From the NCBI RefSeq assembly GCF_001931675.1, contig NZ_CP014839.1, positions 2,294,001 through 2,358,000 of the forward strand: a stretch of 64,000 bases of DNA. The letters run 5' to 3'. Below the pieces are notes generated by a model that did not search any database, was not told the DNA's origin, and saw only the letters and a program-made list of their open reading frames with translations. Both the position numbers and the translations under genes were made by a program. Source of the DNA: Pandoraea thiooxydans (GTDB lineage: Bacteria; Pseudomonadota; Gammaproteobacteria; Burkholderiales; Burkholderiaceae). The stretch's first letter is position 1, and every line of letters starts with the position of its first letter. This document shows positions 1-64,000 of the stretch, in pieces.

Positions 1-602
1 TGATGCTCTCGCGCCAGCGCGACGATCTCGCGCAGCAGTTCGTCGGAATACAGCGCGCCGGTCGGATTGTTGGGGTTGATCACCACGATGGCCCGCGTAT
101 TCGGCGTGATCTTGCGGCGGATATCGTCCAGATCGGGCTGCCAGTCCGCCTGCTCGTCGCAGATGTAATGCACCGGCGTGCCGCCCGACAGGCTCACCGC
201 CGCGGTCCAGAGCGGATAATCCGGTGCCGGCACCAGAACTTCGTCACCCGTGTTGAGCAACGCCTGCATCGACATCACGATGAGTTCCGAGGCGCCGTTG
301 CCGAGGTAGATATCGTCGAGCTGCACGTCGCGCACATTCTTCTGCTGCATGTAGTGCATGATCGCCTTGCGCGCCGAGAAAATGCCGCGCGAGTCGGAGT
401 AGCCGGACGACGACGGGATGTTGCGGATCATGTCCTGCACGATCTCGTCGGGCGCCTCGAAGCCGAACGGCGCGAGATTGCCGATGTTCAACTTGATGAT
501 GCGGTGCCCTTCTTCCTCCATGCGCTTGGCATGTTCGAGTATCGGGCCGCGAATGTCGTAACAGACGTTTTGCAGCTTCTGGGATTTCTGAATCGGTTTC
601 AC
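1..602 (-). CDS. alaA: AlaA-type aminotransferase, 5' part (partial)
   Basis: N-terminal 200 residues of a fold-type I PLP aminotransferase; the gene runs off the left edge of the window. The protein reads very closely like the glutamate-pyruvate aminotransferase AlaA: KLQNVCYDIRGP near the start, GYSDSRGIFSARKAI, GNGASELI, PAPDYPLWTAAVSLSGG and the NPNNPTG motif. It makes alanine from pyruvate and glutamate in the cytoplasm. The GTG at 602 gives a start matching the family (VKPIQKSQKL). An in-frame ATG at 665 would add 21 residues that look unconserved. The catalytic lysine lies beyond the window. It is divergent from the lipid A operon to its right. Confidence 0.85.
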   Translation of the reverse strand, partial: MKPIQKSQKLQNVCYDIRGPILEHAKRMEEEGHRIIKLNIGNLAPFGFEAPDEIVQDMIRNIPSSSGYSDSRGIFSARKAIMHYMQQKNVRDVQLDDIYLGNGASELIVMSMQALLNTGDEVLVPAPDYPLWTAAVSLSGGTPVHYICDEQADWQPDLDDIRRKITPNTRAIVVINPNNPTGALYSDELLREIVALAREH

Positions 603-741
603 AGCGTCGGCTTTCTCGGCGGGATCGGGGGAGACAGCGCGCCTGGCGGCTGCCCAATGCTGCATCGCAGAGGCCGCAGCCGCCAGCGAATCGCAAAAAG
701 TTATAATTTAGCGAATTATGACAGAGTTCGGCAACGCATTA

Positions 742-770
742 TTGACGCGGCCAGGCAGTAGCGGCATGAT
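742..770 (+). promoter_or_regulatory. Candidate promoter of the arn operon
   Basis: TTGACG (742-747), a 17-nt spacer and CATGAT (765-770), about 100 nt upstream of the first gene of the lipid A operon. The fit to the sigma-70 consensus is moderate. The AT-rich stretch at 700-720 to its left probably holds the oppositely oriented alaA promoter. No PmrA/PhoP box was recognised with confidence. Confidence 0.35.
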
Positions 771-875
771 GCGCGGCACATTGCGGCATTCAGGCGCTGT
801 CCGAAATACCATCGTCAACACATTGCCGCCGGCGGCCCCGACCCGCCGGCGGCAACCATTTGCGGACCATCGACC

Positions 876-1262
876 TTGAAATTACACCAGGAGTCACTTC
901 AGGCCAACAATGCCGTCACGGCATATGGGCCGGATTACGTCGATATCAACAAGGAGCGCTTCACGCACAGCGTCGTCGTCCAGCCCACCGGTCCGGTGCA
1001 GGCATGGCCGGTGAACTCTTTTACCGCGTTGCAGCCAGAGCATTTCGCGGCTTTGCTCGACGGCACTCCGGAAGTGGTCATTTTCGGCAGCGGCCAGCGC
1101 CTGCGGTTTCCCCACCCCCGCCTGACCAGTGCGCTGACGAGCGTGCGCATCGGCGTGGAAACCATGGATTTCCAGGCGGCATGCCGCACCTACAACATTC
1201 TCATGGCGGAAGGCCGCAAGGTCACCGCCGTTCTCCTGATCGAAAACGAGACCTCCGCGTGA
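876..1262 (+). CDS. Mth938-like (DUF498) domain protein
   Basis: 128 residues, a small one-domain protein of the Mth938/DUF498/NDUFAF3-like fold family; biochemical function unknown. Visible features are VVVQPTGPVQAWPV, VVIFGSGQRLRFP and the C-terminal MDFQAACRTYNILMAEGR, which is the typical signature. The start is a TTG at 876; no better ATG lies in frame before the conserved core. Its stop overlaps the GTG start of arnT by 4 nt, so the two are probably translationally coupled and it is the first gene of the Ara4N operon. From memory, the same gene heads the Ara4N locus of Burkholderia cenocepacia. What it does for lipid A modification is not known. Confidence 0.8.
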   Translation: MKLHQESLQANNAVTAYGPDYVDINKERFTHSVVVQPTGPVQAWPVNSFTALQPEHFAALLDGTPEVVIFGSGQRLRFPHPRLTSALTSVRIGVETMDFQAACRTYNILMAEGRKVTAVLLIENETSA

Positions 1263-2947
1263 CAGACTCTTCGACACAAACTCAAGATCGTTTCCCGCTC
1301 TCCCGCCCCGCTCTCTGGCTGTTATTGCTCCTCTTCACATTAGTCTGGTTCGGCACCCTCAATTACCGTCATCTGATTGCCAGTGACGAGGGGCGCTATG
1401 CCGAGATGGCCCGCGAAATGCTGGCTTCCGGCAACTGGATCACGCCACGCTACGACGGCTACAAATACTTCGAAAAGCCGCCGCTGCAGACCTGGATGAA
1501 TGCGCTGACCTTCATGTGGTTCGGTCTCGGCGAATGGCAGGCGCGCCTGTGGACCGCACTGACCGGCTTCGGCGGCATTCTGCTGGCCGGCTACACCGCC
1601 AAGCGCGTGTTCAATGCCCGCACCGGCCTGATGACTGTGCTGGTGCTGGTCGGCGCACCGATGTGGGGGTTGCTGGGCCATTTCAACGTGCTCGACATGG
1701 GCGTGACGTTCATGATGGAGATTTCGTTGTGCGCGATGCTGCTCGCCCAACGACCGCAGTTGCCACGCGCGCAGGTGCGCCGCTGGATGTGGCTGTGCTG
1801 GGCCGGCATGGCATTGGCGGTATTGAGCAAAGGGCTGATCGGCATTGTGCTGCCTGGCGGCGTGCTGGTTTTGTACTCGCTGATTTCGCGTGACTGGGCG
1901 GTCTGGAAGCGAGCCTACATCGTCAGCGGCCTGTTGATTTTTCTGGCTATTTCGGCCCCGTGGTTCATTCTGGTCTCGATCCACAACCCCGAATTTGCTT
2001 ACTTTTTCTTTGTCGACCAGCATTTCAAACGGTTTCTGACCGATTACGCCCGTCGCGAAGGGCCTTTTTACTATTTCGTGCCGGTCTTGCTGGTCGGCTT
2101 TTTGCCGTGGGTCAGCGTCATGTGGCAAACCGCCGCATTCACGCGCAGGATGCCGCGCCAGCCCAACGGCTTCGCCCCGGTGACGCTGCTCTGGGTGTGG
2201 ACCGGCTTCATTTTTGTTTTTTTCAGCATCTCCAGCTCCAAGCTGATTTCATACATTCTTCCGATCGCTCCGGCGCTGGCCATGCTGATCGGACTTTACC
2301 TCTCGCAATTGACGGCCGAGCGGTTCAAGCGCCATTTGGCCGGATATGCGGTGTTACTGGTGCTGGTGACGGTGCTCACGGCAATTTTCGGCGCGCGTCA
2401 CGGCAGCGCGAAAAATCCGCTGATCCTGTATCAGGAATTTCGACTGTGGCTTTATGCCGCCTACGCTGCCGCCATGGTCGGTATCCTGCTGGCGTGGCGC
2501 CTGAACCGCCATAGCGTGCGCCGCGCGCTGATCGCGTTCAGCGCCGGCATGTTCGCGCTGGCCATGATCGGCGGCTCGGGACATGAGGTATTCGGCCGCA
2601 ACAGCTCTGGCGTGCTGCTGGTCCCTGCCGTCAAGAAGGCAATGACGCGCCTCGGGCCGGACACGCCATTCTATTCAGTCGGGATGCTGGATCACACGAT
2701 GCCGTTCTACCTGCGCCACACCATGACGATGGTGGCGTTCGAGGATGAACTCGCGTTCGGCATCTCCCAGGAGCCGCAAAAATGGATTCCGACCATTCCG
2801 GAGTTCATCAAGCGCTGGGACAGCGAACCCAAGGCGCTCGCGCTGATCAGTCCGCCCATTTACGAAAACCTGAAAAACCAGCACGTGCCCATGCAGGTGA
2901 TCGCCCGCGACGCACGCCGCGTCATCGTGGAAAAGCCTCAGTCCTGA
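1259..2947 (+). CDS. arnT: ArnT-like lipid A 4-amino-4-deoxy-L-arabinosyltransferase
   Basis: 562 residues, a GT-C (PMT/ArnT family) integral membrane glycosyltransferase that transfers L-Ara4N from undecaprenyl phosphate to lipid A on the periplasmic face of the inner membrane. A first hydrophobic helix (about residues 15-30) is followed by the family loop ASDEGRYAEMAREMLASG, whose acidic DE pair is catalytic in the family, and by KYFEKPPLQTW. About eleven more hydrophobic segments and a periplasmic C-terminal domain follow. The length is close to the enterobacterial enzyme (about 550). The start is the GTG at 1259, overlapping the preceding stop (GTGA). A longer reading frame extends upstream to 860 but covers the previous gene. 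Assigned as ArnT because the rest of the Ara4N pathway follows. Confidence 0.9.
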   Translation: MTDSSTQTQDRFPLSRPALWLLLLLFTLVWFGTLNYRHLIASDEGRYAEMAREMLASGNWITPRYDGYKYFEKPPLQTWMNALTFMWFGLGEWQARLWTALTGFGGILLAGYTAKRVFNARTGLMTVLVLVGAPMWGLLGHFNVLDMGVTFMMEISLCAMLLAQRPQLPRAQVRRWMWLCWAGMALAVLSKGLIGIVLPGGVLVLYSLISRDWAVWKRAYIVSGLLIFLAISAPWFILVSIHNPEFAYFFFVDQHFKRFLTDYARREGPFYYFVPVLLVGFLPWVSVMWQTAAFTRRMPRQPNGFAPVTLLWVWTGFIFVFFSISSSKLISYILPIAPALAMLIGLYLSQLTAERFKRHLAGYAVLLVLVTVLTAIFGARHGSAKNPLILYQEFRLWLYAAYAAAMVGILLAWRLNRHSVRRALIAFSAGMFALAMIGGSGHEVFGRNSSGVLLVPAVKKAMTRLGPDTPFYSVGMLDHTMPFYLRHTMTMVAFEDELAFGISQEPQKWIPTIPEFIKRWDSEPKALALISPPIYENLKNQHVPMQVIARDARRVIVEKPQS

Positions 2948-2951
2948 CATC

Positions 2952-3323
2952 ATGAACCTGGTTACCTTCTCTCTTGTGCTCACTGGCGTATTGCTCAATG
3001 CCTGCGCTCAACTGCTGCTGAAGGCGGGTGCCGACGCGATCGGCACGCTGGCCTTCACACGCGCCAACATCTTGCCCATCGGCATTAAGCTTGCTACCCA
3101 GTTGCCGATCCTGGGTGGTCTGGCCTGTTACGCCGTCAGTGTGGTGGTGTGGATTCTGGCGCTCTCGAGGGTACAGGTTTCGCTGGCCTATCCAATGCTT
3201 TCGCTGGGCTATGTGGTCAACGCCCTGGCCGCATGGTACCTGTTCGGCGAGGCGCTCAGCTTGCAACGCGTAATCGGAATCGGCATCATTCTCGTCGGCG
3301 TGTACGTGCTGGCGCGCAGCTGA
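2952..3323 (+). CDS. SMR/EamA-type small membrane protein, probable Ara4N-lipid flippase subunit
   Basis: 123 residues with four hydrophobic segments (about 3-20, 37-60, 68-87, 96-118), of the small multidrug resistance/EamA half-transporter type. In enterobacteria two such proteins, ArnE and ArnF, together move undecaprenyl-phosphate-Ara4N across the inner membrane. Here only one is present in the operon, 4 bp after arnT and 39 bp before arnB. The motif LAYPMLSLGYVVNALAAWYLFGE matches the ArnE/ArnF type. Inference: it acts as a homodimer or with a partner encoded elsewhere. I do not choose between the names arnE and arnF. Confidence 0.8.
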   Translation: MNLVTFSLVLTGVLLNACAQLLLKAGADAIGTLAFTRANILPIGIKLATQLPILGGLACYAVSVVVWILALSRVQVSLAYPMLSLGYVVNALAAWYLFGEALSLQRVIGIGIILVGVYVLARS

Positions 3324-3362
3324 CGCGCAACCCGTTCCCCACAGACAACTCAACTCACACAG

Positions 3363-4514
3363 ATGAACACATCGGACCAGCCCTTCCTGCCATTCACTCG
3401 CCCTACCCTCGACGAGCAAACGATTGCCGAGGTCGGTGATGTATTGCGTTCGGGCTGGATCACCTCGGGCCCGCAAGTCCAGGCATTCGAGGCGGAGCTC
3501 TCGCAGCTTTTCGGGGGGCGCCCGGTGCGCACCTTCAATTCCGGCACGGCAACCATGGAGATCGCGTTGCGCATTGCCGGCATTGGTCCGGGCGACGAAG
3601 TCATCACCACGCCGCTGTCATGGGTGGCCACCAGCAATACCATTCTCGAGGTCGGCGCCAAACCGGTGTTCGTCGATATCGATCCGGTGACGCGCAACAT
3701 CGATTTGTCACGCGTGGCGGCCGCGATCACGCCCGCCACGCGTGCCATCATGCCGGTCTACCTGGCAGGGCTGCCGGTGGACATGGACCACCTGTACGAC
3801 ATCGCCAAGCGGCATCGCCTGCGCGTCATCGAAGACGCGGCGCAGGCGATCGGCTCGCAATGGGGCGGCAAGCGAATCGGCGCTTTCGGCGATTTCGTAT
3901 CATTCAGCTTTCATCCGAACAAGAACATTACGTCGATCGAGGGCGGCGCCCTGGTGCTCAACAATGACGACGAGGCACGCCTGGCGGAAAAATACCGCCT
4001 GCAAGGCGTCAGCCGCAGCGGCATGGACGGCATGGAAGTCGACGTGCTCGGCGGCAAATTCAACCTGACTGACGTCGCGGCCTGTGTCGGGCGCGCGCAA
4101 CTGAAGCGTCTGGACGAATTCAACGCCCGCCGCGCCGAGTTGGCCCGGCGGTATTTCGACGGCCTGGCCGGCGGCGACGCGCTCGCGTGCGGCGTGCAGT
4201 TGCCGCCGGCCGATTTCGCCAACACCAACTGGCATATGTTCCAAATCATGCTGCCGCTGGAGCGGTTATCGCTCGATCGGGCCGGTTTTATGTTGCAACT
4301 GAAGGAGCGCGGCATCGGAAGCGGGGTACACTACCCGGCAATTCATCTTTTTAAACTTTATCGTGCGCTGGGCTTTCGCGATGGCATGTTCCCGCACGCG
4401 GAACGGGCGGGACGGGCAATTCTGACGCTGCCCCTGTTTCCTGCGATGAGCGACGCGGATGTCGAGCGCGTGTGCCTGGCCGTCAACGCTATCTGCCTAA
4501 AATATAAGAAATGA
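3363..4514 (+). CDS. arnB: UDP-4-amino-4-deoxy-L-arabinose--oxoglutarate aminotransferase
   Basis: 383 residues, a DegT/DnrJ/EryC1-family PLP enzyme that converts UDP-4-keto-pentose to UDP-L-Ara4N using glutamate. Family features in order: FLPFTRPTLDEQ at the start, GWITSGPQV, FNSGTATMEIAL, PLSWVATSNTI, VIEDAAQAIGS, and SFHPNKNITSIEGG with the PLP lysine at K187. HYPAIH lies near the C-terminus. The length equals the enterobacterial protein (about 380). The stop overlaps the arnC start by 4 nt (ATGA), indicating coupling. The start at ATG 3363 follows a 39-nt gap after the SMR gene. Confidence 0.93.
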   Translation: MNTSDQPFLPFTRPTLDEQTIAEVGDVLRSGWITSGPQVQAFEAELSQLFGGRPVRTFNSGTATMEIALRIAGIGPGDEVITTPLSWVATSNTILEVGAKPVFVDIDPVTRNIDLSRVAAAITPATRAIMPVYLAGLPVDMDHLYDIAKRHRLRVIEDAAQAIGSQWGGKRIGAFGDFVSFSFHPNKNITSIEGGALVLNNDDEARLAEKYRLQGVSRSGMDGMEVDVLGGKFNLTDVAACVGRAQLKRLDEFNARRAELARRYFDGLAGGDALACGVQLPPADFANTNWHMFQIMLPLERLSLDRAGFMLQLKERGIGSGVHYPAIHLFKLYRALGFRDGMFPHAERAGRAILTLPLFPAMSDADVERVCLAVNAICLKYKK

Positions 4515-5509
4515 ATCGACCGCAACTCTCCGTCGTCATCCCCGTATACAACGAAGAGGCCGGTTTGGCCGCGCTATTTGCGCGCCTTTATCCGGCGCTC
4601 GATCAGATGGAGCTGTCCTACGAGGTTGTCTTCGTCAACGACGGCAGTCGCGATCGATCCGCAGCGATCCTCGGCGAGCAATTCCGGGCGCGCCCCGATG
4701 TCACTCGCGTGGTGCTGTTCAACGGCAATTATGGCCAGCACATGGCGATCCTCGCCGGATTCGAGCAGACCCGCGGCGAAATCGTCGTGACGCTCGACGC
4801 CGACCTGCAGAACCCGCCCGAGGAAATTCCCAACCTGGTCGACAAGATTCGGGCAGGCCACGATTACGTCGGCACGATTCGCCGCAATCGGCGCGATTCA
4901 TGGTTTCGCCGCAATGCCTCGCGCATGATGAACCGCTTGCGCGAGCGCATCACCCATATCCAGATGACGGATCAGGGTTGCATGCTGCGGGCCTATAGCC
5001 GGCAAATCATCGATACCATCAATCAGTGCCGCGAAATCAATACCTTTATCCCGGCATTGGCGTACACATTCGCGCAAAACCCGGTGGAAATCGAAGTTGC
5101 CCACGAGGAACGCTTTGCCGGTGAATCGAAATATTCGCTGTACAGCCTGATCCGCCTCAATTTCGACCTCGTGACCGGGTTCTCGGTCGTGCCGTTGCAA
5201 TGGCTGGCGGCCATCGGCATGGGGCTGTCGTTCGTCTCCGCGGGCCTGTTCGTGCTGCTGATGGTGCGGCGCTTCGTGCTGGGCGCGGAAGTTCAGGGTG
5301 TTTTCACGCTGTTCGCCATTACGTTCTTCTTGCTCGGTGTGATTCTGTTCGGCATCGGCATCCTCGGCGAATATATCGGCCGGATTTACCAGCAGGTTCG
5401 GCAACGGCCACGCTTCCTGGTGCAGGCAATCCTCGAGGACGACGCGGAATCGGCCGCGCGGGAACACCCGGCCGGCACGCTGGAGCGGCATGCCGCCGGC
5501 CGGCGATGA
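4511..5509 (+). CDS. arnC: Undecaprenyl-phosphate 4-deoxy-4-formamido-L-arabinose transferase
   Basis: 332 residues. An N-terminal GT-A (family GT2) domain, about residues 5-220, contains LSVVIPVYNEEAGL, FVNDGSRD and DADLQNPPEEIP (metal and nucleotide-sugar binding). Two membrane helices follow at about 232-255 and 266-292. The enzyme attaches formylated Ara4N to undecaprenyl phosphate on the cytoplasmic face. The start overlaps arnB by 4 nt. The next gene's ATG lies 31 nt downstream of the stop. The identification rests on sequence and on its fixed place between ArnB and ArnA. Confidence 0.93.
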   Translation: MNRPQLSVVIPVYNEEAGLAALFARLYPALDQMELSYEVVFVNDGSRDRSAAILGEQFRARPDVTRVVLFNGNYGQHMAILAGFEQTRGEIVVTLDADLQNPPEEIPNLVDKIRAGHDYVGTIRRNRRDSWFRRNASRMMNRLRERITHIQMTDQGCMLRAYSRQIIDTINQCREINTFIPALAYTFAQNPVEIEVAHEERFAGESKYSLYSLIRLNFDLVTGFSVVPLQWLAAIGMGLSFVSAGLFVLLMVRRFVLGAEVQGVFTLFAITFFLLGVILFGIGILGEYIGRIYQQVRQRPRFLVQAILEDDAESAAREHPAGTLERHAAGRR

Positions 5510-5540
5510 TCAGTCGATCGTTCGGTCAACAGGAAAACAG

Positions 5541-6449
5541 ATGAGTGCGCGCGCCGTTGTCTTTGCTTATCACAATGTCGGCCTGCGCTGCCTGCGCGTG
5601 CTGCTCGCACGCGGCATCGACGTCGCACTGGTGGTGACCCACCAGGACAACCCCAACGAAAACATCTGGTTCGGCAGCGTCGCGCAGGTCGCGGCCGAAC
5701 ACGGCATCCCGGTCATCACGCCGGAGGATCCACGCGATGCGGCTTTGTTCCGGCAGATCGAGGCCATCGCGCCGGATTTCATCTTTTCGTTTTACTACCG
5801 TCATATGCTGCCGCCCGCGCTGCTGGCGCTCGCCCAGCGCGGCGCGTTCAACATGCATGGGTCGCTGTTGCCGCACTATCGCGGCCGTGTGCCGATCAAT
5901 TGGGCAGTGCTGCATGGCGAGACCGAGACGGGCGCCACGCTGCACGAAATGACCGCCAAGCCGGACGCGGGCGCCATCGTTGCACAAACCGCCGTGCCGA
6001 TCTTGCCGGACGACACGGCCGCCGAGGTGTTCGATAAAGTCACCGTCGCCGCCGAGCAGACGCTCTGGCGAGTCCTGCCCGATCTCGTCGCCGGCAGTGC
6101 GCCCAGGCTCGAGAACGATCTGGCGGCGGGTAGCTATTTTGGCGGACGCAAGCCCGAGGATGGCCGCATCGACTGGTCACTACCGGCCCAGCAAGTCTAC
6201 AACCTGATTCGCGCGGTCGCGCCGCCCTATCCTGGCGCGTTCTGCGAAGTCGCCAATCACCGCTTCATCATCGCGCGGGCGCGCATCGCGCCAGACATGC
6301 CGGCGCTTCAAGGTTTGCCCTTGGGCCTGCAGGTGGTGGATAATGCGCTATTTGGCGTTTGCGGCGATCATCGCGCCGTCGCCATTCACGAGCTACTGCA
6401 CAATGGGGTGCCCATCACCCCGGCGGAAGTGTCCCGCTTAATTTACTGA
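5541..6449 (+). CDS. arnA: UDP-L-Ara4N formyltransferase (ArnA N-terminal half as a separate protein)
   Basis: 302 residues, N10-formyltetrahydrofolate-dependent formyltransferase that formylates the 4-amino group of UDP-L-Ara4N. The catalytic triad of the family is visible as N104 and H106 (NMHGSLLPHYRG) and D142 (KPDAGAIVAQ), with the same spacing as N102/H104/D140 of Escherichia coli ArnA. In E. coli this domain is fused to a C-terminal dehydrogenase; here it ends before that domain and the dehydrogenase is the next gene. The ATG at 5541 is preferred over an in-frame ATG at 5490 that overlaps arnC. The spacing to the next gene is 10 nt. Confidence 0.92.
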   Translation: MSARAVVFAYHNVGLRCLRVLLARGIDVALVVTHQDNPNENIWFGSVAQVAAEHGIPVITPEDPRDAALFRQIEAIAPDFIFSFYYRHMLPPALLALAQRGAFNMHGSLLPHYRGRVPINWAVLHGETETGATLHEMTAKPDAGAIVAQTAVPILPDDTAAEVFDKVTVAAEQTLWRVLPDLVAGSAPRLENDLAAGSYFGGRKPEDGRIDWSLPAQQVYNLIRAVAPPYPGAFCEVANHRFIIARARIAPDMPALQGLPLGLQVVDNALFGVCGDHRAVAIHELLHNGVPITPAEVSRLIY

Positions 6450-6459
6450 ACGCAATACC

Positions 6460-7503
6460 ATGAAAAAAGTCCTGATCCTCGGGGTAAATGGGTTTATCGG
6501 CCACCATTTGTCAAAGCACATTCTCGAGACTACCGACTGGGAAGTCTACGGAATGGACATGTTGACCGACCGCCTCGGCGATCTGCTCAACCACGAGCGC
6601 ATGCACTTCTTTGAAGGCGATATCACCATCAACAAGGAATGGGTCGAATATCACATCCGCAAATGTGATGTGATCCTGCCGCTTGTCGCCATCGCCACGC
6701 CGGCGACCTACGTCAAGCAGCCGTTGCGCGTGTTCGAACTCGATTTCGAGGCGAACCTGCCGATCGTGCGATCGGCCGCAAAGTACAGGAAGCATCTGGT
6801 ATTTCCGTCGACCTCGGAAGTGTATGGCATGTGCAGCGATGCCGAATTCGACCCTGAGCAATCCTCGCTGGTATATGGCCCGATCAACAAGCCGCGCTGG
6901 ATTTACGCTTGTTCCAAACAATTGATGGATCGGGTGATCTGGGGCTACGGTATGCAGGACGGCCTGAACTTCTCGCTGTTCCGCCCGTTCAACTGGATCG
7001 GCCCGGGACTGGACTCGATCTATACCCCCAAGGAAGGTTCATCGCGCGTTGTGACGCAATTCCTCGGGCACATCGTGCGCGGCGAGAACATCAGTCTGGT
7101 TGACGGCGGACAGCAAAAACGCGCCTTCACCTATATCGACGATGGTATCGAGGCACTGGTGCGCATCATCGACAATCCGAATGGCATAGCCAGCGGCAAG
7201 ATATACAACATCGGCAATCCAGCCAACAACTTCTCGGTTCGCGAATTGGCCCACATGATGCTCAAGTTGGCGGCGGAGTATCCAGAGTATCGGGACACCG
7301 CCAAGCAAGTTCAACTGGTCGAAACTTCGTCGAACGCCTACTACGGCAACGGCTACCAGGACGTGCAGAACCGCGTGCCCAAGATCGACAATACGATGGC
7401 CGATCTTGCATGGAAACCGACCACTTCAATGGGCGACGCATTGCGCAAGATTTTCGAAGCCTATCAAGGACACGTTGCAGAAGCGCGCCAATTGGTCGAC
7501 TGA
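6460..7503 (+). CDS. arnA: UDP-glucuronate oxidative decarboxylase (ArnA C-terminal half as a separate protein)
   Basis: 347 residues, an extended short-chain dehydrogenase that oxidises and decarboxylates UDP-glucuronate to UDP-4-keto-pentose with NAD. It has the Rossmann motif GVNGFIGHHL (8-17), the active-site STSEVYG with S119/E120, and Y149/K153 in YACSKQ. PFNWIGPGLD, KRAFTYIDDG and a C-terminal YQDVQNRVPKIDN are typical of the ArnA dehydrogenase domain. It catalyses the first committed step of the pathway, ahead of ArnB. UDP-glucose dehydrogenase, which would supply the substrate, is not in this window. Confidence 0.92.
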   Translation: MKKVLILGVNGFIGHHLSKHILETTDWEVYGMDMLTDRLGDLLNHERMHFFEGDITINKEWVEYHIRKCDVILPLVAIATPATYVKQPLRVFELDFEANLPIVRSAAKYRKHLVFPSTSEVYGMCSDAEFDPEQSSLVYGPINKPRWIYACSKQLMDRVIWGYGMQDGLNFSLFRPFNWIGPGLDSIYTPKEGSSRVVTQFLGHIVRGENISLVDGGQQKRAFTYIDDGIEALVRIIDNPNGIASGKIYNIGNPANNFSVRELAHMMLKLAAEYPEYRDTAKQVQLVETSSNAYYGNGYQDVQNRVPKIDNTMADLAWKPTTSMGDALRKIFEAYQGHVAEARQLVD

Positions 7504-7600
7504 TCCAACGCATCGCAAAACACTCCTGTGTGCCCGGGCCTCGCGGCATGAGCGCACAGGACTGCCGGACACTCAATCGGGCGCCTTCGTTCCATAAACC

Positions 7601-8509
7601 ATGGCCATCATCGCCCTCAAAATCGACGTCGATACACTGCGCGGCACGCGCGAAGGCGTCCCGACACTGCTGGGGCTGCTGGAGCAAGCCAGAGCCCGGG
7701 CAACGTTCCTGTTCAGCCTGGGCCCGGATCATACCGGGTGGGCACTCAAACGGGTTTTCCGGCCGGGATTTCTGCAGAAGGTTTCCCGTACCTCCGTCGT
7801 TGAGCACTACGGCATCAGGACATTGCTGTACGGCACCTTGCTGCCGGGCCCCGACATTGGCCGGCGTGCGGCCGCCGAGATGCGTGCGACGCAGGCCACC
7901 GGACACGAAATCGGCATTCACACATGGGACCATGTCTACTGGCAGGATAATGTGCGACAGCGCGATGCTGCCTGGACGCAGCGTCAAATGTCTCTCGCCT
8001 ACCAGCGCTTCGGCGATATCTTTGGCGAGCCGCCTGCGACCCATGGCGCGGCAGGCTGGCAGATGAATGACTTCGCCTTCGCTCAATTGGATGCCTGGCA
8101 ATTGCGCTACGCGTCCGACGGGCGGGGGACGCATCCTCACTTCCCGGTCGTCGGGGGCAAACGCCTCTCGCACGTTCAGTTGCCCACCACGCTGCCAACG
8201 CTGGATGAATTGCTGGGAGTCGACGGGCGCGACGCCGCGGGGGTGGCGGCCGACATACTCGCCCGCACCGAGAATTCCATGCAGAATCATGTCTTTACTC
8301 TGCATGCAGAACTCGAAGGGCAGAAATTGGCGCCGATTTTCAGCGAGCTGCTCGCTGGCTGGCAGCGTCAAGGTCATCAACTCGTCTCCGTGGGCGATTA
8401 TTATGCAACCCTGGATCTTCACTCACTCCCGGCCTGTCCTGTCGTCTGGGGGGAAATTCCGGGGCGCGCGGGCGAGTTGATTTTGCAAGGCGCGACCGCG
8501 CAAGCGTGA
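7601..8509 (+). CDS. arnD: 4-deoxy-4-formamido-L-arabinose-phosphoundecaprenol deformylase
   Basis: 302 residues, a NodB-homology polysaccharide deacetylase-type metalloenzyme that removes the formyl group from undecaprenyl-phosphate-Ara4FN, making the product ArnT can use. Visible features are KIDVDTLRGTREGVP at the start (metal and base aspartates), HEIGIHTWDHVYWQD (metal-binding His), and HTLHAELEG-like FTLHAELEGQ near the C-terminus. It lies 97 nt after the dehydrogenase gene, the largest gap inside the operon; nothing else is visible in that gap. It is the last Ara4N gene. Confidence 0.92.
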   Translation: MAIIALKIDVDTLRGTREGVPTLLGLLEQARARATFLFSLGPDHTGWALKRVFRPGFLQKVSRTSVVEHYGIRTLLYGTLLPGPDIGRRAAAEMRATQATGHEIGIHTWDHVYWQDNVRQRDAAWTQRQMSLAYQRFGDIFGEPPATHGAAGWQMNDFAFAQLDAWQLRYASDGRGTHPHFPVVGGKRLSHVQLPTTLPTLDELLGVDGRDAAGVAADILARTENSMQNHVFTLHAELEGQKLAPIFSELLAGWQRQGHQLVSVGDYYATLDLHSLPACPVVWGEIPGRAGELILQGATAQA

Positions 8510-8570
8510 ACGCGGCAGCGCCAATACCGTGGGGGCTCTGCACAGCCCCGACATAAAAAAGGAGCGCATT

Positions 8571-9032
8571 TTGACGGTCGTACTCAACAAACCCGTGCCC
8601 GATTTCAGCGCCCCCGCCACTGGCGGAGATTTTTCGTTGAGCGCTCACCGAGGCACCAAGCTGGTCGTCTATTTCTATCCGAAGGACAACACGCCCGGAT
8701 GTACCGCCGAGGGCATGGAATTTCGCGACCTTTACCCAAAATTCCAGCAAGCCGGCGCGGAAATCATCGGGATCTCCCGTGACAGCCTCAAATCCCACGA
8801 CAATTTCAAGAACAAGCTCGGCCTGCCGTTCCCGCTGGTGTCGGATCAGGATGAGGCGGTGTGTCAACTATTCGATGTCATCAAGATGAAAAAAATGTAT
8901 GGCAAAGAAGTACGGGGTATCGAGCGCAGCAGCTTCCTGATCGATGCCGACGGGGTGCTTCGCCAGGAGTGGCGTGGCATCAAAGTACCAGGGCATGTTG
9001 CGGACGTGCTGGCTGCTGTACAAGTTTTATAA
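8571..9032 (+). CDS. bcp: Bacterioferritin comigratory protein (thiol peroxidase, PrxQ/BCP type)
   Basis: 153 residues, a thioredoxin-fold peroxidase reducing hydrogen peroxide and organic peroxides in the cytoplasm. The peroxidatic cysteine is C44 in YPKDNTPGCTAEG. Position 49, where the E. coli enzyme has its resolving cysteine, is Met here. The only other cysteine is C98 (EAVCQLFD), so the recycling mechanism may be 1-Cys or use C98. The start is TTG at 8571, with a clear AAGGAG-like site ending 6 nt upstream. A frame extending to 8529 lacks a better site. It follows arnD in the same direction with a 61-nt gap and may be cotranscribed. Confidence 0.9.
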   Translation: MTVVLNKPVPDFSAPATGGDFSLSAHRGTKLVVYFYPKDNTPGCTAEGMEFRDLYPKFQQAGAEIIGISRDSLKSHDNFKNKLGLPFPLVSDQDEAVCQLFDVIKMKKMYGKEVRGIERSSFLIDADGVLRQEWRGIKVPGHVADVLAAVQVL

Positions 9033-9051
9033 CTGGCGTTATAGTCGGTCG

Positions 9052-9161
9052 TAATGATCGAGCGCAACGAAGAACTCAAAGGTTGTCGGCGCCGCAGGGA
9101 TGCAGCAGCGGCGTCACGCGGGCAAGCCGCCTCTCCGGAGCGTCCGGGCAGGCGGCTTTTT
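9052..9161 (+). ncRNA. Possible leader or small RNA between bcp and phoH
   Basis: A promoter-like pair TGTACA (9017-9022), 17 nt, TATAGT (9040-9045) sits over the end of bcp and would start a transcript near 9052. A GC-rich hairpin (CGCCGC/GCGGCG, about 9091-9114) and an intrinsic terminator at 9124-9161 follow. The phoH start is 59 nt further on. This is either an attenuated phoH leader or simply the 3' end of the bcp transcript. No family was recognised. Confidence 0.3.
9124..9161 (+). terminator. Intrinsic terminator after bcp
   Basis: AAGCCGCCT (9124-9132) pairs with AGGCGGCTT (9150-9158) around a 17-nt loop, followed by a run of T to 9161. It separates bcp from phoH. Confidence 0.75.
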
Positions 9162-9219
9162 GTTGCTCCGGTGCAGCGTATTGCGCCGGAGGCTGGTGTA
9201 CTACTTGAACGGGAAATTT

Positions 9220-10896
9220 ATGCCTCTGCCACCCGCACCGACTAAGCCGGGCTCGCTTTTGACCCCGGACCAGTTCTCCTCTCGTCTGAAACCCTCTCGT
9301 ACCGACACAAAAAAACCCGTCCCTGCCGCCGAACACGCATCCTTGAGCGAAAGCGGTGGCCAAGCCAACGCTGCCGCGCCACAGAGCCGTACCCCGGTCG
9401 CCCGCGCGCCGATGCCTTCGGTCAGCGCGGAGAAAGCCGGCGAATTGGCCAAACCGGCCACCAAGCCTCGCCGGTCCGCCCGCCAGAAAGCCGTCGAACC
9501 GGCCAAGCTGTTCGTGCTGGATACCAATGTCCTGATGCACGACCCGACCAGCCTGTTCCGCTTCGAGGAACATGACGTCTATCTGCCCATGATGACGCTG
9601 GAGGAACTCGACAATCACAAGAAAGGCATGTCCGAAGTCGCCCGCAATGCGCGGCAGGTGAGCCGGACACTGGATGCTCTGCTGGTCGCGGAGAGCACCA
9701 AGTCGATGGCCGACGGCATTTTGCTCTCGCGCCTGGGCAACCAGGAAGCCCGGGGCCGACTGTACTTTCAGACCGATCTGCCGGCGGCAGAGCCGCTCGA
9801 AGGTCTGCCGCAGGGCAAGGCGGACAATCAGATTCTGGGCGTTGTGCGCGCCTTGCAGAACAAGCATCTGGATCGCCAGGTCGTGCTGGTGTCGAAAGAC
9901 ATCAACATGCGGGTCAAGGCGCATGCGCTGGGCCTGCCGGCCGAGGACTACTTCAACGATAAGGTGCTCGAAGACAGCGATCTGCTGTACTCCGGCGTGA
10001 TGGCATTGCCGCCGGACTTCTGGACGCGGCACGGCAAAGGGATGGAAAGCTGGCAGGACAATCGAACCGGCACGACGTTCTATCGCGTCACCGGGCCGTT
10101 GTGCGCCGCCTTTCTGATCAACCAGTTCGTCTACCTTGAGTCGGCCAATGGCGAGGCGCCGTTCTATGCGCAGGTCAGGGAAATCAACGGCAAGACCGCC
10201 CTGCTGCAAACCCTGCGCGATTACGGGCACCACAAGAACAACGTGTGGGGCATCACGGCACGTAATCGGGAACAAAATTTCGCGCTCAACTTGCTGATGA
10301 ATCCGGAGGTCGATTTCATCACCCTGTTGGGCCAGGCGGGCACCGGCAAGACGCTGCTCGCACTGGCGGCAGGGCTGGCGCAAGTGCTTGACGACAAGCG
10401 CTACAATGAAATCATCGTGACGCGCGCCACGGTTCCGGTTGGCGAGGACATCGGCTTTCTGCCCGGTACCGAGGAAGAGAAAATGCAGCCTTGGATGGGC
10501 GCCTTCGACGATAACCTCGAAGTGCTCCAAAAAACCGACGACACTGCCGGAGAATGGGGCCGCGCAGCCACCCAGGAGCTGATTCGCACCCGCCTGAAAG
10601 TCAAAAGCATGAATTTCATGCGCGGCCGCACCTTCGTCAACAAGTTCGTCATCATCGATGAAGCGCAAAATCTGACACCCAAGCAGATGAAGACGCTGGT
10701 GACACGGGCGGGTCCCGGCACCAAACTCATCTGTCTGGGCAATATCTCGCAAATCGATACGCCTTATCTGACCGAGGGCAGTTCGGGACTTACCTACGTC
10801 GTGGACCGCTTCAAGGGGTGGGGACACAGCGGCCACATCACGCTGGCGCGGGGCGAGCGCTCCCGCCTGGCCGACTACGCAGCCGAAATTCTCTAG
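9220..10896 (+). CDS. PhoH-family ATPase with N-terminal PIN domain
   Basis: 558 residues. A low-complexity, Pro/Ala/Lys-rich leader (about 1-95) is followed by a PIN-type nuclease domain starting at LFVLDTNVLMHDP, with acidic residues in TLEELDNHKKG and SKDINMRVKA. A linker leads to a C-terminal PhoH ATPase with Walker A GQAGTGKT (371-378) and Walker B FVIIDEAQN. PIN-PhoH (PhoH2-type) proteins of other bacteria have RNA-unwinding and RNase activity, so an RNA-processing role is the best inference; E. coli PhoH lacks the PIN part. The ATG at 9220 is chosen because the 40 upstream codons cross the bcp terminator. A terminator follows the stop. Confidence 0.88.
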   Translation: MPLPPAPTKPGSLLTPDQFSSRLKPSRTDTKKPVPAAEHASLSESGGQANAAAPQSRTPVARAPMPSVSAEKAGELAKPATKPRRSARQKAVEPAKLFVLDTNVLMHDPTSLFRFEEHDVYLPMMTLEELDNHKKGMSEVARNARQVSRTLDALLVAESTKSMADGILLSRLGNQEARGRLYFQTDLPAAEPLEGLPQGKADNQILGVVRALQNKHLDRQVVLVSKDINMRVKAHALGLPAEDYFNDKVLEDSDLLYSGVMALPPDFWTRHGKGMESWQDNRTGTTFYRVTGPLCAAFLINQFVYLESANGEAPFYAQVREINGKTALLQTLRDYGHHKNNVWGITARNREQNFALNLLMNPEVDFITLLGQAGTGKTLLALAAGLAQVLDDKRYNEIIVTRATVPVGEDIGFLPGTEEEKMQPWMGAFDDNLEVLQKTDDTAGEWGRAATQELIRTRLKVKSMNFMRGRTFVNKFVIIDEAQNLTPKQMKTLVTRAGPGTKLICLGNISQIDTPYLTEGSSGLTYVVDRFKGWGHSGHITLARGERSRLADYAAEIL

Positions 10897-10915
10897 TCGA
10901 CAAACGCCGATGCAG

Positions 10916-10946
10916 TGGCGCCCGCTCGCAAGAGGGGCGCCATTTT
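10916..10946 (+). terminator. Intrinsic terminator of the PhoH gene
   Basis: TGGCGCCC (10916-10923) and GGGCGCCA (10935-10942) form an 8-bp stem with an 11-nt loop, followed by TTTT. Confidence 0.8.
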
Positions 10947-11088
10947 CATTGAACGAGAGCGCTCACGCGTTGTGACGATAAAGCGACAAAATCCGCGCGC
11001 CGTGGCCGGAAAATACACCAAAATCTGCAATCTCAAGAAAAACAACGTACTATCCGAGATATCTGACGTAACGCGTGAATAACATTCA

Positions 11089-11883
11089 ATGTCGGTCACG
11101 TTATCGCTTGGTTCCTCATCCGTTGTCCCATGCCGCAGTCTCAAGGTGCATCGATTGCTGGCGGCGTTGGCCACGGCCTCTTTGTTGGCCGCCTGCTCCA
11201 GCGTGCCGACGTCTCATCACGCGGCAAGCTACGGTTATCGCGCCGGCCCGTTCGGCGCCGATCATAGCGCCGGGCAGGAAGAAATCACGCTCGAAGCCAT
11301 GGGGTTGGTCGGCGTCCCTTATCGTTGGGGCGGCAATACCCCCGCCTCCGGTTTTGATTGCAGCGGCTTGGTCAAGTATGTCGTGCAGCGAGCCGCGGGC
11401 GTTGATCTGCCGCGCACGGCAGCGCAAATGAGTGCAGTCGGCACACCCGTCAGCCCGCAAAATCTTGCCTCGGGAGATCTGGTGTTTTTCGACACCGACG
11501 GCCGTCCCGACTCTCATGTGGGTATCTACGTCGGCAAAGGTCTATTCGTGCACGCGCCCAAAACGGGCGGCACGGTCAGCCTGGCCAACATGAATCTGCC
11601 TTATTGGATTGACCACTACAACGGTGCGCGGCGCGTAGCCGCCGAGCGCGCTCCTGCCGAAGTCGGCTCGTTGGCGGCGCAGCGCTCCGCGCCGGCCGCA
11701 CCGCTTGCCGAGCCGGAATCCACTCCTCAGTCGCCGGGACCCACCCAGCCGGCGCAAGCCGATAACGCCACTGCGCCGTTGCCGGATTCGCCCGCCGCTG
11801 CGCCGCTTCCCAGCGACCGCGCCAGCCATGGTGACGGCAACGATAGCGACCCGATCGCGCGTTTTGCCAGCAACGCCTATTGA
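11089..11883 (+). CDS. NlpC/P60 family lipoprotein, peptidoglycan endopeptidase
   Basis: 264 residues. A lipoprotein signal ends in the lipobox LLAAC with the lipidated cysteine at C36. The NlpC/P60 domain (about 65-180) shows the catalytic cysteine C91 in GFDCSGLVKY and histidines H143 (DSHVGIYVG) and H155 (FVHAPKTGG). Such enzymes cleave the peptide stem of peptidoglycan in the periplasm. About 75 C-terminal residues are Pro/Ala/Ser-rich and probably unstructured. The ATG at 11089 has only a weak ribosome site; a GTG at 11146 would give a shorter, more usual signal peptide. It is convergent with dnaB, with 16 bp between stops. Confidence 0.88.
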   Translation: MSVTLSLGSSSVVPCRSLKVHRLLAALATASLLAACSSVPTSHHAASYGYRAGPFGADHSAGQEEITLEAMGLVGVPYRWGGNTPASGFDCSGLVKYVVQRAAGVDLPRTAAQMSAVGTPVSPQNLASGDLVFFDTDGRPDSHVGIYVGKGLFVHAPKTGGTVSLANMNLPYWIDHYNGARRVAAERAPAEVGSLAAQRSAPAAPLAEPESTPQSPGPTQPAQADNATAPLPDSPAAAPLPSDRASHGDGNDSDPIARFASNAY

Positions 11884-11899
11884 GCGGCGGCGTGCGACA

Positions 11900-13267
11900 T
11901 CAATAGTTCTGCCCGGCGAAATTGTCGAACTTGGTATACGCGCCGATGAAAGTCAGTCGCACGGTTCCGATCGGCCCGTTACGTTGCTTGCCGATGATGA
12001 TTTCCGCGGTCCCCTTGTCAGGCGAGTCCGGGTTGTAGACTTCGTCCCGGTAGATAAAGAGAATAACGTCGGCATCCTGCTCGATAGCGCCGGATTCACG
12101 CAAATCCGACATCACGGGCCGCTTGTTCGGGCGTTGCTCCAAACCGCGGTTGAGCTGCGACAGCGCAATGACGGGAACATTCAATTCCTTGGCCAGGGCC
12201 TTGAGCGAACGCGAGATCTCCGAGATTTCCGTGGCCCGGTTTTCCCCTGAACTGGAGCCGGACATCAGTTGCAAATAATCGATGATGATCAGGCCAAGCT
12301 TGCCGCACTGGCGGGCCAGGCGCCGCGCGCGGGCGCGCAGCTCCATGGGATTCAACGCAGGCGTCTCGTCGACGAAAAGCTGCGTGTCGTTCATTTTCTG
12401 CATCGCGTGCGTCAGCTTGGGCCAGTCCTCGTCGGTCAGCCGGCCGGTACGCAACCGGTGCTGGTCGAGTCGCCCGACCGAGCCCAACATCCGCATGGCG
12501 AGCTGGGTGCCCGGCATTTCCATCGAAAATACAGCGACCGGCAGGCCTTCCTCTACGGCGATGTGCTCGCCGATGTTCATCGAGAACGTCGTTTTACCCA
12601 TCGAGGGGCGCCCGGCGACAATGACCAGATCCCCGCCCTGCAGGCCCGAAGTCATTCGATCGAGATCGGTGAAGCCGGTCGGCACACCGGTGACATCGTT
12701 CTGGTTTTCGCTGTGGTAAAGCTCGTCGATCCGTTCCACCACCTGTGCGAGCAGGGGCTGCAGCTCCAGAAAACCCTGATTCCCGCGCGCACCTTCTTCG
12801 GCAATGGCAAACACCTTCGACTCGGCCTCGTCGAGCATCTGCCGGACTTCCTTGCCCTGCGGATTGAACGCATCGCTGGCAATCTCGTCAGCCACCGAGA
12901 CCAGCTTGCGCAGCACCGCCCGATCGCGCACGATTTCCGCGTAGCGCCGGATATTGGCCGCGCTCGGGGTGTTTTGCGCCAGCGCGTTGATGTACGCCAG
13001 GCCGCCCACTTCCTCGGCCTTGCCGGCAGTGGTCAGCGATTCGTACACAGTGATCACATCGGCGGGGCGATCCTGCGCGACCAGTCGACCAATGTGCTGG
13101 TAGATCAGGCGGTGATCGTAGCGGTAAAAATCGTGCTCCCCCAGGAAGTCACCGACGCGATCCCAGGCACTGTTATCGAGCAACAAGCCGCCGAGCACGG
13201 ACTGCTCTGCCTCGATCGAGTGCGGGGGGACTTTCAGGGATTCGAGCTGGGGGTCTGGGGCATTCAT
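11900..13267 (-). CDS. dnaB: Replicative DNA helicase DnaB
   Basis: 455 residues, the hexameric fork helicase. The N-terminal helical domain (about 15-120) starts with PPHSIEAEQSVLGGLLLD. The RecA-type ATPase domain follows, with Walker A GRPSMGKTT and the B-motif IIIDYLQLM, then SQLNRGLEQR and the C-terminal GPIGTVRLTFI. The length is usual (about 455-470). It is the last gene of the block after rpsF-priB-rpsR-rplI, but a terminator lies between rplI and dnaB and a -10 element sits directly before its ATG, so it probably has its own promoter. Confidence 0.96.
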   Translation of the reverse strand: MNAPDPQLESLKVPPHSIEAEQSVLGGLLLDNSAWDRVGDFLGEHDFYRYDHRLIYQHIGRLVAQDRPADVITVYESLTTAGKAEEVGGLAYINALAQNTPSAANIRRYAEIVRDRAVLRKLVSVADEIASDAFNPQGKEVRQMLDEAESKVFAIAEEGARGNQGFLELQPLLAQVVERIDELYHSENQNDVTGVPTGFTDLDRMTSGLQGGDLVIVAGRPSMGKTTFSMNIGEHIAVEEGLPVAVFSMEMPGTQLAMRMLGSVGRLDQHRLRTGRLTDEDWPKLTHAMQKMNDTQLFVDETPALNPMELRARARRLARQCGKLGLIIIDYLQLMSGSSSGENRATEISEISRSLKALAKELNVPVIALSQLNRGLEQRPNKRPVMSDLRESGAIEQDADVILFIYRDEVYNPDSPDKGTAEIIIGKQRNGPIGTVRLTFIGAYTKFDNFAGQNY

Positions 13268-13275
13268 GGAGGGAG

Positions 13276-13304
13276 ATTATAGCGTTGCGCCGTGAGCATG
13301 CCCA
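13276..13304 (-). promoter_or_regulatory. Candidate dnaB promoter
   Basis: On the minus strand TGGGCA (13304-13299), a 17-nt spacer and a consensus TATAAT (13281-13276). Transcription would begin about 7 nt further, that is 1-3 nt before the dnaB ATG at 13267, implying an almost leaderless message. Confidence 0.5.
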
Positions 13305-13332
13305 CGAGGTCAGGGACGGAAAGTCGTCGGGC

Positions 13333-13372
13333 AAATAAAAAAGGCAGAACCGGTCACCCGTGTTCTGCCTTT
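13333..13372 (-). terminator. Intrinsic terminator between rplI and dnaB
   Basis: AAAGGCAGAAC (13340-13350) pairs with GTTCTGCCTTT (13362-13372). On the minus strand a T-rich run follows. It ends the ribosomal part of the operon just after rplI. Confidence 0.8.
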
Positions 13373-13388
13373 CAGGGCTGAGTGGCGC

Positions 13389-13841
13389 TTACACGTGCTC
13401 GCCCAGCACCGACACCGTCACGTCGACCAGCACGTCGGTATGCAGCGATACCTGAACCGGGAAATCACCCACGGTCTTGAGCGGGCCATTCGGCAGGCGG
13501 ACCTGCATTTTCTCGACCGCGAAATCCTGCTTTTGCAGCGCTTCAGCGATGTCCGCGTTGGTGACCGACCCGAACAGGCGACCATCAACACCGGCTTTCT
13601 GCACGATTTGAACGGTCAGACCGCTGAGCTTCTCGCCCTGGCTCTGCGCGGCCGCCAGCTTCTCGGCAGCAGCTTTTTCCAGCTCGGCGCGACGCGCTTC
13701 GAATTCCTTCATCGCGACGTCGGTGGCGCGACGGGCTTTCTTCTGAGGAATCAGAAAATTGCGTGCAAAGCCGTCCTTGACGCGAACCACGTCGCCCAAG
13801 TTACCCAGGTTGACCACTTTCTCCAGCAAAATCACTTGCAT
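13389..13841 (-). CDS. rplI: 50S ribosomal protein L9
   Basis: 150 residues. The N-terminal rRNA-binding domain has the family motif [20 protein letters not shown], followed by the long connecting helix (about 42-75) and the C-terminal domain with [10 protein letters not shown]. The length is standard (about 149). It is the fourth gene of the rpsF-priB-rpsR-rplI cluster, 31 nt after rpsR, with a terminator directly downstream. Confidence 0.97.
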
Positions 13842-13871
13842 CTTGAATTCTCCTTAGCAGCCGTCAGCCAA

Positions 13872-14156
13872 TTAAGCCGAGTGCAGATCGGTATAAGGCA
13901 ACAGGGCCAGGAAGCGCGCACGCTTGATCGCAGTGTCGAGCTGACGCTGATAATGCGCCTTGGTACCCGTCAGACGGGCCGGCGTGATCTTGCCGTTATC
14001 GCCGATGAAATCTTTCAGCGTTTCGATATCTTTGTAGTCGATCTGTTCGACACCGGCAACCGTGAAGCGGCAGAATTTCTTGCGCTTGAACAGCGGGTTC
14101 TGCTGTTGGCGGCGGCGGTCGAATTTTTTGTTACCTTTACCGTTAGGACGTGGCAT
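13872..14156 (-). CDS. rpsR: 30S ribosomal protein S18
   Basis: 94 residues, binding the 30S platform together with S6. The core reads [26 protein letters not shown], then [36 protein letters not shown] basic, Gln/Arg-rich N-terminus precedes it. The ATG at 14156 lies 2 nt after the priB stop and its ribosome site GGAAGGGA overlaps the priB end. A TTG two codons upstream overlaps priB and is less likely. Confidence 0.96.
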
Positions 14157-14158
14157 GT

Positions 14159-14458
14159 TCAATCCCTTCCAATTTCTTGCAATGCTGTAATGTGAAACAC
14201 CAAAGTGCGGCTATTGCGATGCTTGCGGGCCAGGAATCCGCTCAGCCGGACCGGTTGACCCAGCCCCAGTGCCATCACGCCTTCAACGATTTCGCCCAAT
14301 GCAACTGCGGAAATATTGAATTCGATCTGGCGCGGCGTACCTGCTTCGAGCACCGATCCGGCATGCGTCAATGTGCATTCGATGGCGGGGATGCCCGCCG
14401 GGGTATATCGCAAAGACCCCATTTCGACGACACTGGCTTCAAGCTCTAACCGGTTCAC
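14159..14458 (-). CDS. priB: Primosomal replication protein N
   Basis: 99 residues, a single-stranded-DNA-binding OB-fold protein that helps PriA restart stalled forks. Visible features are [47 protein letters not shown] and [19 protein letters not shown]. The start is GTG at 14458. It is placed between rpsF and rpsR as in many beta- and gammaproteobacteria, 62 nt after rpsF. Confidence 0.93.
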
Positions 14459-14520
14459 TCCCGTAACCCGCGCAAAGCGCGCTTCATGTTTTGGTGTAGT
14501 CGTTAATCCCGGCTTGTCGC

Positions 14521-14898
14521 TCAGGCGGCGGGCGCTTCAGTGCTGGCTGCCGGCTGGGCCTTGCGAGCCTCTTCGCGCTGCACTTCCTTCATCATCGGCG
14601 ACGGCGCGGTTTCCGCCTTCTTCATCTTGATGAAAAGATGGCGCAACACGGCGTCGTTGAACTTGAACGCGTGTTCGAGTTCATCCAGGGTCTCCTGATC
14701 GCACTCGATGTTCATGCACACATAGTGCGCCTTGGCGAGCTTCTCGATCATGTAGGCCAGTTGCCGACGACCCCAGTCCTCGACGCGGTGAATCTTGCCT
14801 TGACGGGCTTCCACCATGCCACGGTACCGCTCGATCATCGCAGGCACTTGCTCGCTTTGATCGGGGTGGACGATAAATACGATTTCGTAATGACGCAT
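14521..14898 (-). CDS. rpsF: 30S ribosomal protein S6
   Basis: 125 residues. The ferredoxin-like fold starts with [25 protein letters not shown] and includes [27 protein letters not shown]-terminal tail of about 25 residues is Ala/Glu/Lys-rich. First gene of the operon, with a strong AAGGAG site upstream of the ATG and a good promoter at 14965-14993. Confidence 0.97.
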
Positions 14899-14964
14899 GT
14901 ACGCTCCTTATGGATAAAGCCGCCTGGGCGTCAAGACCAGTGCGGCAAGGTTGCAAAACGCTTG

Positions 14965-14993
14965 ATTTTATCGGGTTTTTCTCATTTTCTCAA
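14965..14993 (-). promoter_or_regulatory. rpsF operon promoter
   Basis: Minus-strand TTGAGA (14993-14988), exactly 17 nt, TAAAAT (14970-14965), 66 nt before the rpsF start and after the LysR gene's stop. Confidence 0.65.
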
Positions 14994-15026
14994 GCTAAAC
15001 CGCGACCCGGCAACGACAGGCACCGC

Positions 15027-15938
15027 CTACTCGTTCTCCAACCAGTAATTCGGCTTGGCGTAAATAGCGCGCAAGTGTTCGATGAACAGCCTGACACGCG
15101 CGGGCTGAAAGCGTTGCTGGGGATAGACGGCGAGGATATCGTAATCTGGCAGCGCGTAGTCGTCGAGCACCGTTTCCAGCTCGCCGCTGGCCAATTCCCG
15201 CTGGATTTCCCAGGTCGAGCGCCAGCCCAGCCCGAGGCCCTCGAGCGCCCAGCGATGCAGCAGCTCGCCGTCGTTGCAATCGAGATTGCCGTCGACCCGG
15301 ATCGTGACGGTCTTGCCCTGCCGGCGAAAATACCAGCCGCGTTGCTGCCCGCCCTGCAGATTGAATGCCAGGCAATTGTGCTTGCCAAGATCTTCCAGCG
15401 TCTTGGGGCGGCCGTAGCGGGCGAAGTACTTGGGCGTGCCGCACACGACGCGGCGGTTTTGAGACAGTTTGACAGCCACGAAATTCGGATCGACCGCACC
15501 GCCAATGCGAATCCCAAGGTCGTAACCTTCGCGCACCAGATCGACCACACGGTCGGTCAGATTGAAAGAAAGCTGAACTTCCGGGTATTGCTTCAGAAAC
15601 GACGGGGCATGGGAGGCGACATGCTTGCGACCAAAAGCCGCCGGCGCCGATACGATCAAGTGGCCCGACACGGCGTGCCGGCCGGCACTGATTTCGTTCT
15701 CCGCCAACTCCCATTCGCCCAATAGCTGCTTGCAGCGCTCCAGGAAGGCGCCGCCCTCCTCGCTCAGCACCAGACGACGCGTCGAGCGGTACATCAGCTT
15801 GATGCCGAGCCGCTTCTCCAGGGCGTCGATGCGCCTGCCCAGAATCACCGGCGAGACCCCCTCGCGCAAGGCCGCGGCGGCCAGACTGCCCGCCTCCGCC
15901 ACCTGTACAAAAGTCTCGATTTGCTTGAAGCGATCCAT
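15027..15938 (-). CDS. LysR-family transcriptional regulator, probable regulator of the glyoxylate operon
   Basis: 303 residues. The N-terminal winged helix-turn-helix (about 1-60) has [24 protein letters not shown] and [24 protein letters not shown]. The C-terminal effector-binding domain (about 90-295) follows, with [18 protein letters not shown] at the end. It is divergent from gcl with 127 bp between starts, and a TTTTAG-TCT-CTAAAA element with LysR-type T-N11-A spacing lies between them. Inference: it controls gcl-hyi-glxR-ttuD in response to an intermediate such as glyoxylate or tartronate semialdehyde; the effector cannot be read from sequence. Confidence 0.88.
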
Positions 15939-15961
15939 GTGTGTCTCCCTTATTTCGATAC

Positions 15962-15976
15962 TTTTAGTCTCTAAAA
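15962..15976. promoter_or_regulatory. Candidate LysR-type operator
   Basis: Perfect inverted repeat TTTTAG-TCT-CTAAAA containing T-N11-A, in the divergent region between the LysR gene and gcl. It lies inside a wider imperfect symmetry (ATAC at 15958-15961 and GTAT at 15983-15986). Confidence 0.5.
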
Positions 15977-16065
15977 AAACGAGTATTTATTATCTTATCA
16001 AACAAAACATGAAGTATTACATTGATTGCCAGAGATATCACTCACCATCTGGAGGAGAAACAATC

Positions 16066-17835
16066 ATGGCAAAGATGACCGCAGTCGACGCCGCCGTGCG
16101 CGTCCTGGAAAAGGAAGGCATTACCAACGCCTTCGGCGTTCCGGGGGCCGCCATCAACCCGTTTTATGCGGCCCTTCGCCGCGCCGGCAGCATTGACCAC
16201 GTACTGGCGCGTCACGTCGAAGGCGCCTCTCACATGGCCGAGGGTTATACGCGAGCCGCGCCCGGCAACATTGGCGTTTGTATCGGCACCTCGGGGCCGG
16301 CGGGCACGGACATGATTACCGGACTGTACTCGGCCCAAGCCGATTCCATTCCGATTTTGTGCATTACCGGGCAAGCGCCGCGCGCACGCCTGTACAAGGA
16401 AGATTTCCAGGCTGTCGACATCGAATCGATCGCCAAGCCGGTCACCAAATGGGCCGTCACGGTGCGTGAGCCTGCATTGGTGCCGCGCGTGTTCCAGCAG
16501 GCGTTTCACCTGATGCGCTCCGGCCGGCCTGGTCCGGTGCTGATCGACTTGCCGATCGACGTCCAAATGGCGGAAATCGAATTCGATCCCGACACCTATG
16601 AGCCGCTGCCCGTCTACAAGCCGGCGGCCACGCGCGCGCAGATCGAAAAGGCGCTGACAATGCTGATCGAGGCCGAGCGTCCGCTGCTGGTGTCGGGCGG
16701 CGGCGTCATCAATGCCAACGCGGCCGACCTGCTGGTCGAGTTCGCCGAATTGGTGAACGTGCCGGTGGTGCCCACGCTGATGAGCTGGGGTGCGATCGCC
16801 GACGATCATCCGCTGATGGCAGGCATGGTGGGCCTGCAAACCTCGCACCGCTACGGCAACGCCACGCTGCTCGCTTCCGATTTCGTGATGGGCATCGGCA
16901 ATCGCTGGGCCAACCGCCATACCGGTAGTATCGATGTCTACACCAAGGGCCGTAAATTCGTTCACATCGATATCGAACCGACCCAGATCGGCCGGGTATT
17001 CGGCCCCGACTACGGCATCGTCTCCGATGCCGGCGCGGCGCTCAAGCTGTTCGTGGAGGTCGCACGCGAATGGAAAGCGGCCGGACGCCTGCCGTGCCGC
17101 AAGACGTGGGTCGCCGATTGTCAAAAACGCAAGCGCACCATGTTGCGCAAGTCGGACTTCGACAACGTGCCGGTCAAGCCGCAGCGCGTCTACCAGGAAA
17201 TGAATGCGTTCTTCGGCCGCGATGTCCGCTACGTCAGCACCATCGGCCTGTCGCAAATCGCCGCCGCGCAATTCCTGCGCGTGAACCACGCGCGCCACTG
17301 GATCAACTGCGGCCAGGCGGGCCCGCTGGGTTGGACCGCGCCGGCTGCCATCGGCGTCAAAGTCGCCTCGCCCGAGAGCGACGTCGTCGCGGTGTCGGGC
17401 GACTACGACTTCCAGTTCATGGTCGAGGAGCTGGCGGCTGCCGCGCAGTTCAAGGTGCCCTACATCCACGTCGTGGTCAACAACTCGTACCTCGGCCTGA
17501 TTCGCCAGGCGCAACGGAATTTCGATATGGACTACTGCGTGCAATTGGCATTCGAGAACGTCAACGCACCCGAGCTCAACGGCTATGGCGTCGACCACGT
17601 CAAGGTCGCCGAGGGCCTGGGCTGCAAGTCGATTCGCGTGTTCAAGCCGGAAGATATCCAGCCCGCCTTTGCGCAGGCTCGCAAGCTGATGGCCGAGTTC
17701 TCGGTGCCTGTGGTCGTGGAGGTCATCCTGGAACGCGTCACCAACATCGCCATGGGCACCGAAATCAACAACGTGACCGAATTCGAGGAAGTGCTCGACA
17801 TCGCCGAAGACGAAAAGGCCTTTGAAACAGCCTGA
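16066..17835 (+). CDS. gcl: Glyoxylate carboligase
   Basis: 589 residues, a thiamine-diphosphate enzyme joining two glyoxylates to tartronate semialdehyde and CO2. The N-terminus [34 protein letters not shown] and the ThDP region match E. coli Gcl, including Val at position 51 ([14 protein letters not shown]) where most ThDP enzymes have a catalytic Glu. The C-terminal ThDP domain has the [17 protein letters not shown] and [10 protein letters not shown] segments. The ATG at 16066 has a strong GGAGGAG site. First gene of the glyoxylate operon. Confidence 0.95.
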
Positions 17836-17885
17836 GCGTCCGCACCGATTCGAGTTCCGTTCAATTTTTATCTAGGAGTCGCGAG

Positions 17886-18677
17886 ATGCCAAAATTCGCC
17901 GCCAACCTGACCATGCTGTTCAACGAAGCGCCCTTTCTGGATCGCTTCAAGGCCGCCGCCGCCGCCGGCTTTCGCGGCGTGGAGTTTTTGTTTCCCTATG
18001 CGTTTCACCGCGACCAGATCGCCGACAAGCTGAATCAGTACCAGCTCGATCTGGTGCTGCATAACCTGCCGGCCGGCAACTGGGAAGCTGGCGAGCGAGG
18101 CATCGCCTGTCTGCCGGAGCGCGTCGGGGAGTTCCGCGACGGCGTCGGCGAGGCCATCGTGTACGCCAAAGCGCTGGGCGTGAAGCAATTGAATTGCCTG
18201 GTCGGCCGCCGCCCGGCCGACGTCGATGCGGACAAAATCCGCACGACCGTCGTCGACAATCTGCGCTTTGCCGCCGACCAGCTCAAGGCCGAGGGTATCC
18301 GTTTGCTGATCGAGCCGATCAATACGTTCGACATCCCCGGCTTTTACCTTAGCGGGACCAAGCAAGCGCTGGACCTGATCGACGCGACCGGCTCCGACAA
18401 CGTGTTCGTGCAGTACGACATCTATCACATGCAGCGCATGGAAGGCGAGTTGGCCAAGACCATCGAGACGAACCTGGCGCGCATCAAGCACGTGCAGCTC
18501 GCCGACAACCCGGGGCGCAACGAGCCAGGTACGGGTGAGATCAACTACCCGTTCCTGTTCGATTTTCTCGATCGCATCGGTTACGACGGCTGGATCGGCT
18601 GCGAATACAAGCCGGCCACCAACACCGTCGACGGTCTCGGCTGGCTCAAGCAGGCCGGCTTGCGCCAGGCTGCCTGA
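17886..18677 (+). CDS. hyi: Hydroxypyruvate isomerase
   Basis: 263 residues, a xylose-isomerase-like TIM barrel interconverting hydroxypyruvate and tartronate semialdehyde. Visible features are MPKFAANLTMLFNEAPFLDRFKAAAAAGF, FLFPYAF, HNLPAGNWEAGERGIAC, LLIEPINTFDIPGFYL (metal-binding Glu), KHVQLADNPGRNEPGTGEINY and IGCEYKP. It lies 50 nt after gcl with a GGAG-type site and feeds the following reductase. Confidence 0.93.
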   Translation: MPKFAANLTMLFNEAPFLDRFKAAAAAGFRGVEFLFPYAFHRDQIADKLNQYQLDLVLHNLPAGNWEAGERGIACLPERVGEFRDGVGEAIVYAKALGVKQLNCLVGRRPADVDADKIRTTVVDNLRFAADQLKAEGIRLLIEPINTFDIPGFYLSGTKQALDLIDATGSDNVFVQYDIYHMQRMEGELAKTIETNLARIKHVQLADNPGRNEPGTGEINYPFLFDFLDRIGYDGWIGCEYKPATNTVDGLGWLKQAGLRQAA

Positions 18678-18725
18678 GCGGCGACATAACCCAACCCATT
18701 ATTTATTCATTAGAGGAGTCACACC

Positions 18726-19607
18726 ATGGCACAACTCGGTTTCATTGGCCTTGGCATCATGGGCGCGCCGATGGCGAAGCATCTGCAGGACGCCGGACAC
18801 AAGCTGTTCATTTGCGATCGCAAGACGCCGCCGCAAGAGCTGATCGATGGTCAGGCGACCTGCTGCACGTCGCCCAAGGAAGTTGCCAAACGCGCCGATA
18901 TCATCTTCGTCATGGTGCCGGATACGCCCGACGTGGGTGCCGTCCTGTTCGGCGAAAATGGTGCGGCAGAAGGTCTTTCCAAGGGCAAGATCGTGGTCGA
19001 CATGAGCTCGATCTCGCCGATCGAGACCAAGGAATATGCGAAAAAAGTCAAGGCGCTCGGCTGCGAATACCTCGACGCGCCCGTCTCCGGCGGTGAAGTC
19101 GGCGCCAAAGCGGCCTCGCTGACGATCATGGTGGGCGGTTCGCAAAGCGCGTTCGACGACGTCAAGCCGTTCTTCGAGCTGATGGGCAAGAACATTACGC
19201 TGGTCGGCGACACCGGCGCGGGGCAAACCTGCAAGGTTGCCAACCAGATCATCGTCGCGTTGACCATCGAAGCCGTTGGCGAAGCGCTGCTGTTTGCCTC
19301 CAAGGCCGGGGCCGATCCCGCCAAGGTGCGCGCCGCGCTGATGGGCGGGTTCGCCTCCTCGCGCATTCTCGAAGTGCACGGCGAGCGCATGGTGAAGCGC
19401 AATTTCGAACCGGGTTTCCGCATCGCCCTGCATCAAAAGGATTTGAATCTGGCCTTGCAAAGCGCGCGTGCGCTGGGCGTCGCCCTGCCGAACACGGCGA
19501 CCTGCCAGGAGTTGTTCAACACCTGCGCGGCCAATGGCGGCGCGGCTTGGGATCACTCCGGGCTGGTGCGTGCACTGGAACTGATGTCCAACCATACGGT
19601 GGCGTAA
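18726..19607 (+). CDS. glxR: Tartronate semialdehyde reductase (2-hydroxy-3-oxopropionate reductase)
   Basis: 293 residues, a beta-hydroxyacid dehydrogenase reducing tartronate semialdehyde to D-glycerate with NAD(P)H. The Rossmann motif GFIGLGIMGAPMAKHL is at residues 5-20, the substrate loop DAPVSGG at 118-124 and the catalytic lysine K170 in TGAGQTCKVANQ. The stop is immediately followed by the start of the kinase gene (no gap), which suggests coupling. Confidence 0.93.
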   Translation: MAQLGFIGLGIMGAPMAKHLQDAGHKLFICDRKTPPQELIDGQATCCTSPKEVAKRADIIFVMVPDTPDVGAVLFGENGAAEGLSKGKIVVDMSSISPIETKEYAKKVKALGCEYLDAPVSGGEVGAKAASLTIMVGGSQSAFDDVKPFFELMGKNITLVGDTGAGQTCKVANQIIVALTIEAVGEALLFASKAGADPAKVRAALMGGFASSRILEVHGERMVKRNFEPGFRIALHQKDLNLALQSARALGVALPNTATCQELFNTCAANGGAAWDHSGLVRALELMSNHTVA

Positions 19608-20927
19608 ATGTCGGCTCGCCCGCAAGCGGTGGCAGTGGCCGGCAACGCCGCTGCCCTGGAACCCCGCACGTTTTTGCTGTCGCTGTTCCAGCATGCGGTC
19701 GAGGCCGTCTCGCCCGCGCGCTGCCTGGCCCAGCATCTGCCGCCGGCACCGCGCGGCCGCACTATCGTGATCGGCGCCGGCAAAGGCGCCGCATCGATGG
19801 CGCAAGCCGTCGAGCAGCACTGGCAAGGCCCGCTTTCGGGTCTGGTCGTCACTCGTTATCAGCATGGTGTGCCCTGCCGTCATATCGAGGTCGTGGAGGC
19901 CGGGCATCCGGTGCCCGACGAGGCCGGCTGGCAGGCCGCCCAGCGCATGCTGGAGATGGTCCAGGGCTTGAGTGAAGACGACCTGGTGCTGTGCCTGATT
20001 TCGGGTGGCGGTTCCTCATTGCTGTCGCTGCCCGCCCCCGGCATCACGCTGGCGCAAAAACAGGCGCTCAACAAGGCGCTGCTGCGCTCGGGCGCGACCA
20101 TCTTCGAAATGAATTGCGTGCGCAAACATCTGTCGGCCATCAAGGGCGGGCGGCTGGCGCTGGCCTGTGGCCGGGCACGCGTGCATACGCTGCTGATTTC
20201 CGATATCCCCGGCGACGACCCCGCCGTCATTGCTTCCGGTCCAACGCTGGCCGACGAAACGACCTGCGCGGACGCGTTGGCGGTATTGGGAAAATACCAA
20301 ATCGACGTGCCCGACAACGTACGCGAATATCTCGCCTCTGGCGCCGGCGAGACACCCAAACCCGGTGATGCGCGGCTGCGTCATGCCACACATGCGACGA
20401 TCGCCACGGCCCAGGAGGCGCTGGAAGCCGCCGCGCGCCATGCGCAGTCTCATGGCATTACGGCGCACATCCTGTCGGATTGCCTCGAGGGCGAGGCGCG
20501 CGACGTGGCACTGGTGCACGCCGGTATCGTGCGGCAAATCCTCGCGCACGGCCAACCGTTCGAGCGACCGTGCCTGCTGCTGTCCGGCGGCGAAACCACA
20601 GTGACGGTGCGCGGCGAAGGCCGCGGCGGGCGTAACGCCGAGTTCCTGCTGGCGCTGGCCGCGGCGCTCGACGACGGTCACGGTGCCAGCTTGCCTGGCG
20701 TGCATGCGATCGCCTGCGACACCGACGGGATCGACGGCACCGAGGACAACGCCGGTTGCCTGCTCGGGCCCGACACACTGACGCGCGCAGCGGCAGCCGG
20801 GCTGTCGCCCAAAAACCACTTGCAGAACAACGACGGCTACTCATTTTTCGCCGCCTTGGATGACTTGGTGGTGACCCAGCCCACGCGGACCAACGTCAAC
20901 GATTTCCGGGCCATCCTGATCGAATGA
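19608..20927 (+). CDS. ttuD: Glycerate 2-kinase (MOFRL/TtuD type)
   Basis: 439 residues, of the DUF4147 plus MOFRL family often annotated hydroxypyruvate reductase; the family reaction is phosphorylation of D-glycerate to 2-phosphoglycerate. Features: IVIGAGKGAASMAQAVE, VVEAGHPVPDEAG, LCLISGGGSSLLSLPAPG, MNCVRKHLSAIKGGRLA, and in the C-terminal MOFRL domain LLSGGETTVTVRGEGRGGRNAEF and ACDTDGIDGTEDNAG. It completes the route from glyoxylate to glycolysis. The start ATG abuts the glxR stop. Confidence 0.88.
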   Translation: MSARPQAVAVAGNAAALEPRTFLLSLFQHAVEAVSPARCLAQHLPPAPRGRTIVIGAGKGAASMAQAVEQHWQGPLSGLVVTRYQHGVPCRHIEVVEAGHPVPDEAGWQAAQRMLEMVQGLSEDDLVLCLISGGGSSLLSLPAPGITLAQKQALNKALLRSGATIFEMNCVRKHLSAIKGGRLALACGRARVHTLLISDIPGDDPAVIASGPTLADETTCADALAVLGKYQIDVPDNVREYLASGAGETPKPGDARLRHATHATIATAQEALEAAARHAQSHGITAHILSDCLEGEARDVALVHAGIVRQILAHGQPFERPCLLLSGGETTVTVRGEGRGGRNAEFLLALAAALDDGHGASLPGVHAIACDTDGIDGTEDNAGCLLGPDTLTRAAAAGLSPKNHLQNNDGYSFFAALDDLVVTQPTRTNVNDFRAILIE

Positions 20928-20980
20928 TCGCCGGATCGTACCGGGCCAAGATCTAACACCATGAAGCAGGAGATTCTCCG

Positions 20981-21403
20981 ATGCAAACCCGTTCCATGCT
21001 GACCCTGGAAGATGCTCGCCGGATGGCCGAGGCAGCCGCGGCCGAAGCAGTTCGCCATCAGTGGCCCGTTACCATCGCCATCTGCGACGACGGCGGCCAT
21101 CTGCTGTGGCTGCAGCGCCTGGATGGCGCCTCGCCGATATCGGCGGAAATTGCCGCTGGCAAAGCCCGCACCGCGGGTGTGTCGCGACGCCCGAGCAAGG
21201 CGTTCGAAGAAATGGTCAACCAGGGCCGCTACGCCGCGCTATCGATGCCGATCACCGCGCTCGAGGGGGGTGAGCCGGTGATCGTGGACGGCACCTGCAT
21301 TGGCGCGGTCGGCGTCTCCGGTGTCAAGCCCGGCCAGGATGCACAGGTCGCCCAGGCTGGCGTTGCCGCGCTGCTCGCGCCGCAGGCCAAGGCCGCCGCG
21401 TAG
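20981..21403 (+). CDS. GlcG/HbpS-like protein
   Basis: 140 residues, a small alpha/beta protein of the GlcG/HbpS (heme-degrading HbpS-like) family, with LTLEDARRMAEAAAAEAVRHQWPVTIAICDDGGHLL, GKARTAGVSRRPSKAFEEMV and GVSGVKPGQDAQVAQAG. Members are often encoded beside glycolate and glyoxylate genes; their role there is not established. It lies 53 nt after ttuD, last in the operon, and converges with the DUF1439 gene (26 bp between stops). Confidence 0.85.
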   Translation: MQTRSMLTLEDARRMAEAAAAEAVRHQWPVTIAICDDGGHLLWLQRLDGASPISAEIAAGKARTAGVSRRPSKAFEEMVNQGRYAALSMPITALEGGEPVIVDGTCIGAVGVSGVKPGQDAQVAQAGVAALLAPQAKAAA

Positions 21404-21429
21404 GCCGCACCGGGCAGGTATTGCGAGCG

Positions 21430-22002
21430 TCAGCGTTCGACGATTTCGACCCGTACGCCGGCCGGCACGACGGTGATGGCGCCGGGTTGGAATTGCACGC
21501 CGGCGAAGGTGAGCTGGTTGGGCTTGAAGGTATAGATCGGATAATTTTGAAGAACCTGGCTGGCCAGCATATTGGCCGCCATATCGATCTGCTGACCGTA
21601 GATGGCCGTGGCTGGCCCGAAGTCGGCCTGCGTGACCGCAGGATCGCGCACCACGACCGAACGGGTCGCAGCGTCATAGGCGAGCCCGCCCACCAGCACA
21701 AAAGTCCCGTTCAGCGTTTGCGGCACCATGAATGGGCTGCTGATGAGCGCATCCACCGTCAAAGCCAACCGATTTTGGGCCGGCTGCAAAGCGATTTCGG
21801 GATGCGTCAGATCCATTGAGAATACTTGCGCAACGGCCCGGTGAAACGGGAACTTCCGGGCCACCGCGGCTTGCACCTGCGCACGCGAGAAGGTGTAGTG
21901 ATCGGGGATGAACGGAAATGTCGGCGACGCCAGCGCCGGTAGCGGCGCCAGCGTCAGCACACTGCCGCCGAGCATGATTTCAAGAAAGCGGCGTCGACGC
22001 AT
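21430..22002 (-). CDS. DUF1439 (YceB-like) protein with twin-arginine-like signal
   Basis: 190 residues from the ATG at 22002. The N-terminus MRRRRFLEIMLGGSVLTLAP resembles a Tat signal (RRxFL followed by a hydrophobic stretch), with a probable cleavage after LPALASP. The body has the DUF1439 pattern, with HYTFSRAQVQAAVARKFP, LTHPEIALQPAQNRLALTVDAL and GITVVPAGVRVEI-like ends. Function unknown; probably periplasmic. A longer frame reaches 22083, but its extra residues would hide the signal and overlap the neighbouring asparaginase stop. Confidence 0.75.
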   Translation of the reverse strand: MRRRRFLEIMLGGSVLTLAPLPALASPTFPFIPDHYTFSRAQVQAAVARKFPFHRAVAQVFSMDLTHPEIALQPAQNRLALTVDALISSPFMVPQTLNGTFVLVGGLAYDAATRSVVVRDPAVTQADFGPATAIYGQQIDMAANMLASQVLQNYPIYTFKPNQLTFAGVQFQPGAITVVPAGVRVEIVER

Positions 22003-22079
22003 GGGGGGATGAGTTTGCACAGGAGATAGGCGGAGCCAGTCGATGTAGAAGTTGACCGGCACCCGCAAGCTTGGTTCGT

Positions 22080-23114
22080 TCAATAAACCTCGAACAGCGA
22101 CTGCCAGCGATCGGTGGGCATATCGTGCGCCAGTGCCAGCATCGCGAGCACGCGCGCCTTGTACGGTTGCAGATTGCCCGCGCTGACGAAGCCCAGCGTG
22201 TCATCGGCGGCCGCACCGTTGCGCATCACGTGCCCGGCCCCGGTGCGCGAGGCACGCACCACCCGCACGCCTTGCCTGGCAGCGTCGGCCAGCGCCTGCT
22301 GCAGCGGACCGTACAGCGAACCGTTGCCGGTGCCCGCCACGACCAGCCCTCGCACCCCGGCGCTCACCAGCGCCTCGACCGGCACGGTCGAAGCATTCGC
22401 ATAACTGGAGAGCACTTCGACCATCGGCAGCGCGTGCCGCCCCGCCACGTCGAACTCGCTTTGTACCGTGTGGCGCCGCAGCGCGCGGCGCTGCAATTCG
22501 ACCCACTCGTCTTGCACCCAGCCCAGTACACCAATCTCGGGCGACTGGAACGCCTGGACCGAATAGGTGCTGGTCTTGACGACATCCCGCGCACAATGAA
22601 TCTGATGATTGACGACCACCAGGACGCCCTGCCCGGCGGCCTCCGGATGGGCAGCGACCCGTACCGCATTGAGCAGATTGAGCGGCCCGTCGGCCGATAG
22701 CGCCGTGGCGGGCCGCATGGCGGCAGTCATCACAACCGGCTTGTTGCTTTTGACCGTCAAATGAAGGAAATAGGCCGTCTCCTCCAGCGTATCGGTGCCG
22801 TGTGTAATCACGACGCCATCCACGTCCGGCTCGGCCAGCACGGCATTGACCCGCTCGGCCAAGGTCAGCCACAACGCACACGTCATGTCCTTGCTGTCGA
22901 TTTGCGCAACCTGTTCGGACCGCATGCGTGCGACGTCGGTCAAGCCCGGGACAGCGGCCAGCAATGTTTCGATATTGAGCGCGCCGGCCTGATAGGTCGC
23001 GGTGCGACCGGCGTCGGCCGCGTAGCCGGCAATCGTGCCGCCAGTGGCCAACAGGACGACCTGGGGCAAACGGAGAGCACTGCCGTGCCCGGACATGGAA
23101 GAGGATGTTTTCAT
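22080..23114 (-). CDS. L-asparaginase
   Basis: 344 residues from the ATG at 23114. Both catalytic signatures are present: LLATGGTIAGY with the nucleophile threonine at T27, and VVITHGTDTLEETAYF. MTAAMRPATALSADGPLNLLNAV and SSYANASTVPVEALV are also typical. It hydrolyses asparagine to aspartate and ammonia. There is no clear signal peptide, so it is probably cytoplasmic, although the sequence reads like the type II subfamily. A TTG at 23132 could add six residues. Confidence 0.9.
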   Translation of the reverse strand: MKTSSSMSGHGSALRLPQVVLLATGGTIAGYAADAGRTATYQAGALNIETLLAAVPGLTDVARMRSEQVAQIDSKDMTCALWLTLAERVNAVLAEPDVDGVVITHGTDTLEETAYFLHLTVKSNKPVVMTAAMRPATALSADGPLNLLNAVRVAAHPEAAGQGVLVVVNHQIHCARDVVKTSTYSVQAFQSPEIGVLGWVQDEWVELQRRALRRHTVQSEFDVAGRHALPMVEVLSSYANASTVPVEALVSAGVRGLVVAGTGNGSLYGPLQQALADAARQGVRVVRASRTGAGHVMRNGAAADDTLGFVSAGNLQPYKARVLAMLALAHDMPTDRWQSLFEVY

Positions 23115-23299
23115 GACCGCGATTGTAGCCAATTCGCCGCATTCATCAATTTGGGGTCATCCATGAGCGGCGATTGCCGCCGATCATTGGCGCGGCAACG
23201 CTGGTACGGATATCGCGGCGCATGGCGACGTCTCCAATCGGGCCGGCCTCGGCCCGACTTGAGAATCGACATGAAGTTCTGCTTGCATAAATCAGAATA

Positions 23300-23315
23300 C
23301 TGTACAAAAATACAG
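23300..23315 (+). promoter_or_regulatory. SOS (LexA) box 1 of lexA
   Basis: CTGT-N8-ACAG, a consensus LexA operator with spacer acaaaaat, overlapping the likely -10 region of lexA (TTGCAT at 23283, 17 nt, AAAAAT at 23306). Confidence 0.9.
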
Positions 23316-23319
23316 TTGC

Positions 23320-23335
23320 CTGTACTTCCATACAG
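23320..23335 (+). promoter_or_regulatory. SOS (LexA) box 2 of lexA
   Basis: A second CTGT-N8-ACAG, 20 bp downstream of the first (two helical turns) and ending 5 bp before the lexA ATG. Confidence 0.9.
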
Positions 23336-23340
23336 TAACC

Positions 23341-23994
23341 ATGCACAAACTCACTGCCCGCCAACAACAGGTCTATGACCTGGTCCGCCAAGCCATCGAG
23401 CGCACCGGATTTCCGCCCACTCGGGCCGAAATTGCCGCGGAGCTCGGCTTCAGTTCCGCCAACGCCGCCGAAGAGCACCTGCGCGCCCTGGCACGCAAGG
23501 GCGTCATCGAACTCGCGGCAGGCACGTCGCGCGGCATTCGCGTCAAGGCGCTCGGCGATGACGACACCCCGCATCAGTTCACGCTGCCTCACATGGCGCT
23601 GATGCAATTGTCGCTCCCGCTGATTGGCCGGGTCGCCGCAGGCAGCCCCATCCTCGCGCAGGAACACATCGAAGCCCACTATCAGTGCGACCCGGCGCTG
23701 TTCGCCCGCCAACCGGATTACTTGTTGAAGGTACGCGGGCTCAGCATGCGCGATGCCGGCATTCTGGACGGCGATCTGCTTGCCGTACAGCGTGCGAGCG
23801 ATGCCCGCGATGGCCAGATCGTGGTGGCCCGGCTGGGTGACGAGGTAACCGTCAAGCGCCTGAAACGACGCCCGGGCGGAGTTGAGTTGATTGCGGAAAA
23901 CCCGGATTTTCAGAATATCGTCGTGACCGGGAACCCTGAAGATTTCTCGCTTGAGGGCATTGCCGTCGGCCTGATCCGCACCAGCGAATTGTAA
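23341..23994 (+). CDS. lexA: LexA repressor
   Basis: 217 residues, the SOS regulon repressor and self-cleaving serine peptidase. The winged-helix DNA-binding domain (about 1-70) has [12 protein letters not shown] and [27 protein letters not shown]. The cleavage site A100-G101 lies in GRVAAGSP; catalytic S135 (GLSMRDAG) and K172 (DEVTVKRL) keep the standard 37-residue spacing. Two operators upstream indicate autoregulation. Confidence 0.97.
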
Positions 23995-24112
23995 TTTGCA
24001 TCGAAAATATTTTTTTCCCCGTCGCTGACGCATCGCACCGACGTGCGTCATGAAATACATCAAAAAGCATCGGCAACGGGCCCTTCACTTCACGCTTTGC
24101 AAGGATGGGATC

Positions 24113-24310
24113 ATGGGTAAATTATTTTCTTTCATACGCGCCTCGCGCGCGCCCGCCGCCAGCACTGTCTCAGTCCGCGCGCTGCGCTCACCGCGCCCGG
24201 TTCGGGTGTATCGCGGCCCTTCGCACATTATCATGGTCGGCAATATCAACGATATCTGCCACAAGCTGGATCAATCTCTCGCAGAACGCTATTGCCATAT
24301 CGAGGCGTGA
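24113..24310 (+). CDS. Small hypothetical protein downstream of lexA
   Basis: 65 residues starting at ATG 24113, with an AAGGA ribosome site 7 nt upstream. The N-terminus is basic and Arg/Ser/Ala-rich; the C-terminal half (GPSHIIMVGNINDICHKLDQSLAERYCH) looks like a compact folded segment. I do not recognise a named family, though short proteins with a similar ending occur in Burkholderiales from memory. It could be SOS-linked by position, but it has no SOS box of its own. An upstream ATG at 24050 lacks a ribosome site. Confidence 0.5.
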   Translation: MGKLFSFIRASRAPAASTVSVRALRSPRPVRVYRGPSHIIMVGNINDICHKLDQSLAERYCHIEA

Positions 24311-24383
24311 CCGCGGTCGTGCGCATCGCCCTGTCGCTGCTCCAGGCTCGGTACGACAACGCCCGCGCGCTATCGTTCGTGCC

Positions 24384-25481
24384 CTACACACCCAGTTGCG
24401 CCAGCGGATGCGCCTGGGCCGGCCACTCGCTCTCGAAGAATCGCTCCACTTGCATCGCGTCGACTTGGTCGAGACTAGCCGGAAGCCACCGTGGCGCATG
24501 ATCCTTGTCTATAGCCAGGGCACGAATGCCCTCCAGCCCGTCGTGACCGTCGAACACGCGCTTCATCATCGACAGTTCGACTCGCAATTCGTCTGCCAGT
24601 GAGAGCGACTTCGAACGTGCGCGGCGAATTTGCTCGAGCGTCACGCACACCATCAACGGTGACCGCTTGCGCAGCTGCGCCTCGACGTGCTGCGCCCACT
24701 CGCTGAATTCGCAACGTGCCTCGCGCGACAGCGATGCCAGAATCGCTGATACGCTCTCGCAGGAAAAATGCATGTCGATGGCGTCGCGCAAATCTTTCAG
24801 TGCCATATCGCGCGGCGGCGGCGCAACGTGGCCGTCGGCCATGGCGCGCACGCGTGCCACCACTGCGTTGCCGTCGCGCCACGGCTCGGTCTCCAGTAAC
24901 GAGAGAAGATCCGCCGTCATGTTGCGCGGCAGATAAATATCCGCCAGGCCGGCATAGAGCGCATCGGCCGCCCCGATCGCCACACCGGTGGTGCCCAGGT
25001 AATCGCCAATGCGTCCCGGCACTCGCGCCAGAAAATATCCGCCGCCAACGTCGGGGAACAATCCAATCTGCGTCTCCGGCATGGCCATGCGCGTCGTCTC
25101 GGTGACGATACGCAAGGCGGCGCCTTGCGAGATTCCCATGCCCCCGCCCATCACGATGCCGTCGAGCAATGCGATGTACGGTTTTGGATAGGTCGCGATC
25201 AGATAGTCTAGTGCGTACTCGTCGACGAAATACGGCAGCAGTGCAGCGCGCTCGCGCTGCGCCGTCTCATAGAAGTAGCGAATATCTCCGCCCGCGCAAA
25301 ATCCTTTCTCGCCGGCGCCTCGCACGAATACGGCGTAGACCTCGGGATCTTCGGCCCATTGCGCGAGCGCGGCCATCAGCGCCCGGATCATGTCAGGCGA
25401 CAGCGCGTTCAAGGCTTTTGGCCGATTCAAGGTGATCAGGCCGACGTGATTGACGATCCGTGTTTCGATGAATTCGGACAT
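24384..25481 (-). CDS. Enoyl-CoA hydratase/isomerase family protein, 3-hydroxyisobutyryl-CoA hydrolase-like
   Basis: 365 residues from the ATG at 25481. Crotonase core: HVGLITLNRPKALNALSPDMI, GAGEKGFCAGGDIRYFYE (oxyanion hole) and LDGIVMGGGMGISQGA with PETQIGLFPDVGGGYFLAR. The length of about 360 and the C-terminal domain (MMKRVFDGHDGLEGIRALAIDKDHAPRW) are those of 3-hydroxyisobutyryl-CoA hydrolases of valine breakdown, longer than plain enoyl-CoA hydratases. No other valine genes are adjacent. Confidence 0.85.
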   Translation of the reverse strand: MSEFIETRIVNHVGLITLNRPKALNALSPDMIRALMAALAQWAEDPEVYAVFVRGAGEKGFCAGGDIRYFYETAQRERAALLPYFVDEYALDYLIATYPKPYIALLDGIVMGGGMGISQGAALRIVTETTRMAMPETQIGLFPDVGGGYFLARVPGRIGDYLGTTGVAIGAADALYAGLADIYLPRNMTADLLSLLETEPWRDGNAVVARVRAMADGHVAPPPRDMALKDLRDAIDMHFSCESVSAILASLSREARCEFSEWAQHVEAQLRKRSPLMVCVTLEQIRRARSKSLSLADELRVELSMMKRVFDGHDGLEGIRALAIDKDHAPRWLPASLDQVDAMQVERFFESEWPAQAHPLAQLGV

Positions 25482-25504
25482 GATGCAGTATCGAGGCAAG
25501 AGGT

Positions 25505-25536
25505 AAAGAAAAAAGCCGGTGCGTCGCACCGGCTTT
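25505..25536 (-). terminator. Intrinsic terminator of typA
   Basis: AAAGCCGGTGC (25512-25522) and GCACCGGCTTT (25526-25536) form an 11-bp stem with a 3-nt loop. On the minus strand it is followed by a T-rich run, between the typA stop and the next gene's start. Confidence 0.8.
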
Positions 25537-25589
25537 CATCGTAGCGCAAACGTGCCGGCCGAGTGCCGGCAGCACACGCGGGCCGGAGC

Positions 25590-27413
25590 TCAGGTCCGCT
25601 CTTCGCGCGAGGCCTTCTTGCGCTCGTGCTCTTTCAGGAAGCGCTTGCGCAGGCGAATCGACTGCGGCGTGATTTCGACCAACTCGTCGTCGTCGATGAA
25701 CTCGACCGCGTACTCGAGCGACATCTGGATCGCGGGCACCAGGCGCACGGCTTCGTCCGTACCAGAGGCGCGCACGTTGGTCAGTTGTTTGCCCTTGATC
25801 GGATTGACCACCAGGTCGTTGTCGCGGCTGTGAATGCCGATGATCATCCCTTCGTAGAGCGCATCGCCGGGCTTGACGAACATACGGCCGCGGTCTTGCA
25901 GTTTCCACAGCGCATAGGCGACCGCGGCGCCATCGTCTTGGGAAATCAGCACGCCATTGCGGCGTTCGCCCAGATTGCCTTCACGCACCGGCGCATAGGC
26001 GTCGAAAATATGACTGATGAGCCCGGTACCGCGGGTCATCGACAGGAATTCTCCCTGAAAACCGATCAGGCCGCGCGCCGGAATGCGGTATTCCAGCCGC
26101 GTGCGGCCTCGACCGTCGGATGCCATGTCGATCAACTCACCCTTACGGCGGCCCAACTCTTCCATCACCGCGCCCTGGTGGCCGTCTTCGACGTCGACCG
26201 TCAGCAGTTCGTAGGGCTCGTGCTTGACCCCGTCGATCTCCTTCATGACCACGCGCGGGCGCGACACGGCAAGCTCGTAGCCTTCGCGGCGCATGTTCTC
26301 GACGAGAATGGTCAGGTGCAATTCGCCACGGCCGGACACTTCGAAGATGGTTTCGTCATCCGTGTCTTTTACGCGCAATGCGACGTTGTGGTTCAATTCG
26401 CGCATCAGGCGTTCGCGAATCTGCCGGCTGGTGATGAACTTGCCTTCGCGCCCCGCCAGCGGCGACGTATTGACGCAAAAATTCATCGTCAGCGTCGGCT
26501 CGTCGACACTGATCATCGGCAGCGCCTCGGGCTGCTCGACGGCGCAGATCGTCGCCCCGATGCCGATATCCTCGATCCCGTTGATCAACACGATGTCGCC
26601 TGCTTCCGCGCTCTCCACCTGAACCCGTTCGAGCCCCTTGAACGACAGGACCTGATTGATCTTTCGATTGAACACTTCACCTTCCGGGCCGAAGCGCATC
26701 GCCACCGGTTGCCCCGGACGAATGCGACCGCGGGATACGCGCCCGATACCGATCCGGCCAACGTAGGTCGAATAATCGAGTGAGGTAATCTGAAGCTGCA
26801 GCGGTGCGTCGGGGTCGGCCGGACGCACGGGCACGTGCTCCAGAATCGCTTCGAACAGCGGCCGCATATCCCCCTCGCGAACGCTCGGATCGAGGCTCGC
26901 GTAGCCATTCAGGGCGGAGGCATAAACCACCGGGAAATCCAGCTGCTCGTCGGTCGCGCCGAGCTTGTCGAACAAATCGAACGTCTGGTTGATGACCCAA
27001 TCGGGGCGGGCGCCCGGCCGATCGATCTTGTTCACCACCACGATCGGCTTGAGCCCGAGCGCCAGCGCCTTGCGGGTCACGAAGCGCGTCTGCGGCATCG
27101 GCCCTTCAACCGCATCGACCAGCAGCAGCACACTGTCGACCATCGACAGCACCCGCTCGACCTCGCCGCCGAAATCGGCGTGTCCCGGCGTGTCGACGAT
27201 GTTGATATGCGTATCGCCATATTCCACGGCGCAATTCTTGGCCAGAATCGTGATGCCGCGCTCCTTTTCGATGTCGTTCGAATCCATCACACGCTCAGCG
27301 ATTTGCTGGTTCTCGCGGAAGGTGCCGGATTGGCGCAGCAGTTTGTCGACGAGCGTGGTCTTGCCGTGGTCAACGTGGGCAATGATGGCGATGTTACGTA
27401 GGGCGCGGGTCAT
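25590..27413 (-). CDS. typA: Ribosome-associated GTPase TypA/BipA
   Basis: 607 residues from the ATG at 27413. Translation-factor GTPase: Walker A in [17 protein letters not shown]2/G3 [10 protein letters not shown] and [15 protein letters not shown]4 [13 protein letters not shown]-like domains II, III and V and the BipA-specific C-terminal domain follow. It acts in ribosome assembly and stress or low-temperature growth. The next in-frame start upstream (27443) adds ten unconserved residues. A TAAAAT -10-like element is at 27455-27450. Confidence 0.96.
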
Positions 27414-27542
27414 GAAAAGAAGGAGAGAATGTTTTTGGAGCAATCGAACATTTTAGCACGGCTGGCTTGTTCGCTTATGACAAGCAAACGCAGGCCGATA
27501 CGAAAAACATAGCGTCGCTCGTCGGACGTTGTTGTCCAACCA

Positions 27543-27566
27543 CAATAATTGCATAGTCAATTATTG
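27543..27566. promoter_or_regulatory. Candidate MarR operator upstream of the efflux operon
   Basis: Perfect inverted repeat CAATAATTG-N6-CAATTATTG, immediately upstream of the marR promoter. The size and AT-rich symmetry fit a MarR-family dimer site. Confidence 0.6.
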
Positions 27567-27573
27567 ACACGCC

Positions 27574-27601
27574 TTGCAAATAATTAAGCAGTCGCTATAA
27601 T
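27574..27601 (+). promoter_or_regulatory. Promoter of the marR-emrAB operon
   Basis: TTGCAA (27574-27579), a 16-nt spacer and consensus TATAAT (27596-27601). The 10-bp palindrome TGCCTAGGCA (27604-27613) covers the expected transcription start and may be a second regulator contact. Confidence 0.6.
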
Positions 27602-27634
27602 CATGCCTAGGCAACTATTGCACGAGCACCAAAA

Positions 27635-28108
27635 ATGACACAACCCGACCTTCCCGCGCCTGAACAACCCCCCTACCCCGGGTATGACATGGAAGACTCC
27701 ATCGGCTACCTGGTCGCGCGTGTTCGTTCGCTGCTGATGGCGCAACTGACCCAGGAAACCGCCCGTTTCGGCCTGACCAGCACCCAGGCCACCATGCTGT
27801 ACAAGCTGGCCACCGGGAAATGCACCACAGCCGCAGACCTCTCGCGCGAGTATTGCATCGACGCAAGCGCAGTGACGCGCTTGCTCGATCGCCTCGAAAA
27901 GCATGGTCTGCTGATCCGGGAACGCAGCCGGGAGGACCGGCGTACAGTCATTTTGACCCTGACCGCCGAGGGCCGCGCGCAAGCCATGCGGATGCCGGAA
28001 ATTTTCGTCGCTTGCGCCGACCGCCTGCTGCGAGGTTTCACCCCGGACGAGGTTGCTCTTTTGAAGGACATGCTGCGGCGAGTGATCGCCAACAGCGAGA
28101 TCGGATAA
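27635..28108 (+). CDS. MarR-family regulator of the efflux operon
   Basis: 157 residues, a winged helix-turn-helix dimer. Core: GYLVARVRSLLMAQLTQETARFGLTSTQATMLY, CTTAADLSREYCIDASAVTRLLDRLEKHGLLIRERSREDRRTVILTLTAEGR (recognition helix and wing). First gene of an operon with an outer-membrane factor, EmrA and EmrB, so it probably represses the operon and is released by a phenolic or other toxic ligand, like E. coli EmrR; this is inference from context. Confidence 0.9.
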   Translation: MTQPDLPAPEQPPYPGYDMEDSIGYLVARVRSLLMAQLTQETARFGLTSTQATMLYKLATGKCTTAADLSREYCIDASAVTRLLDRLEKHGLLIRERSREDRRTVILTLTAEGRAQAMRMPEIFVACADRLLRGFTPDEVALLKDMLRRVIANSEIG

Positions 28109-28110
28109 AT

Positions 28111-28124
28111 ATTGCGTTAGCAAT
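28111..28124 (+). other. Small palindrome after marR
   Basis: ATTGC-GTTA-GCAAT, a perfect 5-bp stem with a 4-nt loop, two bases after the marR stop. No T run follows, so it is not a full terminator; it may be a processing hairpin or an operator half. Confidence 0.3.
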
Positions 28125-28195
28125 CATTTCATGCCGAAGAATCATTCTAACGCGTTGTATTACCATCCATCGATTCAATGACTAAGGGTTTTGCT

Positions 28196-29704
28196 ATGCA
28201 AGCAACCTATCCCAATATGCCTCGCCTGCGGACTCTCTCCATGGCGTGCATCGCCATTGCCGTGCTGGGACTGTCCGGATGCGCGAACTACATGGGAATC
28301 CACAGTGACAAGCACATTGCATCACCGAATGCCTACGCAACTGCACGCAGTCTGCCCAACCAGGGCGGGCAATGGCCGACGACCGATTGGGCGGCTCAAT
28401 TCGGCGACCCCCAACTTCAGCAATTGATTCACGAGGCGCTGGCCGGCAATCCCGATTTGCAGATGGCGCAAGCGCGCCTGGCCGCTGCTCGCGCCCAGGT
28501 CGAAGGCGCCGGGGCCGCGCTCTTGCCCAGGATCGGCGTGAGCGGCGATGTCTACCGGCAAAAGTTCACCGAGCACACAATTTATCCGCCGGGCTATGGC
28601 GGCTCCTGGTTCACGCAGGGCGATGCGATGGCGAATCTGACTTACGAGCTGGATCTGTGGGGCAAAAATCGCGCGGCCCAGGCTCAGGCCATTTCCGCGG
28701 AAAAAGCCGAAGAGGCCGCAGATCAGGAGGCACGCCTGACCGTGGCCACCGCGGTAGCGCGCGCGTACAATCAGCTGGCCCAGCAGTACGCGCTGCGGGA
28801 CGTGCTCGTGCGTGAATTGAAGCAACGCGAAATGCTCAGCCGCCTGGCCCGCGATCGCCTGAAAGCCGGGCTGGATACGGAAGTCGAGACCAAGCAGGCG
28901 CAAGGCAACATCGCCGACGCCAAAACGCAATTGAGCCAGTTGGACGGACAAATCCTCGTAACCCGGCATCAGTTGGGCGCACTGCTCGGCAAAGGCCCCG
29001 ATCGCGGCCTGCAGATCGCCAGACCGAGGCTCGCGACGATCGCCTCCCCCCGCATCCCGGACAACCTGCCGCTCAACCTGCTTGGCCGTCGGCCGGATAT
29101 CGTTGCCGCGCGCTGGCAGGTGGAAGCCGCACTCAAGGGCGTGGATGTTGCCAAGGCGCGCTTCTACCCGGACATCAACCTGATGGCGACGATCGGCTTC
29201 AGTTCGTTCGGCCTGGGACAATTGTTCACCGCCGCCAGCCAACAAATACAGGCCGGACCGGCTATCAGTCTGCCGATTTTCGATGGCGGGCGCCTGCGTG
29301 CCAACCTGAAGGGCGAGTATGCGCGTTACGAAGAAGCCGTCGCCTCGTACGACAAGACACTGAACGACGCCTTGACCGACGTTGCCGACCGCCTGAGCAA
29401 CATTCACTCGACCGACCAGCAAATGGTGACTCAGGCGCAAGCCTACGACGCAGCCAAAAGCGCCTATGACCTGGCCGTGAGCCGCTACAGGGCCGGGCTG
29501 GCGCCACAGCTGGTTGTGCTCAACGCCGAATCGTTCCTGCTGGCACAAGAACAATTGCGCGCCAATCTGGTCGCCACTCGCCGTGACCAGCAGATGGCGC
29601 TTATCAAGGCCATGGGTGGCGGGTTCGATGCCCAGGCGGCCGGTCTGGCTCAGTCATCGGGCAGTGTGGCTCAGGCGGCCTCACCGGCTCCGGCAATTCA
29701 TTGA
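28196..29704 (+). CDS. Outer-membrane efflux lipoprotein (NodT/OprM type)
   Basis: 502 residues from ATG 28196. The lipoprotein signal ends in LGLSGC with lipidated C29. Two outer-membrane-factor repeats follow, with typical segments WPTTDWAAQFGDPQLQQLIHEAL, NPDLQMAQARLAAARAQVEGAGAALLPRIG, NLPLNLLGRRPDIVAARWQVEAA and RFYPDINLMATIGFSSFGLG. It would form the trimeric TolC-like exit duct for EmrA and EmrB encoded downstream. Another ATG at 28178 adds six residues. Confidence 0.9.
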   Translation: MQATYPNMPRLRTLSMACIAIAVLGLSGCANYMGIHSDKHIASPNAYATARSLPNQGGQWPTTDWAAQFGDPQLQQLIHEALAGNPDLQMAQARLAAARAQVEGAGAALLPRIGVSGDVYRQKFTEHTIYPPGYGGSWFTQGDAMANLTYELDLWGKNRAAQAQAISAEKAEEAADQEARLTVATAVARAYNQLAQQYALRDVLVRELKQREMLSRLARDRLKAGLDTEVETKQAQGNIADAKTQLSQLDGQILVTRHQLGALLGKGPDRGLQIARPRLATIASPRIPDNLPLNLLGRRPDIVAARWQVEAALKGVDVAKARFYPDINLMATIGFSSFGLGQLFTAASQQIQAGPAISLPIFDGGRLRANLKGEYARYEEAVASYDKTLNDALTDVADRLSNIHSTDQQMVTQAQAYDAAKSAYDLAVSRYRAGLAPQLVVLNAESFLLAQEQLRANLVATRRDQQMALIKAMGGGFDAQAAGLAQSSGSVAQAASPAPAIH

Positions 29705-29758
29705 AGCGGCACGTTGCCCAACGAATTTAAAAATTGAAAGATTTCAACGGAGCAGATT

Positions 29759-30994
29759 ATGAGTGACAACCAACAGGGCGCAGCCGCCCAACCCGCACCA
29801 GCGGCCGCGGCCGGCAACAACGGCAAGCGCAAGCGCATGATGCTGACGCTGAGTGCCGTGATCATCGTGGCGGCCATCGGATATGGACTCTACTGGGGTT
29901 TATACGCGCGCTTCTATGAAAGCACCGACGACGCCTATGTATCCGGCAACGTGGTACAAATCACGCCGCAAGTAGGTGGCACGGTGACTGGCGTGAACGC
30001 CGACGACACGCAAATGGTGCAGGCAGGCCAGACACTCGTGCAGCTCGACCAGGCCGATGCACGGGTTGCGCTGCTGCAGGCCGAGGCCAATCTGGCGCAA
30101 ACGGTGCGCCAGGTGCGCACGATGTATGTCGATAATCAGGCGCTGGCCGCGACCGTTGCAATGCGTGAAGCCGATCTGGCCAAGGCCCGTGCCGACCTGC
30201 ATCGCCGTGAAATCGCCATGCCCAGCGGCGCGGTCTCGCGCGAAGAACTGGGACACGCGCAGGATGCCGTCAAGACGGCCGAAGCCGCGCTGGCGGTGGC
30301 TCGCAGCCAGCTCCAGTCGAACCATGCGCTAACCGACAGGACCACTGTTGCCACCCATCCGCAAGTACGGCAAGCCGCCGACAAACTGCGTGCGGTGTAC
30401 CTGGACTACGCCCGCGCGTCGATCCCGGCGCCAGTCTCCGGTTATGTTGCCAAACGCGCCGTCCAGGTCGGTCAGCGCGTGGCGCCGGGCACGCCGTTGA
30501 TGGCGATCGTTCCGCTCAATGAAGTCTGGGTCGATGCGAACTTCAAGGAAGTGCAGATCGCGCATATGCGGGTTGGACAACCGGTGGAAATGACGGCGGA
30601 CGTCTATGGCTCGAGCGTCAAATTCCACGGCACGGTCGCCGGATTCTCGGCCGGTACCGGCAGCGCTTTCTCGTTGCTGCCGGCGCAAAACGCCACCGGC
30701 AACTGGATCAAGGTAGTGCAGCGTCTGCCTGTGCGCATTGCGCTGGATCCGAAGGAACTTGCCAAGCATCCGCTGCGCATCGGCCTGTCGATGCAAGTCG
30801 AAGTCGACGTGCACAACACCGAAGGCAAGACGCTCGGCAACGCACCAGCCATGCCGACCTACCAGACCGACGTGTTCGAGAAAATCGGACACCAGGCCGA
30901 CGCCATCGTGGCCCGCATCATCGAGGACAACATGGGCGCACATGCCAGCGCCGATGAATCCTCGGAAAAACCGGCCAAGGCGAAACTTCTGTAA
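29759..30994 (+). CDS. emrA: EmrA-type membrane fusion protein
   Basis: 411 residues, a periplasmic adaptor anchored by one N-terminal helix (about 25-47, LTLSAVIIVAAIGYGLYWGLY). The biotinyl-lipoyl halves flank a coiled-coil hairpin: ESTDDAYVSGNVVQITPQVGGTV, then VYLDYARASIPAPVSGYVAKRAVQVGQRVAPGTPL. The beta-barrel part includes VWVDANFKEVQIAHMRVGQPVEM. This sequence is typical of EmrA. It links EmrB in the inner membrane to the outer-membrane factor. Confidence 0.92.
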   Translation: MSDNQQGAAAQPAPAAAAGNNGKRKRMMLTLSAVIIVAAIGYGLYWGLYARFYESTDDAYVSGNVVQITPQVGGTVTGVNADDTQMVQAGQTLVQLDQADARVALLQAEANLAQTVRQVRTMYVDNQALAATVAMREADLAKARADLHRREIAMPSGAVSREELGHAQDAVKTAEAALAVARSQLQSNHALTDRTTVATHPQVRQAADKLRAVYLDYARASIPAPVSGYVAKRAVQVGQRVAPGTPLMAIVPLNEVWVDANFKEVQIAHMRVGQPVEMTADVYGSSVKFHGTVAGFSAGTGSAFSLLPAQNATGNWIKVVQRLPVRIALDPKELAKHPLRIGLSMQVEVDVHNTEGKTLGNAPAMPTYQTDVFEKIGHQADAIVARIIEDNMGAHASADESSEKPAKAKLL

Positions 30995-31009
30995 CCCCCG
31001 CGCCAGGTT

Positions 31010-32560
31010 ATGACATCTCACGCCCAACCCGCGCCGCTGCGCGGCGGACAACTCGTACTCGGGACCGTCGCGCTGTCGCTGGCGACGTTCATGAACGTGC
31101 TCGACACGTCGATCGCCAATGTGTCGATCCCGGCGATTTCCGGTGATCTTGGCGTGTCCGCAAGCCAGGGCACCTGGGTCATTACGTCATTCGCCGTGGC
31201 CAATGCGATCTCGGTACCGCTAACGGGATGGCTGACCGAGCGCTTCGGCCAGGTCCGCCTGTTCATCTCGTCGATACTGTTGTTCGTGATCTCGTCCTGG
31301 CTGTGCGGCATGGCGCCTACCCTCGGTTTTCTGCTGGCCGCCCGCGTGCTCCAGGGCGCGGTGGCCGGCCCAATGATTCCGCTGTCGCAATCGCTGTTGC
31401 TCTCCAGTTACCCGCAGCAGAAAAGCGCGATGGCCTTGTCCATGTGGGGCATGACTACGCTGGTCGCGCCAGTGCTCGGTCCCATCCTGGGCGGCTGGAT
31501 TTCAGATAATTACCAGTGGCCGTGGATTTTCTATATCAATATTCCGATCGGCATTCTCGCGGCGTCGGTAACCTGGTCGATCTATCGCACGCGCGAATCG
31601 CAGATTCAGCACAAGCCCATCGACAAGGTCGGCTTGACGCTGCTGGTGTTGTGGGTCGGGTCGCTGCAGATCATGCTCGATAAAGGCAAGGAGCTCGACT
31701 GGTTCAACTCGACGACGATCGTGGCGCTGGCCTTGGTCGCCATCGTGTCGTTCGCCTTTTTTATCGTGTGGGAAATCACCGAGAAATACCCGGTCGTCGA
31801 CCTCACCTTGTTCAAGGGGATTAATTTCACCGGAGGCGTAGTCGCCATTTCCGTCGGGTATGGCCTGTTTTTCGGCAACCTGGTGATCCTGCCCCAATGG
31901 CTGCAGATCTATCTGGGCTACACCGCGACTCAGGCCGGCCTGATCCTGGCCCCGGTGGGACTGTTCGCCATATTGCTCTCGCCGGTCATCGGCAAGACCT
32001 TGCCCAAAGTCGATGCGCGATGGCTCGTCACCGCCTCGTTCGCGCTCTTTGCGCTGGTGTTCTATATGCGCTCGGAATTCAATACGCAGGTGGACGTACA
32101 CACGTTGCTGATCCCAACGTTCCTGCAGGGCATCCCGATGTCGATGTTCTTCATTCCGCTCACTGCCATCATCCTGTCGGGTTTGCCGGCACGACGCATC
32201 CCGGCAGCGGCGGGTTTGTCGAATTTCGTGCGGATTCTATGCGGCGGCGTCGGCACCTCGATTACCGCCACCCTATGGGACAACCGGATATCGCTGCACC
32301 ATGCGCAATTGACCGAAAGCGCGAACGTCTACAATCCGATCTTCGATCACGCCGTCAACGGACTGACTACGCTGGGTTTAAGTCACCAGCAAGCGTATGG
32401 CATGATCGACGGCTTGATCACCAATCAGTCGGCGATGTTGGGCGCCAACGACATTTTCTGGATCTCGGCGGTGCTGTTCATCTTGATGATCGGCCTGGTG
32501 TGGTTCACGCGCCCCATCAAAAGTTCTGGCGGCGCCGACGTGGCAGCAGGAGCCCATTGA
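31010..32560 (+). CDS. emrB: EmrB-type drug:H+ antiporter (MFS, DHA2 family)
   Basis: 516 residues with 14 hydrophobic segments. DHA2 features: LATFMNVLDTSIANVSIPAISGDLG in helix 1, WVITSFAVANAISVPLTGWLTERFGQVRLF (motif A region) and GPILGGWISDNYQWPWIFYINIPIG (motif C). It exports hydrophobic toxic compounds through the tripartite complex. Starts 15 nt after emrA and ends just before a strong bidirectional terminator. Confidence 0.93.
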   Translation: MTSHAQPAPLRGGQLVLGTVALSLATFMNVLDTSIANVSIPAISGDLGVSASQGTWVITSFAVANAISVPLTGWLTERFGQVRLFISSILLFVISSWLCGMAPTLGFLLAARVLQGAVAGPMIPLSQSLLLSSYPQQKSAMALSMWGMTTLVAPVLGPILGGWISDNYQWPWIFYINIPIGILAASVTWSIYRTRESQIQHKPIDKVGLTLLVLWVGSLQIMLDKGKELDWFNSTTIVALALVAIVSFAFFIVWEITEKYPVVDLTLFKGINFTGGVVAISVGYGLFFGNLVILPQWLQIYLGYTATQAGLILAPVGLFAILLSPVIGKTLPKVDARWLVTASFALFALVFYMRSEFNTQVDVHTLLIPTFLQGIPMSMFFIPLTAIILSGLPARRIPAAAGLSNFVRILCGGVGTSITATLWDNRISLHHAQLTESANVYNPIFDHAVNGLTTLGLSHQQAYGMIDGLITNQSAMLGANDIFWISAVLFILMIGLVWFTRPIKSSGGADVAAGAH

Positions 32561-32562
32561 GG

Positions 32563-32600
32563 AAAAAAACCCGCAATCTTTTGTCGATTGCGGGTTTTTC
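32563..32600. terminator. Bidirectional terminator between emrB and truB
   Basis: AAAAACCCGCAATC (32565-32578) and GATTGCGGGTTTTT (32586-32599) form a 14-bp stem with a 7-nt loop and T runs on both strands, serving the two convergent operons. Confidence 0.9.
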
Positions 32601-33579
32601 AGTTTTGCGCGACAAGCCGGCGAGGCACCAGCAAGCCATCCGCGCTGCGTGTTGCAACACCGAGAAGCGCCGGCTTTCGCTCGGGGTCGAGGCGGCCGTA
32701 GACCCTTATCAACGTCTGAGCCGAGCCGGCAGTCTGTGAAAGCGACGGCTCCGCAGTGTCGTCCAGTCTCAGCCGCTGCCCGTGGCAAAAGCGACGCGCC
32801 AGATCGTCCGAAAGCGTCAAGCTCGGCAACGCCTGGAGCAACGCATCGAGCGGTGCCAATCGCGCCGCACGCTGCCCTTCGTCCAACGCTTCCAGGTCTT
32901 CGAGCGTTACGGCTCCATCCAGGCTCAGCGCGCCGACACCAATGCGGCGCAGCCCCGTCAAATGGGCGCCGCACCCTAACGCCTCACCAATATCCTCAGC
33001 AAGGGTACGCACGTAGGTACCCTTGCTGCAACGCACACGCAAGGTGAGCATTGGCGCGTCAGGAAGTTGACTGTCGATCAATTCGAGTTGATGAATCGTC
33101 ACGCGCCGCGGCTCGCGCGCGAGCACTTGTCCGGCTCGCGCATACTCGTAGAGGGGCTTGCCATCGCGCTTGAGTGCCGAGTACATCGGCGGAACCTGAT
33201 CGATTGCGCCGGTAAACCGGGGCAAGATCGCTTCGACGTCGTCCGAACCGACATTAACGGGACGCTCGGACACCACCTCGCCTTCCGCATCGCCCGTCGT
33301 CGTGCACACGCCGAGCCTCACGCTGGCCAGATACGTCTTGTCGGCATCGAGCAAATCCTGAGCGAATTTAGTGGCTTCTCCAAAGCACAGCGGCAAGAGC
33401 CCAGTGGCCAAAGGATCAAGCGTGCCGGTATGGCCGGCCTTCTGCGCGTTGAGAAGCCGCTTGGCGCGCATCAACGCATCGTTCGATGACAGTCCAAGCG
33501 GTTTATCGAGCAGCAATACGCCGTTCAGAGGCAATCTGGGCGGACGTCTACGTTCTACGTTTGATTTGAGGTCAGGCAT
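32599..33579 (-). CDS. truB: tRNA pseudouridine(55) synthase
   Basis: 326 residues from the ATG at 33579. It makes pseudouridine 55 in the T loop of tRNA. Features: NGVLLLDKPLGLSSNDALMRAK, catalytic aspartate D55 in GHTGTLDPLATGLLP, MYSALKRDGKPLYEYARAG, and CSKGTYVRTLAEDIGEALGCGAHLTGLRR. A C-terminal PUA-like region follows. A frame extending to 33660 overlaps the rbfA end and is unconserved. Last gene of the nusA-infB operon. Confidence 0.95.
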   Translation of the reverse strand: MPDLKSNVERRRPPRLPLNGVLLLDKPLGLSSNDALMRAKRLLNAQKAGHTGTLDPLATGLLPLCFGEATKFAQDLLDADKTYLASVRLGVCTTTGDAEGEVVSERPVNVGSDDVEAILPRFTGAIDQVPPMYSALKRDGKPLYEYARAGQVLAREPRRVTIHQLELIDSQLPDAPMLTLRVRCSKGTYVRTLAEDIGEALGCGAHLTGLRRIGVGALSLDGAVTLEDLEALDEGQRAARLAPLDALLQALPSLTLSDDLARRFCHGQRLRLDDTAEPSLSQTAGSAQTLIRVYGRLDPERKPALLGVATRSADGLLVPRRLVAQN

Positions 33580-33622
33580 GTCGGCAAAAAAAGAGCGGTC
33601 GAACACTGACCGCCCGCACGGC

Positions 33623-33994
33623 TCATTCGTCGTCTTTGGCCCGATCGGCGTTGGCGGCATCGATCAGCTTTGACATTTCGATGGCTTGCTCGATGGATTT
33701 GTCATGCACGAAATGCAGCGTCGGCACGGTATGAATATGCAGCAATTTGAACAGCAGACTGCGGAGAAATCCGGCCGCCTCGTTGAGTGCGACACGAGTT
33801 TTTTCCGGATCGCCGGTAAGCGTCGTGAAATAGATCTTGGCGTGAGCGTAATCAGGCGTCAGTGAGACGCTCTGAATCGTGACCATCCCGATCCGAGGGT
33901 CTTTGATCTCGCGCATGATGATCGCCGAAAGATCACGCTGGATCTGATCGGCGATGCGCAAATTGCGGTCTGGCGTACTGCGTTTTTTCGACAT
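33623..33994 (-). CDS. rbfA: 30S ribosome-binding factor A
   Basis: 123 residues, a KH-like 30S maturation and cold-shock factor. Features: [48 protein letters not shown] and [28 protein letters not shown]. Placed between infB and truB as in most proteobacteria. Confidence 0.96.
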
Positions 33995-34061
33995 CGAACT
34001 CTCAAGCGCGTAGACCGCGAGGACTCAGCGACGCCGGGGCTCGGCCCGGCACCGCGTCGCG

Positions 34062-36935
34062 TCACAGGGTACGGGCAACCTCCGTGATTTCGAAAACTTC
34101 AAACTGATCGCCTTCCTGAATGTCGTTGAAGTTCTTCACCGACATACCGCACTCGAAGCCGGCCTTGACTTCCTTGACGTCGTCCTTGAAGCGCTTGAGC
34201 GAATCCAGTTCGCCAGTGTGGATGACCACGTTGTCGCGCAGCACACGTACCGACGACGATCGCTTGACCACGCCTTCGAGGACCATACAGCCGGCCACCG
34301 TTCCGACCTTCGGCACCTTGAACACCTGGCGCACGGACACCAGGCCTGTGATTTCTTCCTTCTTCTCCGGCGACAGCATGCCCGACATCGCGGCCTTCAC
34401 TTCATCCACGGCGTCGTAGATGATGTTGTAGTAGCGAATATCGATACCATTGGCTTCGGCCAGCTTGCGCGCAAGCGCGTCGGCACGGGTGTTGAAGCCG
34501 ATAATGACCGCCTTCGAGGCCGTGGCCAGGTTGACGTCCGACTCGCTGATACCGCCGACGGCGGCGTGCACGATCTGCACCCGAACTTCGGCGGTCGACA
34601 GCTTATTGAGAGCATGCACCAGCGCTTCCTGCGAGCCCTGCACGTCGGCCTTGACGATCAACGCCAGGGTCTGCACTTCGCCCTCGGCCATCTGGTCGAA
34701 CATGTTTTCGAGCTTGGCCGCCTGTTGCTTGGCAAGCTTCACGTCGCGGAACTTGCCCTGACGGAACAATGCGATTTCACGCGCCTTGCGCTCATCGGGC
34801 AGCACCAGCACTTCCTCGCCGGCGCCCGGCACTTCGGACAGCCCCTGGATCTCGACAGGAATCGACGGGCCCGCCTCTTTGGTGGGTTTGCCGATCTCGT
34901 CGAGCATCGCCCGCACGCGGCCGTAAGCCTGCCCGGCCAGCACCATGTCGCCGCGATGCAGCGTGCCGGACTGCACCAGAATCGTGGCGACCGGGCCCTT
35001 GCCTTTGTCCAGCTTCGCTTCAATGACGATGCCTTTGGCCGGCGCTTCGACCGGCGCCTTCAGCTCAAGCACCTCGGCCTGGAGAATGACGTTCTCCAGC
35101 AGGTCATCGATGCCTTGTCCCGTTTTGGCCGACACCGGCACGAACGGCGAATCGCCGCCGTACTCTTCCGGCACCACGCCCTCGGTGACCAGTTCCTGCT
35201 TGACGCGCTCCGGATTCGCGTCCGGCTTGTCGATTTTGTTGAGCGCCACCACAATGGGCACGCCGGCAGCCTTGGCGTGTGCAATCGCTTCCTTGGTCTG
35301 AGGCATCACGCCGTCGTCGGCCGCGACCACCAGAATCACGATATCGGTCGATTGTGCGCCACGCGCGCGCATTGCGGTAAATGCCTCGTGCCCCGGGGTA
35401 TCGAGGAACGTGACAACGCCGCGCGGCGTTTCCACGTGATAAGCGCCGATGTGTTGGGTAATGCCGCCAGCTTCGCCCGCCGCCACCTTGGCACGGCGGA
35501 TGTAATCGAGCAGCGAGGTCTTGCCATGATCGACGTGGCCCATCACCGTCACCACCGGGGGCCTCGGCAATGCCTCGGCGTCGATGTGCTCGCCACCCAG
35601 CTCGAGCGCCGTTTCCGGATCATCCAGTTTGGCGGCAATGGCTTTGTGCCCGAGTTCCTCGACCACGATCATGGCGGTTTCCTGATCGAGCACCTGATTA
35701 ATCGTGACCATCTGGCCAAGCTTCATCATCAGCTTGATCACCTCGGAAGCCTTGACCGACATCTTGTGGGCCAGGTCAGCCACGGTAATGGTTTCCGGCA
35801 CCATTACTTCACGCACAACCGGCTCGGTAGGCGCCTGGAACACTTGACGATGATCTTCCTGGGCATGTCGGCGATGGCCTTTCGGTCCGCGCCAGCCGTC
35901 ACCGACGCCACCCGACGAATCACCGCGGGTCTTGATGCTGCGTTTGCGGCTGGCGTCGTCCTTCTGCCATGTCGACGGCGCACCTGCCTGCTTGACGGGT
36001 TTCTTGCCCTTGTCAGCCGCGGCAACCGTCGTGCTGACCGTTTTTTTCTCTTCCTTCTTGTCCTCGGGCTTGGCTGCCTTGGCCGGCTTGTGAAGCGTGC
36101 CCTTGCTTTCGGTTTTGGCTGCCGGTTGCGGCTCGGGCGCCTTGAGCACTTTGCGCGGCGCATTCATCATCTCGCGAATGGCGCGCGCCTCGGACTCGGC
36201 GGCCGCACGCCGCTTGCGGATTTCATCTTCCTCGGCGCGCGCCTGCTCGGCGGCCGCGCGCGCTTGCGCCGCCTCCGCTTCGCGCGCCGCTGCAACGGCG
36301 CCTTCTTTGGCGTCGACCTGAGCGGCCTGCGTCGCGCCGCCCTCCTCGCCCTGAGCGGTTGTTTCCTGCTCGGCGGTTGCCGTCGCATGCTGGGCGACGC
36401 GCTCTGCCGCGGCAGCGGCTGCGGCGCGTTCGCGCTCGGCTTCGGCAGCAGCGGCTTCGCGGGCCTGGCGTTCCGCTTCCTCGCGGGCCAAACGCTCCTG
36501 GCGCTCCTTGAGCTCTTCCGCCTGACGCGCCAGCAGCTCGGCCTGACGCCGCGCTTCTTCTTCACGTCGAGCAAGTTCCGCGTCGCTGACCACAGGCTCG
36601 GCCGGTTGCGCTTCGGCGACCTCGATCGGAATATCGTCCCGCTTGACGAAGACGCGCTTCTTGCGGACTTCGACCTGGATGGTGCGGGCCTTACCCGAGG
36701 AATCCGCCTGTTTGATTTCGGAGGTCTGACGGCGCGTCAAAGTAATCTTTTTCTTCTCGCCGTCACCGGCGCCATGCGACCGGCGCAAATGATCCAGCAG
36801 CTGCGCCTTGTCGGCTTCAGTCAGTGAATCGTCCGCGCTGCGCTTGTCCACACCGGCGGCTTTCAATTGCTCCAGCAGCACGCCGGCCGGCATTTTCAAT
36901 TCTGCAGCAAATTGGGCTACGTTGATGCTCGCCAT
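34062..36935 (-). CDS. infB: Translation initiation factor IF-2
   Basis: 957 residues. N-terminal IF2_N domain (about 1-50), then about 270 residues rich in Ala/Glu/Arg/Lys (coiled coil and linker), a second IF2_N-like region, and the G domain with GHVDHGKT at 466-473, DTPGHEAF and [10 protein letters not shown]. Domains II-IV follow, with the fMet-tRNA-binding C-terminus [25 protein letters not shown]. The long linker varies among bacteria. It lies 78 nt after nusA; a GCAAGGA-N5-TCCTTGC hairpin sits in that gap. Confidence 0.97.
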
Positions 36936-37013
36936 TCAAACCTCTTCAGGCAAGGACCCGGTCCTTGCAGTTAACTCAAAATTTACTGTTCCATATGCAT
37001 GCGATCTGGCAAA

Positions 37014-38489
37014 TCACTGGAACCAATGCTCACGCGCTTTCATGATCAGCGCCTTCGCCTGCTCTTCGTCGATGGCCGTCATCTCGACCAGTTCGTCGAC
37101 GTCCAATTCAGCCAGATCGTCACGCGTCTGAATGTTGTGCTCGGCCAACTTGGCCAGCAGCTCGGTGGTCATGCCATCGAGACTCTTGAGATCGAGGGCT
37201 ACGCCTTCCACCTTCTCTTCGCTGGCGATGGCCATCGTCAGGAGCGCGTCGCGTGCGCGATTACGCAGTTCATGCACCGTATCCTCGTCGAATGCCTCGA
37301 TTTCGAGCATTTCGTTGAGTGGAACGTAGGCGATTTCCTCGAGACTCGAGAAACCTTCCTCGATGAGGATATCCGCCATTTCTTCATCGACGTCGAGGCG
37401 CTGCATGAACAGCTGGCGCAGCTCACCTTGCTCCTGGTTTTGCTTTTCTGCCGATTCGTCCGGCGTCATGATGTTGATCTGCCAGCCGGTCAACTCGCTG
37501 GCGAGACGAACGTTCTGACCGCTGCGCCCGATGGCCACAGCCAGTTCGTTTTCATCGACCACCACGTCCATGCTGTGCTTTTCTTCGTCGACCACGATCG
37601 ACTGCACCGCGGCAGGCGCCAGCGCCCCAATGACGAATTGCGCCGGATCCTCCGACCACAATACGATATCGACGTTCTCGCCGCCCAGCTCGTTACGCAC
37701 CGCCTGCACTCGCGTACCACGAATGCCGACGCAGGTACCAATGGGGTCGATACGCTTATCGTAAGCAACAACCGCTATTTTTGCACGTACGCCTGGATCA
37801 CGCGCGGCCGACTTGATTTCCAGCAGACCTTGCTCGATTTCAGGCACCTCGATCTCGAACAGCTTGATGAGGAATTCCGGCGCAGTGCGCGACAATTCGA
37901 TCTGCGGTCCGCGAGCGGTACGGTCGACTTTGACGATGTACGCACGGGCGCGGTCGCCGACGCGCAAATTTTCCTTTGGAATCAATTGATCACGGCGCAG
38001 CAGCGCCTCGACTCGGCCTGACTCGACAATCAGGTTGCCCTTGTCGATGCGCTTGACCGTGCCGGTCATGATCTTTTCGCCGCGTTCGAGAAAATCGTTC
38101 AGAATCTGCTCGCGCTCGGCATCGCGGATCCGTTGCAAAATCACCTGCTTGGCGGCCTGCGCGCCAATCCGACCGAACTCGATGGACTCGACCGGTTCTT
38201 CGATGTAATCGTCGACCTCGATGTCGGGAATCTGTTCACGCGCCTCGAACAGCAGTATCTGCCGATCCGGCTCCTGCAAGCCCGCTTCGTCGGGCACTAC
38301 CAGCCAGCGGCGGAAAGACTCGTGCTCACCGCTCTCGCGATCGATTGCCACGCGAATATCGGCATCTTCCTGATAGCGTTTCTTGGTGGCCGAGGCCAGC
38401 GCCGCTTCCAGCGCGGCGAATACGACGTCCTTATTGACGTTTTTCTCGCGCGCGAGCGCATCGACCAACAACAACACTTCGCGACTCAT
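37014..38489 (-). CDS. nusA: Transcription termination/antitermination factor NusA
   Basis: 491 residues: N-terminal RNA-polymerase-binding domain (about 1-125), S1 domain (about 135-200), KH1-KH2 (about 230-345, with [26 protein letters not shown] and [18 protein letters not shown]) and two C-terminal acidic helix-hairpin-helix repeats. The start overlaps the rimP stop by 4 nt. In E. coli NusA represses its own operon; a promoter-terminator unit upstream of rimP here could serve the same purpose. Confidence 0.97.
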
Positions 38490-38944
38490 CGTTTGCGACT
38501 CCTAAAATCAATCTGCGGCACCAGGCGCGCACGGTCAATATCCGACAGCGTAAACTCCAGCATCGCCGGGCCGTCCTTTCCTTCGAATTCCAGGTTTATT
38601 CTTTCATCCACGGGCGGATGCAGGATGCCACGAAACTGCTTACGGCCCGAGACAGGCTGGCGCAGCGTCACTGCAGCTTCACAACCCGCAAAACGAACAA
38701 AATCGGCCAGCTTGCGCAATGGCCGATCCAGCCCCGGGGAGGACACCTCCAGCCGATCGTAATCGACATTCTCCACCGTCAGCACATGCGACAATTGCCG
38801 GCTGACCTTCTCGCAATCGTCGATTCCGACTCCAGTCGGCTGATCGATAAAGACGCGCAGCAGCCCGCCCCCGGATCGTTCCAGATCGACCAACTCATAA
38901 CCTAACCCGATGACGGTCGTCTCGATCAATTCTGAAAGCTGCAA
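38486..38944 (-). CDS. rimP: Ribosome maturation factor RimP
   Basis: 152 residues, a 30S assembly factor. Features: [52 protein letters not shown] and [21 protein letters not shown]. The start is a TTG at 38944, preceded by AGGGTGAG as ribosome site; no ATG lies near. First coding gene of the nusA-infB operon. Confidence 0.94.
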
Positions 38945-39036
38945 ATTCGCTCACCCTTTGAAAATTCGCGTCAATACCCTATTTTCATCGGCTTCATCGT
39001 ATGCCGAACGCTCACTAGGTGCATTTCGGCAAAAGC

Positions 39037-39061
39037 AAAAAAAAATGGGCGGAACGCCCAT
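39037..39061 (-). terminator. Intrinsic terminator in the rluB-rimP gap
   Basis: ATGGGCG (39045-39051) pairs with CGCCCAT (39055-39061) around GAA. On the minus strand nine T follow. It would stop rluB readthrough and any transcript from the promoter at 39135-39163. Confidence 0.85.
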
Positions 39062-39128
39062 TTTTCCTCGCCTCTTTGCGCATGAGGTGCGCCCCTGGAA
39101 ATATTGCACAACGCGCAAACTAGCTTAT
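39037..39128 (-). ncRNA. Candidate attenuator leader or small RNA upstream of rimP
   Basis: Transcript of about 92 nt predicted from a strong promoter (39163-39135) to an intrinsic terminator (stem ATGGGCG/CGCCCAT with a 9-T run ending at 39037). Between them the RNA can fold: TTTGCGC near its 5' end pairs with GCGCAAA, enclosing an inner GTGC/GCAC stem; an exposed ACCUC stretch lies in the 3' side of the internal loop. No open reading frame of note is seen. rimP starts 93 nt beyond the terminator, so the unit could be a transcription attenuator for rimP-nusA-infB or an independent sRNA. I do not recognise a family from the sequence. Confidence 0.5.
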
Positions 39129-39134
39129 CTTTTG

Positions 39135-39163
39135 ATTTTATACGTTTTTGACCCAATTTGCAA
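39135..39163 (-). promoter_or_regulatory. Promoter in the rluB-rimP gap
   Basis: Minus-strand TTGCAA (39163-39158), exactly 17 nt, TAAAAT (39140-39135), in an AT-rich patch 70 nt beyond the rluB stop. No other obvious sigma-70 promoter was found closer to rimP, so it is the best candidate for the whole rimP operon. Confidence 0.6.
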
Positions 39164-39232
39164 CGCCGCTCGCGCCCCAGATGCACCAAACACGGCCTTA
39201 TGGTGGCTCACCCACAGGCACTCGCGGCACCT

Positions 39233-40693
39233 CTAACCGGATCGGCCGCGACCACCCCGCCCCCGGCCGCCCCCCGGATGCCTGTTCGCGGTGTCGGCAC
39301 CGCGAGACGGCGAGTAGTTTCCCCAGGCGGCACCACCGCCGCCCCCGCGACGGGACTGACCGAAACCCGGCTCCTTACCGAAGTATCCCAGCGCAGTCTG
39401 CATCGGGTCAGGTTGTCGGCGCGGCGCGCCACTCTCGCCCGGGCGACGCTCGTCGCTACGCTGCGCGCCCGGAATTTTCATACCAACCGCGTTGAGCAAC
39501 GCCCGGACCTGTGACTCGTCCAGTTCCTCCCAACGGCCACGCCGCAACCCGTGCGGCAAAGTCAGCGGGCCATGCCGAGTCCGAATCAAGCGGCTGACCA
39601 TTTGACCGACGGCCTCGAACATTCGACGTACCTCGCGATTGCGGCCCTCGGCCAGTGCGACGTGATACCACCGGTTCGAGCCCTCGCCACCCCCGTCCTG
39701 CAAACGAAGGAAGTTTGCCGGTCCGTCCTCCAGTTCGACGCCCTTGAGCAGTTGCTGGCGCGCGCCCTCGGTCAACTCCCCCATGATCCGCACCGCATAC
39801 TCTCGCTCGATGGCATAGCGGGGGTGCATGAAGCGGTTGGCCAGATCTCCGGAGGTGGTCAGTATCAGCAGCCCCTCGGTGTTGAAGTCCAGCCGGCCGA
39901 CCGCAAGCCATTTGGCTGACTTGATCGGCGGCAATTTATCGAAAACCGACGGCCGGCCCTCGGGGTCCGCGTGACTGACGATCTCTCCGGCTGGTTTGTG
40001 ATACAGCAACACGCGTGGCGGTCGCTGAATGATTTTGCGCTTGATGAGCTTACCGTTGATGCGGACCTGATCGGTCGGCATGATGCGCTGGCCAATATGG
40101 GCGGGCTCGCCATTGACCGACACGCGCCCGGCCATGATGAGTTCTTCCATTTCGCGGCGCGAGCCCATGCCGGCATCCGCGAGCACCTTGTGCAATTTCG
40201 GCGTTTCCTCATCCGGCGAGAGCACCCGCTTGGCCGTGACCGGCTTGCGTCCCCGGCGCAGCATCGGCGCACGCACGCCGCTGCCATTATTGTCATTGTC
40301 GAACGACTCCGAGGTGACATAGGCGAAGATATTATCTTCCGCACGCTTTGCCGCACCCGGCTGGCGAGGCGCCTTGCCGCCACGCTCGCGCGCGCCGCCA
40401 TTGCCACGCCCCTTGCCGCGCCGCGCACCTGGCTGCCGTTGTTCGCCCGGTGCCTGAGCCGCGACGGGCGGCGTCGGCACGTCACCCTCATCGCCCGCAG
40501 CCGTCGAATCGCCCTCGCCTTCGCGCTTGCCTTGCCCAGCGGCACGCCGGCGCGCGATCAGACTTCGCGGACCGCGCCGCAAACCGCGGCGCGCCTGCTT
40601 GTCCTCCGCGCTCTGCGCCTCTCCAACGGCACGCTCGGATTCGCCATTGGCGTCAATCGGATTCAGTTCCTTGGACTCTTCGCTGTGCTTCAA
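39233..40693 (-). CDS. rluB: 23S rRNA pseudouridine(2605) synthase, RluB/RsuA family, with long basic tails
   Basis: About 486 residues from TTG 40693, preceded by a GAGG site; a frame to 40804 exists. The N-terminal 150 residues are charged and Arg/Gly/Gln-rich. Then come an S4 domain ([31 protein letters not shown]), the catalytic domain with [16 protein letters not shown] (catalytic Asp) and [14 protein letters not shown], and a C-terminal tail ending in a run of Arg-Gly-Gly repeats. E. coli RluB is about 290 residues, so both tails are extensions. It lies downstream of scpB in the same direction. Confidence 0.9.
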
Positions 40694-40820
40694 AACAACC
40701 TCAAAGAAAAAGAGCCGCCGCGGGCATACGCCGCGCACAGGCAACTCATGCAAATAGGCAGGCCGGCGGGGCCATTGGTGCGGCGCCCTCGTCGTCCATC
40801 GCAACTACGATCGTCCGGGT

Positions 40821-41678
40821 TCACGTCCCGGCAATCAGATCAGCGCCATCATCGGCCGCCGACACGGAGGCGTCGGGATCCGCAGACACCAACGCCTGAT
40901 CCGACGGCGATGCCACCGTGGCCGGATCACCTGCCAGCGCCGTCTGCTCGTCGAGGCTCTGCGCATTGCCGGCGGACGCCACGCTCGCCGCATCGGCATG
41001 CGGGTCTGTTTCATCATGCGGGCCATCGAGAGGCGCCGGCGGCGCGTCATCGGCGTCACCTACCGAAGACTCCGGTTCGCCAGACGCGGCAACCGCGACG
41101 GCCTCGCCCGCGCCATCGTCAAACACGATATTTTGCTGCGCCAGCAAATCAATCTGCGACTGCGCCGCGGGATCCTCGAGTGGAGGTAGGGCGTCGAGCG
41201 CCTGCAAGCCAAGATCGTCGAGAAACTGCTTGGTCGTCGCATACAGCGCCGGACGGCCAGGCACGTCGCGATGCCCAATGACGTCAATCCAGCCGCGCTC
41301 TTCGAGTTGCTTGATGATCTGGGTGTTGACGGTCACGCCGCGAATTTCCTCGATATCGCCACGCGTCACCGGTTGCCGGTAGGCAATGATTGCCAGCGTC
41401 TCGAGCACCGCGCGCGAGTACTTCGGCGGCTTTTCCGGGTTGAGTCGATCCAGATATTCACGCATCCTGGGCCGGCTCTGTAACCGCCAGCCAGACGCCA
41501 GCGCCACCAACTGCACGCCCCGTCCCTCCCATTCGCCGCGCATTTCCTCGAGCAGGGCGCGCACGACTCCCGCCGAAACGTCTTCGGCAAATAGCTTGCA
41601 CAAATCGCCGACTTTTAGCGGCTCTTGGGCACAAATCAACGCTGTCTCGAGGACGATTTTCGCCTCTTGAGTATTCAT
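40821..41678 (-). CDS. scpB: Segregation and condensation protein B with acidic tail
   Basis: 285 residues. Two winged-helix domains (about 1-165) with [66 protein letters not shown] and [32 protein letters not shown]. ScpB binds ScpA and SMC in chromosome condensation. About 110 C-terminal residues are Asp/Ala/Ser-rich, acidic and low-complexity, longer than in Bacillus (about 197 aa in total). scpA is not adjacent in this window. Confidence 0.92.
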
Positions 41679-42048
41679 GCGGCTATGCAGTGCCGGGGAT
41701 TTTGCAACCCGGTCTCAGGAATAAATTGAGTGCTGGAACAACACAAGAGCGCGCCCGATGATTGTGATCGGTCGAGGAGACGGCAGCGCAACCCGGTTAT
41801 ATCGAATGCTTACTAGGTTGCCTGGAGATTTTCAGGAAGAAACATCTCGCCACCCAGTTCGGGGTCAATTATTACGCAAAGCGATTCGCCCGTAAAGTCG
41901 TTTCCCATCCGATTACCGCAGAATTACTATGTCGCCCCCCCTCGCAAGAAGAGCAGGCGCTGCCGGCATGTCCGGCAGCGGGCCAAGTGAGGCGGTACCC
42001 TGTCACCGGGCCTCGTGCTAAAATCGTACGCTAAGTTCAGAGGGAACC
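41679..42048. other. 370-bp gap between scpB and the FNR-type gene
   Basis: No coding region or RNA gene is seen. It holds a perfect hairpin CGCTGCCGG-CATGT-CCGGCAGCG at 41958-41980 without a T run, and an extended -10 element (TGCTAAAAT, 42016-42024) 25 nt before the regulator's ATG. The scpB promoter must lie near the left end but is not clear. Confidence 0.6.
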
Positions 42049-42801
42049 ATGACAACGCAATCCGGCCCGACATCCCCGCCGCCCCGTTGTTCAGCCTGCT
42101 CTCTCAGCCAATTCTGCTTGCCTGTGGGCATCCCCCAAAATGAATTGACCCGGCTCGACCAACTGGTAGCGGAGCGCATCCGATTGAAAAAAGGCGATGC
42201 GCTCTATCTCTATGGCGACCCGCTGCGGGCCATTTTTGGCGTGCGCTTCGGATCGCTCAAGAGCTATATCGATTCCGAAGATGGCCGCGAGCAAGTCGTC
42301 GGCCTGCATATCCAAGGCGAATTGCTCGGCCTCGATGCCATCGCCGACGAGCGTCACGCCTCGACCGCCGTGGCCCTGGAGGACAGCGAGGTCTGCGTGG
42401 TGCGCTTTGCCGAACTCGAAAAGCTGTCGGCCCAGGTGCCGTCGCTGCAACGGCAACTGCACCGTCTGTTGAGTCTCGAGATCCGCAACGACCATCGCAT
42501 GCTCCTGTCGCTGGGCACCATGCGGGCCGAGCAGCGTCTGGCCGTGTTCCTGCTCAATCTTTCCGAGCGGCTGTCGATGCGCGGTTACGCCGCCAACGAG
42601 TTCGTGCTGCGTATGAGCCGCGAGGAAATCGGCAGCTACCTCGGGCTGACGCTGGAAACCGTCAGCCGGCTGTTCTCCCGCCTGCAACAAAGCGGCGTTT
42701 TGTCGATCAAGCAGCGCCGCCTGAAAGTCACCGATCCCGACGCCTTGCGGCATTTGGCCGGCGAAAGCTGCCAGGCGCCAGCGATCTCGCGTCCCCGCTG
42801 A
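42049..42801 (+). CDS. fnr: FNR-type oxygen-responsive transcriptional regulator
   Basis: 250 residues, Crp/Fnr family. Four cysteines fit the oxygen-labile 4Fe-4S cluster: C14, C17 and C23 at the N-terminus and C116 in the cyclic-nucleotide-binding-like domain. The DNA-recognition helix reads EEIGSYLGLTLETVSRLFSRLQ with the E..SR residues of FNR, so TTGAT-N4-ATCAA targets are expected. GAGGGA precedes the ATG. In betaproteobacteria this role is played by proteins named FNR, ANR or BTR. Confidence 0.9.
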   Translation: MTTQSGPTSPPPRCSACSLSQFCLPVGIPQNELTRLDQLVAERIRLKKGDALYLYGDPLRAIFGVRFGSLKSYIDSEDGREQVVGLHIQGELLGLDAIADERHASTAVALEDSEVCVVRFAELEKLSAQVPSLQRQLHRLLSLEIRNDHRMLLSLGTMRAEQRLAVFLLNLSERLSMRGYAANEFVLRMSREEIGSYLGLTLETVSRLFSRLQQSGVLSIKQRRLKVTDPDALRHLAGESCQAPAISRPR

Positions 42802-42946
42802 ACGGGCCAATACGCGCGGCCGATCGCCCGCGTCGACGCGCCGAAAAGGCGGCACCGCGGCGCGCTTGGCCGAACATCTCGCGCCAATCGACAAAGGCAC
42901 CAAAACTCACTATATTTCAATCCATCCCTATTCGCCGGAGCCAGAC

Positions 42947-44284
42947 ATGGCGGCGCTGTCCAACACCCTGAAGCTTGACCGGGACGAACTGGATACCTAC
43001 TGGATGCCTTTCACGGCCAACCGCCAGTTCAAGGCTGCGCCGCGCCTTATCGCTTCAGCCGAAGGGATGTACTACACGGATGTCGACGGCCGCCGGCTGC
43101 TCGATGGGATCGCCGGGATGTGGTGCTGTAATGCCGGCCACAACCGCAAGCCGATCGTCGAGGCGATCCAGCGGCAAGCCGCCGTCCTCGATTTCTCCCC
43201 GCCGTTTCAGGTTGGGCAGCCTTTGCCCTTCGAACTGGCCAACCGGTTGGCCGGGTTGGCACCGGCGTCGCTAAATCGCGTCTTCTTCACGAATTCCGGA
43301 TCCGAATCGGTCGATACAGCGCTCAAAATCGCCATCGCGTATCAGCGCCAGCGCGGGCAAGGCACCCGCACGCGGCTCATTGGCCGCGAGCGCGCTTACC
43401 ATGGCGTCGGCTTTGGCGGCATCTCGGTAGGCGGCATCGGCGCCAACCGCCGACTGTTCGGGCCGCTGCTGCCGGGTATCGACCACCTCCCCCACACTCA
43501 TGACCTGGCGCACAATGCGTTCAGCCGCGGGCAGCCGGCCTGGGGAGCGCATCTGGCTGACGACCTCGAGCGGCTGGTGCAGTTGCACGACGCATCGACG
43601 ATTGCAGCAGTCATCGTCGAACCGGTGGCCGGCTCGACCGGCGTGCTGGTGCCGCCCAAAGGTTATCTCGAGCGTTTGCGCGAGATAACCCACAAATATG
43701 GCATCGTGTTGATTTTCGACGAAGTCATCACCGCCTTCGGCAGACTGGGCGGGTCATTCGCCGCGGGCGTGCTGGGCGTCGAGCCGGACATCATCACCAC
43801 CGCCAAGGGGCTCACCAGCGGCACAGTGCCGATGGGCGCGGTGTTGGTGCGCGAGGAAATATACGACGCGTTCATGACCGGCCCGGAAAATGCCATCGAA
43901 CTGACGCACGGGTACACCTACTCGGCCCACCCGCTGGCATGCGCCGCCGCGCTTGCCACGCTCGATCTCTACCGCGATGAAGCGCTCTTCGAGCGCGCTG
44001 CATCGCTGGCGGGCTATTGGGAAGACAGATTGCACGCCTTGCGGGAAGCCCGACACGTGGCCGACCTGCGCAACATCGGCCTGATCGGGGCGATCGAGTT
44101 GCAGCCGCGCGAGGGTGCACCGGGCGCCCGTGCTTTCGACGTATTCCTCAACTGCTGGGAGCGCGGCTTGATGATCCGCACCACTGGCGACGTCATTGCA
44201 CTGTCACCGTCGCTCATCATCGAACGCGGGCAAATCGACGAATTGTTCTCAATCGTCGCCGACGCTCTGGCATCGACCGACTGA
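42947..44284 (+). CDS. Omega-amino acid--pyruvate aminotransferase (class III)
   Basis: 445 residues from ATG 42947 with a GGAG site. Reads closely like beta-alanine-pyruvate transaminases: DTYWMPFTANRQFKAAPR, GIAGMWCCNAGHNRKPI, FFTNSGSESVDTALKIA, GRERAYHGVGFGGISVGGIG, FDEVITAFGRLG with the PLP aspartate, and AKGLTSGTVPMGAV with the PLP lysine. It transfers amino groups from beta-alanine or other omega-amino acids and amines to pyruvate. The exact substrate is uncertain. Upstream frame extension to 42866 is unconserved. Confidence 0.88.
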   Translation: MAALSNTLKLDRDELDTYWMPFTANRQFKAAPRLIASAEGMYYTDVDGRRLLDGIAGMWCCNAGHNRKPIVEAIQRQAAVLDFSPPFQVGQPLPFELANRLAGLAPASLNRVFFTNSGSESVDTALKIAIAYQRQRGQGTRTRLIGRERAYHGVGFGGISVGGIGANRRLFGPLLPGIDHLPHTHDLAHNAFSRGQPAWGAHLADDLERLVQLHDASTIAAVIVEPVAGSTGVLVPPKGYLERLREITHKYGIVLIFDEVITAFGRLGGSFAAGVLGVEPDIITTAKGLTSGTVPMGAVLVREEIYDAFMTGPENAIELTHGYTYSAHPLACAAALATLDLYRDEALFERAASLAGYWEDRLHALREARHVADLRNIGLIGAIELQPREGAPGARAFDVFLNCWERGLMIRTTGDVIALSPSLIIERGQIDELFSIVADALASTD

Positions 44285-44306
44285 TCGCCACACACCGGGA
44301 AGCGGC

Positions 44307-44738
44307 ATGGCTACCTCTTTTTTCCTCACTCCTGACGATGCCGAACAGGCATTTTACGAAGCGCTCAATCGCGGCGACGTCGACGCGTTGATGGAAGTCT
44401 GGTCGGAGGACGAGGACGTCGTATGCATTCATCCCGCTGGTCCGCGCGTGGTCGGCGTCGGGGCCGTGCGCAGCAGCTGGGAGCAAATCCTGGCGCACGG
44501 CAGCCTTGATATCACGGTCACGCACCGGCAGGTCGCGCGCAATCCGTTATGCGCGATTCACAGCGTTATCGAGCAATTGCTGGTCGAGCACGGACCTCAG
44601 CCTCGCTACGCATTCGTGGTCGCCACCAACATCTATCTGAAGGAAGCCGACGGCTGGCGGCTCGTGCTGCATCACGCCAGCCCCGCGCTCGGTCACGAGG
44701 GCAGCCAGATCGAAACGCACGGACATGTCTTTCATTGA
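44307..44738 (+). CDS. NTF2/SnoaL-like small protein
   Basis: 143 residues from ATG 44307, 22 nt after the aminotransferase stop. Pattern of a SnoaL-like (DUF4440-type) cone fold: TPDDAEQAFYEALNRGDVDALMEVWSEDEDVVCIHP, VGAVRSSWEQILAHG and VATNIYLKEADGWRLVLHHASP. Members bind small ligands or act as unknown hydrolases; no function can be assigned. Probably cotranscribed with the aminotransferase. Converges with the cinA-like gene. Confidence 0.82.
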   Translation: MATSFFLTPDDAEQAFYEALNRGDVDALMEVWSEDEDVVCIHPAGPRVVGVGAVRSSWEQILAHGSLDITVTHRQVARNPLCAIHSVIEQLLVEHGPQPRYAFVVATNIYLKEADGWRLVLHHASPALGHEGSQIETHGHVFH

Positions 44739-44751
44739 TCCGTGACGACCG

Positions 44752-45555
44752 TCACGATGCGGCCGGTTCGACAATTTCTCCACCCAGCGCCTCGACCCCT
44801 TTTCGCAACGCCTCGAAAGCGCCATCGAGCAGCGCCGGATCGCCCTTGACACCCAGGTCGATGTGCCGGCGGGCATAATGCCCGCCCCGTTCGCTGTCGC
44901 CGACGCTGGGCAAGCTGAACACCTTGACGGCCGCAAATTCGGTTTCGATCTGCTCCATCAGCGGAGTCAGCGTCGACTCGGCCAGACCGAACACCAGCAT
45001 CGAACGCTCGCCGTGCGGGCGCAGATGATGCAGATCCAGGTAGTAATGGTCCAGCGCCCAGGCCATCATCGGCCAGGCCATGACCGGAAAGCCTGGCATG
45101 AAATGATGGCGCCGAATCGAAAAGCCAGGAATCTTGTTGTACGGATTGGGCAAAATCTCGCAGCCCACCGGAAACTCCCCCATCTTCAGGCGATGGCGGT
45201 TGTCGGCCTGCGTCAGATCGGCCTGGCCGTCGCCGCTGGTATCGGCGATGCGCTCCAGAATCAGGCGCTCGGCCTCGGGATGCAGCGCCAGCGGCACGCC
45301 CAGCGCCTGCGCCGCGCATTGCCTGGTGTGGTCATCCGGCGTAGCGCCGATGCCGCCAGTGCAAAAGACGACATCGTCGCTGGCAAATGTTCGCCGCAGC
45401 GTGGCGGTAATGCGCGCCGGATCGTCGCCGATATATTCTGCCCAATCCAGATGCATGCCTCGTTCGCCCAACAGTTCGATGGTTTTGGGCAAGTGCTTGT
45501 CGTTGCGTCGTCCCGACAGGATTTCATCACCGATTACGATGAGCCCGATCGCCAT
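44752..45555 (-). CDS. CinA/MoaB-like protein (competence/damage-inducible protein A domain)
   Basis: 267 residues consisting of the molybdopterin-binding MoCF domain of CinA (IGLIVIGDEILSGRRNDKHLPKTIELLGERGM, DDVVFCTGGIGATPDDHTRQCAAQALG and MPGFPVMAWPMMAWAL) plus a C-terminal domain, without the nicotinamide-mononucleotide deamidase half of full CinA. Family members with this layout probably act in nucleotide repair; not established. It lies 36 nt after the EI24 gene. Confidence 0.85.
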   Translation of the reverse strand: MAIGLIVIGDEILSGRRNDKHLPKTIELLGERGMHLDWAEYIGDDPARITATLRRTFASDDVVFCTGGIGATPDDHTRQCAAQALGVPLALHPEAERLILERIADTSGDGQADLTQADNRHRLKMGEFPVGCEILPNPYNKIPGFSIRRHHFMPGFPVMAWPMMAWALDHYYLDLHHLRPHGERSMLVFGLAESTLTPLMEQIETEFAAVKVFSLPSVGDSERGGHYARRHIDLGVKGDPALLDGAFEALRKGVEALGGEIVEPAAS

Positions 45556-45591
45556 AAATCAATCCTTTCTTCAATCGTTGCGCGCTGCACT

Positions 45592-46434
45592 TCACGGACC
45601 AGGCACTGCCCGATCGGCAACGCTTGCTCGTTGTGCCGGCGCATCGGCACGCAATCGGGCCAACGCGCGCAGGCAATAGTGCGCAAACCACAATGCCGAA
45701 AATACAAAAATCAAAACGTATAGCCAGATGACCACGACCGCCACGATCGGAAACAACACGATCATCACCGCCGACGACACCCAAAGCAGCGTCGGCAGCG
45801 CGCCGAGCAGGCCGGTGGCCACGCCCATGGCCAGCAGCGGCAAGCGGTGTTCGCGCACGATGCTGCGCCGCTCGTCGGCCGTGGCGTGTTCGGCCAACGC
45901 ATCATAAGTCATTACCCGATAAGTCAACCACCCCCACAGCAGCGGGGGAATCAACGCAAAAAACGGCGGTACCAGCCAAAATGGCAGCGTCAACGCCACC
46001 ATGAACAGGAATATCAGCATCGCGCCGCAAGACTGCGCCAGGCTGCCCCACAGCGAGCCGCCACGACGCGCTTCGAGCGTGACGTAGTGGCGTGCCGACA
46101 AGTGGCGAAGCACCGCCGGCATCGACAGCACGGCGATCAGCAACAGCGCCGAGGCAGCGATCAGCGGAACGGCCAGTGCCACCACGATGAAGGGCGCCAG
46201 CGTCATGCGCAGGCTGTCGACGCCGAAATAGCCGAAGAAATGGTATAGCCAATGCGTGAGCGGCCATTGCTCCAGCCAGACGCGCAGCGCGTCGGTCATT
46301 GGTTCCCAGCCGAACCACAACACCACGCCCCACAACAGGCCCGAGATCAGAAACGGCACGGCCGTCAGCCACAACATGCGCGGGTGCAACAGACTCACCA
46401 GCGCCTTGCCAAAAGTGCGCAGCAGCTCATTCAT
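45592..46434 (-). CDS. EI24-domain membrane protein (CysZ-like)
   Basis: 280 residues with about six hydrophobic segments (around 18-40, 75-105, 140-160, 165-185, 205-230, 232-260) and the EI24 pattern ALVSLLHPRMLWLTAVPFLISGLLW, NDALAEHA-like YDALAEHATADERRSIVREHRLPLLAMGVATGLLGALP. The family includes the sulfate transporter CysZ, but members encoded away from cysteine genes have unknown substrates. No cysteine gene is near. Confidence 0.82.
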   Translation of the reverse strand: MNELLRTFGKALVSLLHPRMLWLTAVPFLISGLLWGVVLWFGWEPMTDALRVWLEQWPLTHWLYHFFGYFGVDSLRMTLAPFIVVALAVPLIAASALLLIAVLSMPAVLRHLSARHYVTLEARRGGSLWGSLAQSCGAMLIFLFMVALTLPFWLVPPFFALIPPLLWGWLTYRVMTYDALAEHATADERRSIVREHRLPLLAMGVATGLLGALPTLLWVSSAVMIVLFPIVAVVVIWLYVLIFVFSALWFAHYCLRALARLRADAPAQRASVADRAVPGP

Positions 46435-46625
46435 GGAAAATCGGGCGCCCGGCGCCCCCGGCGCGACAAAGCGAAGCGAGCCGTTTGGAAAAACGGACGG
46501 CCATGTCGAGAATACAAAGATTGGTGGGCATCGACTCGTGTGACGCAGAAATAAGCATCCAGCATATCACTGCCGCCGATCTTCTTGGTCGGGCAATCCG
46601 GCATGTTGCATGCGGCGCTGCCGTC

Positions 46626-49600
46626 TCAGCGCTGCAATGATTCCCACACCTTATGCAAGCGCTTGACCGACACCGGCATTGGCGTGCGCAGTTCCTGCGC
46701 GAACAGCGACACGCGCAGCTCCTCCAGCAGCCAGCGAAACTCGTCGAGCCGGCCATCGTCCTGGTCCCGTCGCTGCGTCAGAGCGCGCTGGTAGTTTTGC
46801 AGCAGCGGCGCCAGTTCCGCCGCCACTCGCGCGTCGCGACCGGCGTCGGCTTTCAGTTTGTCGATGCGCAGCGTCATCGCTTTCAAATAACGCGGGAAAT
46901 GCGCCAGTTGCGCATAGGGCGTGTCAGCGATAAAGCGCTTGCCGATCAGGCGCTGCAATTGCTGCTGCAGATCGGCATAAGCCTGCCCGTGCGCCTTGGC
47001 CTGCGGCAGCTTTTTCTGCACGGCGGCATATTCGGTCAGAATCAGTCCGACCAATCGGGCGATTTCCTGCGCCAGCAGATTCAAACGTGCCTTGCCTTCG
47101 TCCTTGCGCGCCCCAAAACCGGCGGAATCGGTCGGCAACGGCGCCTGCAGGCATGCGCGTGTCAAAGCCTCGTCGATGATTTGATCGCGCAGCTCCTCCT
47201 GAGTACCCAGCGCCATGTACTGCATCGCCATTTGCTGCAGGCCGGGGATGTTCTTCTCCAGGTATTTCACCTGCTCCCTGAGCTGCAACGCAAACAGGCG
47301 CCGCAGTCCGCCCAGATGCATCCGCGCCGCCTCGGCCGGGTCGTCGAACACCTCGAGGTCGCAATGAGTCGTGCGGTCGACCAGCGCCGGGTAGCCGAAC
47401 AGCGTTTGGCCGCCGCGGCGAATCTCGAGCATCTCCGGCAATTCGCCGAAGGTCCAGGCGGTCAGTCCCTCGTAGCGGGACGCCTCGAGCGGCGCCGAGC
47501 CTCCGTTCCGAGACGGCGCCGTGCCTGCCGGCGGCGCGCCATCGGCCGGCGCCGCGGCCTGGCTCGCGGCGGTGACAACTGCGCTTTGCGCTGCGATCCG
47601 CTGGAAAATATGCTGCGCCTGCTGACCGAGTTCCGCCCGCAGTTGCGCCAGATTGCGGCCCATGCCGAGCTGCCGGCCGTGTTCGTCGATCACCTTGAAG
47701 TTCATCGACAGATGCGCCGGCAGCGTCTCCAGTTTGAAATCGGCGCTTTTAAGCTGCGTCGTGGTCCGCTCGCGCACGTCGGCGATCAGCGCGTCGAGCA
47801 GCGCGCCCTTGGGTTCGCCCACCCGCTCGACGAAACCGGCCGCATATTCGGGCAACGGCACGCAGTGACGGCGCAGCTTCTGCGGCAGCGACTTGAGCAG
47901 CAGATGCACCTTCTCCTTGAGCATGCCGGGCACCAGCCACTCGGTACGGCGGACGTCGACCTGATTGAGCGAAAACAACGGTATGCTCAAGGTCACCCCA
48001 TCGCGCGGCGAGCCCGGTTCGAAATGATAGGACAACGCCATTTCGATCCCGGCCAGCGCGATTTTCTTCGGGAACAGTTCGGTCGTGACGCCGGCCGCCT
48101 CGTGCCGCATCAAATCGTCGCGCACCAGGAACAGCAATTTCGGCTGCTGACGCGACGCCTCGCGATACCAGCGCTCGAGCGTCACGCCCTGCGAGATGTC
48201 GGGCGGCAAATGCCGATCGTAAAAAGCATAAATCAGCTCGTCGTCGACCAGCACGTCCTGGCGACGCGATTTATGCTCGAGCTGCTCGATCTCCGCCATC
48301 AGCTTGCGGTTATGGGTGAAGAACGGCAAGCGTGTCTCGAACTGGCCCTCTACCAGCGCAGACCGAATAAATATCTCGCGGGCACGCTTCGGATCCTGCG
48401 GACCGAAGTGAATCCGGCGCCGGGCATACACCGTCAGCCCGTACAAGGTGGCGCGCTCGAACGCGGTGACCTGCGCGGCCTTCTTTTCCCAATGCGGATC
48501 CGACAGCGATTTGCGCAGCAAGTGTCCGCCCACGCGCTCCAGCCACTCCGGCTCGATGCGCGCAATGCAGCGTGCGAACAGGCGGCTGGTCTCGACCAGC
48601 TCGGCGGCAACCACCCACCGGCCGGCCTTCTTGAGCAGCGGCGAGCCGGGCCATATATGAAACTTGATGCCGTGCGCGCCCAGGTAATACTGCTCGTCGT
48701 CGGCCTTGCAACCGATATTGCCGAGCAAGCCCGCCAGCAGCGCCAAGTGAATTTGTTCGTAGGTCGCCTCGGCCTCATTGAGCCGCCAGCCCTGCTCGCG
48801 CACCACCGTCAACAACTGGCTATGCACGTCACGCCATTCGCGCAGTCGCAACTGCGAAACGAAATTATCGCGGCAGGCCTGTGCCAGCAGGCGGTTCGAT
48901 TTCTTGTGGGCGATCGCCTCGTCGAACCAGCGCCATAGTTTCAGCCAGGAGAGAAACTCCGACTTCTCGTCGACGAATTTGCGGTGCGCTTGATCAGCGG
49001 CGTCCTGCGCATCGATCGGCCGATCGCGCGGATCCTGCACCGAGAGTCCGCTGGCGATGATCAGCACTTCACGCAGCGCCGACTGATCGCGCGCGGCGAG
49101 AATCATGCGCCCCACGCGCGGATCCAGCGGCAAGCGGGCCAGCTCTCGGCCGAGCGGGGTCAGCACATTGTTATCGTCGACCGCGCCGAGCTCTGCGAGC
49201 AACTGATACCCGTCGGCCACCGCGCGCGGCGGCGGCGGCTCGATAAAGGGAAACGACTCGACCTTGGCAAGCCGCAGTGCCTGCATGCGCAGAATCACCG
49301 CGGCCAGCGACGAGCGCAGGATTTCCGGATCGGTAAAGCGCGCCCGCGCCTGAAAGTCGGCTTCTTCATAAAGCCGGATACAGATCCCGTTGGCGACCCG
49401 CCCGCAGCGGCCGGCACGCTGGTTCGCCGCGGCCTGCGAAATCGCCTCGATCTGCAACTGCTCGACCTTGTTGCGGTACGAGTAGCGCTTGACCCGCGCC
49501 AGGCCGCTATCGACCACATAGCGGATGCCCGGCACCGTCAGCGAGGTTTCCGCCACGTTCGTCGCCAGCACGATACGGCGCGCATTCGACGGCTTGAAAA

Positions 49601-50633
49601 CGCGCTCCTGCTCGGCCGCCGACAAGCGCGCGAACAGCGGCAGAATCTCGGTATGCGGTGGATGATGCTTGCGCAACGCTTCAGCCGTTTCGCGAATTTC
49701 GCGCTCGCCGGGCAAAAACACCAGCACGTCGCCCGGACCCTCGCGGCACAACTCGTCGACCGCGTCGACCAGGCCATCGATCAGATCGCGCTCCCGATCG
49801 CGCTGCGCCGCCCGCCCGCCCTCGGCGGGATTGCCGCTGTCTTCCTGGATCGGCCGGTAGCGCACCTCCACCGGATACAGGCGCCCGCTGACCTCGATGA
49901 CCGGCGCCGGCTCGACTTCGCCCTGCCTGTCGCCGCCTGCGGGTCGGCCAAAATGCCGTGCGAAGCGATCCGCGTCGATCGTCGCCGAGGTGATGATCAG
50001 CTTCAGATCGGGCCGCCTCGGCAACAACTGCTTCAGATAGCCGAGCAAAAAATCGATGTTCAGGCTGCGCTCGTGGGCCTCGTCGATAATGATCGTATCG
50101 TAGGCGCGCAACAGCGGATCGGACTGCGTCTCGGCCAGCAAAATGCCGTCGGTCATCAATTTGACCGACGCCCCCGGCGCCAGCGTATCGTTAAAGCGCA
50201 CCTTGAAGCCGACCACCTCGCCCAGTGGCGTATTCAGCTCCTCGGCAATGCGCCGCGCGGTCGCCGATGCGGCAATGCGGCGCGGTTGCGTGTGTCCGAT
50301 CAGCCCTGCGCCGCCGGCGCCACGGCCGCGCCCCAGCGACAGACAAATCTTGGGCAGCTGGGTCGTTTTGCCGGAGCCGGTCTCGCCGCAAACGATCACC
50401 ACCTGATGTCCGGCGATCGCCTCGGCGATCGCCTGGCGCTTGCCCGATACCGGCAACGCTTCGGGGAACGAGATCTGCTTGACAGGCGTCGCCGGCACGG
50501 GCGGCTCAGCCGATGCCGCGCCCTGGCGACGGGGCGCGCGCCGGCGCTCGGCGCTCGGTTGGGTCGCCGCCGGATCGATCGGCCCGGACGGTCGCGGCCG
50601 GCGGGTTTGTGGATTACGCTCATCACTTGGCAT
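46626..50633 (-). CDS. hrpA: ATP-dependent RNA helicase HrpA
   Basis: 1335 residues (E. coli about 1300), a DEAH-box helicase that rescues stalled ribosomes and processes mRNA. Walker A GETGSGKT at 83-90, IIIDEAHERSLN (DEAH), SATIDADRF, then ATNVAETSLTVPGIRYVVDSG and QAAANQRAGRCGRVANG. Helicase-associated, OB-fold and the large C-terminal DUF3418 domain follow. The N-terminal 50 residues are basic and Pro/Arg-rich. Its start is 22 bp from that of argA on the other strand. Confidence 0.95.
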   Translation of the reverse strand: MPSDERNPQTRRPRPSGPIDPAATQPSAERRRAPRRQGAASAEPPVPATPVKQISFPEALPVSGKRQAIAEAIAGHQVVIVCGETGSGKTTQLPKICLSLGRGRGAGGAGLIGHTQPRRIAASATARRIAEELNTPLGEVVGFKVRFNDTLAPGASVKLMTDGILLAETQSDPLLRAYDTIIIDEAHERSLNIDFLLGYLKQLLPRRPDLKLIITSATIDADRFARHFGRPAGGDRQGEVEPAPVIEVSGRLYPVEVRYRPIQEDSGNPAEGGRAAQRDRERDLIDGLVDAVDELCREGPGDVLVFLPGEREIRETAEALRKHHPPHTEILPLFARLSAAEQERVFKPSNARRIVLATNVAETSLTVPGIRYVVDSGLARVKRYSYRNKVEQLQIEAISQAAANQRAGRCGRVANGICIRLYEEADFQARARFTDPEILRSSLAAVILRMQALRLAKVESFPFIEPPPPRAVADGYQLLAELGAVDDNNVLTPLGRELARLPLDPRVGRMILAARDQSALREVLIIASGLSVQDPRDRPIDAQDAADQAHRKFVDEKSEFLSWLKLWRWFDEAIAHKKSNRLLAQACRDNFVSQLRLREWRDVHSQLLTVVREQGWRLNEAEATYEQIHLALLAGLLGNIGCKADDEQYYLGAHGIKFHIWPGSPLLKKAGRWVVAAELVETSRLFARCIARIEPEWLERVGGHLLRKSLSDPHWEKKAAQVTAFERATLYGLTVYARRRIHFGPQDPKRAREIFIRSALVEGQFETRLPFFTHNRKLMAEIEQLEHKSRRQDVLVDDELIYAFYDRHLPPDISQGVTLERWYREASRQQPKLLFLVRDDLMRHEAAGVTTELFPKKIALAGIEMALSYHFEPGSPRDGVTLSIPLFSLNQVDVRRTEWLVPGMLKEKVHLLLKSLPQKLRRHCVPLPEYAAGFVERVGEPKGALLDALIADVRERTTTQLKSADFKLETLPAHLSMNFKVIDEHGRQLGMGRNLAQLRAELGQQAQHIFQRIAAQSAVVTAASQAAAPADGAPPAGTAPSRNGGSAPLEASRYEGLTAWTFGELPEMLEIRRGGQTLFGYPALVDRTTHCDLEVFDDPAEAARMHLGGLRRLFALQLREQVKYLEKNIPGLQQMAMQYMALGTQEELRDQIIDEALTRACLQAPLPTDSAGFGARKDEGKARLNLLAQEIARLVGLILTEYAAVQKKLPQAKAHGQAYADLQQQLQRLIGKRFIADTPYAQLAHFPRYLKAMTLRIDKLKADAGRDARVAAELAPLLQNYQRALTQRRDQDDGRLDEFRWLLEELRVSLFAQELRTPMPVSVKRLHKVWESLQR

Positions 50634-50641
50634 GGGCGCGC

Positions 50642-50649
50642 ATTATAAT
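50642..50649. promoter_or_regulatory. Shared symmetrical -10 element of hrpA and argA
   Basis: ATTATAAT is its own reverse complement, so each strand carries TATAAT (plus 50644-50649; minus 50647-50642). Starts 7 nt downstream would be at about 50656 (argA ATG) and 50635 (hrpA ATG is at 50633). No good -35 is visible on either side. Confidence 0.45.
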
Positions 50650-50655
50650 CCCAGG

Positions 50656-52011
50656 ATGAACGCTCCGACCCCAAGCCCCTACGACAGCGACAGCGATGAA
50701 TCGGCCAGCCACGCCCAGTTCGTGGACTGGCTGCGCTCCGTCGCCCCCTACATCCATGCCTTTCACAACAAGACGTTCGTGGTCGCGTTCGGCGGCGAAC
50801 TCGTCAAGGCCGGCGCACTCGACGCCCTGATCCAGGACATCGCCCTGCTGCACGCGATGGGCATGCATATCGTGATGGTGCACGGCTCGCGGCCGCAGGT
50901 CGAAGAGCAGTTGATGCTGCGCAACGTCGAATCGCATTTTTCGCAGGAAATGCGTATCACCGATCCGGCCGCGCTCGAGTGCGCGAAAGAAGCCGCCGGC
51001 GAACTGCGCCTGGATATCGAAGCCGCCGCCAGTCAGGGGCTGCCAAATACGCCGATGGCTCACGCGCGCATCAGCGTCGTGTCGGGCAATTTCGTCACGG
51101 CACGCCCGGTTGGCATTCTCGACGGTGTCGACTTCCAGCACACCGGCATCGTGCGCAAGATCGACGCGGAATCGATCCGCATGTCGCTGAGCAACGGCAA
51201 AATCGTGCTGCTCTCACCGTTGGGTTTTTCGCCGACCGGGCACGCCTTCAACCTGACCATGGAAGACGTGGCCTCCTCCGCCGCGATCGCCTTGAAGGCC
51301 GACAAGCTCATCTTCATTACCGAAACGCCGGGCGTGGTCAACGAATACAACGAGCTGCAACGCGAAATGACGCTGGAAGACGCTCAGCGCATGCAGTCAC
51401 AGAACACGCTGAGCGCCGACGCGGCCTTCTACCTGCGCTACGCCACCCGGGCGTGCCGGGGTGGCGTAGCGCGAGCCCATATCATTCCCTTCGCGCTCGA
51501 CGGCGGCATTCTGCTCGAGCTCTTTTCGCACGACGGCGTCGGCACGATGGTCTCGTACGAAAACCTCGAGAGCCTGCGCGAAGCCACTATCGACGACGTC
51601 GGCGGCATCCTGCAGCTGATCGAGCCGCTCGAGGCGGACGGCACGCTGGTCAAGCGCGGGCGCAATCAACTCGAGCGCGACATCGACCATTTCTCGGTCA
51701 TCGAACACGACGGGCTATTGTTCGGCTGCGCCGCGCTCTATCCGTACCCGAAGGAAAGGATCGGCGAGATGGCGTGCCTGACGGTATCCCCCGATGCACA
51801 AGGCACTGGCGACGGCGAACGCCTGCTCAAGCATATCGAGCAGCGCGCCCGCGCGCGTGGACTGGAGCGGTTGTTCGTTCTGACCACACGCACCGAACAC
51901 TGGTTTCTCAAGCGCGGTTTCGTCAAAGCCGGACTGGACGACTTGCCGGACGACCGGCGCCGTCTGTACAACTGGCAACGCCGCTCTCTGATTCTGATGA
52001 AAAAACTCTGA
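50656..52011 (+). CDS. argA: N-acetylglutamate synthase
   Basis: 451 residues, the first enzyme of arginine synthesis. N-terminal amino-acid-kinase domain (about 15-285, [42 protein letters not shown]) and C-terminal GNAT acetyltransferase domain (about 310-445, [27 protein letters not shown] acetyl-CoA loop). Length and layout match the classical two-domain ArgA that is inhibited by arginine. The ATG is only 7 nt from a TATAAT, with no ribosome site that could lie on a transcript from it. Confidence 0.95.
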
Positions 52012-52060
52012 CCGCACCGTCGGTCGTCACCCTATTCGAATTTATTGCAAGGAGCTGACC

Positions 52061-52333
52061 ATGGCCCGCACCATTCAATGCGCCAAACTTCACAAAGAAG
52101 CCGAAGGACTCGATTTTCCGCCGATCCCCGGCGAGCTGGGCAAGCGCATCTATGAAAATATCTCCAAAGAAGCCTGGCAGGGGTGGCTCAAGCAACAGAC
52201 CATGCTGATCAACGAAAACCGCCTGAACATGGCCGACGTCCGGGCTCGCCAGTACCTGCTCAAGCAAACCGAGAAGTACTTCTTTGGCGAAGGAGCCGAC
52301 ACAGCCGCCGGCTATGTGCCGCCGCAGGGCTGA
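52061..52333 (+). CDS. yggX: Oxidative damage protection protein YggX (Fe2+ trafficking)
   Basis: 90 residues, single domain: [65 protein letters not shown], the family signature including the N-terminal cysteine C7. It protects iron-sulfur clusters from oxidation. AAGGAG precedes the ATG; 49 nt after argA. A CCAGCCGG/CCGGCTGG hairpin follows at 52353-52378. Confidence 0.95.
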
Positions 52334-52352
52334 ACCCGGCCCGAGCATTTGC

Positions 52353-52378
52353 CCAGCCGGCGCATCCGCTCCGGCTGG
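52353..52378 (+). terminator. Weak terminator-like hairpin after yggX
   Basis: CCAGCCGG (52353-52360) and CCGGCTGG (52371-52378) with a 10-nt loop; the T-rich stretch begins 11 nt later, so termination efficiency is doubtful. Confidence 0.35.
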
Positions 52379-52480
52379 CGCACTTACAGTTTTTCACACT
52401 TTCGGACTCCAACCTCACAGACAGCCGCCTGGAAAATGCGTAAGCTGGCAGCATCGAATCAGCGGATAGCGAGGTCAAGC

Positions 52481-52642
52481 GTGAGGGCACTTGTCGGTGT
52501 CGTGCTTTTGAGTATGCTCAGCGGATGCGGGCTCATGGCCGCGCCATGCCGCGTTGCATCGGCCGGCCTGAAGATCATCCCGGTGGTCGGTCATGCGGCG
52601 GCCGTCCCCACCGACGCCTGCGCCACCGCCATCGATCCGTAA
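52481..52642 (+). CDS. Small lipoprotein, DUF6726-type
   Basis: 53 residues from a GTG at 52481, with GAGG 7 nt upstream. The signal VRALVGVVLLSMLSGC ends in a lipobox (LSGC), followed by GLMAAPCRVASAGLKIIPVVGHAAAVP and a conserved-looking DACATAIDP. The layout matches small Burkholderiales lipoproteins classed DUF6726, from memory. Function unknown. A frame open to 52349 is not needed. A terminator follows. Confidence 0.7.
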   Translation: MRALVGVVLLSMLSGCGLMAAPCRVASAGLKIIPVVGHAAAVPTDACATAIDP

Positions 52643-52673
52643 GATAAGCGACCCGATGGCGCTGCCGCAAACA

Positions 52674-52704
52674 CCAAGCCCGCCTCGCGCGGGCTTGGTT
52701 TTTT
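52674..52704 (+). terminator. Intrinsic terminator after the small lipoprotein gene
   Basis: CCAAGCCCGC (52674-52683) and GCGGGCTTGG (52689-52698) form a 10-bp stem, followed by six T. It ends at the convergent rpiA stop. Confidence 0.88.
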
Positions 52705-53396
52705 CAGGCGCGGTAGGTCGCGCGCTGCACGCCCTGCGGCGTGCCCATCAAGCAGATGTCCGCACCGCGTTGCGCGAACAGGCCGACCGTAACCACGCCA
52801 GGAATCTGGTTGACTCGCGTCTCCAGGGCAACCGGATCCTCGATTTGCAGACCTGACCAATCGAGAATCACATTACCGTTGTCGGTCAGATACGGCTTGC
52901 CGTCCGCAGTACGCCGCAAGGCTGGCGCACCGCCCTGTGCCGCCAGAGCTCTCGTCACCGCCGCCTGGGCCATCGGGATGACCTCCACCGGCAGCGGAAA
53001 CGCCCCCAGCACCGGCACCAGCTTGGACGCGTCGACCACGCAAACGAACTCGCGCGCGATCGACGCGACGATTTTCTCGCGTGTGAGCGCGCCACCGCCC
53101 CCCTTGATCATATGACCCTGCGCATCGATCTCATCGGCCCCGTCGACATACACCGGCAGGTTATCGACCTCGTTCAGATCCAGCACCGCGATGCCATGTG
53201 CGCGCAATCGCGCGGTACTGGCTTCAGAACTCGACACCGCGCCGCGATACCGGTCCTTGATCGCCGCCAGCGCGTCGATGAAACAGTTGGCCGTCGATCC
53301 GGTGCCCACGCCGATGACCGCACCGGATGCAACGTTCTGCTGCACGTAATCGGCCGCCGCTTGACCCACCAGCCGCTTGAGTTCATCCTGATTCAT
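52704..53396 (-). CDS. rpiA: Ribose-5-phosphate isomerase A
   Basis: 230 residues from the ATG at 53396. Interconverts ribose-5-phosphate and ribulose-5-phosphate. Features: [59 protein letters not shown] (catalytic Asp/Lys region) and PVEVIPMA. Divergent from transaldolase, 108 bp between starts, so two pentose-phosphate genes share a control region. A frame to 53447 adds unconserved residues. Confidence 0.95.
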
Positions 53397-53504
53397 AGGG
53401 AGATTCGACAAAATTTGATAAAGTCTGAAGTTTACCGGAGCCGCCAAAGCGCTGCTCGTTTTTTACGCGCATCAGCCGCTTGCGCGTTGGGAGATGCCCC
53501 CCCT

Positions 53505-54455
53505 ATGAATCAACTGGAACAGCTCAAACAGCACACCGTCGTAGTTGCCGACACTGGCGACTTCCAATTATTGCGCGCCTATACGCCGCGTGATGCGACG
53601 ACCAATCCCTCGCTCATCCTGAAAGCCGTTCAGAAAGACGAGTACCGGCCGCTACTCGAGCGCACCCTGACGGATCACCGCGGATTGCCCGCACGCGACC
53701 TGATCGATCGTCTGCTGGTCGCATTCGGACGCGAAATTCTTGCGATCGTGCCGGGCCGGGTCTCCACCGAGGTCGATGCGCGCCTGTCATTCGACATCGA
53801 GGGCACGCTCGTCAAAGCCCGCCAACTCATCCATCTCTATGAGTCGGCCGGCGTCTCGCGTGAGCGCGTGCTGATCAAGGTCGCCTCGACCTGGGAAGGC
53901 ATTCGCGCCGCCGAAATCCTGCAGCGAGAAGACATCCGCTGCAACATGACGCTGCTGTTCTCGCCGGTGCAGGCGGCCGCGGCCGCCGAAGCGCGCGCCC
54001 AATTGATCTCGCCGTTCGTCGGCCGCATCTACGACTGGTACAAGCGGGCCGCCGGTCCGCAATGGGACGAGGCCGCAATGGCCGGCGCCAACGATCCGGG
54101 CGTACAGTCGGTCGAGCGCATCTATCGCTACTTCAAACACTTCGACTACCGCACCGAAGTGATGGGTGCGAGCTTTCGCAACACCGGCCAGATTCTCGCC
54201 CTGGCGGGCTGCGACCTGCTCACCATCAGCCCCGACCTGCTCGAAAAACTGCAGCAAACGGAAGGGGAAGTCCCGCGCCGCCTCGACCCCGCGTCGGCGC
54301 ACGAGACGGCCATGGAGAAACTGGCCACCGACGAGCGCAGTTTCCGCTACCAGCTGAACGACGACGCAATGGCCACGGAAAAGCTTGCCGAGGGCATCCG
54401 CATATTCGCCGCCGACGTGATCAAGCTGGAAAAACTGGTCGCGTCACGGCAATGA
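53505..54455 (+). CDS. tal: Transaldolase
   Basis: 316 residues from ATG 53505, a TIM-barrel enzyme exchanging dihydroxyacetone units between sugar phosphates. Family features: [29 protein letters not shown], the Schiff-base lysine in [34 protein letters not shown] and [17 protein letters not shown] lies upstream. Divergent from rpiA. Confidence 0.95.
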
Positions 54456-54501
54456 GCGATCGTCGGCGCCCCCGACACGCAGCTGTCGAGGCGCGCCGAG
54501 T

Positions 54502-55245
54502 CTAGCGCGCGGCGTTCCGCTGACGCACCGCTTCATACAGGCACACGGCGCTGGCCACCGAAACGTTCAGGCTTTCGACGCTGCCGGCCATCGGGATGCG
54601 CATCAGCTCGTCGCAGGTCTCTCGCACCAGCCGGCGCATACCCTCGCCCTCGGCGCCCATCACCAGCGCCAGCGGGCCGGCAAGTTTGGTCTGATAAATA
54701 TCGTTGGGCGCATCGTCGGACGTGCCGACCACCCAGATCCCCCGCTCCTGCAACTCGCGCAAGGTGCGCGCCAAATTGGTCACGGTGATGTACGGCACCG
54801 TCTCGGCTGCGCCGCTGGCGACCTTCGCGGCCGTCGCGTTCAGGCCCACGGCCCGATCCTTGGGGGCAATCACCGCGTGCGCGCCGGCGCCGTCGGCCAC
54901 CCGCAGACACGCTCCCAGGTTATGTGGATCGGTCACGCCGTCGAGCACCAGCAGCAACGGGGGTCCGACGATACCGTCGAGCAATTCGGCCAGATTCAGC
55001 GCCAGCGCGACTTCGGCCGCGCGAGCCACCACGCCCTGATGCCGGGCGCTGCCGGCCAGACCTTGCAAACGCTGCGCGTCGGCGGCGATCAGCCGCACTT
55101 TCGCGCTCTCGGCCTGCTGCAGAAAATCCAGCATGCGCCGGTCGCGTCGGCTCGCATCGTAATAGATTTCCTCGATACTGGAAGCGTCATGGCGCAAGCG
55201 CGCCGTAATGGCATGAAAGCCGAACAGCAATTTAGGGTGACTCAT
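54502..55245 (-). CDS. rlmB: 23S rRNA (guanosine(2251)-2'-O)-methyltransferase
   Basis: 247 residues, SpoU-family knotted methyltransferase. N-terminal substrate domain ([33 protein letters not shown]), then [45 protein letters not shown] and the S-adenosylmethionine knot [23 protein letters not shown] and [18 protein letters not shown]. It methylates G2251 in the ribosomal P loop. Downstream of rnr, as in E. coli, with a 103-nt gap. Confidence 0.95.
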
Positions 55246-55348
55246 GGAATTTCCGATACAAAATAAGCCCGCATGATACGCCGCGAGCGACCGGTGGCAT
55301 CCGCCAAACCCGCACGCCCGGTCGCATCAATGGCGCATCAACAGGACA

Positions 55349-57823
55349 TCAGTGGCGCGTCTTGGCTCGCTTGGACGACGCGCCGTCGCTGCGCTTGGCA
55401 GGCGCACCGCCGCGGCTACCACCCCGTGCGCCACGCTTGGCCGCACCCGATGCCGTCTTTGCCTTTGTGGTCTTTTTCTCGCCGCGCGACGAAGCGGGCA
55501 ACGCTCTGATCGTGGCGCCATCGCCCACCTGATCGTGCTCCGGCATCTGCACCGCCTTGGGCTGCCCCTTGCCCGCCGGCTTGCGACTGGCTTCCCGCAC
55601 CAGGCGGAAATCGATCTTGCGCGCATCGAGGTCGACCCGGCTGACCTGGACCCGAACTCGATCGGTCAGGCGGTAGCGGATTCCGGTGCGCTCGCCGCGC
55701 AACTCATGCTTGACCTCGTCGAACTGAAAATAATCGGCACCCAGCTCCGTCACGTGCACCAAACCCTCGATAAAAAGCTCATCGAGCTGCACGAAAATGC
55801 CGAACGACGTCACGGCACTGACCGTGCCGCCATACTCCTCGCCCAGCTTGTCGCGCATGAAGTAGCACTTGAGCCAGGCCTCGACGTCTCGCGAGGCCTC
55901 GTCGGCACGGCGCTCGTTGGCCGAGCAATGCAGCCCCAGTTCCGCCCAGATGGCTTCTCGCTTATTTGCTTTGGCCGCAGTCTTGCCCTGCTCCTCGTCT
56001 TCCTTCTGCAGGCGACGCGCCGCCGGCGACAGGCTGGTATTGAGCGCCACCGCCCCGGGCACCTGCGGCTGGTACTTGCGCCCGGCCAGCACCGCCTTGA
56101 TGCCGCGGTGCGTCAGCAAGTCCGGGTAACGGCGAATCGGGCTGGTGAAATGTGCATAGGCCGGATACGCCAGGCCAAAATGGCCGACATTGTCCGGGCT
56201 ATAGACCGCCTGCTGCATGGAGCGCAGCAGCATGACCTGCAGCATCGGCGCGTCAGGGCGATTCTCGACCTGCGTCATCAGCGCCGCATAATCGCTGGTC
56301 TGCGGCGTGTCGCCACCGCCCAGTGCCAGGCCCAGCGACTTGAGGAAGGTCCGCAGGGTTTGCAGGCGTTCGCCGGACGGACCCTCGTGAATCCGGTAAA
56401 GGCAATGTTGCTTGTTGCGCTTGAGAAAATCCGCGGCACAAACGTTGGCCGCCAGCATGCACTCCTCGATCAGCCGGTGGGCATCGTTACGGGTGCGCGG
56501 CAAAATCTGCTCGATCTTGCCTTGCGCATTGCACACGATGTAGGTTTCGGTCGAATCGAACTCGATCGCCCCACGCGTCTGGCGCGCCTTGGCCAGCACC
56601 TTGTAGAGTTCGTAAAGATTCTGCAAGTGCGGCAACAGCGCGGCGCGGCGCTGCGCCTCGGGCCCCTTGGTGTTGCCCAGCACCGCGGCAACCTCCGTAT
56701 AGGTCAGGCGGGCCGCCGAGTGCATCACCGCCGGATAGAATTGATAAGCCTTGATCTCGCCGTTCATGGCCACGGTCGCATCGCACACCAGCACGCAACG
56801 GTCGACCGCCGGGTTCAGCGAGCATAATCCATTCGACAGCTTTTCGGGCAGCATCGGGATCACCCGGCGCGGGAAATACACCGACGTGCTGCGCTCGATC
56901 GCATCGATATCCAGCGCATCGCCCGGCGTCACGTAGTGCGACACATCGGCGATCGCCACGATCAGGCGGTAACCGTTGGTTCGCCCGATTTTGCAGGGTT
57001 CGCAATACACCGCGTCGTCGAAATCGCGCGCATCCTCGCCATCGATCGTCACCAGCGGCAAATCGCGCAGATCGATGCGATGCCGCAGGTCGGCCGCGCG
57101 CACCTCGTCGGGCAAAGCGCCCGCACTGGCCAGCGCCTGCGGCGAGAACTGATGCGGCACGCCATACTTGCGCACTGCGATCTCGATCTCCATGCCGGGG
57201 TCGTCGATTTCGCCCAGGACTTCCACCACGCGCCCCACCGCCTGGTTATAGCGGCTGGGATAGTCGGTCAGCTCGACGCAGACGACCTGCCCCACTTTCG
57301 CCTTGCCCTGCGAGCGCGGCGGAATCAGGATGTCATGGCCAATCCGCTTGTCCTCGGGCGCCACGATCAAGGTACCGTTCTCGTTGAGCAGGCGGCCTAT
57401 CACGGTGGTATTGGCGCGTTCGGTCACCTCGACGATATGCCCCTCGGGCCGCCCGCGCCGGTCATGGCCGGTAATGCGCAACAAGACCCGATCGTTGTGC
57501 ATTACCTTTCTCATCTCGTCGATGGAAAGATACAGATCGTCGCCGTCGTCGTCGCGCACCGCGAAGCCGAAGCCATCGCGATGCCCCACTACTCGACCTG
57601 AAATAAAGTTCGACGGATGCGTCAGTTGATAATGTCCTTGTCGATCGATCCGGACCTGATCGTCGCGCTCCATCGCTGCCAGCCGCTTGAAGAACCCCTC
57701 GCGCTCCTGCCGTTTGATGGCCAGCGCTTCGGCGATGTCGTGCGCACTGAGCGGCGCATCGGCCGTACGCAGTGCGCCGAGAATCTCTTCACGGCTTGGA
57801 ATGGGATAGGGAAATTTGCTCAA
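55349..57823 (-). CDS. rnr: Ribonuclease R
   Basis: 824 residues from TTG 57823 (LSKFPYPIPSREEIL, the usual start of the betaproteobacterial protein). Order: N-terminal helix-turn-helix (about 1-65), two cold-shock domains (about 65-230), RNB catalytic domain with VTIDGEDARDFDDAV, IADVSHYVTPGDALD and HFTSPIRRYPDLLTHR, an S1 domain (about 635-715), and a basic tail ending in Lys/Arg/Gly/Ala. A 3'-5' exoribonuclease for structured RNA. A frame to 57904 exists but is unconserved. Confidence 0.94.
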   Translation of the reverse strand: MSKFPYPIPSREEILGALRTADAPLSAHDIAEALAIKRQEREGFFKRLAAMERDDQVRIDRQGHYQLTHPSNFISGRVVGHRDGFGFAVRDDDGDDLYLSIDEMRKVMHNDRVLLRITGHDRRGRPEGHIVEVTERANTTVIGRLLNENGTLIVAPEDKRIGHDILIPPRSQGKAKVGQVVCVELTDYPSRYNQAVGRVVEVLGEIDDPGMEIEIAVRKYGVPHQFSPQALASAGALPDEVRAADLRHRIDLRDLPLVTIDGEDARDFDDAVYCEPCKIGRTNGYRLIVAIADVSHYVTPGDALDIDAIERSTSVYFPRRVIPMLPEKLSNGLCSLNPAVDRCVLVCDATVAMNGEIKAYQFYPAVMHSAARLTYTEVAAVLGNTKGPEAQRRAALLPHLQNLYELYKVLAKARQTRGAIEFDSTETYIVCNAQGKIEQILPRTRNDAHRLIEECMLAANVCAADFLKRNKQHCLYRIHEGPSGERLQTLRTFLKSLGLALGGGDTPQTSDYAALMTQVENRPDAPMLQVMLLRSMQQAVYSPDNVGHFGLAYPAYAHFTSPIRRYPDLLTHRGIKAVLAGRKYQPQVPGAVALNTSLSPAARRLQKEDEEQGKTAAKANKREAIWAELGLHCSANERRADEASRDVEAWLKCYFMRDKLGEEYGGTVSAVTSFGIFVQLDELFIEGLVHVTELGADYFQFDEVKHELRGERTGIRYRLTDRVRVQVSRVDLDARKIDFRLVREASRKPAGKGQPKAVQMPEHDQVGDGATIRALPASSRGEKKTTKAKTASGAAKRGARGGSRGGAPAKRSDGASSKRAKTRH

Positions 57824-58013
57824 GGGTTTTTCTATCGAGAACCGGTTTCTTCCGGTGAAGTGGCGCCCCATGCGCCGACGGTCTGCCCGTCTGAATCGTT
57901 CCAATCATACGGCAAAGCCCGCAAAATCTGCCACCGCTTGCGCAAAAGCGAGATCCCGGCCGCGCGCCGCCGGCTGCCGCCCAATAAATTTCATCGAAAC
58001 CCGGCCAAAGCTG

Positions 58014-58041
58014 TTGACAAGGCCATCAGAACCCTTAAAAT
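58014..58041 (+). promoter_or_regulatory. Promoter of the tRNA-Leu gene
   Basis: Consensus TTGACA (58014-58019), a 16-nt spacer and TAAAAT (58036-58041), 30 nt before the mature tRNA 5' end. Confidence 0.8.
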
Positions 58042-58070
58042 AGCGCTTCTTCGCCAAAACGAAGACACCT

Positions 58071-58134
<64 letters not shown>

Positions 58135-58155
<21 letters not shown>

Positions 58156-58183
58156 AATACAAAGGCTTGCGCAAGCAAGCCTT
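58135..58183 (+). repeat. Direct repeat, copy 1 (tRNA 3' end plus terminator)
   Basis: The last 21 nt of tRNA-Leu, the following 5 nt and most of the terminator. It matches 58283-58331 in 47 of 49 positions, counted by eye. Confidence 0.9.
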
Positions 58184-58186
58184 TTT
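58161..58186 (+). terminator. Terminator of the tRNA-Leu gene
   Basis: AAAGGCTTGC (58161-58170) and GCAAGCCTTT (58175-58184) with a GCAA loop, followed by T. Confidence 0.88.
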
Positions 58187-58204
58187 CATTTTCAGGGCCA
58201 GGAA

Positions 58205-58292
58205 GCAAAGTGCCTGCGCACTTTGCGCGAGGACTTGAAAGGTGGCGCATGCAAAGCAGCGCCGGGGTCGCGCCCGGGTCACCGAGTCCTCT
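58205..58292. other. Highly structured segment between the two repeat copies
   Basis: A perfect hairpin GCAAAGTGC-CTGC-GCACTTTGC (58205-58226) is followed by a potential branched fold: GAGGACT (58229-58235) pairs with AGTCCTC (58285-58291), inside it GGTG (58241) with CACC (58280), GCGC/GCGC and CCGGG/CCCGG hairpins. No reading frame or known RNA family was recognised. Confidence 0.4.
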
Positions 58293-58331
58293 CCTGAACA
58301 CCAAATACAAAGGCTTGCGCAAGCAAGCCTT
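58283..58331 (+). repeat. Direct repeat, copy 2 (tRNA-tail duplicate)
   Basis: Same 49 bp as copy 1 with GG changed to AA at 58297-58298, which breaks the acceptor-stem match. The hairpin is kept but its T run is lost (followed by CGTCG). The copy lies 76 bp from the pstA stop. Such tRNA-tail duplicates are the footprint left by integrating elements, but no integrase is present. Confidence 0.85.
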
Positions 58332-58406
58332 CGTCGTTTGTCGAACCTTTGAGGTGCAGCGCCACGCAGTCGGGACGGTCCCGACGATACCGTCCCCCGG
58401 CCCCTG

Positions 58407-59306
58407 TCAGCCGTTCTCCCGCACGCGCATGAGGATGCGCGCCGCGACATTGATCGCCAGCACCATCGCGATCACCATGAATGCGGCGGCATAGGCCAGT
58501 GCGTGGGCCGAGGCAAAAGGCTGGTTGATGAAGCTCCAGATCACGTACGTCAGGTAGCCTATCGGCTCGTGCGTCAACTGGCCATTCCACACGTAGTTGG
58601 ACCAGCCTGCGGTGTAAATCAGCGGCGCAGTCTCACCCACCGAAATCGCCAGTGACAGCAGAATGCCGGTCACCACGGCCGAGCGGGCAGCCGGCAGCAG
58701 CACGCGAAATACGACCTGATGTTCCTTGCAACCCAACGCGTAGGCGGCCTCGCGCAAGCTGGCGGGGTTCTGGCGCATGGCCAGTTCGGTAAACCGCGTG
58801 ACATAGGGCACGATCAGCACAGCCAATGTAATCGCACCAGCCAGCGCCGAGAACTGCCATCCCAGGCCGATCACGAGCGTCACGTAGCTGAAGTAGCCCA
58901 GTACGATGGAAGGCACACCCACCAGCACGTCGGCCAGGAACCGCGCGGTCTTGCCCCAAGGGCCTTGACCGTATTCGGCCAGGTAGATGCCCGCCGCGAC
59001 ACCGATCGGCGCGGCGAACAGGATCGCGCCGCCGCTAAGCACCAGGGTGCCCTCGATGGCATTGAGCAGGCCACCGCTGATGCCGTTGGTCACCTGAGTA
59101 AACAGACTCCAGGACAAAGCGTTGAAGCCGCGCTCGAAAACCGTCCAAATAATATCGGCCAGCGGCACCACGACCAGCGCGAACGCCATCGCGCAGAACA
59201 CGGCAAAAACGCCATTGACGATGGCGCGCTTGCGCTGCAGCGCGCGGCGCGCTTCAGGCACGGTCGGCCAGGCGGACTTGAGAGGTGAGTAGGCGGGCGA
59301 TGACAT
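58407..59306 (-). CDS. pstA: Phosphate ABC transporter permease PstA
   Basis: 299 residues from the ATG at 59306, with six hydrophobic segments and the binding-protein-dependent permease motif (LREAAYALGCKEHQVVFRVLLPAARSAVVTGILLS, the EAA loop). Also typical are GGLLNAIEGTLVLSGGAILFAAPIGVAAGIYLAEYG and SVGETAPLIYTAG. It partners with PstC for high-affinity phosphate uptake. The start overlaps the pstC end by 53 nt. Normally pstB follows; here the next thing is the tRNA repeat. Confidence 0.93.
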   Translation of the reverse strand: MSSPAYSPLKSAWPTVPEARRALQRKRAIVNGVFAVFCAMAFALVVVPLADIIWTVFERGFNALSWSLFTQVTNGISGGLLNAIEGTLVLSGGAILFAAPIGVAAGIYLAEYGQGPWGKTARFLADVLVGVPSIVLGYFSYVTLVIGLGWQFSALAGAITLAVLIVPYVTRFTELAMRQNPASLREAAYALGCKEHQVVFRVLLPAARSAVVTGILLSLAISVGETAPLIYTAGWSNYVWNGQLTHEPIGYLTYVIWSFINQPFASAHALAYAAAFMVIAMVLAINVAARILMRVRENG

Positions 59307-60213
59307 TGACAATGACCGCAATAACGAGCAACACCAGGGCGATTTCCGCAAGCGAACGCACGGCCATCCCGCTGGGATCCTGCAGCGCGCTGTCGAGCTG
59401 GGATGCGATGAAGGCCGCCATGCTGGTAATCGGGCTATAGAGCGTGTGAGGCAAATAATTCAGCGCGCCGCCACTGACCATCAGCACGGCCATGGTCTCG
59501 CCCAGCGCGCGCCCCAGGGCCAGAATCACCGAGCCGATTAACGGCACGCGTACGGCGGGCAACAGGATCTTGCCAATCATCTCGGCACGCGTGGCGCCCA
59601 GCGCGAAGCACGACTCGCGCAACTCGCGCGGGACTCGCTGCATGGACTCCACCAGCGTGCTCGATATCACCGGCACGACCATCAGCGCGAGCACCAGGCC
59701 GGCGGTCAGCAATCCGTAGCCACTGGTGGCCGTACCGGAAAAGAAAGGAATGAAGTGCAACAGATCGGCCAGCGCCGGAGCGATATGCCGGAGAACCAGC
59801 GGCGCCAGCACCTCCAGGCCCCACAGACCATAGACCACGCTGGGCACCATGGCGAGCAGCTCGACCAACTGCGACAGCGCCGCACGCACCCTGCCGCGCG
59901 AATACTCACTGAGAAAGAACGCAACGCCCATGCCAATCGGCACGGCGAGCAGCAGCGCGATCGCCGAGCTGGCCAAGGTGCCGACCACGAACACCCAAAT
60001 GCCGTAGTGCGCGCCCACGGCGACCTGATATCCGTCCTGAGCGATCGGATCCGCATACAGATTGCCCAGACTCCAGGTTTTCGAAAACAGGAATCCCAGG
60101 CCATTGAAACGGATAGCCGGCCACGAATAGGCCGTCAGAAATACGAATATCGCCAGCAGCAGCAGCGGAATGATCCCGGTGACCACCTGCAGACTCAAAC
60201 GAAACGATCGCAT
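59254..60213 (-). CDS. pstC: Phosphate ABC transporter permease PstC
   Basis: 319 residues from the ATG at 60213 (MRSFRLSLQ), six hydrophobic segments. Features: AYSWPAIRFNGLGFLFSKTW, VPIGMGVAFFLSEYSRGRVRAALSQLVELLAMVPSVVYGLWG, and the EAA loop ELRESCFALGATRAEMIGKILLPAVRVPLIGSVILALGRALGETMAVLM. A TTG-initiated frame to 60297 runs through a 13-bp hairpin and is less likely. Confidence 0.92.
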   Translation of the reverse strand: MRSFRLSLQVVTGIIPLLLLAIFVFLTAYSWPAIRFNGLGFLFSKTWSLGNLYADPIAQDGYQVAVGAHYGIWVFVVGTLASSAIALLLAVPIGMGVAFFLSEYSRGRVRAALSQLVELLAMVPSVVYGLWGLEVLAPLVLRHIAPALADLLHFIPFFSGTATSGYGLLTAGLVLALMVVPVISSTLVESMQRVPRELRESCFALGATRAEMIGKILLPAVRVPLIGSVILALGRALGETMAVLMVSGGALNYLPHTLYSPITSMAAFIASQLDSALQDPSGMAVRSLAEIALVLLVIAVIVNVIARLLTSQVRLADRA

Positions 60214-60258
60214 GGTAGTAATGGCTTTTTTACTGCGTCTCGACTTCGATTCAGGCTG

Positions 60259-60289
60259 CTGCGCCTTATCGTCCAGCGATAAGGCGCAG
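60259..60289 (-). other. Stable hairpin between pstS and pstC
   Basis: CTGCGCCTTATCG (60259-60271), loop TCCAG, CGATAAGGCGCAG (60277-60289): a perfect 13-bp stem with no T run. Position after the binding-protein gene fits a 3'-protecting structure that raises PstS over the permeases. Confidence 0.6.
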
Positions 60290-60311
60290 CCCGTCAAACG
60301 TTACTGCCGCG

Positions 60312-61391
60312 TTACTGGATCTTGGCGATCTGCGCTTTGCTGAGCTCGGCGATCTTCGCCGGCAACGCCACGAATCGCACTTGATCCAGGAAGGTTGCCG
60401 CGCTGCCGCCGGCCGGGCTCACCGCCCAGTTCAGCAGATCGCGCACGGCCTTGGCCGTTTCCGGATTGGCTTGCTTGGCGTTGACGATTGCGTATTCGTA
60501 GTTGATGATCGGATACGAATGCGCGCCCGGCGCGAACACCAGACTAATGCGCTCGTCGGCCGGCGTCTTGGCCGTCAGTTGGCTGGCCGCCGCGTTGACG
60601 GTCTTGGCCGTCGGCAGCACGAAGTTGCCGGCGCGGTTTTTCAGTTGCGCCGTGCCGAGCCCGGCCTTTTGAATTTCGTTATGAAAGCTCACGCCGATGT
60701 AGGCAATCGAATACGGCGTTTGCTGGCTGGCCTGAACCATGCCGGGGTTGCCGTTCGCGCCCACGCCACCCTGCACCGCGGGCCAGCTGATGGTCGTGCC
60801 GTAGCCCACGCTCTTGTTCCACGTGGGAGTGGAGAACGACAGGTACTGGCTGAAAATGAACGTATCGCCGCTGCCGTCCGTGCGGTGAATCGGCACAATG
60901 GCGTGGTTCGGCAGCGCCACGCCCGGATTCAGCGCCTTGATGCGCGGATCGTTCCAGGTCTTGATCGAACCGTCATAGATGCCTGCGAGCACCGGGCCAT
61001 CGAGCTTGAGCGACTTCTTGTTCAGATTCGGGATGTTGTAGTTGATCGTCTGCGCCGAGATCGCCAGAGGAATATTGAGAATGCTGGGATTTTGCTTGAT
61101 CTGCGCGTTGCTCATATAGGCATCCGAAGCGCCGATCTGCGCCACGCCGGAGATCGCCTCGGCAATGCCGGTGCCGCTGCCCGTACCTTGCGTGGTGATC
61201 TTGACGTCCGGGTTGGCCTTGGCAAACGCGGGCACCCAGAGATTGAACAGCGGATACAGCAGCGTCGAGCCGGTTTCCAGCAGATTGGTTTGCGGCACTG
61301 CATTGGCGGCGATCGGCAGAACGCCTGCCACTGCAAAACTTGCGATAGCGAAAATGTGCTTCAGGTGATTACGGCGATGTCGAACTGACAT
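60312..61391 (-). CDS. pstS: Phosphate-binding periplasmic protein PstS
   Basis: 359 residues with a Sec signal peptide (about 1-31, IFAIASFAVAGVLPIAANA). Phosphate-binding segments: ETGSTLLYPLFNLWVPAF, TTQGTGSGTGIAEAISGVAQIGASDAYMS, and HRTDGSGDTFIFSQYLS. Highly expressed under phosphate limitation in the family. First gene of the operon with a Pho box 175 nt upstream of its start. Confidence 0.94.
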   Translation of the reverse strand: MSVRHRRNHLKHIFAIASFAVAGVLPIAANAVPQTNLLETGSTLLYPLFNLWVPAFAKANPDVKITTQGTGSGTGIAEAISGVAQIGASDAYMSNAQIKQNPSILNIPLAISAQTINYNIPNLNKKSLKLDGPVLAGIYDGSIKTWNDPRIKALNPGVALPNHAIVPIHRTDGSGDTFIFSQYLSFSTPTWNKSVGYGTTISWPAVQGGVGANGNPGMVQASQQTPYSIAYIGVSFHNEIQKAGLGTAQLKNRAGNFVLPTAKTVNAAASQLTAKTPADERISLVFAPGAHSYPIINYEYAIVNAKQANPETAKAVRDLLNWAVSPAGGSAATFLDQVRFVALPAKIAELSKAQIAKIQ

Positions 61392-61549
61392 GGGTCTCTC
61401 CGCGGTTTAAGTGCTTATTAAAAATCGAATCGCTGCGCGTACTCGATGTCCATACAACTACTTGCCATTTCCTGATTTCCACACCGTGAGATTCCCGTTC
61501 ACACGGCGCATTGGGCCACCAGCGAGCGCGGCACCCTTATGAGTGCTGG

Positions 61550-61583
61550 ATCGTAGGTTCAAAATATGACATTAGGATGACAG
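61550..61583 (-). promoter_or_regulatory. Pho box and -10 of the pst operon
   Basis: On the minus strand CTGTCAT-CCTA-ATGTCAT (61583-61566) is a 7-4-7 direct repeat close to the PhoB consensus, followed after 10 nt by TACGAT (61555-61550) as -10. This is the classic PhoB-activated layout in which the Pho box replaces the -35. Confidence 0.8.
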
Positions 61584-61615
61584 TCAACAATTGCCACGAT
61601 TATCTTGCCCCGCGG

Positions 61616-61643
61616 TCGCGGCTCGCGGCTCGCGGCTCGCGGC
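61616..61643. repeat. Four 7-bp tandem repeats
   Basis: TCGCGGC repeated four times without error, with a partial unit before it. Non-coding, 33 bp upstream of the Pho box as seen from pstS. Confidence 0.9.
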
Positions 61644-61800
61644 TGCGTGAATAGTCCTGCACCGATCGATGCACCCGTTGGCCGGCCATGACGCAGATCA
61701 ATATCGGGAAACCTGTTCGACGTATTTTGAGAAAGTGTCTCGATGCCATCCAGAATGGCTTGAGCATGACGAAACGATCGAGACAAATCGGAGAGCGGCA

Positions 61801-62073
61801 ATGAACACCGACATGCACGAGAAACAGGATACTGGAACAGGCTCCGACGAGCCCCTTGCCCATTCGCCAGCCGTTGAAATCGGCAGAAAGATCGAGGCGG
61901 CGCTGCAGCTATACGCACGGCTCGAGTCCCAATACATCCAGGTCAGCATGCGTGACGGCACCGTGATATTGCGCGGCGAAGTGGACTCCAGCGCCGAAAA
62001 ATCAGTGGCATTCGACGCCGCGCGGTCCTCACCGGGCGTACAGGTGGTGATCGACGAATTATTGGTGAGATGA
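61801..62073 (+). CDS. BON-domain protein
   Basis: 90 residues from ATG 61801 with GGAGAG upstream. One BON domain (about 27-90): IGRKIEAALQLYARLESQYIQVSMRDGTVILRGEVDSSAEKSVAFDAARSSPGVQVVIDELLV. No signal peptide; BON domains are usually exported, phospholipid- or envelope-binding, but cytoplasmic examples exist. Divergent from the pst operon. Function unknown. Confidence 0.8.
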   Translation: MNTDMHEKQDTGTGSDEPLAHSPAVEIGRKIEAALQLYARLESQYIQVSMRDGTVILRGEVDSSAEKSVAFDAARSSPGVQVVIDELLVR

Positions 62074-62124
62074 CAAGCGCCCGGCCAACGCCCGGCATGC
62101 CGCCGGGCTTGCCATCCACTGCGT

Positions 62125-62772
62125 CTACGGGTGAACGGGTACGCCGACCGTTTGCGCCAGGATCGGCACCTCGTCCTCGTTCAAACCAATGGCCTCGGCC
62201 AGATTGCGTCGGTTGAGCCAGCCCCGTACCACTGCGCCCAAACCGCTCGCGGCGCAGTAAAGAGAAACGTTCTGCGCAATCGCGCCTGCCGTCGCCGCAG
62301 AGAAAATGTCGCGTTGCTGCGCAGGCATGTCCAGCAGGCGGCCGTAATTGACGACATACACCAGATCGAGCGGCGCACGCCCGACAAAATCCTGATACCC
62401 GGTCAGATTGCGCGCATCCACGGCGCGCTTGAGCTTCAGCTTGTGCGTACCCGGCTCGTAGCGGTAGACACCCTCGGGCAGCGCGGCGTAAATATCGATC
62501 TCCTGCACGCCATGCGGGGATGGCGCCGTGCGGCCGCCGCCGGTCGCCCGATTCACGCCATCGGCCGCCCACAACAACTCGGCCAACTGCTGCTGCGTGA
62601 GCGTCTGCGCGGTAAAATCGCGCACGCTGCGGCGCGATGCCAATGCGCTCATGAGCGCAGGCCCAGCGCCCAATGCGGGCTGGGGCAGCGCGATTTCCGT
62701 CAACGCGCTTTGGGTCAACAGCGCCGGAGCCGGTACCGCCGGTTCGTAGCGCAACAATTGCGAAGTCGTCAT
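62125..62772 (-). CDS. SagB/ThcOx-type nitroreductase family protein
   Basis: 215 residues from ATG 62772 with GGGAGA upstream. FMN-binding nitroreductase fold: LASRRSVRDFTAQTLTQQQLAELLWAADGVNR, RTAPSPHGVQEIDIYAALPEGVYRYEPGTHKL, SAATAGAIAQNVSLYCAASGLGAVVRGWLNR. The short SagB-like layout is typical of stand-alone family members with unknown substrates; no peptide-modification genes are adjacent, so no bacteriocin role is proposed. Convergent with the BON gene. Confidence 0.83.
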   Translation of the reverse strand: MTTSQLLRYEPAVPAPALLTQSALTEIALPQPALGAGPALMSALASRRSVRDFTAQTLTQQQLAELLWAADGVNRATGGGRTAPSPHGVQEIDIYAALPEGVYRYEPGTHKLKLKRAVDARNLTGYQDFVGRAPLDLVYVVNYGRLLDMPAQQRDIFSAATAGAIAQNVSLYCAASGLGAVVRGWLNRRNLAEAIGLNEDEVPILAQTVGVPVHP

Positions 62773-63009
62773 CTCAATCTCCCGAAGACCTGCCTCGATG
62801 GCCTGGCACGATGCCACGCCGGATCGCGCGTTGCGGCCCTGTGCCGAACGCATCGCGGCATGCCGACAAGCCTGCCACGCGGCCAATCAGGAGTTTTGAC
62901 CAGGATCAAGCCGGACATAGAGTCCTGCGAGTCGTCTGGGCGGTGCATTGCGTTGCGGCAAATCGTCGTATCATCACAGCCCATATATCCATCAGCGAAT
63001 CCCTTGCCC

Positions 63010-64000
63010 ATGACTGTCCCAGTCCGCTCTTCAGCTCGCCCTCGCCAGCGTGTCGCTGCGCGGGCGGCTCATGTGTGGCGTGCACTGGCCATTGCCGGAT
63101 GCCTGGCGCTGGCCGGCTGCGCGAGTGCACCGGTCTCCGCCCCCGCGTCGGCGGCGCTCGACCGCGTCAGCCTTTTCCCAATGACCGACTACGATCAAAA
63201 CGTCGATCGCTGGATTGCGCCGGACAGCCCGGATTACGACCAACCTTTCCTCAGCGCGGCAGACCAGCAGGCGCACTTGCTCGCGCTCTACGCGCGCTAT
63301 TTCGGCACCGCCGCCAACGACCCGTCGCCATGGAATTCCGCTTATGTGGACGCCCGCGTCTACCGCCAGCTTGGCAGCGACATCGTCGCCCTGCAGCAGC
63401 GCCGCATCGAGCGTTTCGACAATACCCGGCAGACGGGCCGGCGCATCGGCTACGGGCAGAACTTCCGGCCGCACACCAAGGCATGGATCGACGCAATCGC
63501 GCAAAACATGAATGTCGGACAATTCGAGAATGCGCCGAGCTTCCAGCCGGGGCGCAGGGCGATAGCCACCGGCAATTTGATGGTGCGCGAACTGCCGACC
63601 ATGGACCCATCGTTCTACAGCCGCCATCTCGCCGGCGAAGGCTATCCGTTCGACAATCTGCAGATATCGGCGATCCGCCCCGGCACCCCGCTCTATGTGC
63701 TCGGCACCAGCGTCGATGGCGGCTGGGACTACGTGCAGACCCCCGACGTGCAAGGCTGGGTGCGTAGCCGGGGTGTGGCTGCCGTGGACGACGCCTTCGC
63801 CAACGCCTGGCGCACGGCGGCCCGACACGCGCTGGGCGCCGTGATCGCTGCCTCCGCGCCGGTGCGCGACACCCAAGGTGTGTTCCGTTTCGACGCGCCG
63901 GCCGGCACGCTGCTGCCCGTGCTGGCCGGCCCCGCGCCCGGGCAGCATACAGCCATGGTGCCCGGGCGTGACATCGACGGCCGCGCGGTTATCCGCGCCG
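63010..64000 (+). CDS. SH3-domain/NlpC-P60 lipoprotein, 5' part (partial)
   Basis: About 330 residues before the right edge. The lipoprotein signal ends LALAGC (lipobox). Then comes the N-terminal stabilising domain (DRVSLFPMTDYDQNVDRWIAPDSPDYDQPFLSAADQQAHL, WNSAYVDARVYRQL) and SH3b-type repeats (RPGTPLYVLGTSVDGGWDYVQTPDVQGWVRS). This order is that of SH3b1-SH3b2-NlpC/P60 peptidoglycan hydrolases; the catalytic domain would lie outside the window. The ATG at 63010 starts a clear signal sequence. Confidence 0.8.
   Translation, partial: MTVPVRSSARPRQRVAARAAHVWRALAIAGCLALAGCASAPVSAPASAALDRVSLFPMTDYDQNVDRWIAPDSPDYDQPFLSAADQQAHLLALYARYFGTAANDPSPWNSAYVDARVYRQLGSDIVALQQRRIERFDNTRQTGRRIGYGQNFRPHTKAWIDAIAQNMNVGQFENAPSFQPGRRAIATGNLMVRELPTMDPSFYSRHLAGEGYPFDNLQISAIRPGTPLYVLGTSVDGGWDYVQTPDVQGWVRSRGVAAVDDAFANAWRTAARHALGAVIAASAPVRDTQGVFRFDAPAGTLLPVLAGPAPGQHTAMVPGRDIDGRAVIRA

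Follow-up and report, generated by a model that had tools for sequence, protein, structure and literature searches.

The rimP-nusA-infB operon of Pandoraea thiooxydans is preceded by a rimP-leader, the attenuator class of Naville and Gautheret 2010 (PMC2965389), and the element probably acts in cis as a transcription attenuator of the operon (with a probability of roughly 0.8). It lies in the window, i.e., the whole 64,000-nucleotide stretch of DNA that was analysed, within a genome made up of one contig of 4,464,185 bases. On the minus strand the stop codon of the upstream gene (39233) is followed in order by a promoter, the leader RNA, a terminator, 92 nt of untranslated DNA, rimP, nusA and infB. 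The upstream gene is read in the same direction (longest open reading frame 39233..40804) and is presumably an rluB-type pseudouridine synthase. The reading frame 38486..38944 starts with a TTG at 38944, and from its translation and its relatives we take it to be rimP (ribosome maturation factor), the name also given in a preliminary description of this DNA. The reading frames 37014..38489, which shares 4 bases with the end of rimP, and 34062..36935 are taken to be nusA and infB (IF2), respectively, from their protein families and from gene order.

The promoter is of the sigma-70 type and is situated at 39135..39163 within TATAAAAT, where both the sequence and a scan place TTGCAA (39163-39158) and TAAAAT (39140-39135) 17 nt apart. 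It matches nine of 12 consensus positions, and 20 of its 29 positions are invariant among 25 aligned Pandoraea leaders. Only two such sites were found in 1.5 kb, the other one on the plus strand, against 0.2 in shuffled sequence, which bears out the near-consensus minus-strand promoter proposed earlier. Transcription is predicted to start near 39128. The intrinsic terminator (39037..39070) is of the rimP-leader type, i.e., AAAUGGGCG-loop-CGCCCAUUU followed by nine U; on the minus strand it is made up of AAATGGGCG (39063-39055), a 3-nt loop, CGCCCA and nine T (39045-39037), so that the stem AUGGGC/GCCCAU precedes rimP-nusA-infB. A standard terminator scan reported none at the locus (shuffles gave a mean of 1.4), a likely reason being that the stem extends into the T tract; a separate hairpin scan of our own recovers it (row L028), and together with the sequence this upholds the claim of a strong terminator with nine T about 92 nt past the promoter.

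The preliminary description left open whether this leader is related to the rimP leaders already described, and a survey of the order to which Pandoraea belongs indicates that it is. A RimP match was found in 112 of 120 genomes drawn, and the upstream DNA of all 112, within contig limits, was searched up to 330 nt from rimP for GGGC and GCCC separated by 3-9 nt and followed by a T tract, with 20 rounds of shuffling as background. This motif precedes rimP in 100 of the 112 genomes (shuffles: mean 0.7, maximum 3 of 112). In 67 of these 100 the hairpin ends no more than 35 nt from the start codon, whose position was taken from the alignment, and this leaves too little room for an intervening promoter. 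Among the 12 genomes that fail the test, four have by eye the same stem with a longer loop (L048, L218, L227, L232) and three another hairpin (L201, L212, L231); a different stem was picked up by a generic hairpin scan in L246, and by eye no convincing hairpin was seen before rimP in L196, L239, L241 and L245. The sequence of the stem is nearly specific to rimP leaders. Across the 120 whole genomes the pattern TGGGCN3-7GCCCATTTTT occurs 100 times, spread over 93 genomes, with 88 matches directly upstream of rimP and on its strand (88 genomes) and 12 elsewhere, one of the latter being the window hairpin read backwards; a mirrored control pattern gave 5 matches.

As described in PMC2965389, the rimP-leader with its GGGc...gCCC terminator is the most ubiquitous attenuator, and its motif went undetected in other terminators. 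The window leader resembles it in having this stem and a U tract 5' of rimP-nusA-infB, and both features recur in the survey; the 92 nt from its T tract to the TTG fall within the 4-130 nt to the gene start given for the class, and it is predicted to lie downstream of the operon promoter. No antiterminator is visible in either. It differs in that Naville and Gautheret remark on no larger conserved RNA element, whereas in Pandoraea a hairpin domain of about 60 nt, conserved at the genus level, lies between the start site and the terminator. As this remark of the 2010 paper is descriptive and not a defining requirement, membership was retained, and the kinship is one with the general rimP-leader motif. 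The Rfam family RF01770 (rimP) gave no match between 36000 and 42000 of the window up to E = 5, nor any at gathering threshold in 20 relatives. We presume that its model structure represents the gammaproteobacterial form, in which terminators are found upstream of rimP. RF01770 is tabled as Gammaproteobacteria (PMC5471319); it belongs to the same gene and the gammaproteobacterial form likewise has terminators upstream of rimP (PMC2965389), but no tandem inverse terminator was seen by eye at the window locus. Similarly, the rimP 5' regulator of Streptococcus agalactiae has a terminator in the 5' UTR, although there termination takes place 31 nt after the start site and, in the account given, no upstream RNA domain is described (PMC4448216).

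Promoter placement was examined in the best 80 of a larger number of named relatives, 79 of which have the terminator (the stem is damaged in L106). Judging by their record titles, these 79 loci are mostly from Burkholderiaceae and Oxalobacteraceae, and the closest named RimP relatives are from Pandoraea (L058, 99% identity; L059, 80%). With the best consensus score in the 150 nt before the terminator as the measure and a cut-off of at least 13, a promoter was found in 76 of 79 loci, the observed score being reached by 89 of 1580 shuffles. Between terminator and rimP there was none in 77 loci, two having been dropped as too short (951 of 1540 shuffles were equal or better), and the 92 nt of the window itself (38945..39036) contain no promoter that is conserved in the relatives. 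The earlier statement that rimP has no better promoter thus extends to these relatives. In the order set a promoter of at least 13 lies within 120 nt upstream of the hairpin in 56 of 100 genomes, compared with 78 of 500 shuffles, and is lacking there in the other 44. The predicted start is no more than 15 nt before GGGC in 34 of the 56, i.e., in 34 of 100 genomes, which suggests that a common layout in the order is a promoter followed at once by the hairpin and then by rimP. In the 79 loci from the best 80 relatives the predicted start and the hairpin are 37-182 nt apart (median 58); the promoter pick is doubtful in L091 and L099, which together with L131 were left out of the group alignment. 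The bare layout, in which some 10 nt separate the predicted start from the hairpin and which is seen in roughly one third of the order genomes tested, suggests that the RNA domain was gained in Burkholderiaceae and Oxalobacteraceae, and comparing bare with domain-bearing leaders would be an obvious way to see how NusA feedback or some other signal acts on the element.

Since 76 of 79 loci have the promoter ahead of the terminator and none of 77 has one after it (best 80 relatives), the operon mRNA most likely arises by read-through. RNA polymerase would start near 39128 and make a leader of about 90 nt; most polymerases would stop at the AUGGGC/GCCCAU hairpin, and a fraction would read on to give the operon mRNA, so that the read-through fraction would set the levels of RimP, NusA and IF2. 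The likeliest controller of such a ratio between two RNAs would be NusA, which may promote stopping at hairpins of this kind and thereby limit its own synthesis. NusA-dependent termination has been studied in B. subtilis, and no paper on such termination at rimP was found in the literature searched. In E. coli NusA limits its own operon (cited within PMC2965389 and PMC6511841), and RNA-seq of the S. agalactiae rimP operon revealed short and long RNAs that share their start site, for which NusA feedback was proposed (PMC4448216). NusA control of the rimP-leader is itself only a proposal in PMC2965389, and the window leader is plausibly controlled in the same way. What speaks against an attenuator is that the terminator, with its nine U, looks strong and leaves little obvious room for strengthening by NusA; also, no antiterminator was identified by eye or from the folds. 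The 44 order genomes that lack a promoter of at least 13 before the hairpin and the 12 that fail the motif test count against it as well. A leader peptide was considered and dropped: the AUG within CCUCAUGCGCAA opens a frame that runs through the terminator, and by eye there is no shared Shine-Dalgarno sequence. In B. cenocepacia 82 5' UTRs are reported to give short transcripts, but rimP and nusA are absent from the main text of both papers (PMC5688073, PMC4603805); no rimP entry was found in the main texts of the Burkholderia RNA papers searched.

The RNA from 39128 to 39032 (minus strand) folds with -41.7 kcal/mol, whereas shuffles average -27.1 +/- 3.3; this corresponds to a z of -4.4, and none of 200 shuffles did as well. 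Of the nested stem proposed in the preliminary description, the outer part (39119-39113/39081-39075) recurs in the predicted optimum as a longer stem of nine pairs (39119-39111/39083-39075), but the inner part is UGUGC/GCGCA (39110-39106/39092-39088) and not GTGC/GCAC. Likewise, of the ACCUC said to be exposed, CCUC is unpaired but the preceding A is paired. Sequence, folding and the Pandoraea alignment point to two alternative folds of the upstream domain (39071..39128), which comprises the 5' arm (39119-39113), a first GCGCA (39092-39088), CCUC (39087-39084), a second GCGCA (39081-39077) and GAGG (39074-39071). The genus set consisted of 32 genomes including that of the window; the leader was located via Rfam family RF02420 in 24 and via rimP loci in five more, and was not taken in from G015, G017 and G029. 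The Pandoraea leaders came from 44 loci and comprised 26 distinct ones, 25 of which were aligned (23 distinct rows were counted). The one left out, from the 1.2-Mb genome G003 (L248) of the same genus, is unlike the rest: its leader RNA is very different, and its promoter and kind of terminator are kept.

In 22 of the 25 aligned leaders the predicted optimum is three tandem hairpins, and the outer stem proposed earlier is part of the optimum in the window, L021 and L059 only. Among seven leaders for which the two folds were compared, the nested one is favoured by 10.1 (window), 10.2 (L021) and 3.8 kcal/mol (L059) and disfavoured by 1.3 (L001), 7.7 (L004), 13.9 (L016) and 10.7 kcal/mol (L024), i.e., the favoured fold differs between the lineage of the window and other Pandoraea species. 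Over the 23 distinct rows the stems as first proposed are kept in 84.5% (outer) and 63.0% (inner) of cells and those of the nested optimum in 84.1% and 58.3%; the nested fold is therefore not the conserved one. For whole structures 95.4% of pair cells are kept with three hairpins, 87.2% with the structure first proposed and 84.7% with the nested optimum. Covariation within Pandoraea is weak, with one pair changed on both sides per structure tested, and the covariation score, which is inflated by related sequences, was reached by 7 of 500 shuffles for three hairpins, 430 of 500 for the nested structure first proposed and 441 of 500 for the nested optimum. What is conserved in Pandoraea leaders is the promoter and the terminator. 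The consensus of 40 leaders from the wider Burkholderia group contains no more than the terminator plus a short stem upstream of it, and that of 18 Oxalobacteraceae-type leaders the terminator alone; between aligned genera the leader differs strongly while promoter and terminator persist.

The same locus carries Rfam family RF02420 (Bp1_162; Bp1_Cand612_SIPHT), which goes back to an sRNA predicted in B. pseudomallei, with RT-PCR primed by oligo(dT), a procedure that, as described, does not settle the strand (PMC3521395). When Rfam was searched as had been advised, this family matched the window at 39038-39129 with 34.3 bits on the plus strand and 23.1 on the minus strand, both below the gathering score of 50, and 24 of the 32 genomes of the genus gave matches (E <= 0.001) that likewise fall short of the threshold. 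Above threshold it was found in seven of 20 loci searched (L061, L067, L070, L093, L097, L101, L103), which are those of Burkholderia, Paraburkholderia, Caballeronia and Mycetohabitans among the 20; in each of them the match lies immediately before rimP, on the opposite strand. An RNA made from the plus strand, as the family is drawn, would accord with the better plus-strand score, with a promoter-like TTGAAA-16-TATTTT at 38958-38985 and with the five T that also stand behind the hairpin in that direction, but we consider it very unlikely. The opposite strand has a promoter of at least 13 in only 1 of 79 loci (best 80 relatives; 898 of 1580 shuffles equal or better), the consensus begins with an A run complementary to the U tract of the leader, and the plus-strand RNA is less stable relative to shuffles (z -2.3 against -4.4). 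Given the lack of a promoter signal on that strand, RF02420 is probably the Burkholderia rimP leader recorded on the wrong strand, as a mirror image, judging by the strand read in the seven loci. In that case strand and function of the entry need checking, and a widespread, little-tested control element would turn out to be catalogued in this group under a different name.

The existence of an sRNA entry here also bears on the choice between attenuator and sRNA with which the preliminary description ended. A trans-acting small RNA gene might stand upstream of rimP by chance and pair with other mRNAs, e.g., through CCUC, which is unpaired in the optimum of the window species and belongs to a stretch, GCGCACCUCAUGCGCAA, that is nearly invariant among the 25 Pandoraea leaders (16 of 17 positions, only the first base varying between G in 20 and A in 5), as against 4 of 27 positions in the preceding stem-loop. 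On the other hand 22 of the 25 leaders have CCUC paired, as part of hairpin 2, and the leader changes strongly between genera that keep promoter and terminator. As no other rimP promoter was found in the best 80 relatives, even such an sRNA would arise by stopping transcription of the operon. With the order promoter-terminator-rimP in 76 of 79 of these loci, a separate sRNA gene is less likely than a cis attenuator and on the whole improbable. Still more so is an ordinary terminator of rluB with no regulatory role, a reading suggested by the co-directional rluB and by the some 70 nt between its stop codon and the promoter, in which no terminator is seen by eye. The hairpin lies downstream of the only recognisable promoter of the operon, its stem is nearly specific to rimP leaders, and it stays with rimP when the upstream sequence changes, as only 7 of 94 upstream regions (400-600 nt; order genomes) encode an RluB-like protein on the strand of rimP, a count that may be low because such regions cover only the variable end of that gene. 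It is tempting to speculate, although we hold it to be improbable, that in Pandoraea an RNA switch with two states stands before the ancestral rimP terminator. GCGCA occurs twice around CCUCAU (39092-39077, minus strand), and both copies can pair with the same 5' arm, GCGY; one pairing may permit a CCUCAU/AUGAGG hairpin which the other would unfold. All 25 leaders share the whole second copy and the CGCA of the first without change, although the second is just a hairpin loop in 22 of them; the nearly invariant GCGCACCUCAUGCGCAA takes in the loop of hairpin 2, whose conservation is not explained by pairing in that hairpin. If such a switch exists, a protein or ribosome on the CCUC hairpin could bias termination, or the released RNA could alternatively act in trans.

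Some minor observations concern individual leaders. The promoter-like sequence on the plus strand of the window, which faces the terminator from the other side, is by eye absent from most other Pandoraea. In Cupriavidus-type leaders (L107, L112-L115, L118) GATGGGC or a close variant is present twice ahead of a single GCCCAT, after a CAUCCU... hairpin; the doubled motif was considered as an antiterminator and dropped, since the alternative hairpin also precedes the U tract. A Herminiimonas rimP leader (L130:1811-1945) has its ATGGGC hairpin region directly preceded by an imperfect duplicate.
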